From NCBI GenBank assembly GCA_024103515.1, contig JAGGIK010000012.1, positions 1-45,889 of the forward strand: 45,889 nt of DNA, in the 5' to 3' direction. Made by a program: the position numbers and the translations under genes. The notes under the pieces were generated by a model. It made no database searches. It had not been told where the DNA came from and saw nothing but the letters and a program-made list of their open reading frames with translations. The stretch is from Snodgrassella sp. (lineage in GTDB: Bacteria > Pseudomonadota > Gammaproteobacteria > Burkholderiales > Neisseriaceae). The first letter of the stretch is position 1. Each line of letters begins with the position of its first letter. Below, piece after piece: positions 1-45,889 of this stretch.

Positions 1-343
1 CAAACCATTTGGTCATTTCCATGGCTACCTGAGTGGCATTGCCGCGTGCCAGTTCGAAATACTGGCTTAATGTCAGGTTGGCTGCATCAAAACCAAAGCG
101 TGCAGGAATGGCGCCAAGTGCACACAGGGTATCCAATACGTGGTCGTAATAGGAAAAGTCGCCTACGGGTAGCAAATCTGCGCCGGCTGCAATCTGAGTT
201 GCCCAGTTTTTCTGGCGAATATCGGCAGCAATCTGGCGCAGTTCGGCTTCACTTTTGCTGCCTTTCCAGAAAGCTTCAACCGCAAATTTTAATTCTCGTT
301 TGGCGCCAACACGTGGGTAACCAGACAGATGGAATGTATTCAT
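1..343 (-). CDS. metE: Cobalamin-independent methionine synthase MetE (5' part only)
   Basis: Translating the minus strand from the ATG at 343-341 gives a protein that begins [20 protein letters not shown], the typical MetE N-terminus (SGYPRxGxxRELKxAxE), followed by the conserved [14 protein letters not shown] segment. Only the first 114 or so of about 755 residues are present; the gene runs off the left edge. MetE transfers a methyl group from 5-methyltetrahydropteroyl-tri-glutamate to homocysteine in the cytoplasm, the last step of methionine synthesis. An AGGAAC ribosome-binding site lies just upstream of the start. The gene diverges from metR, the classical arrangement in which MetR activates metE. 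No disruption is visible in the part seen. Confidence 0.93.
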
Positions 344-640
344 CTCTATTGTTCCTATTGTGAATGAGTAATTACCGATATCAGTTAGTGTGCGACAGTT
401 ATGTCATAGCGACAAGCGATAATTTTTGCTGTACTGCATGAATATTTTTAATATATATTTTAATTCTATATTCCAATAATATATGCCGTATTGGTTATTT
501 TTCTGATCGATACTTTTATTATCAGGTTTTTATCTGCATAATACTTAAAATGGTTAAAGATATTTAAATTTAAAAAAATAGGTTATATGAGTTTTTAATT
601 TATGATTGTGATCAATTATTTTAATATGGAGTGAGAACAT
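344..640. promoter_or_regulatory. metE-metR divergent control region
   Basis: This AT-rich 297-bp gap separates the divergent metE and metR starts and must hold both promoters. The known MetR site is TGAA-N5-TTCA. One copy with a single mismatch (TGAATATTTTTAA) is at 439-451. I see no perfect copy, so the operator is only suggested. A GGAGTGAG ribosome-binding site precedes metR. Confidence 0.4.
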
Positions 641-1573
641 ATGGAGTCGATTGTTGAATTACGTCATTTACGCACATTGCTGGCGCTACAGGAAACAGGT
701 AGTGTATCGATGGCGGCCAAACGGGTTTTTCTGACGCAATCGGCATTATCACATCAGATACGAGTATTGGAACAATATTTTGGTACTCCGTTGTTTGAAC
801 GAAAATCCAACCCGATTCATTTCACACCAGTGGGAGAGCGCTTGTTGCAACTGGCACGAGACATCTCACCATTAGTGACAGTGGCCGAGCTGGACATCAC
901 TCAATTGATTGAAGGAGAAGCAGGGGAATTGCGAGTTGCAGTGGAGTGTCATACCTGTTTTGACTGGCTGATGCCAGCGATGGATAAATTCCGCCCTTTA
1001 TGGCCGAAAGTGGAACTGGATATTGTGTCAGGTTTTCAAGCTGATCCGGTTGGATTATTGTTGACTCATCGTGCCGATCTGGCGATTGTATCCGAATATG
1101 CACCGCAACCCAGTATTGTTTTTCAGCCACTTTTTGCCTATGAAATGGTCGGTATTTGTGCTAAAAATCACCCTTTGGCCGATAAAAGTATATGGCAGGC
1201 AGAAGATTTTAGTGATGAGACGCTGATCAGTTATCCAGTACCAGACGATATGCTGGATTTATTACGCAAAGTGCTCAAGCCTGCCGGTATTCACCCAGCT
1301 CGTCGCAACAGTGAATTAACCATTGCGATTATTCAACTGGTCTCCAGCCGGCGTGGAATTGCTGCTTTACCTTATTGGACGGTTATACCTTATCTAGAAA
1401 AAGGTTATGTGGTCGCCCGACAGATCGGTACTATGCCGTTACAGAGCGAATTGTATGCTGCTATACGTGAAAATGATCAGGATAAGAGTTATCTGGAAAA
1501 TTTTTGTCAAATTGTACGAGAAAACAGTTTTGCTGATCTACCTGGCTTAAGCACGCTTAGTATACCAAACTAA
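641..1573 (+). CDS. metR: LysR-type transcriptional regulator MetR
   Basis: This 310-residue LysR-family regulator has the N-terminal winged helix-turn-helix (about residues 6-65, with the typical AAKRVFLTQSALSHQIRVLE) and a C-terminal effector domain. The stretch VECHTCFDWLMPAMDKFR at about residues 100-117 is characteristic of MetR, which senses homocysteine and controls metE and related methionine genes. The divergent metE next to it supports the assignment. The ATG at 641 is preceded by GGAGTGAG at good spacing. Length is normal for the family (about 300-320). No break is seen. Confidence 0.93.
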   Translation: MESIVELRHLRTLLALQETGSVSMAAKRVFLTQSALSHQIRVLEQYFGTPLFERKSNPIHFTPVGERLLQLARDISPLVTVAELDITQLIEGEAGELRVAVECHTCFDWLMPAMDKFRPLWPKVELDIVSGFQADPVGLLLTHRADLAIVSEYAPQPSIVFQPLFAYEMVGICAKNHPLADKSIWQAEDFSDETLISYPVPDDMLDLLRKVLKPAGIHPARRNSELTIAIIQLVSSRRGIAALPYWTVIPYLEKGYVVARQIGTMPLQSELYAAIRENDQDKSYLENFCQIVRENSFADLPGLSTLSIPN

Positions 1574-2364
1574 TGTTTTTACTCAATAATATCAATTTGA
1601 TGAATAGAGTAGAGTCGGAGGGATTGTGCTAAATTAGTAAGTACGCTACTGCTCGCTTATTACCACTAACGTACCTTGGCAATGCTGTATTGTTCTGACT
1701 AGATCGGAGATACTAAAATGGGTTGATAGGATTCAGCATAATTTTACCGTCGGCAAAACCTACTGCGTTTGGTTGGTACAAGGCCTCATTGACTAATTCC
1801 CAGACATAACAACGGTTCAGAACAGATGAATGCTACAGGCAGTACCAATTTAGTTGTCTGCTGCCGAAACTGGCTAAGCTGTCACTGACATAGATAAATC
1901 AGCCTCTGATTAAAATGGAGTGGTTGAAAAATGTTATGATAAACGTTTGTTTTAAAATATCAGATTCGTGCTTTACTCATTGGTTTATTGCATTAAATGA
2001 ATGCCTGATTAAAGCAGATAGAATAGTTAGAGCTACGTATTCTATGGTGAAAGCGTGCATGACCTCAATAATATTCAAGCCGAACTGATGCTAAACGGGC
2101 AAATCAGCAAACTGGTATCTTCCATAGCCTTTTTTCTGACTCACAAATGAATAAAGAGTCTATATAGTGCCCGCTTTTGCGGAGCTTTCAATCAAAGCCC
2201 ATGTCTTGCGGTGTAATATGATAACTTTTTTAATTTCATCTGGCTATGATGATTAGAAAATTGATTCAATAAATTCGCTTTTGCGGCGTTATTGTATTAT
2301 TAGTCAAAACAGATAAATTATAACAGCTCAGGTTTTTTTTAGCTTAATCAGCTACAATAGGCTT
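1574..2364. other. Spacer with a possible gene fossil
   Basis: There is no intact gene in these 791 bp. On the minus strand an open stretch at 1713-1832 reads as coherent protein (ending GFADGKIMLNPINPF, then TAG), which suggests the tail of a decayed gene. I do not recognise the family. The rest shows neither a convincing reading frame nor an RNA gene. Confidence 0.4.
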
Positions 2365-4584
2365 ATGGAAAATTTATCTTCTGCCGATCTGTTGACCGGC
2401 CTTAATCATGAACAACTGGCTGCAGTAACCTGGCCACCACAAGCAGCGCTGGTACTGGCCGGTGCGGGTAGCGGCAAAACTCGGGTACTGACCACACGCA
2501 TTGCATGGCTGTTACAAACCGGACAAGCAAGTATTCACAGTGTCTTAGCCGTTACCTTTACTAATAAGGCCGCGCGTGAGATGCAATTACGTCTGAGTAC
2601 CTTGATGCCGTTTTCTGTTCGTGGCATGTGGCTGGGGACATTTCACGGTCTATGCCATCGTTTTTTACGATTACATTATCAGCAAGCCCAGTTGCCCAAA
2701 GCCTTTCAGATTTTGGACAACGCAGACCAGTTGGCGGTAATCAAACGGCTATTGAAGCAGCTTAATATTGCCGAAGAAATCATTGCTCCACGTAGCTTAC
2801 AAGGCTTTATAAATGCTCAAAAAGAAGCTGGTCTGCGCGCATCAAGTCTGCAGGCCAATGATTCGCATGAGTGTCGCTTGATCGAATGTTATGCCAGTTA
2901 CGATCAGTTATGTAGACAGGAGGGAATTGTAGATTTTGCTGAACTGATGCTGCGTAGTTATGAGGTGCTGCAAACAGATGCTATATTGCGCACGCATTAT
3001 CAGAACCGCTTTAACCATATCCTGATTGATGAATTTCAAGATACCAATAAGTTGCAATATCAGTGGCTAAAATTATTGGCCGGTGATCATGCAGCTATAT
3101 TCGCTGTTGGTGACGATGATCAGAGTATTTATCGTTTTCGTGGGGCTGAAGTTGAGAATATGACCCGTTTTATGCGTGAATATAAAGTCAGCGAACCAAT
3201 CAAACTAGAACAGAACTATCGTTCCGTAGGCAATATTCTGATTGCCGCCAATGCCGTAATTGCAAACAATGCCTCGCGTCTGGGTAAAAATTTACGTACT
3301 GAAGCTGGTATCGGTGAAAAAATCCGGGTTTTTAAGGCGATTAATGATGTTGAAGAAGCCCAGTTTGTGGTAGATGAAGTTAAAGCATTACATCGCGAGG
3401 GGCTAAGTTACATACAAATAGCTGTACTATATCGCAGTAATGCACAATCTCGGGTTTTGGAGCAGACACTATTCCGTGCCGGTCTGCCATACAAAATTTA
3501 TGGTGGTTTGCGTTTCTATGAGCGACAGGAAATTAAACATGCGCTGGCTTACCTGCGTTTGGTCGTCCATCCGGATGATGATAATGCCTTGCTGCGAGTG
3601 ATTAATGTGCCAGCTCGCGGTATTGGCTCACGTACCATCGAAAATATTCAGGCCGCCGCCACTCAGGATAACAGCTCACTATGGCAGGCAGTAAAAAAGT
3701 TGGCATTAAAACACAATAAAATTGGTATTTTTGTGCGTCTGATTGAACAGCTACAGGCACAAACCACTCATACTTCACTGCCTGAACTGATGGCATCAAT
3801 TATTTATGATTGTGGTCTGATCGAGCATTATCGCTCTCAAAAAGGTGAACAGCAGGAACGTATTAATAATCTGGAAGAATTAGTTAATGCAGCAATTGCA
3901 TTCAGACCGGAAGATTTTGTTTTTGAATCTCCAGCTGATGAACCTGTAAACAGCCCGTTATCTGCTGCTTTAGCCTTTTTAAGTTCAGCATCACTGGAAG
4001 CTGGTGAACATCAGGCCGGTGAGGGGGAAGAAGCATTGCAACTGATGACTGTTCACGCCGCTAAGGGACTGGAGTTTGATGCGGTCTTTCTAACCGGACT
4101 GGAAGAAGGTTTATTCCCAAGTGAATTCAGTTTGGCTGAAAGAAACGGGCTTGAGGAAGAAAGACGGTTAATGTATGTAGCCATTACTCGGGCTCGTAAA
4201 CGCCTGTATTTAAGCATGGCAGAACAGCGACTATTGCATGGCAAAACTCATTTTGCCTTGTCTTCCCGATTTGTGGACGAAATTCCGCATGAGGTGTTGC
4301 TGCATCTGTCTGCTCATCCTTCCAGTTTGGTCAGCAGACAGCAGTCCACTGTGCGCACTAATCCATTTCACAGTCGCAGTAAGCTGGCTGAAACACCAGC
4401 AAATGATGATTTTGATGGTTTCCAACTTGGGCAAAATGTTCATCATACACGCTTCGGTACCGGTGTAATAATTGATGCCAGCCATAAGGCTGAAGGTGCT
4501 AATTTGATCATCAATTTTGGCAAACAGGGAATTAAAGAACTGAATACCATATTTGCCAAAGATAAATTGACTATTTTATCGTAA
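2365..4584 (+). CDS. uvrD: DNA helicase II UvrD
   Basis: This 739-residue superfamily 1A helicase acts in nucleotide excision repair and mismatch repair by unwinding 3'-5'. Visible motifs in order: Q-motif region LNHEQLAAV (13-21), Walker A GAGSGKT (33-39), motif Ia AVTFTNKAAREM, Walker B ILIDEFQDTN (about 219-228), motif III DDDQSIYRFRGA, motif IV around QNYRS, motif V TVHAAKGLEFD and motif VI EEERRLMYVAITRAR. VRGMWLGTFHGLCHR after motif Ia and the C-terminal Tudor-like segment (LGQNVHHTRFGTGVI) favour UvrD over Rep. Length fits UvrD (about 720). The ribosome-binding site is weak. The HIT gene follows after 52 bp and may be cotranscribed. Confidence 0.93.
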   Translation: MENLSSADLLTGLNHEQLAAVTWPPQAALVLAGAGSGKTRVLTTRIAWLLQTGQASIHSVLAVTFTNKAAREMQLRLSTLMPFSVRGMWLGTFHGLCHRFLRLHYQQAQLPKAFQILDNADQLAVIKRLLKQLNIAEEIIAPRSLQGFINAQKEAGLRASSLQANDSHECRLIECYASYDQLCRQEGIVDFAELMLRSYEVLQTDAILRTHYQNRFNHILIDEFQDTNKLQYQWLKLLAGDHAAIFAVGDDDQSIYRFRGAEVENMTRFMREYKVSEPIKLEQNYRSVGNILIAANAVIANNASRLGKNLRTEAGIGEKIRVFKAINDVEEAQFVVDEVKALHREGLSYIQIAVLYRSNAQSRVLEQTLFRAGLPYKIYGGLRFYERQEIKHALAYLRLVVHPDDDNALLRVINVPARGIGSRTIENIQAAATQDNSSLWQAVKKLALKHNKIGIFVRLIEQLQAQTTHTSLPELMASIIYDCGLIEHYRSQKGEQQERINNLEELVNAAIAFRPEDFVFESPADEPVNSPLSAALAFLSSASLEAGEHQAGEGEEALQLMTVHAAKGLEFDAVFLTGLEEGLFPSEFSLAERNGLEEERRLMYVAITRARKRLYLSMAEQRLLHGKTHFALSSRFVDEIPHEVLLHLSAHPSSLVSRQQSTVRTNPFHSRSKLAETPANDDFDGFQLGQNVHHTRFGTGVIIDASHKAEGANLIINFGKQGIKELNTIFAKDKLTILS

Positions 4585-4636
4585 CCACATACTGGAAGTG
4601 GTACAAAGCTAATAACCAGACTAAAAAGGAAAAAAT

Positions 4637-5071
4637 ATGCAGCCATACGATCAGAATAATATTTTTGCCAAAATCCTCCGTGGTGAAATTCCATGTCATA
4701 AAGTATATGAGGATAATCATACCTTGGCTTTTATGGATGTCATGCCACAAGCCAAGGGTCATGTATTGGTTATTCCAAAATTTGAAGCGGTAGAACTGAC
4801 AGATATGAATTCTGAATTCATTCAGGCTGTATTCAGTACCGCACAGAAAATCATCTGTGCACAGCGCAAAGTTTTACAACGTGAGGGGATTGTACAGCTT
4901 CAGTTATCCGGAAAAGAAGCAGGTCAATCAGTATTTCATTATCATATTCATTTGATTCCCGCTTCTGTGCATGAATTGGGTAAACATGAAGGTAGGGTAG
5001 CCGATCAATCTGAGCTAGCCACACTGGCTGCGCAATTATCCGCAGAATTAGATCAGCCGACCATAAAGTAA
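4637..5071 (+). CDS. HIT-family nucleotide-binding hydrolase
   Basis: This 144-residue histidine-triad protein carries the signature HYHIHLIP, with H101, H103 and H105, and the N-terminal IFAKILRGEIPCHKVYED typical of the HIT/HINT branch. Family members hydrolyse nucleotide phosphoramidates or dinucleotide polyphosphates in the cytoplasm; the middle His is the nucleophile. The exact substrate cannot be told from sequence. An AAGGA ribosome-binding site lies 8-9 nt before the ATG. The gene sits 52 bp after uvrD on the same strand. Confidence 0.88.
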   Translation: MQPYDQNNIFAKILRGEIPCHKVYEDNHTLAFMDVMPQAKGHVLVIPKFEAVELTDMNSEFIQAVFSTAQKIICAQRKVLQREGIVQLQLSGKEAGQSVFHYHIHLIPASVHELGKHEGRVADQSELATLAAQLSAELDQPTIK

Positions 5072-5078
5072 TATCAAA

Positions 5079-5206
5079 TTATCCACAAATTTATCCACAG
5101 AAAATTAATCTTAATAACGGTAAATTAATTCATTAAACATTTTATTTACAGTAATTTATACAATACATATTATTTAGTAAAACTTAACTCTGTAATTTTA
5201 TCCACA
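5079..5206. promoter_or_regulatory. Cluster of three exact DnaA boxes
   Basis: TTATCCACA, the high-affinity DnaA box, occurs exactly at 5079-5087, 5091-5099 and 5198-5206, all on the plus strand, in the AT-rich gap between the HIT gene and dnaJ. The first two are 12 bp apart in start position, close to one helical turn. The gap (5072-5434) holds no gene that I can see. The cluster could regulate a neighbour or titrate DnaA. Confidence 0.55.
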
Positions 5207-5434
5207 TACATTATTATAATTAAGACCAATTAATGCTGTTAAGTTGTCTGTTACAGTAAATGCGATTTTTGTGCAAAGGCTGACGAAACTAACCGGGCAA
5301 ATCCGGCCATAGATATGGTACTAAGCAATATTTATGGTCATATATAGTTATTTATACTGATGTGGTTCACTTATTTTGATTATTTTCGATTCATCAGATC
5401 GTCAATTCCATCCAAATTAAGAGCTACCGCGTTG

Positions 5435-5466
5435 AAAAAACCCACTGATTAGTCTAAATCAGTGGG
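5435..5466 (-). terminator. Rho-independent terminator of dnaJ
   Basis: The plus strand has CCCACTGATT (5441-5450), a 6-nt loop and AATCAGTGGG (5457-5466): a perfect 10-bp stem. On the minus strand it is followed by six T residues (5440-5435). It lies 30 bp after the dnaJ stop codon. Confidence 0.9.
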
Positions 5467-5495
5467 CTTAATTTAAAATTGATGCCTAACAAAAA

Positions 5496-6661
<1,166 letters not shown>

Positions 6662-6814
6662 GCAAAACCGGATAATAGAAATGCAACCCATATATGGGCT
6701 GCATCTATAAATACAAGACCTTAATTAAAAGTTATTTTTGTATGCGTTTTCTTTTTCAGCAAATCAACCGTTCGGAAAACCATCACACCTACTCACCACC
6801 ATTACTCTAATTGA

Positions 6815-8698
6815 TTACGCCTTTTCATTAGCAAGTGGCATCAAAGCATTCATATAATTCAAGCTAATACTGATCTGAACCAGATCAATACCTGTTATGG
6901 CAATTTTCATCCGGCTTTTCGGCATGGCATCCACCGGTATACCATGTACCCGTCCCATCAGCGGTAAACCTTCAATTCGGACCAAATCATCACGAATCAA
7001 CTGTCCAGTAAGCTCCTGTATTCCTTCTTGTTGAATGTATATCAGGCTCCAGTAAGCTTCCATTTGCCGCTGAAACTCACTATAAGCATTGTAGGTCGAT
7101 TCAAAATCACGCAAGGCAGCAAACAGCATACTTTCCTGTGGTACAAAACGTGGCTGGGTATCCGGTTCAAGCAAACTGATTAATTGCTTTTGATTGATAT
7201 AGTCTGCTCCACGTCGCAACGGCGAAGAGAACCAGGCATAATGTTGAACGCCTAGACCAACATGTGGTTCTGATTGTGTACTCATCCGTACCCGCCCCGT
7301 GGGCTGCACCCTAAACAAGCATGCTACTTTAGCATTATGCAGCATTTCTGCCCACGTACTATTAGCATAAATCATCAACTCACTAACCAGAGTATCTATA
7401 GGCGAACCGCGTTGACGTACCTTGATCTGGACATGTTCATCCTTATCAACCACAATATTATAATCATATTGTGGCTGGCGGTCTGGGTCATATTTACCTC
7501 TAGCCTTCATTCTGGCAATAGCAAAATCATACATCCAGTTCATTGCATGATGATGCGGGAAAGCTTCATTGGAGCTGTGAGGCTGCTCTGGTAAAAATGC
7601 CTGCTCAATATTCTGAATACGCAAGTTATTGACTATATGAATTGCTTCAAGCTTCGTTTCCGTCCGAACCACCTCAAACTGCGGATCCACCTCAACATAC
7701 AGACTGATCGCTGGACGTAATTTTCCTTCATCTAAGCTGAAAGCTGCAATCCAGCTTGATGGTAACATAGTAATTTTTCCACCGGGGTAGTAAACTGTGC
7801 TTTGGCGCTCAAACACCCGTTTTTCCAATGGTGATTCAGGTAAGATTGCCAGCGAAGGCACAGCGATATGCAGACCCAGTAATTTATTGCCGTTTGGTAA
7901 ATTCTGTAAGCTGGTGGCATCATCCACTTCAGTTGTGTCCAAATCGTCAATTGAAAAAGCCTGTACTGCATCTTCTGCAATGGGTAAATTTGGAATTTCT
8001 GGTAAAGGATAATCTTCTGTGTCCAAACCTTTGGGAAACTGAGTCAGCAAAAAACCATCAAGAAAATATTCAGGTAAACTGGGGACAGCACCCACACTTT
8101 GCAGCAAAGCAAATGGTGATGTTTTTTTCTGCTCAGCCGCCTTCACCACTGCCTTATAAGTCAAGCTTTGCTTATTAGGTGCATGTAAAATCAACTTGGT
8201 ATCTGCCGCTATTTCCGTAGGCAATGTTCCAGCTAATAACGCTTCTACCCATGCATTAACCTGTGCTTCCTGCTGTTTTTTACGTTCAATCGCAGCCAGC
8301 GCCTGATGGAGTATATCTTCAGGCGCAGCTTTAAAGATCCCTTTACCTTTGCGGTAAAAATAAATCGGTACTGCATATAATGCGATTAAAATAGCGGCCT
8401 GCTCAACCTTACTGACTTCACTGCCAAAATATTCTGTCGCCGCTTCTTGGGCTGTAAATTCAGCCTCACTATCTACCACAGCTTCCCACAATAGATTGAC
8501 GTCAATACCTGCTGCAATTGTTGTTGCAGTTTGTAAAAACTGTGCAGCATCTTCGTCAAACGACATAAATACATGAGTAGATTTTATTTTTGCCCGTTTG
8601 CCATGCTGCGTATTTACCAGAAAAGTAGTGCCATTTTCCTGTACCACCTCCGCTACTTTAAACTGTCCGGATTCTTCATAAAAGATATGTTTACCCAT
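6815..8698 (-). CDS. RNB-domain exoribonuclease (RNase II/R superfamily)
   Basis: This 627-residue protein carries an RNB catalytic domain. The segment FSIDDLDTTEVDDATS (about 248-263) supplies the metal-binding aspartates (D251, D252, D254, D259, D260), GLHIAVPS follows, and YAWFSSPLRRGADYINQ near residue 490 is the usual YxxFTSPxRRxxD motif. These enzymes degrade single-stranded RNA 3'-5'. The first 240 residues are a divergent N-terminal region without an obvious cold-shock domain, and the C-terminus has a short S1-like tail. It differs from E. coli RNase II and RNase R and resembles the shorter RNB proteins of betaproteobacteria. dnaJ follows on the same strand after 212 bp. Confidence 0.87.
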   Translation of the reverse strand: MGKHIFYEESGQFKVAEVVQENGTTFLVNTQHGKRAKIKSTHVFMSFDEDAAQFLQTATTIAAGIDVNLLWEAVVDSEAEFTAQEAATEYFGSEVSKVEQAAILIALYAVPIYFYRKGKGIFKAAPEDILHQALAAIERKKQQEAQVNAWVEALLAGTLPTEIAADTKLILHAPNKQSLTYKAVVKAAEQKKTSPFALLQSVGAVPSLPEYFLDGFLLTQFPKGLDTEDYPLPEIPNLPIAEDAVQAFSIDDLDTTEVDDATSLQNLPNGNKLLGLHIAVPSLAILPESPLEKRVFERQSTVYYPGGKITMLPSSWIAAFSLDEGKLRPAISLYVEVDPQFEVVRTETKLEAIHIVNNLRIQNIEQAFLPEQPHSSNEAFPHHHAMNWMYDFAIARMKARGKYDPDRQPQYDYNIVVDKDEHVQIKVRQRGSPIDTLVSELMIYANSTWAEMLHNAKVACLFRVQPTGRVRMSTQSEPHVGLGVQHYAWFSSPLRRGADYINQKQLISLLEPDTQPRFVPQESMLFAALRDFESTYNAYSEFQRQMEAYWSLIYIQQEGIQELTGQLIRDDLVRIEGLPLMGRVHGIPVDAMPKSRMKIAITGIDLVQISISLNYMNALMPLANEKA

Positions 8699-9633
8699 AA
8701 CGCCTACTTAAACCAATTAAACCACTTATTAACTCACCAAACACAATGAGAAATTATCTATTCGTTCGATTATAAACGAATGTTCTGCAATTGAAGTTCG
8801 CTACTGTGCTCCAGAATTATTTTTATCATTTTTCAATGGCCCAGATAATGCGTGATCAGGCTGACAAAAATCCCCTCTCTCATTGCATTAATAGCATCAA
8901 AATCATCACAAAGAAAATAGTTCTATGTACTTATTTACGATATAACAATTAAAGAAATTCAGCACAGTAAATTAATCATTTATCCAGCATTATGCTTTAA
9001 AAGCAGTATTATAAACAATAAATTTATTTAAAAATGCAAAGAAAGAATCATTGAAATTGAATTTTAGAATTAGCTAATAAATAGCAAAATGTCAAAAATA
9101 AATATCATAATTCAGATTTGAACACGTCATTAAAACCTTATTATAGTCGAGCTTATGAACAATATATTTACACTAAACAATCTAATTTTTGCAACTAAAT
9201 TTTACCTTATTTTGTAATTATTAAAATATTATTCTAAATTTTCCATATCATCTAAAAAAAAGTATATTCTATCTATACTGAACTGTATTATTCAAATTTA
9301 ACTAAATTTAAATTTTATTTGAACCTTAAATCAGACAATATATTATATTAACAAATAATATTTAATTATTAAATAACATTGGTTTATATCATAATTTAGA
9401 AGCAATAAAAAGTCAAAATTAAAATAAGGGTTCTAAAATATAGATGAATCATAAGATTGTTAATGCTGTTAATAATTTTTCATCAGCACAGTGTTGTTGC
9501 AAAATATCTAAAACCCTGTAAATTACAGTGATTTTTACACCATATACCACAGTAGCAATCCGATTATCCCAGCATCTACAGCAACATTCATTAAGTGAGT
9601 GTTACAATATCCATCAAACATCTTGAAGAAATC
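8699..9633. other. AT-rich spacer, nothing recognised
   Basis: About 930 bp between the divergent RNB gene and xseB. It is very AT-rich and full of stops in all frames. It must hold the promoters for both directions. I see no gene, RNA or clear repeat. Confidence 0.5.
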
Positions 9634-9867
9634 ATGAACATGAAAAAAATAACGCCCAAAAACTATAAAGAAGCTCTAACCCAACTGGAAAAAATCACTG
9701 AATCAATGCAAAACAATGATTTACCTTTGGAAGAGGCATTAGCTGCCTATCAGCAAGGCCAAGAATTAGTACAATACTGCCAACAGAAGCTTGCCGAAGT
9801 TGAGCAGAAACTACAGGTTTTTGATAACGGTGAACTCAAGGAGTTAAAACTTGAAGCAGGCGAGTAA
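9634..9867 (+). CDS. xseB: Exodeoxyribonuclease VII small subunit
   Basis: This protein of about 77 residues has the XseB pattern [20 protein letters not shown] followed by [32 protein letters not shown]. It forms the helical small subunit of exonuclease VII with XseA, which degrades single-stranded DNA. The frame is open from a GTG at 9595, but the ATG at 9634 has a GAAG just upstream and gives the usual family length; ATG 9640 is a third option. The 3' end overlaps ispA by 17 bp, the common xseB-ispA arrangement. xseA is not in the window. Confidence 0.9.
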
Positions 9868-10747
9868 ATTTGATATCTGGCAACAACAGGCAAAAGCTCA
9901 GGCTGAATTAACTCTATCCAGACTACTGCCGCCAGAAAATCTGATTGAAGCAGACCTCATCGCAGCAATGCGCTATTGTACTTTGGAAGGAGGGAAGCGT
10001 CTGCGTCCCATGCTGGTTTTAGCCGCTGCAGAACTGGGTAATGCAGACACCAAGGCCGTTGAATATGCATTGGCAGCAGTGGAATGCATTCATATTTATT
10101 CATTGGTGCATGATGATATGCCAGAAATGGATAATGACAGGCTACGCCATGGCAAACCCACCTGTCACATCCGCTATAACCAAGCAACAGCATTACTAGT
10201 AGGTGACGCCCTGCAAACCATGGCTTTCACTCTGCTCAGCACACCCACTTCGTTGCAGCCGTCGCGACAACTACACATGATCCAGACACTGGCTAAAGCC
10301 ACAGGATGTACAGGTATGGCCGGCGGACAAGCTATTGATCTGGCTCATGTTGGTAAAAAAATTGATCAGGCTGGACTTGAACAGATGCATCAGCTTAAAA
10401 CAGGAACTTTGATCCGCGCAGCAATAGCTCTGGGCGGTCTGTGCTGTGAAGATGTGGATGATGTAGCACTTTGCGCACTAGACCTGTACGCAATCAAGCT
10501 GGGACTGGCCTTTCAAGTAATTGACGACGTGCTGGATTATGAGCAGGAAACCAGCGTATTGGGGAAAACAGCAGGCAAAGATGCTCAAGCCAACAAACCT
10601 ACTTACGTTAGTTTAATGGGACAAACAGCAGCACGACATTATGCTGAGACATTGATCAATCAAGCTATTGATGCCCTAAGCAAATTCGACCAGCGTGCAG
10701 ATCATTTACGCGCATTGGCACAATTTGTAATTGCTCGTAACCATTAA
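9851..10747 (+). CDS. ispA: Farnesyl diphosphate synthase (geranyltranstransferase)
   Basis: This 298-residue trans-prenyltransferase condenses isopentenyl diphosphate with dimethylallyl and geranyl diphosphate to make farnesyl diphosphate, the precursor of undecaprenyl carrier and quinone side chains. The first Asp-rich motif is DDMPEMD (88-94) and the second is DDVLD (225-229); GGKRLRP near 47-53 is also typical. The start is TTG at 9851, inside xseB, with AAGGAG at 9838-9843 at ideal spacing; no other start fits the conserved N-terminus. The first Asp-rich motif continues NDRLRHG where many relatives have DDDLRRG, a mild deviation. Confidence 0.94.
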
Positions 10748-10785
10748 GCCAATATTCCTACCACACCTAGCTTCGGAATAAAGAT

Positions 10786-10828
10786 TGATAACGGTCATTG
10801 TGACTTTATTCACACATAACCGTTATCA
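10786..10828. repeat. Hairpin after ispA containing a DnaA-box-like site
   Basis: Perfect 10-bp arms TGATAACGGT (10786-10795) and ACCGTTATCA (10819-10828) flank a 23-nt loop with its own short GTGA/TCAC pairing. The loop and arm junction contain TTATTCACA (10806-10814), which fits TTATNCACA. It may act as a terminator of xseB-ispA, but there is no T-run. Confidence 0.5.
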
Positions 10829-11869
10829 GTTCCAAAACCCATATTTTCTATCTTACATAGGTCTCAAATGCCCATCTCTGCTTGATAAAAATTAAAACAA
10901 AACTTTAATTTAAAAAAATCTTCAAAATACTGTATAAATACCATCATCAAATCGAATAAATTATTCACAGCATGATTTAAATCACTGTTACATTATCTTC
11001 ACCAGATCTGCTGGTGAATAAATGAATTCGATAATGCTAATAAAATTCTCCTCTTATATTTTTAATTAAATCAGCTAGTTAATCTGATATCAGCACTCGT
11101 TTCTAAACAAAATTAGCTACATGTTTTTTTATTTGTACGCTTTTTTATACTTTATTCTCGATCAGTTTAACTTCGAAAAAACAGCTTAAATTGATTTATA
11201 ATATCCTTCACAAAACATCAGCTAACCGTTCCAAAAAACGACGCACATCAAACTCAATAATATTCAGTCTTGACTGTGACAATTTAAAGACAAATCCATT
11301 TTTCTCGTTGTATCAGGAAATTAAGATAGTTACAATTTTCATGATTAAAGTTATTTTTCTAATTATTCCCTGCTATATTTTTATCATTGCTCTCTTTTTT
11401 GTTTAGTGATAACAATTAGCCAATAAAATGAAATAAGCATATTATTGACATGAAATTTTTCTGATTCAGGTTCATCCAAATAAGGAAAAAAATTAAACCA
11501 GGCCTGCACTTAGAATTAAGCTAACCATGGTTGCCAAAATTTACGGTACTGCCCAAATTAATGCTATTTCCGATTAATAGGTAGTAGACAATAACCGTTA
11601 AAATTTCTACCAAATCAGTATTTTCTTTATCAGAAAAAATAAATTTTAATTGGTTTCAAGACAATATTGGACCTCACGATAATTAAATCCACATCCCCTT
11701 TTTATTAGGTAATTAACTAAATTTGTGAAATCAGGATTTAATAATTTATTAAATTTTTTGCTAATGTGACAAAATAATAATCATCTTAAAGCCAATCTTT
11801 TATAATGATTGATATTTTTAATTAAAAATTCTGTTCAAATTTATACATCTAAATCTTTTTAGTATTTTA
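10829..11869. other. AT-rich spacer, nothing recognised
   Basis: About 1.04 kb with no supported gene. A 71-codon open frame at 11191-11406 is hydrophobic at its end but has no ribosome-binding site or family resemblance. One more TTATTCACA lies at 10961-10969. C exceeds G on the plus strand. Confidence 0.5.
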
Positions 11870-11873
11870 ACAT

Positions 11874-13055
11874 TGTAACTATCTCCTAAAATAGTACAGC
11901 TCCAAGGTAGCAAATTCTCTTGATTAACCCACAGAGGATTTAAACATCAAATCAATAATATCATATCAATTCGTAGCTATTTTATAAGAAACTGAAGTTG
12001 GTATACTCATTAAAAATCTGCAGTAAATCTGGTATGGGGAATGCAACTTTGTATCAATGGCGCAATTAATACGGTGTTATAGAAACCTCAGATAGCAAAC
12101 GCTTAAAGCAACTGGATACTGAAAACCGTAAGCTTGAGCAGATGTTTACTGAGCTAAGTTTACAATCCCAGCTTCAGAAGGAAATCACAACAAAGTTCTA
12201 GTGCCCACTTAGACAGGTAACGCTTGGGCGGTGCAACGGCAAGAAAGCCATTGCGTTACGATTGTCATCAGCTGCGCTATTGTTGGCTTAAGTCACTGTG
12301 CTGACGATGATCAACCTCAGTTAGCGGATAATGTCGGTACTCAGTACGATCACCGACAGGCATTGACGCTGGGGTTTGCCTAATTGTTTTAATCGCATTA
12401 GGAGGTTCGGCTATCAATGCAACCATAAACAGGTTTAGCGGCTATATAGTGAATTATTAGAGTTTAATCTAAGGGTAAAGCATAAACAATGTATTGCTCC
12501 GCCAAGCCCAAAAAACCATTGGTACTAAATAAACAAGGTGAATGTTGGTCAATAGATTTTATGAGTGATAGTAGCCGTAATCAACGGCGCTTTAGGACAT
12601 TCAATGTCATCGATGACTTTAATCGTGAAGCGTTAGGCATTGATATGGTGGTCAGTTTACCGGTTGATAGGATGAGCCGTTATCTGGATAAACTGGCCGA
12701 ATATCATGCTTATCCACTCAAAATACGCGTGGATAAGGGAGCAGAATTTACCGGCAAAACGTTTATTGACTGGACAAAGCCACATGATATAACTATAGAT
12801 GATATTCAACCCGGTAGCCGATAGCAAAACGGCTATATTGAACCATTTAATCGCACCTACCAAGCCGAAGTATTGGATTTATATCGTTGTAATAACCTAG
12901 GTAAGAAATAAAAATAACCGAAGAATGACTAAGCACTTATACCACCGCAAGAGCTCATCAAGCATTAAATAATATGAAGCCGATTGAATATTGAACTGTA
13001 AAACAATCAACATCATTTTCAAATTAAATCTTGTACTAAGTTTGGGGTAGTTACA
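11874..13055 (+). mobile_element. Decayed IS3-family element (IS407-like)
   Basis: The left end starts TGTAACTA (11874) and the right end finishes with its complement TAGTTACA (to 13055). About 24 bp at each end match as imperfect inverted repeats (TGTAACTA, a CCC-rich stretch, then TAGTACA). The 4 bp ACAT immediately flanks both ends (11870-11873 and 13056-13059), a target duplication of the size made by the IS407 subgroup of IS3. Total length 1182 bp is right for that group. The transposase inside is broken, so it is not self-mobile. Confidence 0.85.
12020..12994 (+). pseudogene. IS3-family transposase OrfA/OrfB remnants
   Basis: OrfA remnant: GMGNATLYQWRN, stop, YGVIETSDSKRLKQLDTENRKL and onward to TAG at 12199-12201, the typical IS3 OrfA tail with leucine-zipper-like heptads. 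Between 12200 and 12480 the frame is destroyed. OrfB catalytic core resumes at about 12489: WSIDFMSDSS, FRTFNVIDDFNREALGID and IRVDKGAEFTGKTF, then a TAG at 12822-12824, then QNGYIEPFNRTYQAEVLDL. The three DDE residues (D of DFMSD, D of VDKGAEF, E of YIEPFN) can all be seen, but stops and frameshifts separate them. The final fragment HQALNNMKPIEY ends at 12994. Confidence 0.9.
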
Positions 13056-13298
13056 ACATCACAGCTCCTAGATTATTTGATTGGTTTCGAGATTGTTTCT
13101 TGTATTTCTAACAACTATTCGCATTTTCTTTAGGGATTATTTATTAATTTGATATCATATTTCACATCGGATCGTGCTTTCACTAAAGAATCCCATTTAA
13201 TCAATTAGACTCAACACTAGATAAACTGCTTCACAATTGTTCCAAAACTGAATTAAAACTTATCTTACCCTCCTGGTATCAAATTATCTTTATTCAAG

Positions 13299-13868
13299 CT
13301 AGCGTATTCTGCTGCCTGATCTCCAATCAATAATTTGACTTGGTTGTTTATGCCCTCCAGTACGCCCGCCCAAAATCAATACCTTATCCCCAAACTGACG
13401 GCGGACTTCCCGTTGTGTACGACAAGCTTTTTTTCCAGCACGGTTACACGAAGTTGAAACCACAGCCGAACCAATAATCCGGCATAAAAAACGTGCACTC
13501 AATAAAGCGGGAATGCGCACTGCTAGAGTATCACGCTTCAGACCGCGTAATATAGGTAATATCCGCGGATGTACTGGCAATAATAGAGTTCTTGCGGCCG
13601 GCCACTGTTGATTAATAGCAGCAAGTTCATCAACAGATATTGGCTGTAGCATTGGCTTTAATTGAGCATAATCTGCTGCTATCACAATCAAACCTTTATG
13701 CTGAGGACGCTTTTTTAATGCAATCAGACGACTTACCGCCAGTGCATTTTGGGGCAGACAGCCTAAGCCATAACTGCTTTCTGTAGGATAGGCAATCAGC
13801 CCACCACGACGTAAATGTGCGCGCAGATGATATAAAAATCGACCATTGGGATGGCTGGGGTGAGACAT
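13299..13868 (-). CDS. tsaC: Threonylcarbamoyl-AMP synthase (TsaC/Sua5/YrdC)
   Basis: This 189-residue YrdC-domain protein makes threonylcarbamoyl-AMP from threonine, bicarbonate and ATP for the t6A37 modification of ANN-decoding tRNAs. Visible signatures: GGLIAYPTESSYGLGC near the N-terminus, LKKRPQHKGLIVI, and VSTSCNRAGKKACRT near the C-terminus (relatives: STSANxSG). The short form without a Sua5 domain matches TsaC. The frame opens upstream at a TTG (13883), but the ATG at 13868 giving MSHPSHPNG is preferred. Another t6A-related enzyme, TrmO, is encoded 5 kb away. Confidence 0.9.
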   Translation of the reverse strand: MSHPSHPNGRFLYHLRAHLRRGGLIAYPTESSYGLGCLPQNALAVSRLIALKKRPQHKGLIVIAADYAQLKPMLQPISVDELAAINQQWPAARTLLLPVHPRILPILRGLKRDTLAVRIPALLSARFLCRIIGSAVVSTSCNRAGKKACRTQREVRRQFGDKVLILGGRTGGHKQPSQIIDWRSGSRIR

Positions 13869-13955
13869 GAACAATACTAACAAACATAATTAAAGCATTA
13901 TAATAGCATCCGATCGACTTAAATTACCGCTTTATTTATCAGGAAAATGCAATTC

Positions 13956-14720
13956 ATGATTACCGATGAACAACTTTTACGTTATAGTCGCCATATTCTG
14001 CTCAACGAGCTAGATGTAGCCGGACAGGAAGCCATCATGAGCGGACGTATCTTGGTCATTGGTGCCGGCGGATTGGCCCATCCTGCATTAACTTACCTGA
14101 TTTCTAGCGGTGTGCGACAACTCACTGTTGTTGACCATGATCAGATAGAATTGAGTAATTTAGCACGACAATTTTGGTTTAACAGCAATGATATTGGGCA
14201 TAGTAAAGCGAATGTGCTAAGTCAGCGCCTACAAAGTCTGAATCCATACGCACAAATAGAGCCAATTGTGGCTAAAGCCGACAGCATTTTATTACAACAA
14301 CTGATACCATCGGCAGATTTGGTACTGGACTGCACTGATAACTTTTTTTCCCGCAACCTGATTAACCGGATTTGTTATTTCCAACGCAAAGTATTGGTTT
14401 CTGCGTCAGCTTTGATTTTTGCTGGACAACTGGCCGTTTTTGATTTTCGTCAGGGCCAGGGACCATGCTATCAATGCCTGTTTAACGGAAAAGTCACCGA
14501 TCAGGATGCGAGCTGTGCTAAAAATGGTGTCTATTCCCCCTTACTGGGCATCATGGGATCCGCTCAAGCTAGTGAAGCACTGCAAGTATTGGCTGGGATT
14601 CATCCTCAAGGATGTTACTTACATTGTTTTGACGCACGCTCTTTCCAATGGCAGAGATTTCAGCTTAGTGCCAATCCTTGTTGTTCTGTATGCACTAATA
14701 CAGGCTTATCCACAGAATAA
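13956..14720 (+). CDS. ThiF/MoeB-family adenylyltransferase (E1-like)
   Basis: About 254 residues. It shows the E1-like fold: LLRYSRHILLNELDVAGQE, nucleotide loop GAGGLAHP, VVDHDQIELSNLARQFWF with the conserved Asp and Arg, DCTDNFFSRNLINR, and zinc cysteine pairs CYQC and CSVC. Family members adenylate the C-terminus of a ubiquitin-like sulfur carrier (ThiS or MoaD). No carrier gene is adjacent, so thiamine versus molybdopterin use cannot be settled. The third glycine of the usual GxGGLG is replaced by Ala (GAGGLA). ATG 13956 is 11 nt from AGGA; ATG 13947 is an alternative but only 2 nt from it. Confidence 0.83.
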   Translation: MITDEQLLRYSRHILLNELDVAGQEAIMSGRILVIGAGGLAHPALTYLISSGVRQLTVVDHDQIELSNLARQFWFNSNDIGHSKANVLSQRLQSLNPYAQIEPIVAKADSILLQQLIPSADLVLDCTDNFFSRNLINRICYFQRKVLVSASALIFAGQLAVFDFRQGQGPCYQCLFNGKVTDQDASCAKNGVYSPLLGIMGSAQASEALQVLAGIHPQGCYLHCFDARSFQWQRFQLSANPCCSVCTNTGLSTE

Positions 14721-14730
14721 TATGGATAAG
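14705..14730. repeat. Inverted repeat at the thiF end, with a DnaA box
   Basis: CTTATCCA (14705-14712) and TGGATAAG (14723-14730) form an 8-bp stem with a 10-nt loop across the stop codon of the ThiF-like gene. An exact TTATCCACA is at 14706-14714, inside coding sequence. It may help end transcription between the two convergent genes. Confidence 0.4.
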
Positions 14731-14752
14731 TCTGTGTATCATTTATCTTTAA

Positions 14753-15955
14753 TTACTCAAAATCTGATAGTTTGTGGTCTTGGCCGGCTTTCCACCCGGC
14801 AAATGTAATAATAAATGCAGCAATAATCATTAGGCATAAAGAAGGTATCCATGAACCCAGCATATCGTATAACGCCCCCATTAATACTGGACCTATCGCC
14901 GCCAGCAAATAACCACATGTCTGTGCCATACCGGATAACAACACACCTTCAGTCATATTATTGCTGCGTAAATTAAAAAACATCATACTCAGACAAAAGG
15001 CACTGCTTATTCCCAGCCCCAGTAATAATACTGCCGGAAGATAACAGCTTCGCCACGGAGATATCAACAGAAATATAGCAATCAGTAGCACAATACCACA
15101 CATTCCCCCTATCCATTGCTGTTGCTTTAATCTAGCAGCATAAATTGGGATGAGCAAATTAGCTGGTATCATCACCAGTTGCATTATACCAAGCCAACCA
15201 CCACATTCAGCTGCCGATACGCCAGCCTCAGCTACAATTTGCGGTAACCAGCTCACCGTAGAATAGAACAAAAATGACTGCAATCCCATAAACAGGGTAA
15301 TTTGCCAGGCTAGTGGATTACGCCATAAATTACCGGATACAGGACGAGTCTGCATTTCAGATTTGGGTGAAGAGTTAGCCACTTTAAAAGGCAGCCACCA
15401 AGTAACCATAGCCAGCAATGCTGGAATAACCCATACTAATAAAGCACTGCGCCAGCCCCATTGATATTGCTGTGCCATTGGGGCACTTAATCCAGAGCCA
15501 GCAGCCCCACCAATATTCATTACTAATGCATACAATGCCGTCATTAAACCAACTTTTAAAGGGAAATAGCGCTTAACCATACTTGGTATCAGTACATTTC
15601 CTACTGCGATTGCAAGGCTAAGCAATGCCGTTCCTGTATACAATGGATATAAACCGCCACTACAGCGTATCAATAATCCTAACATCAGTAACCAGACAGC
15701 AAAAAATACCATTTTTTCGGCTCCCCAGCGAGCCGCCAGGCGGGGAATAAGGACTGAGAAAATACCGAAAGTGATCAATGGTACTGTAGTCAACAATCCA
15801 GCTAAAAAACCACTGAGCTTAAATTGGTGCTGAATATTCTGTAATAACGGTCCAACGCCTGTTAGAGGCCCTCTTAAAACAAAAGCCAGCGCAATAATGG
15901 CTAAAAATAAACTCAGCCGATGCTGAGTAGTCGAAAGAGCTACAGAATTTTTCAT
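14753..15955 (-). CDS. MFS transporter, CynX/NimT-like
   Basis: This 400-residue protein is strongly hydrophobic, with about 12 predicted membrane helices across the inner membrane. The N-terminus ALAFVLRGPLTGVGPLLQNIQ followed by LAGLLTTVPLITFGIFS is characteristic of the CynX/NimT (YeaN) branch of the major facilitator superfamily, which includes cyanate and 2-nitroimidazole transporters. Substrate is not predictable here. It is convergent with the ThiF-like gene (32-bp gap). No break is seen. Confidence 0.85.
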   Translation of the reverse strand: MKNSVALSTTQHRLSLFLAIIALAFVLRGPLTGVGPLLQNIQHQFKLSGFLAGLLTTVPLITFGIFSVLIPRLAARWGAEKMVFFAVWLLMLGLLIRCSGGLYPLYTGTALLSLAIAVGNVLIPSMVKRYFPLKVGLMTALYALVMNIGGAAGSGLSAPMAQQYQWGWRSALLVWVIPALLAMVTWWLPFKVANSSPKSEMQTRPVSGNLWRNPLAWQITLFMGLQSFLFYSTVSWLPQIVAEAGVSAAECGGWLGIMQLVMIPANLLIPIYAARLKQQQWIGGMCGIVLLIAIFLLISPWRSCYLPAVLLLGLGISSAFCLSMMFFNLRSNNMTEGVLLSGMAQTCGYLLAAIGPVLMGALYDMLGSWIPSLCLMIIAAFIITFAGWKAGQDHKLSDFE

Positions 15956-17100
15956 TAAATTAACAATTAATTATGAGTTTAAGTTCGTTCAGCACAAAGC
16001 TGAAATCATCAGTGGAAAATTATACTCCTATTCGCTTCTAATCATACCAATTTAGAATAAAATCACGAATACACAGACGTAGCTAAGGATGTCTGATTGC
16101 TCCTGATATATCCGTCTTTTTTCATCCCGACTATGCTAATTAGCTTATGCGCATATTAATCGGCTCCGGCAAAAAGAGCTGATTTTAAAACTTCATTATT
16201 CATTTTATCCTGTTGCAATTCGTTAACAGAAAATTCATCAGCTTTTGTATTTTTGTTTTGTAATGATGATCAGCACTCCTTGTGTAGATTACAGATTTAT
16301 TTCATTAGCTGATATTGCCCAACTTATCGATTGCTAAAACATTTAATTTTCATGAATTATCTAAAAACACATTATTCAAAGCATAACATATATAAACAGG
16401 CTGTCTATATACATATATGAAAAATGATTATTTATCCACATCATCATCAAATCGGTATCAACTAAAATATATAGTACAACTGTTAATCCAATTGTGGATA
16501 ACTTTGTCATCAACACAATGATTTTTGGGCAACGACAAAAAATATCATCTTATGGGTGTCGTTATCCACATTTAAAGATATGAGTTCAAAATTATTTTTT
16601 CTCTACAGAAATAGAACCCATACGTATTTTAAGCTAATCAACCGCCAATCAGTTTTCTTGAATACATTTATTCCATCCTCTGACAGGCCGCCAACCACCA
16701 TTAAACAGATAAAACCCATAGAAGCATCCAATTACCTCCTGAAATCATATACAAAGATTAATAGATGTTTAACTATCAGAGTTAAGAAACAATATCCAAC
16801 AGAGACTAAATTAATTAACGACAGAAATTGAATGATATAAGGTAAAGATGATGTAAAGCATATTATTTCATCAATATAAATTTAATCAATAATTAAAAAA
16901 AATCATTGTCTTACAGCATTATTCAGCTATTACATATTAAAATAATGACAAGACCGCTTATATTCGGGCAGATTCAACAATAAAATTAAGTAATACCTAA
17001 TTTTTAAAACTAAAAAAAAACTTCCTGCTTCATAACTGTATTTTAGTTGACAACATCTTTATAAGCTTAATAGATGATGCGCTGAAAATTGCTAACTCAT
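15956..17100. other. Gene-poor spacer
   Basis: About 1.14 kb without a supported gene. A 91-codon open frame at 16556-16831 has no ribosome-binding site or recognisable domain and I treat it as chance. In 16,021-16,380 I count about 46 G and 67 C on the plus strand. The notable content is the DnaA-box group listed separately. Confidence 0.5.
16432..16570. promoter_or_regulatory. Three exact DnaA boxes
   Basis: TTATCCACA is exact at 16432-16440 (+), 16493-16501 (-) and 16562-16570 (+), so about 60-70 bp apart in non-coding AT-rich DNA. This could be an outlying part of an origin region or a DnaA-binding control site. Confidence 0.5.
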
Positions 17101-17460
17101 CTATTCAAGCCATATTTTTTCTACATCAATCAAAGCTCGACGCGATAAAGCCAAATTTGCACGACTATTATCAAGTACGGAATATAAAAACAAACTCCCC
17201 ATTTTTTTCAAAGGTCTGATCAGATGGTAATGCTGACCAAGAGTAATCAGGATATCCTCAATTTCATCATTGAGTTCAAGCATTTGCATAGTTTTAATTT
17301 TCGAACGGATCACTTCTGTACTGCTAACTGCAGCCACTTCCAAATCAAGCTTGATGGTACTACTCCCCGCCATCAGCATCCCACTTTCATAATCAATTAC
17401 CGCAGCGGCTAATGCTCCTTCGACATTAAGTAATTGTGCCACAACTGCTTGATAATCCAT
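17101..17460 (-). CDS. Roadblock/LC7-like small protein
   Basis: This 119-residue protein reads MDYQAVVAQLLNVEGALAAAVIDYESGMLMAG and looks like the Roadblock/LC7 fold (alternating helix-strand pattern with a GALAAAVxDxxSGxxL strand pair), a family associated with small-GTPase switches. It has no signal peptide or membrane segment. The fold call is from pattern only. The cellular role is unknown to me. It lies 115 bp downstream of lpxC on the same strand, with its own likely promoter in the AT-rich gap. Confidence 0.65.
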   Translation of the reverse strand: MDYQAVVAQLLNVEGALAAAVIDYESGMLMAGSSTIKLDLEVAAVSSTEVIRSKIKTMQMLELNDEIEDILITLGQHYHLIRPLKKMGSLFLYSVLDNSRANLALSRRALIDVEKIWLE

Positions 17461-17575
17461 TTTTATGCCTTTATTCCTAAATACACATAAAATTATAATA
17501 CATCTATAATCGTTCTTCCCAATTTAATTTAAATAGTTCTACGTCACCAGAACCTTAGACCTCATTATAGGCAAC

Positions 17576-18484
17576 TTATGGTAAGGTATGAAATGCCTGA
17601 GGTAAATATTTATTGTTTGGAAAAGTTATCCATTCATATGACTGAGGATCTGCTAATAACTTGCGTAATAATTCATTATTGATGGCATGACCCGATTTAT
17701 GCCCGGCAAAAGAACCAATAATAGGATGGCCAACAATATATAGATCACCAATGGCATCAAGAATTTTATGCCGTACAAATTCGTCCGGATAGCGTAACAC
17801 ATCCTGATTCAGTACATCCAAATCATCAATCACGATCGCATTACTTAAATTGCCACCCAAACCTAGGTTATGGCTACGCATCAATTCAACCTCTTGCATA
17901 AAACCGAACGTACGTGCTCGGGAAATTTCCTCAACATAAGATTGATTAGCAAAATCAATCTGAAAGGTCTGATTGCTGCGATTAAAAACTGGATGATCAA
18001 AATCAATGGTTAAAGTCACCTTAAACCCGTCATAAGGGGTAAATTCAACCCATTTATCCCCTTCTTGTACTGATACCTTCTTTTTAATCCGCAAAAATCG
18101 TTTTTCAGCTGGCAGATCAACAATTCCGGCATCCTGCAGTAAATAAATAAAAGGCAAACTGGAGCCATCCATAATCGGAATTTCCGGTGCATTCAGTTCC
18201 ACCAGAACATCATCAATTCCATAAGCAGCAAATGCCGACATAATGTGTTCAATTGTACCTATCCTGATGCCATCAGCTGTTACTACCGTAGATGAAAGAC
18301 GTGTGTCATTAATCAGATCAGGTGTGAGTCGAATAATTCGACTTTGTTCACCGTGCAGATCAGTTCGACGAAACATAATGCCACTATCGGCTATAGCTGG
18401 ATAAAGTCCAAGTCGTACCCGCTCACCGGAATGGAGTCCTACGCCGGTAACATTAATCGTTTTCGCCAACGTACGCTGTAGCAT
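17576..18484 (-). CDS. lpxC: UDP-3-O-acyl-N-acetylglucosamine deacetylase LpxC
   Basis: This 302-residue zinc enzyme catalyses the committed step of lipid A synthesis. Zinc ligands are visible as H80 (IGTIEHIMSA), H239 and D243 (RHKILDAIGD); the catalytic base is E79 and the general-acid histidine is H266 in GHKSGHAINN. The N-terminus MLQRTLAKTINVTGVGLHSG is canonical. Length is normal (about 305). It confirms a Gram-negative host. Here it is not next to ftsZ but stands between trmO and the Roadblock-like gene. Confidence 0.97.
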   Translation of the reverse strand: MLQRTLAKTINVTGVGLHSGERVRLGLYPAIADSGIMFRRTDLHGEQSRIIRLTPDLINDTRLSSTVVTADGIRIGTIEHIMSAFAAYGIDDVLVELNAPEIPIMDGSSLPFIYLLQDAGIVDLPAEKRFLRIKKKVSVQEGDKWVEFTPYDGFKVTLTIDFDHPVFNRSNQTFQIDFANQSYVEEISRARTFGFMQEVELMRSHNLGLGGNLSNAIVIDDLDVLNQDVLRYPDEFVRHKILDAIGDLYIVGHPIIGSFAGHKSGHAINNELLRKLLADPQSYEWITFPNNKYLPQAFHTLP

Positions 18485-18609
18485 ATTTGCGTCCTTTTCA
18501 TCTGATCAACTAAATAGCAGTAGCTATATTAGCGAATTTACATGGTAAAAGTAATTAATTTTGACTAATTGGGGATAAATTAGCTTTATAACGATTGCGT
18601 TGTGACAAA

Positions 18610-18734
18610 TTATTCACAGCAACTCCAATATCTAACAAAATTATCCACATAATCCACAAATCATTCCTACGTTGAAATTTGAAGTTATTAAGGCATAACT
18701 AAATGAAAAATAGTGTTTTTACAAGTTATCCACC
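18610..18734. promoter_or_regulatory. DnaA-box group between lpxC and trmO
   Basis: Plus-strand sites: TTATTCACA (18610-18618), exact TTATCCACA (18641-18649), TAATCCACA (18650-18658, one mismatch) and TTATCCACC (18726-18734, one mismatch). The gap 18485-18797 holds no gene. All four point the same way, as DnaA boxes in origins often do. This is the left flank of the candidate origin. Confidence 0.55.
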
Positions 18735-18797
18735 GAATGTATGGCTTCGTCTTTGTCTTCATCCATTTATTATTAATTCTATTATTAGAAAAACAAC

Positions 18798-19517
18798 TCA
18801 AACTTCTATGTGCCTACGCAACTGAGTAACAATCACAACGACACCATTAACCAAAAATAAAATATCCCAATCTCCTAAATTCATCACATACGTTTTATCG
18901 CTATGCTGTTGATGAGCCGGACGAGGATCCTGAGATAAACTTTGATTAACCAATTGATAAAATTCAGATTTAATACCAAACCACTTCATCTGCTGTTGAG
19001 CCTCCTCAGACCACTGAACTTTTAAAAGCGTTCTGAGTTGTGCATAACTACCGGCAGCATTTGCTTTAGCCTCAACAAAAGGTAAATAAGGTTTAATATC
19101 GATAACCGGTGTCTGATCAAGTAAATCAATTCCACTGACATATATAGAAACCTTATCAGTTATAGATATTTGCTCCAGCTTCAACAGAGATAAACCTAAA
19201 TGATTGGGCCGATGCGGGCTACGAGTAGCAAAAACCCCTTTTTTTTCTTTACCGCCAAGTTTTGGTGGCCGGATTAAAGGTAACCACCCATCTTTTATGG
19301 CCGCGTGAAAAATAAATTGAACCCAAATAAAATCATATTCTTCCAAGCCACGCACACAATCTGCTTTGAATTGGCTACATAAATCAATCCGCGCATGAGC
19401 CGCAGGTACCAGACCAGGTTGGCGGGCAAGACCAAATTTTTGTTTATAGGGAGAATAGACGTGGCCAATTGGTTGAATCAACCATTCCTGTTTGTCATTA
19501 TTAGAAAATTTACACAT
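18798..19517 (-). CDS. trmO: tRNA m6t6A37 methyltransferase TrmO (TsaA/YaeB)
   Basis: This 239-residue protein has the single-sheeted TrmO fold signatures: IGHVYSPYKQKFGLARQPGLV near the N-terminus, LEEYDFIWVQFIFH, and the SAM-binding motif FATRSPHRPNHLGLSLLKL (relatives: RSPFRPNPIGLS). TrmO uses S-adenosylmethionine to N6-methylate t6A37 in tRNA-Thr. Length matches the E. coli protein (about 235). Its upstream side faces the 2.8-kb AT-rich gene-free block. Confidence 0.9.
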   Translation of the reverse strand: MCKFSNNDKQEWLIQPIGHVYSPYKQKFGLARQPGLVPAAHARIDLCSQFKADCVRGLEEYDFIWVQFIFHAAIKDGWLPLIRPPKLGGKEKKGVFATRSPHRPNHLGLSLLKLEQISITDKVSIYVSGIDLLDQTPVIDIKPYLPFVEAKANAAGSYAQLRTLLKVQWSEEAQQQMKWFGIKSEFYQLVNQSLSQDPRPAHQQHSDKTYVMNLGDWDILFLVNGVVVIVTQLRRHIEV

Positions 19518-22317
19518 AAAGCAAAGTAATCAGTTCAAAGATACTATTGTACGATATTACCCACAGTTGATCTGTAGATAAAATGTGAATAACAATCTAA
19601 GTAAATAGATTCTAGCGCTATTGACCGACTTAATTTAATGTCACCCGATAAAGATGACGTTGTTAATGAGCTGACTATATTGGGTACAGTACTGATATTT
19701 AATTACTAAAGTCCGGAATTAATCTTTGTATAACCACGTGCTTGGTTTTTTCATTGGCCATCTGATCACTTTTTTATATAAAAACAATAAAATTCATTTG
19801 TTTCAGCGACGGAAGTGACTTTAAATCTATAAGCTCAGTTGTGGATAAAAATTAACTATTGTTTAATGTACAAATTTGAAAGGGTTGTTCTGATGATCTG
19901 AAATAAATTGAATTAAATTAATGGAAAAATCTTTAGAAGCAAGCGGTAACAACTTAAATAGTTGATAATATTGAATATAAAAATAAAAAGCTTAAATTAA
20001 TGCTTGCAGTTTCGATCTATCTTAAGCAAAATCAAATTTGACAACCAAAAAACTTATTTGACCGTATATCTGTTCATAATTGTACTATCACTAATGCTTA
20101 TTATGTTTTAATATATAAAATAATATTTACCCAAGTGAATTAACTGTAATTAAGTTAAACCGTGATCTATAAAATAGAGCGATAATCAGGATAATTTTAT
20201 TCAGACGTTTTTATATATGTTTATCATGACATAGATAAAAATATGATCAGAGTGATAAAAAACATGGTTTATATAATTGTTTTTTCTTACAGCTAAAAGC
20301 GTCAAGTTAATCGAAGAATATATTGTCTAAATGCAGTTATTTTATAAAAAAATGTGAAATTGATGAAATATCAAATATTTAATCTGTAAAAATAACTCAT
20401 CACAGATAATGAGCAAACATGAAAAATAAGCAGGTATTAATAATTGAGGAAATAAACTAATCATTACATATTTCAACAGCGATATTATCCTTCTGAAAAT
20501 CAGAATTGAAATGACAAAATTGCTAAGAATAATATTACTGAAGGTATGTTTATACCTGAGTACCATTCTAATGGTGTTAAAGATTACTTTGCGTAATCAT
20601 CGGTTCTAGGTCAATAAAATACAGTTGAGAATCCATATTATTGAGGATTCTGAGTTTAATCAAGAAAACTATTTTGATCGTGACAATAAAATTCCATGGC
20701 AAACGTATCTGAATAATACCATAGAACAGTTTATGATAATGTTATCCACAATCCCAAGAACCAATTGTTGATTAAATGAAGGTCGATAAAAATTTACAAT
20801 ACGCAGTATTTATTCAGCAGAAGAGGGGACACACAATTTTCTAACCAATATACAAGCAAAATAGATAAAATCCTAAGAAGAAAAAATGATCAATAATACC
20901 GATAATGACAGAATTATTGACAAAAATGCGCTATTGCTAAGTCTGAAAACAGATAATAAAAGAAATTTTTTCTATTGAGCACAATGGCTATTTAAACCCA
21001 GAAAATAATTAAATTGCTGCTTTAATACCAAGTATTCAGTCAAAATACAAGCTGCTAACATTATTTTATAATATTATCCACAGTGAGTATGTGTATTAAC
21101 TGTGGGTAAGATATTGACTGAGTAAATGACTGCATTCCTTTTGTGCGACTGAAATAAGGTCAAAGTAAAAAACATGATTTATTAGTACAGAAATAATTTT
21201 GGTGTAAAAATGCTGAATAATCAGTGATAAAACTAAACAATCCTAACATAAAATTTTAAGCCTTTCATTACACAGTTCTATATTTATCTTTTTAGGATAA
21301 ATGAGGAATAAAAAGATTAAAGGCATCGAAAGAGAATTTGTCTCAAAGCGAGCTTGTGGATAAAAATGATAAGAAAAAGCGCCATAACTGGCAATAAAAT
21401 ATACGTCTTGATCGTATTAATCAGCAACTTCAAGTATCCCGTACATAGGTTGTAAGTGAATAAAACATACTAATTTTTAAATTAAAATCAAATAAAAAAT
21501 TTATTGACCCTAATCATAGAGATACCTATTTATTTTTAGTATGAATAATTTGATTTTCTTTTAAAAATAAAACTTTTTAGCAAATTTCGATTACAGCATG
21601 ACATAAAATAACTGTGAAGATTTTATCGTTTTAACAATTGGAATTAATTTAACATTAAAACTTATAATCTAAGCTAGCATTGACTGAATTTAGATAAGCA
21701 GAATCTATAACACATCGATAACTTTATCTGATAAGACGATAAAAATATAATTGTTTCTTATTTTTTATTAATCACAAAGTAAATTAAGAACAAAGAGAAC
21801 GTTTATGAATCCTTGGTTTAAAATTTTAATTAAAAACACTTTCACTATAACTGGTCTTTATAATATCATCCACTTATGATGTAAATATAGCATTCACTCA
21901 CACCTGAAAATTAAATAGCCAGTAAAAGTATTACGCATTGTGGATGACAATCATAGCGATTGATTAGTTAAAATGACAGAAAATAAATTTTTATTTTCCC
22001 AATGCGCGAGATTTAAAGTACCAAAGTAGCTGAAAAAACTGCCTAATATTAATTAAATTACTGTTTTTTTATAAAATTTTATCTTATCCATAAGTTCACA
22101 TCGGCGTTAAATCGCCTGTCTCATTCATAAAGTATGACACACATTACAGCAGCTTACAGCAAGTTCTGTTAATATTAAAAATTAGTTGAAATATTTACTG
22201 GTTATTTTATTAATATAAATAACTGATTTTAAATTATTTACCGATTAGTTATCGGCAAACTACTTACTTATTGTCGCTTTGATAAGCAGATAATCATTAA
22301 TCTAAAGGTGAGATTAG
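19518..22317. other. Candidate chromosomal replication origin (oriC) region
   Basis: This 2.8-kb stretch has no supported gene and is about 28% G+C (hand count over 19,501-21,480, roughly 293 G and 256 C). DnaA-box matches: TTATTCACA at 19584-19592 (-), and exact TTATCCACA at 19840-19848 (-), 20742-20750 (+), 21074-21082 (+) and 21355-21363 (-). One-mismatch copies are at 19557-19565 and 21101-21109. Plus-strand GC skew is C-biased to the left and G-biased to the right. Flanking genes point outward: trmO and lpxC to the left, etfBA to the right. Two exact parS sites lie to the right. dnaA is not adjacent. An origin is an inference; a decayed gene desert is the alternative. Confidence 0.65.
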
Positions 22318-23067
22318 ATGAAAGTAATGGTAGCAGTAAAGCGTGTTGTGGATTACAACGTTAAAGTGCGTGTCAAGGCTGACCAATCAGATGTGGATAT
22401 TGGCAACGTAAAAATGTCGATGAATCCGTTTGATGAAATTGCCGTCGAAGAAGCTGTACGGTTAAAAGAAGCCGGTAAGGCTAGTGAGGTTATTGTGGTT
22501 TCATTGGGAGTAAAACAGTGCGAGGAAACCCTACGAACGGCCTTAGCAATGGGGGCAGACAGAGCCATCCATGTTGAAACAAATGAACAGCTGCAGCCAC
22601 TGGCCGTGGCTAAACTGCTAAAAGCTATTGCTAAACAGGAACAACCACAATTATTTTTGTTGGGTAAACAAGCAATTGATGATGATGCCAACCAGACTGC
22701 ACAAATGCTGGCTGCTCTTTTGTCTGCGCCGCAAGGAACATGTGTCAGCAAAGTCAACCTGAGTGCTGATGAAGTTATTGTAACCCGTGAAATTGACGGT
22801 GGTCAGGAACAGCTTGGATTGAAATTACCTGCTGTAATTAGTGTTGATTTACGATTAAACGAACCGCGTTACATCAAATTACCGAATATCATGCAAGCCA
22901 AGAAAAAGCCTCTGGAGAAAAAAACCGTGGCGGAACTGGGAGTGGATATTTGCTCACATCTGATTCAGATAAGAGTAACTGAGCCGAAAGCGCGTGCGGC
23001 TGGTATTAAAGTAGCCGATGTGGCCGAATTGGTGGCCAGATTGAAAACCGAAGCCAAAGTGATTTAA
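22318..23067 (+). CDS. etfB: Electron transfer flavoprotein subunit beta
   Basis: This 249-residue protein starts [20 protein letters not shown] and contains [19 protein letters not shown], both hallmarks of EtfB, which binds AMP and docks to partner dehydrogenases. With EtfA it carries electrons from acyl-CoA and other flavin dehydrogenases to ETF-ubiquinone oxidoreductase. AAAGGTGAG precedes the ATG. etfA follows after 10 bp in the same operon. It is the first gene to the right of the candidate origin. Confidence 0.95.
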
Positions 23068-23077
23068 GGAGATAGCC

Positions 23078-24022
23078 ATGTCTGTATTGATAATTGCTGA
23101 ACATCAGCAGCAACAACTGGATGAAGCTACCCTGCATGCTGTAACAGCTGCTGCCAAGCTTGGTGAAGTTGATATTCTGGTAGCAGGGTACCATATTAGT
23201 GAAGTAGCTGTTCAGGCTCAACAAATTGCAGGAGTAAGAAAAGTATTACTTGCTGATACTGCTGAATATGCTAATGAGTTAGCTGAGTCTATGGCTCCAT
23301 TAGTGGCCAGTCTGGCCAAAAAATACAGCCATATATTGGCTGCTGCTTCCAATGCCGGTAAAAATCTACTGCCTCGTGTTGCTGCTTTACTGGATTGTGC
23401 ACCGATATCTGAAGTGACCGAAATCATCGATTCACAAACATTTGTTCATCCGATTTATGCTGGAAATGTATTACAGACTGTGCGCAGTGAACAAACACAA
23501 CATGTTCTTACTATACGCAGCACAGCGTTTGCACCGGCAGTAATTAATGACAATCAAGCTGTTGTGGAAGTTGTACCATGCCCTGCACCACAAAATTTAA
23601 GTCGATTTATTGATCGTACGTTGACGCATTCAGACCATCCAGAACTGACGACTGCAAAAACGGTTGTCAGTGGGGGGAGGGGATTGGGCAGTGCAGAAAA
23701 CTTTGCAGCCTTACTCAATCCATTAGCTGATGTACTTAATGCGGCAGTTGGTGCTTCACGGGCAGCTGTGGATGCTGATTATATCCAAAATGAATATCAA
23801 GTAGGGCAAACTGGTAAAGTAGTCGCTCCTGAACTTTATATTGCTGTGGGCATATCCGGTGCAATCCAGCATCTGGCAGGAATGAAAGACAGTAAAGTTA
23901 TTGTCGCGATCAATAAAGATGCTGATGCGCCCATTTTCAATATCGCTGATTATGGTCTAGTTGCCGATCTCAATACGGCTATTCCTGAATTGGTCCAACA
24001 GCTTAAAGCAGTGTTAGATTAA
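23078..24022 (+). CDS. etfA: Electron transfer flavoprotein subunit alpha
   Basis: This 314-residue protein has an N-terminal nucleotide-binding-like domain and the conserved C-terminal FAD-binding domain: [14 protein letters not shown] (about 197-210), [31 protein letters not shown] and [20 protein letters not shown]. Length is normal (about 310). It forms a heterodimer with EtfB and holds the single FAD. GGAG lies before the ATG, 10 bp after etfB. An exact parS site begins 12 bp after its stop codon. Confidence 0.96.
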
Positions 24023-24033
24023 TGAATAAATAA

Positions 24034-24049
24034 TGTTTCACGTGAAACA
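24034..24049. promoter_or_regulatory. parS centromere site (ParB binding)
   Basis: The sequence is TGTTTCACGTGAAACA, identical to the conserved bacterial parS consensus. The palindrome extends one base each side, making an 18-bp perfect inverted repeat (24033-24050). It is in the 223-bp gap between etfA and ltaE. A run of six T follows some 10 nt later, so it could also help end the etfBA transcript. parS sites cluster near replication origins. Confidence 0.9.
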
Positions 24050-24245
24050 TGAATGCAGTTTTTTGCTGGCAATAATGGTAAAATTTGGCTGTATGCTAAT
24101 ATCTGTTTGTTGCTTAAGGAACTCGGCACTGGCTTGATTCGGCTAGCTATTGGTTTAAACGCCTAGAGAGCTGATAACACTTCATGAAAAATTTTCTGCT
24201 GGTGTTGGCCGGTGATTAATATCAAAGTTTAAGGGGAATCTGCTT

Positions 24246-25298
24246 ATGAACCGTCTCCATGATGCCAAGCTGTATTCTTTTGCTTCCGATAATTATTCAG
24301 GTGTTCATCCCAAGATTCTGGCTGCCCTTAGTATTGCTAATGAAGGCCATCAGCCGGCTTATGGTGCTGATGTTTACACCACAGCTTTGCAGCAAAAAAT
24401 AAAACAACTGTTGGGTAACCAAGCTCAGGCTTATCCGGTATTCAACGGGACAGGAGCTAATATTATTGCCTTGCAATCCTTAATGCCACGCTGGGGTGCC
24501 GTGATCTGTGCAGAAAGCGCTCATGTCAATTGTGATGAAGGTAATGCACCCGAATATATAGGTGGGATGAAACTGCTTGCCATCCCAACCGATGATGGCA
24601 AGCTGACGCCTAAATTGGTTGCCAAACAGGCTTGGGGTTATGGCTTTGAACATCGTGCCCAGCCCACTGTTGTCTACATCAGTCAGACTACTGAACTCGG
24701 TACTTGCTATACCCCTGATGAGATCCGTGCCTTAGCTGATTACTGTCATCAGCGACAGATGAAACTTTATCTGGATGGTGCGCGACTGGCTAATGCCTTA
24801 GTCAGTCAGAATACAGATTTGTACAGCATGATTGCCGCTACTGGCGTAGATATGTTTAATCTGGGTGGTACCAAAAACGGTTTATTGCAAGGGGAATGTA
24901 TTATCGCCATGCATAGTGAGGTACAGATGTCTATGCCTTATCTGCGTAAGATCAATGCTCAGCTGGGGTCGAAAATGCGTTATCTATCCGCACAGTTTAT
25001 GGCATGGTTTGAAGATGATTTATGGTTAGAATTGGCGCAACACAGCAACGCCATGGCCTCACGGTTAGCTACAGCAGTAGCTGATATTCCAGCCATAAGC
25101 ATTACTCAGAAAACAGAAGCCAATGCCGTTTTTGCGATTGTTCCGAAAAAAATTTGTGCGTATTTACGTGAACAGTTCCATTTTTATGACTGGAACGAAC
25201 AAACGCAGGAAGTACGCTGGATGACCAGTTTTGATACCACGACTGAGCAGATTGACAATTTTGTGACAGCCATCCGACAGGCTGCAGCGTCATTATGA
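24246..25298 (+). CDS. ltaE: Low-specificity L-threonine aldolase
   Basis: This 350-residue fold-type I PLP enzyme cleaves L-threonine or allo-threonine to glycine and acetaldehyde. The PLP lysine is K210 in FNLGGTKNG, the stacking His is H93 in SAHVN, and the cofactor Asp/Arg pair lies in LDGARLANA (D178, R180). SFASDNYSGVHP at the N-terminus is typical. AAGGGGAA lies upstream of the ATG. Its stop overlaps the start of the IMPACT gene by 4 bp (ATGA), so the two are likely translationally coupled. Confidence 0.93.
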   Translation: MNRLHDAKLYSFASDNYSGVHPKILAALSIANEGHQPAYGADVYTTALQQKIKQLLGNQAQAYPVFNGTGANIIALQSLMPRWGAVICAESAHVNCDEGNAPEYIGGMKLLAIPTDDGKLTPKLVAKQAWGYGFEHRAQPTVVYISQTTELGTCYTPDEIRALADYCHQRQMKLYLDGARLANALVSQNTDLYSMIAATGVDMFNLGGTKNGLLQGECIIAMHSEVQMSMPYLRKINAQLGSKMRYLSAQFMAWFEDDLWLELAQHSNAMASRLATAVADIPAISITQKTEANAVFAIVPKKICAYLREQFHFYDWNEQTQEVRWMTSFDTTTEQIDNFVTAIRQAAASL

Positions 25299-25900
25299 TG
25301 GTAGAACAATTTAAGACCTTGGCTGCGGTGGCGCAAGCAGAATTTAAAGATAAGGGAAGTCGCTTTATCGCATTTGCCTATCCGGTACAGACAGAAACAG
25401 AAATCAAACAACTGGTACAGCTAATGCGCGAACAACATCATAAAGCACGTCATTGGTGTTATGCATGGCGACTGGGTGTTGATGGCAATCGTTTTCGTGC
25501 CAATGATGATGGTGAGCCAGCTGGTAGTGCTGGCAGACCAATACTCGGTCAGATCGATTCTGCAGAGGTAACCAATGTGCTGGTTATAGTGGTGCGCTAT
25601 TTTGGAGGGACCTTACTGGGAGTGCCTGGATTGATTCATGCCTATAAAATGGCTACGGCTATGGCCTTGCAGGAGGCTGAAATAATTCAACAGAATGTGT
25701 GCAGGATATTACAACTTAGTTGTGAATATGCCTATCTGAATGAAGCACTGCGCTGGTGCAAACAACAGCAGGCACAGATATTGACACAAGATTTACAGCA
25801 AAACTGTCGTTTGGAGGTATCCATACCGTTAGCCCGATATCAAACTGGTCTGACGGCTTTACGACAACTACGCGCAATAGATGTTAAACTGGAGGAGTGA
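25295..25900 (+). CDS. IMPACT (YigZ/YvyE) family protein
   Basis: This 201-residue protein carries the UPF0029 core: KDKGSRFIAFAYPV, HHKARHWCYAWRLG, FRANDDGEPAGSAGRPILGQI and VVRYFGGTLLGVPGLIHAY. A C-terminal ferredoxin-like domain (about 130-200) is present. Bacterial YigZ has been linked to translation or nucleic-acid binding, but its cellular function is not settled. It overlaps ltaE by 4 bp. The second ATG (25298) is an equally possible start. purD follows after about 70 bp. Confidence 0.9.
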   Translation: MMVEQFKTLAAVAQAEFKDKGSRFIAFAYPVQTETEIKQLVQLMREQHHKARHWCYAWRLGVDGNRFRANDDGEPAGSAGRPILGQIDSAEVTNVLVIVVRYFGGTLLGVPGLIHAYKMATAMALQEAEIIQQNVCRILQLSCEYAYLNEALRWCKQQQAQILTQDLQQNCRLEVSIPLARYQTGLTALRQLRAIDVKLEE

Positions 25901-25969
25901 TAAGCAATATTGAATAACAGATAGGTAACACGGATTTCTTGGAAAAAAACTATTTGCAAAAGGGTAGGC

Positions 25970-27241
25970 ATGAAATTACTGGTTATTGGTAGTGGCGGAC
26001 GTGAGCATGCATTGGCTTGGAAACTGGCTCAATCTGATAAAGTGGAAATTGTTTTTGTTGCACCGGGTAATGCTGGTACAGCAGCTGAAAAAAAACTTTG
26101 TAACATCAATTTGAGTGATCATCAACAACTTATCCAGTTTTGTATTGAGCAAGAAATCACATTTACTCTTGTTGGTCCGGAGGCACCTCTGGCTGCCGGT
26201 ATTGTGGATGACTTTACTGCAGCTGGATTAGCAATATTCGGTCCCAGTCAGTATTGTGCCCAGCTAGAAAGTTCCAAGGATTTTGCCAAGGCATTTATGC
26301 ACCAGCACAGTATTCCCACTGCTGCTTATGCCACCTTCACTGATGCTACTGCCGCACATCAATATGTTGCTCAAAAAGGTGCGCCAATCGTGATCAAAGC
26401 TGATGGTTTGGCTGCTGGTAAGGGCGTCACTGTCGCCATGACCCTTGATGAAGCACATCAAGCGATTGACAGCATGTTAATGGATAACAGCATGGGCAGT
26501 GCTGGTGCTCGGGTCGTGATTGAAGATTATCTGCAAGGTGAAGAAGCCAGCTTTATTGTTTTGGTTGATGGCGAACATGTACTGCCCATGGCCAGCAGTC
26601 AGGATCACAAACGTCTACTAGATAATGATAAAGGACCCAATACCGGTGGGATGGGAGCTTATTCACCGGCACCGGCGGTTACACCGGCAGTACATCAGCG
26701 GGTGATGGAAGAAATTATTTTGCCCGTTGTCCGGGGAATGCAAGCCGCAGGTCATCCATATCGAGGTTTTCTGTACGCCGGCTTAATGATAGATGCTACT
26801 GGTGCCCCTTATACCATTGAATTTAATTGTCGCTTTGGCGATCCAGAAACCCAACCAATTATGTGTCGGTTGCAAACAGATTTGGTAGATTTGATCGTGG
26901 CGGCGCTAGCGGGTAAACTTGATACCACTCAAGCCGTTTGGTCGGAGGAAACGGCAGTAGGTGTGGTATTAGCAGCAGCTGGTTATCCACAGATTTCGCG
27001 CCGAGGCGATAGTATTGAGGGTTTAGAGGCCGCCAATCAAATTGGTAAAGTTTTTCATGCCGGCACTACTAACCATCCAGACAAAAAATTAATTGTATCA
27101 GGAGGCCGGGTGCTGTGTGTTGTGGGGATGGGCAAAAATGTGGCCGATGCACAAAAACAAGCATATTTGGCGTTGGCTCCAATTCATTTTAAAGGCATGC
27201 AATACCGACATGATATTGCTGCTAAGGCACTAAATAAATAG
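25970..27241 (+). CDS. purD: Phosphoribosylamine-glycine ligase
   Basis: This 423-residue ATP-grasp enzyme joins phosphoribosylamine and glycine in step two of purine synthesis. It begins MKLLVIGSGGREHALAWKLA, then TLVGPEAPLAAGIVDDF, the ATP-grasp lysine region PIVIKADGLAAGKGVTVA, SSQDHKRLLDNDKGPNTGGMGAYSPAP, and the metal-binding EFNCRFGDPETQP. Length is normal. A GGGTAGG ribosome-binding site precedes the ATG. It converges on tenA with a 10-bp gap. An exact TTATCCACA falls inside the coding sequence at 26983-26991. Confidence 0.97.
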   Translation: MKLLVIGSGGREHALAWKLAQSDKVEIVFVAPGNAGTAAEKKLCNINLSDHQQLIQFCIEQEITFTLVGPEAPLAAGIVDDFTAAGLAIFGPSQYCAQLESSKDFAKAFMHQHSIPTAAYATFTDATAAHQYVAQKGAPIVIKADGLAAGKGVTVAMTLDEAHQAIDSMLMDNSMGSAGARVVIEDYLQGEEASFIVLVDGEHVLPMASSQDHKRLLDNDKGPNTGGMGAYSPAPAVTPAVHQRVMEEIILPVVRGMQAAGHPYRGFLYAGLMIDATGAPYTIEFNCRFGDPETQPIMCRLQTDLVDLIVAALAGKLDTTQAVWSEETAVGVVLAAAGYPQISRRGDSIEGLEAANQIGKVFHAGTTNHPDKKLIVSGGRVLCVVGMGKNVADAQKQAYLALAPIHFKGMQYRHDIAAKALNK

Positions 27242-27251
27242 TGTTGATAAA

Positions 27252-27929
27252 TTAAAGCGGCCAGCTGGACATTTGCCAGCAGTTATGCCATAACTGCTTT
27301 TCCAGTTTGGCCGCAGTTAGAAAACTGTGTAGCATAGAAGTACGAATCTCGGTATTGTTGTTTGTGGCGAGGCGATCGGCAATATTCATCGCAATGGCAC
27401 CATCCCGACAATATTCCGGACAATTATAGGTCTCAATCCAGCGCCGATAAGGATTACTGTGGATATCTACCCGAGCAAGTAAATGTTCACCGACTTGTTG
27501 ATAAATATAAAAACAGGCTAAAGTGCTGGCTATAGCAACAGGCAGAGGTTCCGTGATCAGCTGTTGATACAGAAAAGCTGTGTATAATAGGCAGCTCGGG
27601 ATCTGTTGAGCTGCAGTCAGATTATTTTGTAATAAATCCTGTTGCATACATTGCTCAGCTTTAATAGTCTCTGAGCTGAATCGCTGGAATTGTTCAGCAT
27701 CACTGGCTAAGGTGCACTTGTCGGCAATCATCTGCATGATCCGACTGTAATGACGTAAATATAAAACATCCTGTTGTAAATAAAAGCGAAATTTATCTGG
27801 CGCAAGCGAACCATCACCCAAAGCTTTTATAAACGGTAACTGCTTAATCTGCGCTAAAATAGGTTTCACTTGCTGTTGGGCTTCATGGCTCCAAGCTGAT
27901 GATGGGAATGAGAGAAACTTGCTATCCAT
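27252..27929 (-). CDS. tenA: Aminopyrimidine aminohydrolase / thiaminase II (TenA)
   Basis: This 225-residue all-helical protein belongs to the TenA family, which salvages thiamine breakdown products by hydrolysing aminomethylpyrimidine to HMP. Key residues are visible: D54 (FYLQQDVLYL), catalytic C139 (STLACFYIYQQVGEHL) and E210 (LTAAKLEKQLW). Length is normal. No other thiamine gene is nearby apart from the distant ThiF-like gene, so a salvage role is likely. It is convergent with purD. Confidence 0.9.
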   Translation of the reverse strand: MDSKFLSFPSSAWSHEAQQQVKPILAQIKQLPFIKALGDGSLAPDKFRFYLQQDVLYLRHYSRIMQMIADKCTLASDAEQFQRFSSETIKAEQCMQQDLLQNNLTAAQQIPSCLLYTAFLYQQLITEPLPVAIASTLACFYIYQQVGEHLLARVDIHSNPYRRWIETYNCPEYCRDGAIAMNIADRLATNNNTEIRTSMLHSFLTAAKLEKQLWHNCWQMSSWPL

Positions 27930-28799
27930 TATCCAAATAACTTTATCAATGATGAAAAATGAGATATTAACATTGTCAGTATGACCTTTTAGAAAAATAG
28001 GAATAATAAAAAGTACTCTTTTGATCAGGCAGGCGTTGTTGGCGTATTTTGTGGATAATGTCTTAATCGTTTTTTCTTCTTATTAAATTAGCCTGAGTGA
28101 TATCTAAAGACAATGCGATTTTTAGTGGATAAATATTGCTGGTTTTCTTTGGTTGTCGTCATCACATCATGTAAGTGTATTTCAATACTGATGATCAACT
28201 GAACCAACTCTGATGGACGAGAATTACAGTTGCTGGCTATTTGGTTTAATACATTTTTATACGATATCCAGTAGATTAAGCCAGGAGAGAAAATATGTTA
28301 ACAATTTTTCATAATCTTAATGGCTAAAAAATACCCACATATACCGACAACTTGAAATTATTAGGCAGTAATATTAAGGAATAGCATGGATATGCATTTA
28401 AAAGATTGATAAGAATAAATGAAGAACTTATCCACAGCGATAATAGTAGTATGTTTTAAGTAATCAAGCAGAATTATAATAAAATCACTGATTGTGGCAA
28501 AAAAATAATCCCATTGATCCGGCTGACTGCTCTAATAAAAATTTTGTTCAATTGTTCTATATTTAGCTATATGAATTTTTATCCACAATGGTTTATTATT
28601 ATCATGGGGTAATTTGTTGAGCGGTTATAAATACCAATTCCCATGGAAACGATTACATGCAGAAAAAAATAGTTATTGGTAACAAGATTATAATCAATTA
28701 GCACCAATTGAAAAAATAGCTGCAGTGATGAAAACATCAAATTAGGTATAAGAATACGTCGGGTTATTTATTTTTTTAAATCAATATACTTCTTTAAAA
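27930..28799. other. AT-rich spacer with DnaA boxes
   Basis: There is no supported gene. Exact TTATCCACA sites are at 28050-28058 (-), 28428-28436 (+) and 28579-28587 (+). The plus strand is mildly G-rich relative to C. The tenA promoter must lie at the left end. Confidence 0.5.
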
Positions 28800-29610
28800 G
28801 GTATAAGACATTTACCCACAATTTTTTTATACGTTTTAATTATATTATAAAAGTTAATCAACCTTTTAAGCTTTTGCTTTCTGTCTTTTCAATCCCCTAA
28901 TGTTTGCTGTTTAGGCCACATCTGTATTAAAGTGCATATCACGCTTTGCGTTTTTCTATTTGCTTATAGGCAGGTAAATTTGGTGATATTGGTTTATGTG
29001 CTAAGTATACGGTTTAATCAATTGATGCTCACCAACACCCTGAAATTCATCCTCATTATTAGTATAAATTCATTCAATGATATAAGAACATTGGGGGTAA
29101 TGCATCGTCTTGTCAAAACTAGGTTGAGTTAATTGAGATTTATCTGGGTAAATAGCGGCATAAAGCTCACGTGAATAAGCACCAATATTGATGAATTAAT
29201 ATTTTTTGTTTTTTTATTTTAAGGTAAAGTTAAACAGTTGATATCGAAATATTCCCTTTGCCCGGATTGGTTGGCTTATCGTGTTGAGCTTGTCGTATTC
29301 ATTTATCTTCTATGGATTTTTTGACTTTAACCCAATATTTAATGCCGTCGCGTATGGCTTTATAAGGTTTGTTCTTACAGCTTACACGGCCGAACAGTTT
29401 TAGTCTGGCTTATTTAACACCTTATAGATGGTTGAATGGCTGGCCAAAAAGCGTATAGCCAAATCGGTGATGGTTATTTTTCTTTATGATAAAGTCGCTA
29501 TATATATTTTGTTTGTGATAAAGGATCAGTTTGTTTTTTATATCTTTTTTATGTCTATTTATTACCGTAGTTTCTTTATTTACTGTAAACAATGCCAGTA
29601 ATTCCTGCAA
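28800..29610 (-). mobile_element. IS481-like element relic, copy A
   Basis: The minus strand here is a decayed version of the element at 40106-40879; both keep the same order of recognisable segments. Shared plus-strand stretches include AAGCTTTTG, TTTGCCCGGAT(T/A)GGTTGG and TTATCGTGTT. The reading frame has stops and shifts throughout and no usable transposase remains. A fragment at 29422-29610 still reads as the N-terminus (INRHKKDIKNKLI, compare copy B MNIHKKNKIHPLS). Copy A is more eroded than copy B. Ends are approximate. Confidence 0.65.
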
Positions 29611-29896
29611 ATTAGGGCTCGGAATACATAGATTACTTAATAGCGCGATTTTAATTATATATTATTCCAATAGACATACAATTCAGTTTTATCTATATGA
29701 TTTGAACAGTTCGTCTTGATGATTTATAACTTATTTGATTGTAATTAAATAAATATTATGATAAATTAGTTTAATTAAATACAACGAAAATAATAATTTG
29801 TTTAGTATATTGTTATTAGCAGTTAGCTTTTAAATTCACAATATTTAGAATTTAGTCATTAAGTTTTCAATTCTAACAAAGAGTGTATTCATAAAA

Positions 29897-30706
29897 ATGG
29901 AATTAATAAATAAATTAGTAGATGTATTTCCAACTCGTCCTTTAAAGGTCATGAAGCTAAAACAAGAAGGCCGATTACATCAGACAAGAAGAATATTTGC
30001 GGTAATAATTTGCCTTGTATTAGCACTGTATATAGCGCTGAAAGCTTATCCTGGATTAGTTGATGATTATAAAATATCACGTAATCCGGTTGTGGTTGAC
30101 AATCATATAGAAGGCAAATGTCGTGTTAAATATATGTTTAACTATTGTTCAGTCAAAATTACCACTGATGATGGGGACGTCATTGAAAGAAATTATACTT
30201 TTATTGGGGGTAAACGTGGAAATTATCATGTTGTGGCTGTAGCTTCTGCCGATGATCCATCATTAGTTACAATCGATTTAGCTATTAATAATATGCTGAC
30301 TCAATTTGTGGTTATTACCGCGCTTATTCTATTGTTGATGTGGGCGATATGGATGAATTTGGTCTACTTCTTAAGAACACGTAAATCGATAAAAGTTCTC
30401 GATGAAATGAATGGGCAAAGATTAAAGCCAGTAATAGTGCCGATTAAATTAAAATCTTATGGTCCAATAACGACCGTTTTATATCATGCCAACAATATAC
30501 AAGGTATAGATGATAAATATGTAGCCCACTTTCATGATAAATCGGGCGGCGGACCAATCATTATAGGAGAATTGATTAAGGATAAGGGTAATGCTTTGGC
30601 CGTAATCGGGCAAAACGGTTCGGTTCCTATTATTCTCGATCAAGATTTAACGCGCTGTGATTTCACCGATAATGAAATTCAAGCATTAAAAGAAGTACTC
30701 TCTTAA
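29897..30706 (+). CDS. Two-helix membrane protein of unknown function
   Basis: I do not recognise this 269-residue protein. It has two clear membrane helices (about 33-50 and 134-158). By the positive-inside rule the N-terminus (rich in K/R before helix 1) and the C-terminal domain are cytoplasmic and residues 51-133 are periplasmic. The loop has two cysteines (C75, C84) that could form a disulfide. The C-terminal 110 residues contain a Gly-rich stretch HDKSGGGPIIIGELIKDKG. Upstream GAGTG is a modest ribosome-binding site. The gene stands alone between non-coding blocks, with its own terminator. It is intact in a decaying neighbourhood, which suggests it is under selection. Confidence 0.75.
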   Translation: MELINKLVDVFPTRPLKVMKLKQEGRLHQTRRIFAVIICLVLALYIALKAYPGLVDDYKISRNPVVVDNHIEGKCRVKYMFNYCSVKITTDDGDVIERNYTFIGGKRGNYHVVAVASADDPSLVTIDLAINNMLTQFVVITALILLLMWAIWMNLVYFLRTRKSIKVLDEMNGQRLKPVIVPIKLKSYGPITTVLYHANNIQGIDDKYVAHFHDKSGGGPIIIGELIKDKGNALAVIGQNGSVPIILDQDLTRCDFTDNEIQALKEVLS

Positions 30707-30769
30707 TGCTGATATGATGTCAAAAATAGTAAAATCCGTTTAAGCTTAAAATGGACATTTTCTCAATAG

Positions 30770-30794
30770 GGCGATGGTATCGCCTTATTTTTTT
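30770..30794 (+). terminator. Rho-independent terminator
   Basis: GGCGAT (30770-30775), loop GGT, ATCGCC (30779-30784), followed by TTATTTTTTT. It lies 64 bp after the stop of the membrane-protein gene. Confidence 0.85.
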
Positions 30795-33433
30795 ACTTTT
30801 CTAGATGGCATTTTGGTTTTTGCTGAAAAATTCCTATTAAATAAACAGACTATACGCTATTTTTGTTTTTTCTTTTTAAATAGCTATCTTGTAAAAAACC
30901 TAATTAATATTCTAGTAAGCTTAATGTTGTGTGTTCACATTTTCCGCTGCATAAATAACGTTATTATGATTTGCTGGAAAATTCGATATTCGTTACCTTA
31001 TGTTTTCTAATCTATTGATTAGCTCAACGAAGTAAATCAATAGCCACAATAAATTCATTCAGGTATTGTCGGTCTCATTATTATCATAACCAGTAGAGCA
31101 GCTGATATTCAGAGTGTTGTCGTCGGACTAAGGTCGGGTATTTAGCTGAACCATGCAGATGGTTTGATTTGCACAAAATATTGGTTTATACACAGCTGAT
31201 CCAGTGTATACGAGAAAGATTGATTGTCTTTAATTACCATAAAGTCCTTTACAATCAAGCTTTATTGGCCTTAATCAAATCATAAACTCGACTATTGCTC
31301 CAAAATTATCAACAATTTTATCCACAGGATCTAAGTGGATTAACATGGGTCCGTTTATCTACAATAAATTTCTCATTGTAGATAAAAGAGCAGTCTGCTT
31401 TAACAAGACAAAAAGACTTATGCTTGTGGATAATATTGAGTTTCCACGCAATGGATGGTTTTAAAATTGAGAAGCACTCAATTTTTGCGTGTTGATTTAA
31501 TAAATGAATACCACAAGCACCAAAGCTGAGCCGTTGTTGGATGTTTTGGTGTTTTGCAATAGACAGGTATTTTGGTGGTGGGGTATGCAAGGCTAAGGTG
31601 GTTCTGTTTATGAACAATTTAATACAGATTGTAGCGGAGAATATAAATTAACCTAAGTTTGTTTGTCGGTAATATTAATATGAACTGAGTGTAATTATTA
31701 TAAAATATGTGAGTACGGTGATTTGGCTTGTTGTCACTTTCAGCAGGAAGCAAGCTGTGGCTAATACATATGAATATTAAATATTTTAAGCTCGAAGAAT
31801 GATAAGCACGGTTATTAAATTTATATACTCTCCTGATTCTCACTTTTTATACCTATAAGCATGATTTAGCTGTGTGGTGGACTTATTGCGATAGATGCAG
31901 CAGTTACAATATGGTAGAAAGAGGGCTGGCATTAACCAAATATAATTATTGTGTCTAAGTTTAGGTATAAAGGTGAATCGTATATATTGTGAGCGGTTTA
32001 TTAAAATTGTGGATATTTATGTGCTATGGAATTTCTGATAGTACGCCTAATCATAATATCTGGAAAGTGACATTCATACAGGTGATCTTTGGGTTCTTAC
32101 TCTGCAAGCTATTACTGTTGTTAAGCTAGTTGATCTGATTAATGTCAATAGATAAGTAAAATGGCTGATCAAGTTGATTTAGATCTGTATGACGTAGCTG
32201 TTGTCAGAGTAGTCGGTGGTCGTTGCGTTTGTGATGATTATTACACTTACCGGTGCTTGGTCTTAACAATGGGGCTCTTTGCCACATATTCATAGCAAGA
32301 ATGGGGGTGGGTATAAAATCGTCTAAGTAAAATGGGTTTAGTGCGCAATTTAAGGATAAACTAATACTTTTACACCATTAGATTGCTGTGATGAGGGATG
32401 GGTACGGTCGGAAGATAAATGATAGCAACTGATAATGCGCACGCTGGATGTTGTCCAGTATATAATCTGTCGCGTCAATAGTCTATTGCCAAGCGCAAAC
32501 AGAAAAATAAGTGCAGTAAGAATGATTTATGGTTGGCGCAATTATATTCTGGGTAGTCATCATATGCCATTATTATTGTTATTTACGAATTAAATATGTT
32601 GATGATACAAATTTCGTCAAATTCTATGTTGATCTGAGACAAAGCTTCGAACCTACTATAAATTTTAAAGCCTAATAATTAATTATAGTAAATATGCTGC
32701 ATATGAAGGCGATTTAAATTTGCTTTGTCTGGCTAACTCGTTAAAAATGGTTCAGCAGCATAAAGCATATTTTCTGGCCAATAATATGCCAGTTCCCTGA
32801 CTTAGTATGCTAATGCTGTGGTTGCACATCAATCGTGTAATGATCAGAATATTTAAAAATGCTTAAAATGGTTTTAGTTATTTACACAAATGTTGATTTG
32901 CTTGGGAATTATGGGTAGCGTTATCAACACATTGATGGTGAGCAAAGTATGTAGAGATTGTTCAAAATAATTTATCAACATGATACCTATCTGGTGAATG
33001 GACGGTTGCGGGCGCTCAAGTCTCTGTCTAAGATAGGTGCGGACAATCAGGTAAATACTGCCATTCATTGCGCTGATGATTTGACTGAACATTGTCAGAA
33101 ATCATCAGCAAGTGTTGTAGGAACGTGTTGCTATGCCGACTTTTGTGTCGGTCAGTGCAAATGCGGTGTACTGGCATCCATAGCGTATTGGTTCATTATT
33201 TTTTATCAGGCCATTTGCTGGCTGTGTCATCCGTTGATTGTTACTGCCAAACTGAATGCTAACCAAACTGAATGCTAAATAGGGCAATTATACCGGTAAT
33301 CATGCTGTTATCGGGTGTGTTGCGGTTGCATACATTCATGCAGTATGCTGTTAATACTGCCGCTTAATTTGTATATCAGTGGCAGGCCTGTTTTGTTAGC
33401 GAATGTAGCAGTCAAATCATGGTGCTAAAAATT
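30795..33433. other. 2.6-kb gene-poor spacer with DnaA boxes
   Basis: I find no gene with family resemblance. Open frames of 70-106 codons exist on both strands but look like chance. DnaA-box matches: TTATACACA at 31186-31194, and exact TTATCCACA at 31318-31326 (+) and 31425-31433 (-). In four sampled lines (31,081-31,200, 31,381-31,440, 32,281-32,340 and 32,401-32,460) I count about 78 G and 42 C, a strong G bias. A 15-bp segment (CAAACTGAATGCTAA) is repeated in tandem near 33248-33278. Confidence 0.5.
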
Positions 33434-34375
33434 TTACTCTGTTTTGCCGATCATAAAATTATTGATGTTGTCTTCAAGCATCACGACAATACGCTTAATG
33501 GCATCTTTACTGCCCCAGGCTATATGCGGAGTGACGATGAGATTTGGCAGGTGCGTGCGCAATAATGAATTGCCGTTTACCGGAGGTTCTTGGCTGAGTA
33601 CATCTACGCCTGCACCGGCCAACTGACCATATTTCAATGCCGCCACCAGTGCCTGTTCTGCCACCAGTCCTCCACGACCGACATTAATTAAGATTGCTTG
33701 CGGTTTCATGGCTTTTAATTCTTCTTCACCAATCATATTACGTGTCTGATCATTCAATGGGCAATGTAAGCTGATGATATCGGCTTCTTGTAAAACTTGC
33801 CTAAATGGAGTGTATCCAGGCCGTATTTGTGTTGCGTTTTTATGCTCTCCCCATAATATTTTCATGCCGAATGCCTGTGCTCGGTAGGCCACGGCCTGTC
33901 CGATACCACCACGACCAAATATTCCCAGTGTTTTGCCATTTAAATCCCGAATGGGCGCACCTTTATAGCAGAAATAAGGGCTTTTTTCCCACAACCCAGC
34001 TGCCACATCACGCTGATAAGCCGGTAGTTGTCGCATCAATGCTAGCATCAGCATCAACGTGTGCTCAGCAACGGCATCATTGCCATAGCCATGTACGTTG
34101 CGTATCTCTACGCCATATTGCTGTGCTGCCTCTAGATCAATATGATCAAGACCGGTAGCTGGTACGGCGATTAAGCGCAAATTAGGACTATTGTGGATGG
34201 CCTGGGCATCCAGTTGAACTTTATTGGAAACAACCACTGTGGCATTGGCGATGCGATGGATCACTTCGTCGGGATTGGTACGCGGGTAAGCGCTAACGCG
34301 GTGTGGAAAACGGAAGTTAAAATGATGATTAGGAAGGGTGGCGCGATCTAAGAAAACGATTTCACTGGTACTCAT
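33434..34375 (-). CDS. D-2-hydroxyacid dehydrogenase (NAD-dependent)
   Basis: This 313-residue protein belongs to the D-isomer-specific 2-hydroxyacid dehydrogenase family, most like hydroxypyruvate/glycerate dehydrogenases. The NAD-binding loop is GRGGIG (154-159), and the catalytic set is R234 (NVGRGGLV), E263 (DVLSQEPP) and H284 (TPHIAWGS). It reduces a 2-oxoacid to a D-2-hydroxyacid; the exact substrate is not clear. The frame opens 7 codons earlier (34396), but TAGGAG lies just before the ATG at 34375, which fixes the start. It is divergent from the FKBP gene (100-bp gap). Confidence 0.9.
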
Positions 34376-34475
34376 TTTGTCTCCTAAAATGTTCATATCA
34401 TTTGAGCCGGTTTACATGCACAGTATTCTGCTCTATGTTACAGTGTACACTCAATATCACGAGAAAGTATTGATT

Positions 34476-34802
34476 ATGGATTTGGTTATTACGGATTTGC
34501 AGCAAGGCACAGGTAAAGAGGCGGTGAAAGGCAAGGAAATTACGGTTCATTATACCGGCATGCTTGAGGATGGTACGGTTTTTGATTCAAGCGTGACACG
34601 GAAACAGCCGCTTACCTTTACGCTCGGTGTCGGCATGGTTATTACTGGCTGGGATCAAGGCTTTGATGGCATGAAAGAAGGCGGTAAACGCAAACTAACT
34701 ATTCCGCCACATATGGCTTACGGCAGCCGTGGAGCTGGTGGTGTTATTCCGCCTAATGCAACGCTGATTTTTGATGTGGAACTATTGCAGGTAGAAGACT
34801 GA
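34476..34802 (+). CDS. FKBP-type peptidyl-prolyl cis-trans isomerase
   Basis: This 108-residue single-domain FKBP accelerates proline isomerisation during folding. It shows [72 protein letters not shown], with the conserved active-site Tyr, Asp, Trp and the [12 protein letters not shown] end. There is no signal peptide, so it is cytoplasmic. The open frame reaches back to 34338, but only the ATG at 34476 gives the normal FKBP start ([13 protein letters not shown]). A DNA-uptake hairpin follows the stop. Confidence 0.93.
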
Positions 34803-34823
34803 TATTTTCAGGTGAGATTTAAT

Positions 34824-34851
34824 CAGGCAGTCTAGGTTCAGGCTGCCTGAA
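34824..34851. repeat. DNA uptake sequence with hairpin
   Basis: AGGCTGCCTGAA is exact at 34840-34851. It sits in the small palindrome TTCAGGC-T-GCCTGAA (34837-34851), and CAGGCAG (34824-34830) can also pair with CTGCCTG (34843-34849). It lies between the FKBP gene and mnmE and may act as a terminator. Confidence 0.75.
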
Positions 34852-34876
34852 CTGCTTTAATTATGTGAGTTAGGTA

Positions 34877-36250
34877 ATGAAAAACAATCCAATCATTGTT
34901 GCGGTAGCCACTGCACCCGGCAGGGGGGGGGTGGGGGTGGTCCGTCTTTCTGGTCAGAATTTACTGCCGTTAGCGCAAATTCTGTCTGGAGGGAAAACCC
35001 CAAAGCCGCGGGTAGCCATGTACACCGATTTTACCGATGATCAAGACCGGGTGATCGATAATGGTTTGTTGCTGTATTTTGCCGCACCAGCTAGTTTTAC
35101 GGGTGAAGATGTGATTGAGTTACAAGGGCATGGTGGACCGGTAGTCATGCAGATGTTGTTACAACGCTGTGTGCAATTGGGTGCCCGTCTAGCTGAACCC
35201 GGTGAATTTACTAAACGTGCTTTTTTGAATAATAAACTTGACCTGGCTCAGGCAGAAAGTGTAGCTGATCTTATTGATGCATCCAGTCAGTCAGCCGCAC
35301 GGATGGCGGTGCGCAGCCTGAAAGGTGCTTTTTCCAATGAGATTCACCAACTGGTTGACGAATTAATTACGTTACGTATGCTGGTTGAAGCAACATTAGA
35401 TTTTCCAGAAGAAGACATTGATTTCCTGCAAGCTGCTGATGCCGCAGGTAAATTACAACATTTGTGGGCAGCCGTTGCTCAAGTGCTGGTGCATGCAGAA
35501 CAAGGTGTTCTGTTACGTGAAGGGATGAAAGTAGTGCTGGTGGGGGCGCCTAATGTTGGCAAATCTAGCTTGCTTAATGCGCTGGCCGGCGATGAGGTAG
35601 CGATTGTCACTGATATTGCAGGAACCACGCGTGATACAGTGCGGGAACAGATTACTTTGGATGGTGTGCCGGTACACATTATTGATACTGCAGGTTTGCG
35701 ACAAACGGAAGATGTGGTGGAACGAATCGGTATTGAGCGCAGTCAGCAGGCTGTACAGCAAGCCGATGTTGCTTTGATTTTGGTTGATCAGCGCGAAGGA
35801 CTGAATGAAACCACTGCCAAGATTCTCACGCAGTTGCCACCGAGCTTACATAAAATTGAAGTGCATAATAAAATAGATCTGACCGGCGAAGTGGCCGCCA
35901 GTGTTTCACGTGAAACAGGGCAGCTACAGGCCTTTACCACTGCGGAAACAGTGATTGCATTATCGGCAAAAAATGGTACTGGACTGGATTTATTACGGCA
36001 GGCATTGTTGCAGCAGGTGGGTTGGCAGGGAGAAAGTGAAGGCTTGTTTTTGGCTCGCACGCGGCATATTCAGGCTTTGCAACAGGCGCAACAAGAATTG
36101 GCGTATGCCGGTCAGTGCCAGCATAATCAGATTGAATTATTTGCCGAACATTTGCGCTTGGCGCAGAATGCATTAAATGAAATCACTGGCGAATTTAGTG
36201 CAGATGATTTGCTGGGGGTGATTTTCAGCCGTTTTTGTATTGGTAAATAG
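34877..36250 (+). CDS. mnmE: tRNA modification GTPase MnmE (TrmE)
   Basis: This 457-residue GTPase works with MnmG to add the 5-(carboxymethyl)aminomethyl group to U34 of certain tRNAs. Domains: N-terminal tetrahydrofolate-binding domain (1-118; [46 protein letters not shown]), helical domain, inserted G domain with G1 GAPNVGKS (223-230), G3 DTAG (270-273) and G4 NKID, and the C-terminal FCIGK with the conserved Cys454. Length is normal. Two oddities: a run of nine G in codons 16-19, and an exact parS palindrome in the coding sequence. mnmE often lies near the origin with mnmG, rnpA and yidC, but those are not next to it here. Confidence 0.97.
34923..34931 (+). repeat. G9 homopolymer in the mnmE coding sequence
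   Basis: Nine consecutive G fall in codons 16-19 of mnmE (Arg-Gly-Gly-Val, within the conserved GRGGVG), followed after one T by five more G. Runs this long slip easily, and a change of one base would truncate MnmE near its N-terminus. Confidence 0.9.
35902..35917. promoter_or_regulatory. parS centromere site inside mnmE
   Basis: A second exact TGTTTCACGTGAAACA lies within mnmE, encoding the VSRET segment near residues 342-347 of the G domain, between G4 and the C-terminal region. An exact 16-bp palindrome is very unlikely by chance, so it is probably a real ParB site kept compatible with the protein sequence. Confidence 0.88.
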
Positions 36251-36460
36251 CGGAAACCGGTTAATGGGGCAGGAAATTGCGCTCTGATTAAACGGGAAGT
36301 GATATTGACTTTAATGCGAAATCGAAGCGGCACGCTTAAGCCCGAGTAGAAATTTAAACGGATTAATTGCAATGATGATGAGCAGTACTCTCGCCTTTGA
36401 TAAGGTGTTGTGCATATTTGTTAATTATTGCTGTTGGTTTAAATGTATATACAATAGAGT

Positions 36461-36484
36461 TGTTGCGAAAAACATTTCGCAACA
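36461..36484. repeat. Perfect 10-bp hairpin
   Basis: TGTTGCGAAA (36461-36470), loop AACA, TTTCGCAACA (36475-36484). It lies in the 470-bp gap after mnmE, which otherwise shows no gene. There is no T-run, so it is a weak terminator candidate at best; it could be the trace of a small mobile repeat. Confidence 0.55.
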
Positions 36485-36722
36485 GCCTTATTAATGAGGC
36501 TCATTTTTAAGAAGAACGAAAACCGAATGGTACTTTGTGGCTGATTTAATCTTGATGGGGGTTAGAATCTTGGGCGAAAAATACCAATGGTTTACTGCGA
36601 TGACGATAAGGTATTGTGTTCTACCTTTGGATAATCCAGCTGATGCTAATAAGTGGTTTGCTGCTATCATGTTATTGGTACAGGTCAGCACGGTCACTGT
36701 ACTTTAGCTGCAGCACAGCATA

Positions 36723-38267
36723 TCAGACAGATGGTGATACGCTAGTACCACCGACAGAATATAATTGCCGTAGTTTTTTCCTGTCTACTTTGCCAATGCT
36801 GGTCATTGGTAGCTCATTAGTCAGGATGATTTTTTGGGCATCTGGTAACGGGCAACGTGTGTTTTTAGCCAGTCATGGATGGCCGCTGCGGTTTGCGTGG
36901 CATTTGCTTGTAATACAATAAAGGTCTCCAGTCTTTGTTCGAACCCCAGATCTTGGACACTGATGACAATATTATTGGCGATGTGCGGGTGATCTGACAG
37001 GATTTTTTCAAGCTCAAAAGGATAAATATTTTCACCGCCAGATATAATCATGTCATCGGCACGACCTTTAAGATAGTAATATCCAGCAGCATCTCTGTAG
37101 GGTAGATCGCCGGTGGCTACCCACTGATTATTGCCAAGTGTGGACCAAGTACATTTGATATAGAGTTCGCCTACTGTATGTACTGGTTGATTGTTTAGCA
37201 TTAGTTTGGCTGACAGCCCTTTAATGGGTTTACCAATTGTAGATGGGTGTGTAGACAGATCTTCCGAAGCGGCGATCATGCATACACCTGCTTCAGAGGT
37301 ACCATATAAATTGAATAGTATTTTACCAAGACTATTTAATATTTGGCTGACCAATGCTGGTGTAATGGGGCGCCTCCGGTAATGATGCAGCGTAGGCTAT
37401 TTAGCTGTGCTTTGGAGTGAGTCATCATTCTGGTTAGCATTAGGAGGACCAGTGTAACGACTTCGATGTCATTGTTGGCAATTAGCTGACAGGCTTTTGG
37501 TATATTAAAGCATCGGGTAAGAAATATGGTGGCACCAATTAATACGGATATACAGAGGGTGGCTATACCAAAGCCATGGTAGATCGGTGTGGCAATGTAT
37601 ATTTTTGGCAATGACTCAGATTTAATTTTACGAGTAGTTGGTAGAAAGGACTGATGAAGTTTTGCACCTTACTGCTGCGCCCAGCCATTTTGAAGCAACC
37701 AGTGGTGCCACTGGTAAGTACGGTTAATTTTGAACAGTGTGTCACTTTACGTTTGACTGAGTCACTTGGAATAGAAGCGTTTAACAATGACTGTACACTG
37801 GTCTGGTTATAATGATGGATTGGCAAGGTTTTAACTGCTGGTAAGGTGTTTATTTCTGAATCGTGGATAATCCAGTCTAGCTGAAGATTGTCGTTGATAT
37901 TTTGTAATTGCTTGGCTGATAATTCGGTCTTTAGTAAGTAAATATCAGCACCTAATGCAGCCAGTGCAAAGATGATATGTACGAGAATAGGTTGATTGGT
38001 AGCCATAACGGCTATTTTTTGATGAGGTTTAATGGCGCAATGCGTATTTAGCTGGTCTGCCAGATGCTGGGACTGGGTATAAAGCGTGCGATAATCAATA
38101 TTGTAGTAGTCTTCACTAATGGCTGTTTGCTGTGGTGACAGTTTTTGCCGTACGTAGAGTAAGGTCATTAGGTTCATGTCATCTATGCGGATGCTGTTAA
38201 GCAGATGCCAGATACCACTAAAGGTTAATAGCTGACTGCGATATAAGGCTTTCAGCGTTTTTATCAT
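36723..38267 (-). pseudogene. AMP-dependent acyl-CoA synthetase/ligase, three frameshifts
   Basis: The minus strand carries an adenylate-forming enzyme in four pieces: N-terminal part with the A3 motif LTSGTTG (from 38267), a middle part (PKIYIATPIYHGFGIATL), the core with NLYGTSEAG, WVATGDLPYRD and GRADDMIISGGENIYPFELE, and a C-terminal tail (LTNELPMTSIGKVDRKKL) ending TGA at 36723. The pieces join into about 515 residues if one base is restored at each of three spots: near 37630 (A run), near 37372 (C4 run) and near 36832 (A6 run). It starts inside the SDR stop (ATGA overlap), so the two formed an operon. Likely role: activating a fatty or aryl acid. Confidence 0.85.
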
Positions 38268-39105
38268 TGTTTTCTCTTTATATAGTAATAATTGATTTTT
38301 AACCAGAGGTTATTAAACAGCACTGATGCCAGTTGTGCAGTAATGGTCCACCAAGGTTTGTAATGCCGTTTCTGCGTGAGCAGTAAACGGCAGATGAGGA
38401 TTGCAGCTTGTTTGGGTTGTAAGGCGGGCGCATGGTTATATATTTTGGTCCGTTCGATCATTCGAGTTCTGACTAACGCTAGGTAGGCTGTTGAAATTTT
38501 GATATGCTGATTTTCTAGCTCAGCACTGGCGCAGCGTAGCCACTGGTCAAAGACAGTTTTCGATGCTTGATACGCAGTCCAATTGACGGTTGGTGCCAGC
38601 AGTACGTTAATAGCGGAGACATTGATAATCTGTCCATGGGTCTGCTGTAATTTTGGGATCAGTGCTAAACACAGTTTAACTGGTGCAAGGTAGTTTAATT
38701 GCATGATTCTTTCAAAATCATCTGCGCGTTGCAATGACTGCTTGATTGGGCGACAGATAGAGATACCTGCGTTATTAATCAGTATGTCAATTTGATGGTG
38801 ATGAATAAGGTTGAAAAATTATCTAATTGCTCAGGGTCGGCTAGGTCGATTGGATAAATCTCAAATTTGACTTTTTACGTGGAAAGTTGCTGCTGAATGT
38901 CTTGCAATTTTGTTTTAGTACGAGCCAGTAGAATAAGCTGGCATTCAATATCGGCCAAAATATGACAAATTGCTTCGCCAATCCCGTAGCTGGCGCCGGT
39001 AAGAATAATGGTTTTATGCTGTAACCGTTGCGCTAACAGCCTGAAATCGGGTTTGAAGACAGGAAAAAGAGCATAACCAAGCAGTGTGGTAAAGGTAAAG
39101 CTCAT
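38264..39105 (-). pseudogene. Short-chain dehydrogenase/reductase, stop plus frameshift
   Basis: The first part (from 39105) has an N-terminal hydrophobic segment (TTLLGYALFPVF) and the NAD(P)-binding TGASYGIGEA. It ends at an in-frame TAA (ACG TAA, near 38876). Reading through, FEIYPIDLADPEQLDNF continues, then one T is missing in a T5 run (near 38817); restoring it gives FNLIHHHQIDILINNAGIS. The last part has the catalytic YxxxK (AYQASKT) and ends at 38264. Both the NNAG motif and the active site remain recognisable, so the break is recent. It overlaps the ligase pseudogene by 4 bp. Confidence 0.83.
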
Positions 39106-40105
39106 ATTTCTCTAGTATGATAACTGGATTGAAAATCGATTACAGCGCTGACTGTTAAATTAATATCCGGATCATAAAAAACTGGACAGTTTTCTAGTCA
39201 ATAATCCTTTAAGCAAAAAATTATCTGATGCATTAATAAACTATGGGCCAGTCAGATAATCAACAAAATCAAGAAAGAAATAGCTGGGCGATAAGCGTGA
39301 AAAATATTTGCTTATTGCCACTGATTTGCTTACCCCTTTGCCGTTAGCAACATGCAGCAACCCCTACCTATTTTAAGTATGACTGACCCAACATTGTGTA
39401 GAGAATTAAGCTAAGATGCTTCGATCACTTCTAAATCCTATTTAACTGAATATGGATAAAAATGGATTGAGTGTTCTTTGTGCCGTTTCTCTCCAAAGAT
39501 AAATATTTACATATTAAATATTAGATTAACTTTGTAATAAATTAAAATGGTTTTGTTTAAAACATGTTTGTTGGGTAGTTGATAATTATCTGTATAAGTT
39601 TTATCCTGAATTCAAAATATAAAATTACAAAACTCAAAAAATAATTAAGATGAAAACATTCTAGGTTTAAAAACTCTTGGTTTCAATGACTTTATCTTCC
39701 TAAAAAATGTTCATCCCATGTTTATCACTGTAATAGATTGAAGCGGCTAGCGCTCGTTATCTTGTGCGACTTAAGTATTATATTTACCAATTTTTCTGTT
39801 TTTCAACCTGATCTTATTGATGGTATTGTTGCTGTTTTTACCGACTTAATAAGTCTCGTAGACGGCAGAATATCACGTCGTATGAGGGTGGAATTGAAGT
39901 GTATATTATTAATTGTAATCTTAAATCGCTAAATCGTTCTAAAGATTATCTTTAACGAGCAAACAATAGTAACCACTAAGCATTACAATAACCAATTATA
40001 AATAAATAAAAATAAAAGATTTTTCTTAGATATTAGCCAATTATTTAATGACAGGAGTTGTAGGAAAACGTCGCATTGTTAACACTTCGTAATTAAAATA
40101 TTCCC
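39106..40105. other. Spacer with a possible gene fossil
   Basis: There is no intact gene. On the plus strand 39780-39955 reads as coherent protein in two successive frames (LIDGIVAVFTDLISLVD, then NITSYEGGIEVYIINCNLKS and onward to TAA at 39953-39955). This suggests the end of a frameshifted gene that I cannot name. The 14-mer CTTTAACGAGCAAA at its end (39950-39963) recurs inverted at 45363-45376. Confidence 0.4.
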
Positions 40106-40879
40106 CTAAAACTCATAAGGCGTTTTCCCCAAAATCGCTTTATGCGGTTTACTAGTATTATTATATTTAATCAATCGTTTAAGCTTTTGTTGTCTATCTT
40201 TTGAATCGCTAAATATTTGCTGATTATGCCTCATCTTTATTAAAGTTCGTATTACTCTTTCCGCTTTCCCATTCGTTTGAGGGCAGGCTGGTTTGGTGAA
40301 TTTCTGAATTGATACGATGGTTATGACACGTTTTAACCAATTGATATTCACCTGTTCCTTGATATTCACATCGGTTAGCGGAATCAATGCATTCATTGGT
40401 ACACGGGCATCGGGTTAACATATCATTTTATAGAAATAGTGCTGAGCTAAATTGGAATTTATCGGAGTCAATGCTGTATAGAGCGCGTGTGAACAATCAG
40501 CAATACCAATGAATAAATATGCTTGCGTCTTTTGGTTGGTTTCGTTTTTAAGTGACGGTAAACGTTTGGTATCAACCTGTAGCATTTTGCCCGGATAGGT
40601 TGGGTTATCGTGTTTAGCTTGCCTCTAAATTTATCTTCAATAGACTTTTGAACTTTAACCAGACATTTAATGCCATAACCAATGGTTTTATCACGTTCGT
40701 TCTTACTGGTTAAAAGCACAAACAGCATCAATCTGGCTTTTTAGCCGGTTATAAATGGTCGGACGACAGACCATAAAGCGTTTAGCCAAGCAGTGACGGA
40801 TATTTTTTCTTAATGATATAAGCACTATATCTCTTGTCTATGATAAGGGATGAATTTTGTTTTTTTTATGTATATTCAT
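40106..40879 (-). pseudogene. IS481-like transposase remnant, copy B
   Basis: From the ATG at 40879 the minus strand reads MNIHKKNKIHPLS, stop, then a helix-turn-helix LAKRFMVCRPTIYNRLKSQI, another stop, LVKVQKSIEDKFRGKLNTI, a shift, VDTKRLPSLKNETNQKTQ and AYLFIGIADCSHALYTALTP, a further shift, and the C-terminal TKPACPQTNGKAERVIRTLI ending NNTSKPHKAILGKTPYEF. The layout (HTH, VDTKRLP with first Asp, PQTNGKAER with the Glu, HxxLGxxPP-like end) is that of IS481 transposases. Several stops and shifts make it inactive. A second, more eroded copy is at 28.8-29.6 kb. Confidence 0.83.
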
Positions 40880-41549
40880 CACAGTATTTTCTCAAGTGAC
40901 TGTAAACAACGCGAGTAATTCCTACATATGAGTTTTAAATTTACGATGAATATTTCAATATAATAGATATGGTTGATTGGCTGGTATTTATTTTTGAGAA
41001 TAATGATGCAGCAAGGAGAGATGGCTGTTGGATTCGGTTATAGCTTATTATCTGTTATCGGTTTGATTAGCCAGTTATTGAGTGGTAAGGTGATGAATGG
41101 CTAATTTAGCAAATTTGTAATTTGGTAGAATTTGATAAACCTAAAGCTGAATATTTGGCAGAAAATACTGATATTTGTTTTCGTTAAATAGATGAATACG
41201 AGAAATAAAATCATACCCATTGCAACTGTGTGCGATTTTAATATTAAGTGTGTAAAAGGGAAGGCGCTTAGTCGAAGCTGTTTTGATGGTTAAATAATCA
41301 ATCAAATTAAGTATTAAAATATTGAATAATTTATTTTGCAAGGTCATTTGCAGCTGTGGTGTTTAGAATACTTGCAAATATAATTGTTTAATTTATGTCG
41401 ATGAATTTTAGAAGTGTAGTTGCATCTTAACCATTGTCTGGTTTAAGAAAAAATTTTAATATTGTCAGTATTTGCACTTTATTATCCAAGCCAGTATCAG
41501 CAATTTAATGTGTGTCCATCGTTGTGGATTAGTGCTAGCTGAAATATTT
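40880..41549. other. AT-rich spacer
   Basis: About 670 bp with no supported gene. The first 50 bp are the outer end of the IS481-like relic, since GTAATTCCT is shared with the end of copy A near 29595-29603. Nothing else is recognised. Confidence 0.45.
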
Positions 41550-41759
41550 TTACAGAGCTTGAATTAAAGCAAATCGTGGCTGTTCAATGCCGTTGATATT
41601 AACTGTTTCGTTAAACATCGCTTTGGGGCGTACCCAAAGAGAATAATCTCCATACAGACATTGATAAACAATGAGCTTTTCCTCTGTCTCGCTGTGACGA
41701 GCGGTACCGATGACCTGATACAGTTTACCTTTGTAATGTTGATAGATACCACGCTGCAT
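41550..41759 (-). CDS. DUF1653 domain protein
   Basis: This 69-residue protein reads GIYQHYKGKLYQVIGTARHSETEEKLIVYQCLYGDYSLWVRPKAMFNETV, the compact DUF1653 fold found in many bacteria as a short stand-alone protein. Its function is not known. It ends PRFALIQAL as usual for the family. Length is normal for a single-domain member. It stands alone in non-coding DNA with no obvious operon partner. Confidence 0.85.
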   Translation of the reverse strand: MQRGIYQHYKGKLYQVIGTARHSETEEKLIVYQCLYGDYSLWVRPKAMFNETVNINGIEQPRFALIQAL

Positions 41760-42329
41760 GTTTATTCTTACATATTGAAAGTTAGGTTAGTGTAAATAAG
41801 GTGATTTATCTACTATAGGAATGATAAAGGATTGATGGCTAAATTGACAATATGTAGGGCGGTCTGAGCAAACTAACAATGATGAAAAACGGATAGAATA
41901 AATCGAGTACAAGCTACTACGATTAAGTTAAACAATGATATTGATGGCATGATATTCATCTTGACCTCAACGGTTTATTGTTCATTTTTTGCGTATAAAT
42001 ATCGAATCAATTGAAGGTTGGCATACCTACTTTATCAGTGATTTGCTTAGACAATGCATATTCACATTAAGCTATTCAGATAATGTGGTAGTCTAGATTA
42101 AAATCTGATTGCACCGTAATCAGTGTGGGCATTTTAATCAATAATGGATAAAAGCACTTAGCCAAAAAATCAGATTTCAATAATTATTGCATTCGACAAG
42201 ACTAAACATAACCAGGTAAAATAGCTCAGAAAAATATCAATATGATTCTAAAAGAATTTATCTACTTTAGGCGCTATTTTAATCGCTGAACGCAAAAATA
42301 ATTTTCTTTCTTAATAATCTGACGGTAAA
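41760..42329. other. AT-rich spacer, nothing recognised
   Basis: About 570 bp with stops in all frames. It must hold the promoter of the DUF1653 gene at its left end and any terminator of the FAD oxidase gene at its right end. Confidence 0.45.
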
Positions 42330-43742
42330 TTAATCTTGAACGGTAACCGCGGAGCGATAACGCTCAAGTAATAGATTTCTAAATTTATTGGTTGGATCCA
42401 GCTTAGATTTGAGTTTAAAAAACTGTTCAGCACCCGGATAAGCCTGTTTAAATTGCTCTGAAGTGGCATGTAATTGGTATGGCAAAAAATAGCTACCACC
42501 ATTTGCCAAAGCGGCATCAATTAATTCTCGGGTCCAGATACCTACCTGTTGTTGACTTTGTTCATCTTTATTTTGTTGATAATAAATGACAAAAGCAAAT
42601 ACCTCAGTGTTTGCCCATGCCATTAAAGAACCGCTATCTTGATTGGCATGACGAATAGAAATATTAATCACATTAACATGATGTTTTTTCAAGATGCTGA
42701 CCATCTGCGGATAGAATTCATCAAATTTTTCAACGGGAATAAAATATTCCTCTAAAGCGAAAGATTTATTTTTATTCTCAATCGGCTCTAGTTCAGCAAC
42801 CCGATGACTGGCTTCATAATTACGCCACATAACCGGTTGCTGTTGAAAATCCACATTATCATGCAATTTTCGCAGCTGTTTACCGAAATCGGAAGACGCC
42901 ACAATTTTTAATTGTCGTTTTTCTTTGGTATATTTTTTATTTAGTGGTCTTAAGCGTTCAGTGATTGTCAACGGTTCATCAGTCTGAACATAGGTAACGG
43001 CACGCACTTTTTCATATTCAGGGGGGTAAATTACTCCATTATGAAAAACAGCAGATTTGTCGGAACGAATATTTTCAACGAAATAACGATGATAATCAGC
43101 TATCGGCATCAGCTGATTAACTCTCTTTACTTTAACATTATCAGTCAAGCGCAAAGTGACCTCAGTAATAACCCCTATGCCACCATAACCACCAATGGCT
43201 GCATAAAATATGTCCTGATGCTCATGTGGACTAGCCAGTACCACCGAGCCATCAGCCAGCACAATCTTAATATTTTCTACCGACAGAATAATCGGACCTT
43301 CACCAAGATAGCGTCCATGTACATTCACACCCAAAGAACCGCCAATACTGAAATCGGCGTAACTTTGCATGATCTTAACCGCCAATCCGTAAGGATCAAT
43401 CAATTGTTGCACCTGTTGCCAGCTGGCACCAGCTTCGATGGTTAACAATTTGTCTTCGGGATTGAAGCTGATGACATGATTTAATTTGCTGCTATCGATC
43501 TGGATTGCGTCTTTAAATGCTGTTTGTCCGCCCATACTGTATTTGCCACCAGCAATACTGATTGAGCCAGATGTTCTTTTGACCAACTCAGACACTTGCG
43601 CTGTTGACTCAGGTTGTACCACAGCCTTAATCTTGACTGGTGTCATGCCAGTAACATCATTGACTACAACGGCCTGTGCTGGAACCCATAGTAATAGCCC
43701 AAAAAAATAGCAGATTATTGGTTTGTTTTTAATTTTAATCAT
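42330..43742 (-). CDS. Exported FAD-binding oxidase/dehydrogenase (PCMH type)
   Basis: This 470-residue flavoprotein starts with a likely signal peptide (1-24, KIKNKPIICYFFGLLLWVPAQA). The PCMH-type FAD domain follows: SISIAGGKYSMGGQ (about 60-73), TIEAGASWQQVQQLI, FSIGGSLGVNVHGR (131-144, with H142) and AIGGYGGIGVITEVTLRL. The C-terminal part has the sugar-acid oxidase look and ends with LDPTNKFRNLLLERY. Relatives oxidise sugars, sugar lactones or hydroxyacids; the substrate here is unknown. Secretion to the periplasm is inferred from the N-terminus. No redox partner is adjacent. Confidence 0.85.
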   Translation of the reverse strand: MIKIKNKPIICYFFGLLLWVPAQAVVVNDVTGMTPVKIKAVVQPESTAQVSELVKRTSGSISIAGGKYSMGGQTAFKDAIQIDSSKLNHVISFNPEDKLLTIEAGASWQQVQQLIDPYGLAVKIMQSYADFSIGGSLGVNVHGRYLGEGPIILSVENIKIVLADGSVVLASPHEHQDIFYAAIGGYGGIGVITEVTLRLTDNVKVKRVNQLMPIADYHRYFVENIRSDKSAVFHNGVIYPPEYEKVRAVTYVQTDEPLTITERLRPLNKKYTKEKRQLKIVASSDFGKQLRKLHDNVDFQQQPVMWRNYEASHRVAELEPIENKNKSFALEEYFIPVEKFDEFYPQMVSILKKHHVNVINISIRHANQDSGSLMAWANTEVFAFVIYYQQNKDEQSQQQVGIWTRELIDAALANGGSYFLPYQLHATSEQFKQAYPGAEQFFKLKSKLDPTNKFRNLLLERYRSAVTVQD

Positions 43743-44292
43743 GTAAGGAATTTAACCTGAGACGTTTGCATAGCTAAATGTCTTTAATAAATAAAACAAT
43801 AATATGTAAGGTTAATAAATAAAGCCATTTGTATATAGCCAATTAATCATAAACTGAATAGAGAGATTATTTGAATAAACTGCAAAGAATACCTTATCTA
43901 CTCAGTAGCCTATGTTACAGTCAACCAATTATTTACTTAATCCAATTAGATGATTAACTGAGTATGTTAATTTTGATCTTGGTAAAAGTAATATCTCTTA
44001 CAATTCATATCACAACTAATTAAATATTAAATGATAAATAATTATCTAGTAAATTCTAGCATAAATAGGTTTTTTTCAGTAAATATGATGACTTTTGTTT
44101 ATATTGTTGATAAAAAGATGGAATAATCAGATAGATAGTGAAGATTTAAAATACAAACTTCACTTATTAGTCTTGTTATGATAGTAATTTATTTTAGTTA
44201 TAGTCTCATTATCACGAATAGATTTAAATGTTAGTGCTTAAATCTAAATCGTAAATAGTAACAGTATTGCATTCAACTACAGGAAGATCAGT
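43743..44292. other. Spacer between divergent genes
   Basis: This 550-bp AT-rich gap holds the promoters of the FAD oxidase gene (leftward) and the nitroreductase gene (rightward). No gene or clear operator is visible. Confidence 0.45.
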
Positions 44293-45046
44293 ATGAATAT
44301 AGTCGACATAGCAAAGCAGCGTTATACCACCAAGCATTATGATCAAAGCAAAAAAATCTCCACCGAACAACTGGAACAATTGCTGGAGGTAATCAGAAAC
44401 AGTCCAACTTCTGTAAATTCCCAGCCAGGTCATTTTTTTATCGTGGATAACGATCAAGCACGTAGCAAAATCATGACAACTGGAACAATTGCTGGAGGTA
44501 ATCAGAAACAGTCCAACTTCTGTAAATTCCCAGCCAGGTCATTTTTTTATCGTGGATAACGATCAAGCACGTAGCAAAATCATGCCGGCAATTATGGAGC
44601 CAAATCAGCAACGCGTTTCCACTGCTTCGCATACGTTGATATTCTGTGCTAAATCACCTTTAAATGAACAACACTTGCAAAACTTGCTGACACAAGAAGA
44701 TAAAGATGGTCGCTTTAACTGTGACGAAGATAAACAAAAGATGGATCAGGGACGGCGATTTTTTGTTAATTACAACAGTAATACGCCGCAAAATCAGCTG
44801 GATTGGGAAGCAAAACAGCTTTATATCGCATTGGGACAGTTATTATTTGCAGCAGCGGCAATCGGGGTAGACTCAACCGCAATGGAGGGCTTTGATAAAG
44901 AAAAAATGGATGAAGCTCTTGACTTAAAACACCAGGGATTAAGAAGCATTCTGGTTGTGACCCTTGGTTATCGCTCCGTGGATGACAGCAATGCCAGCAG
45001 ACCGAAATCTCGTCTGCCTAAAGAGCAAATATTTACCCAGCTATAA
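44293..45046 (+). pseudogene. nfsB: NfsB-like nitroreductase interrupted by a tandem duplication
   Basis: The N-terminus MNIVDIAKQRYTTKHYDQSK and the later parts (SPTSVNSQPGHFFIVD, HTLIFCAKSP, TQEDKDGRFNCDEDK, GVDSTAMEGFD, VVTLGYRSVDDSNASRPKSRLP) match NfsB, an FMN-dependent NAD(P)H nitroreductase/dihydropteridine reductase. Removing one copy of a 109-bp direct repeat gives one open frame of 214 residues, the normal length (217 in E. coli). As it stands, the 109-bp repeat shifts the frame: the first frame stops at 44559, and the rest is open only from 44489. Re-initiation at the TTG at 44489 would give a protein lacking the N-terminal FMN-binding arginine/Ser-Thr region, so it is probably inactive. 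Confidence 0.9.
44367..44584 (+). repeat. 109-bp perfect tandem duplication
   Basis: Positions 44367-44475 and 44476-44584 are identical and adjacent. The unit starts ACAACTGGAACAATTG and ends GCAAAATCATG. It is not a multiple of three. There is no insertion element at the junction, so it arose by slippage or unequal recombination and is recent, with no differences between copies. Confidence 0.93.
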
Positions 45047-45375
45047 ACCTGATTATAGATTTAGTCGCCATTGACCCTAGCTTAATAAGCTGTCATTACC
45101 TATGTGCCGAATATCTATTTGATTACATAATAATTTATGTTTTCTCACATCAATGTTATAAATCTTAATAGATTAGTCTAGATTTACTTGGTCTAAAATA
45201 TATTATCTTATTTGCTATAATAAATTTGAGATTACCCTATGGCAAAAGATAACATAAAATTTTTAAGCCTGATCCAGACTAAGTTTAAATTTAAGGTGGT
45301 TATCTATTAATATAGTGAAATAATTAAATAGATAGTTTCACCTCTATTCTATATTTTGTTTATTTGCTCGTTAAA

Positions 45376-45397
45376 GGTGACGGTTAACTCCGTCACC
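45376..45397. terminator. Perfect 8-bp hairpin
   Basis: GGTGACGG (45376-45383), loop TTAACT, CCGTCACC (45390-45397). On the minus strand it is followed by TTTAACG, so it could terminate the leftward IS256 relic, or be part of its end. The surrounding gap 45047-45417 has no gene. Confidence 0.5.
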
Positions 45398-45417
45398 AAA
45401 TTTGATAATATACCGAC

Positions 45418-45889
45418 TTATTGCACATTGCCAAAGTTGAATAGGCATCGTCCGTTTTTAACAGCTTGCTCTATCGCTAGATAAATCACCTTTTTCACGG
45501 TACCATCCGGTGCAAATACCTTACGTTGCTTGCTGGGACGGCCTAGTACACTATTTAATTGCCGTAGTATAAATGGCTTGACGCGAATTGCTTTGCATAA
45601 ACAAATAATGTGTTCAGATAGCCCCAATTTCTACATCAGATTTGATGAATATAGCCGCTACGGTTCATTCCCATGCGATTCAATGAATAAATACCTATAA
45701 GGCTTATTCCTCTGTCACAGCAAGCTAAATAGCCTTTACATCTTTGGTCATTGCCTTATAAGCTTTTAATCGATCAATTTAAACTGTTGCCTCCCATATA
45801 GCTCGTGCCAAATTGAATTTTGGTTTCAGGATAAATCGTATTAATGGCATTCGGAATTCTATTTAATCCATCCGCACTGACAAAATATC
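45418..45889 (-). pseudogene. IS256-family (Mutator) transposase relic, runs off the window
   Basis: Minus-strand reading from the right edge gives YFVSADGLNRIPNAINTIYPETKIQF, the IS256 catalytic Asp region (relatives: xxDGLxGFPDAIxxVYPxTxIQLC). The end at 45418 reads RKVFAPDGTVKKVIYLAIEQA, like the usual C-terminus (FPxxxxVxKxLYLAIExAxKKW). Between them stops and shifts break the frame, so it is inactive. The 5' part lies beyond the window. Confidence 0.75.

Follow-up and report, generated by a model that had tools for sequence, protein, structure and literature searches.

In the commonest bacterial layout, the chromosomal origin of replication (oriC) lies beside dnaA. Where, then, does replication begin in Snodgrassella, in which an origin-like locus is not next to that gene? 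The stretch analysed here (the window, 45,889 nucleotides) is one whole contig of a Snodgrassella assembly of 2,049,305 bases in 108 contigs that is 86% complete; by EtfB, the closest named relative among the matches listed is Snodgrassella communis LMG 28360 (83% identity). A preliminary description of this DNA had proposed an origin without adjacent dnaA at 18.6–22.3 kb. The separation from dnaA was borne out: in the same assembly, dnaA lies at 10 kb on another contig (C11), where the nearest TTATCCACA is at 40,057, and in two complete Snodgrassella genomes it is 307 kb (G007) and 337 kb (G005) from the locus. The features of the locus and its surroundings are as follows, in window coordinates.

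17576–18484, minus strand: lpxC (TIGR00325).
18485–18797: gap between lpxC and trmO, 313 bases, the proposed oriC core, matched at 18606–18793 (127 bits) by the profile R1 described below.
18610–18618, plus strand: DnaA box TTATTCACA.
18641–18658, plus strand: abutting co-oriented DnaA boxes TTATCCACA and TAATCCACA (the second with one mismatch), 31 bases past the 18610 box.
18726–18734, plus strand: DnaA box TTATCCACC (one mismatch), adjoining the AT-rich element.
18740–18792, plus strand: near-invariant pyrimidine- and AT-rich element, the proposed unwinding element, with possibly trio-like repeats.
18798–19517, minus strand: trmO (TIGR00104), a native spacer between two box groups.
19518–22317: AT-rich non-coding block, 2,800 bases, with boxes at 19584, 19840, 20742, 21074 and 21355.
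19557–19592: second conserved box group, upstream of trmO, with TTACCCACA (plus strand, 19557), TTATCTACA (minus strand, 19573) and TTATTCACA (minus strand, 19584).
22318–24022, plus strand: etfB and etfA (families matched below curated cut-offs; named by best description).
24034–24049: parS site, exact.
26983–28587: outlying group of DnaA boxes at 26983, 27579, 28050, 28428 and 28579.
35902–35917: parS site, exact, within mnmE (34877–36250).

The gene directions are as first described, with lpxC and trmO pointing left and etfB, etfA, an ltaE-like gene (its family also matched below the curated cut-off) and purD pointing right, and both parS sites that had been noted, at 24034 and 35902, are exact. 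A parS site lies 1.70–1.74 kb past the start of etfB in 13 of 13 Snodgrassella genomes (12 exact, and one mismatch in G013) as well as in G014, G015 and G016. Searches of the window for RNA genes found no tRNA and nothing in Rfam that reached the gathering score. Pfam gave no match at E 1e-4 for two reading frames, 17101–17460 and 29897–30706; the former has lpxC as its neighbour in 11 of the 12 Snodgrassella loci compared with the window, as well as in G015.

The cluster of DnaA boxes at the locus exceeds chance at the scales of window, interval and assembly. The window holds 25 TTATNCACA sites where 3.9 would be expected, a number that none of 100 shuffles reached; the interval 18600–22317 holds 8 against 0.32 and the block at 19518–22317 holds 5 against 0.24 (0 of 1,000 shuffles as high in either case); across the assembly, 18 of the 61 copies of TTATCCACA fall on the window contig, which represents 2.2% of the bases, and the reversed pattern, taken as a control, has 30 matches. 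The seven TTATNCACA sites previously named (18610, 18641, 19584, 19840, 20742, 21074 and 21355) were all recovered, together with an eighth at 19039, within trmO. The contig has other clusters of boxes too, which counts against the origin reading; these further groups, absent from the earlier account and mostly non-coding, lie at 5079–5206, 16432–16570, 26983–28587 and 31186–31433. Four boxes in G005, at 6.5–7.3 kb, are on the same side as the 26983–28587 group. Within 25 kb of the putative origin lie 17 of the 53 copies of TTATCCACA in G005 and 10 of the 72 in G007, with 0 and 6 copies, respectively, at 25–50 kb; such enrichment may hold DnaA near the origin. A milder excess, of about 1.7- to 1.9-fold, occurs at 200–400 kb (16 copies against 8.4 in G005, 21 against 12.6 in G007), in a zone that contains dnaA.

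Which part of the interval is shared among relatives? The proposed locus holds, but not the exact spot: what relatives keep is the gap between lpxC and trmO, together with a little of the sequence upstream of trmO. Judged by alignment, the conserved part of the putative origin is thus this gap and not the 2.8-kb block. The gap can be aligned across Snodgrassella, and less closely with G015, G016 and G018; 59 of 207 columns of the core alignment are invariant in 13 Snodgrassella sequences, and the order is a box, 31 bases, a box with an abutting near-box, ~70 bases, and a box that leads into TATGGCTTCGTCTTTGTCTTCATC and AT-rich DNA. The place of the 18610 box is taken by TTATNCACA or a one-mismatch box in 12 of the 13 (the exception being G013), and the columns of the 18641–18658 pair are mostly invariant. 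A minus-strand box or one-mismatch box recurs at an offset of 1078–1110 in 12 of 13 Snodgrassella loci (not in G012) and in G015, giving two box groups with trmO between them, possibly a bipartite-origin layout. In all 13 Snodgrassella loci, including the window, and in G015, trmO occupies the same place between lpxC and etfB, in a comparison in which the G004 stretch is split over two contigs and G012 lpxC matches in pieces; on this constancy, the idea of trmO as an insertion that split the origin was rejected.

The arrangement of the core invites comparison with two characterized origins. In the available text of PMC10721633, the basal unwinding system of the Bacillus subtilis oriC has DnaA boxes in one orientation and, after them, the DNA that unwinds; the Snodgrassella core likewise has co-oriented boxes ahead of a proposed unwinding element. 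Its two adjacent co-oriented boxes, at 18641 and 18650 (the second with one mismatch), lie ~80 bases from the AT-rich element, and the single 18726 box adjoins it. The complement of 18740–18792, read by eye, begins 3'-GAA GCA GAA ACA GAA- and continues with AAT/GAT repeats in an uncertain register; unlike those of B. subtilis, these putative trios are not clean 3'-GAT-5' repeats. The core match in G135 (L359) contains CTATTACTACTA, that is, 3'-GAT AAT GAT GAT-5'. The B. subtilis system adjoins dnaA. The Escherichia coli oriC is not beside dnaA, is flanked by gidA and mioC, and has co-oriented boxes and an AT-rich unwinding element; an oriC parted from dnaA is therefore a known layout. The Snodgrassella core resembles the E. 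coli origin in this separation, in its co-oriented boxes and in its AT-rich element, and differs in its flanking genes and in being poor in GATC (one site).

Asymmetry of base composition points to the same place. When GC skew in the window is taken in 1-kb bins, 13 of the 14 between 5 and 19 kb are minus and 22 of the 26 between 19 and 45 kb are plus, but the five at 0–5 kb are plus as well; cumulative skew reaches its minimum at 19415. Skew in this genome was read from the window contig, and that of relatives from sampled stretches. A check for a skew minimum elsewhere, in this sampled form, favoured the locus: both complete Snodgrassella genomes switch from minus to plus at lpxC/etfB and flip back roughly opposite. 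In G005 the switch falls at the ends of the record, 30 bases upstream of lpxC, and the opposite flip halfway round the chromosome, at 1.17–1.30 Mb. Two samples, at 0.26 and 0.78 Mb, are slightly minus, and three inside the minus arm, at 1.95, 2.08 and 2.21 Mb, around dnaA (2.19 Mb), are plus. The reversed skew at 1.95–2.21 Mb (L128–L130) perhaps records a recent inversion. In G007 skew is minus at 0.29–1.49 Mb, near zero at 0.17 Mb and plus from 1.508 Mb onwards except in two weakly minus samples, at 1.85 and 1.97 Mb; it changes back somewhere within 0.05–0.29 Mb, the exact antipode being 0.36 Mb. G015, of another genus, flips at 587–588 kb, between etfB and lpxC, and back at 1.89–2.03 Mb, with one deviating sample at 2.32 Mb. 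Altogether, six of nine sampled genomes show the minus-to-plus change at the locus or core match (G005, G007, G015, G088, G028 and, weakly, G062); in G028, samples are minus to 1.55 Mb and plus from 1.75 Mb, with the core match, beside ylqF, in between. In G135 the change lies between 2.90 and 3.17 Mb, and the core match, at 3.178 Mb, is near rather than at it; samples of G014 and G016 are mixed, and their global skew is unusable. We propose that the switch arises from forks leaving the origin in both directions.

To follow the core beyond the genus, a sequence-only profile model (R1; match, E 0.01 or better) built from 13 Snodgrassella sequences was used, because a strict pattern (box, 4–45 bases, TCATC, TTTAT), which hit 7 of the 29 loci scanned and gave 8 matches in all, missed relatives. 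In Snodgrassella, R1 matches once per genome, 106–128 bases from lpxC, in 13 of 14 genomes, which are the training set (there is no match in G006, 60% complete); the core is thus conserved and single-copy in these chromosomes. That 18606–18793 is the sole match in its own assembly is independent evidence; its 127-bit score is not, the window being one of the training sequences. Matches in other genera were held out from training. Family-wide, 52 of 83 genomes, in 9 of 12 genera, match, and 31 do not, including 23 of the 71 that are clean and at least 90% complete, which counts against the origin reading. Of the 52, 45 carry lpxC on the same contig, and in all 45 the best match lies within 11.2 kb of it; six have lpxC on another contig (three of these matches are weak, E 0.002–0.005) and one has no lpxC match. 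In single-contig family genomes (n = 20), the distance is at most 7.7 kb. Separately, a 500-base stretch of G020 (contig C3, 375329–375828, in L194) holds twelve TTATCCACA, eleven of them within 235 bases upstream of lpxC, a far denser array than in Snodgrassella.

Beyond the family, 150 genomes drawn evenly from the order gave 13 matches, 11 of which are in other families. Five of these 11 lie 70–184 bases behind the DnaA C-terminal domain, where an oriC is customarily found (G027, G037, G117, G120 and G157; E 5e-6 to 0.006), four, all from the single family f5, are beside ylqF and away from dnaA, and the remaining two are in G174, with nine TTATNCACA around the match, and G190. Because R1 is rich in DnaA boxes, the remote, weak matches may reflect such boxes and not common descent. 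The gene mnmE is 16 kb from the core in the window and 2.7–2.9 kb from dnaA in G027 and G117; near the core here and near dnaA there, it suggests that dnaA may be the mover.

Snodgrassella has one core copy per genome, and some relatives have more. In G062, two inverted copies flank lpxC between gnd and gapA (L266, 9703–9879 on the minus strand and 11456–11632 on the plus strand), and G058, G080 and G082 have a partial, inverted second match on the other side of lpxC. Two matches share one orientation in G090, the contig of G098 that bears an inverted pair, spaced by 5 kb, lacks lpxC, and a second copy appears within 4 kb in G015 and G018 when the region is searched alone. Where inverted copies flank lpxC, a single origin might have two melting sites. 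Taken across the order, the core could be one inherited module, situated behind dnaA in several families, beside ylqF in another and by lpxC in Neisseriaceae, with oriC and dnaA having parted at least once while the sequence was kept, and present twice in some Neisseriaceae (G062; weaker or partial in G058, G080, G082, G015 and G018); we hold this tentatively, at a little under an even chance.

Could the origin nevertheless lie in the block between trmO and etfB, as first described, the boxes between lpxC and trmO being accessory or a regulatory site of lpxC? The block is as large and AT-rich as had been stated, with a G+C content of 27.0% rather than ~28%; it contains five TTATNCACA, the cumulative skew minimum lies nearer its edge, and it harbors the least stable 50-mer of the interval (99.9th percentile of instability). 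The weakest 50-mer of the core reaches the 93.9th percentile; less stable DNA exists in the region, and this counts against the core as an origin. However, the block shrinks to 0.27 kb in G012 from 2.8 kb in the window, and only its trmO side aligns, poorly past ~100 of the 250 bases compared, whereas the conserved, single-copy part is the core, with its matches behind dnaA in other families. We therefore regard an origin in the block as unlikely. That the boxes upstream of lpxC form a DnaA-dependent lpxC control site, with the origin elsewhere, would suit a core that abuts lpxC in Snodgrassella, but the skew switch sits at the core, and the core stands 4.1 kb from lpxC in G016, beside etfB, and 2.3 kb away in G088, beside a gamma-glutamyltransferase gene and still at the switch; this explanation is highly improbable.

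Slightly less probable still is an origin at dnaA, with the skew switch at lpxC as a rearrangement scar. It would restore the usual bacterial arrangement, and it can draw on the reversed-skew samples around dnaA in G005 and on the five TTATCCACA found 6–20 kb from dnaA in each of G005 and G007, where a uniform spread would give about 0.8 and 1.3, with none closer than 6 kb. Yet no flip was seen at dnaA in the sampled skew of G007 (dnaA at 1.20 Mb, between minus samples), G015 (base 1255) or G028 (1.28 Mb, among minus samples), and parS stays with etfA. A box cluster next to dnaA, the other place to look, was not found: there is no TTATNCACA in the 3.2 kb around dnaA in this genome or in 12 other Snodgrassella, and on this ground an origin at dnaA was rejected.

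It is thus very probable, as far as sequence can indicate, that oriC lies at 18.5–19.6 kb, where DnaA would open the AT-rich element beside the co-oriented boxes, those behind trmO and in the block being secondary. DnaA, encoded ~300 kb away in complete relatives, would bind the co-oriented boxes at 18610, 18641/18650 and 18726, be led onto the adjoining element at 18740–18792 and open it so that helicase can be loaded; a second, looser binding region would be formed by the boxes of the 2.8-kb block and those behind trmO. Forks would depart both ways, and ParB on the nearby parS sites would segregate the new origins. DnaA binding, melting, the start of synthesis and ParB action at this locus are what we infer from this arrangement.

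How much of this is new? The G005 record (2,527,978 bases) ends 30 bases upstream of lpxC, with base 1 at the same locus and the core match at 76–267. The record start and the window share the same core; what the record makes visible is a choice of coordinates, and because base 1 is at lpxC, its depositors probably placed the origin there. Origin databases presumably list this locus as well. The preliminary description's suggestion that such an origin was undescribed for the lineage is therefore doubtful: the place itself is probably not news, and the shared, relocated core may be. In the parts of the open-licence PMC literature searched, we found no description of the core or of its recurrence across the family and at origins next to dnaA, and no open-licence PMC paper joining the DnaA-trio with Neisseria. 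Higher coverage near the origin than near the terminus has been reported for bee gut bacteria, the passages available naming no position (PMC6347622, PMC10704631), and an Ori-Finder prediction for Laribacter hongkongensis, in the available text of a paper that compares this species with Neisseria and Chromobacterium, has eight boxes (PMC3135505), a box-rich predicted oriC like the Snodgrassella locus.

These results provide a candidate origin core of 190 bases in a bee symbiont and, more widely, in the family to which Neisseria belongs. A record that starts at dnaA, as in G015, G062 and G088, is no marker of the origin in this family, and knowing the correct origin is important when growth rates are estimated from read depth or replicating plasmids are built. 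The separation of oriC and dnaA would offer a natural test of what keeps the pair together elsewhere.
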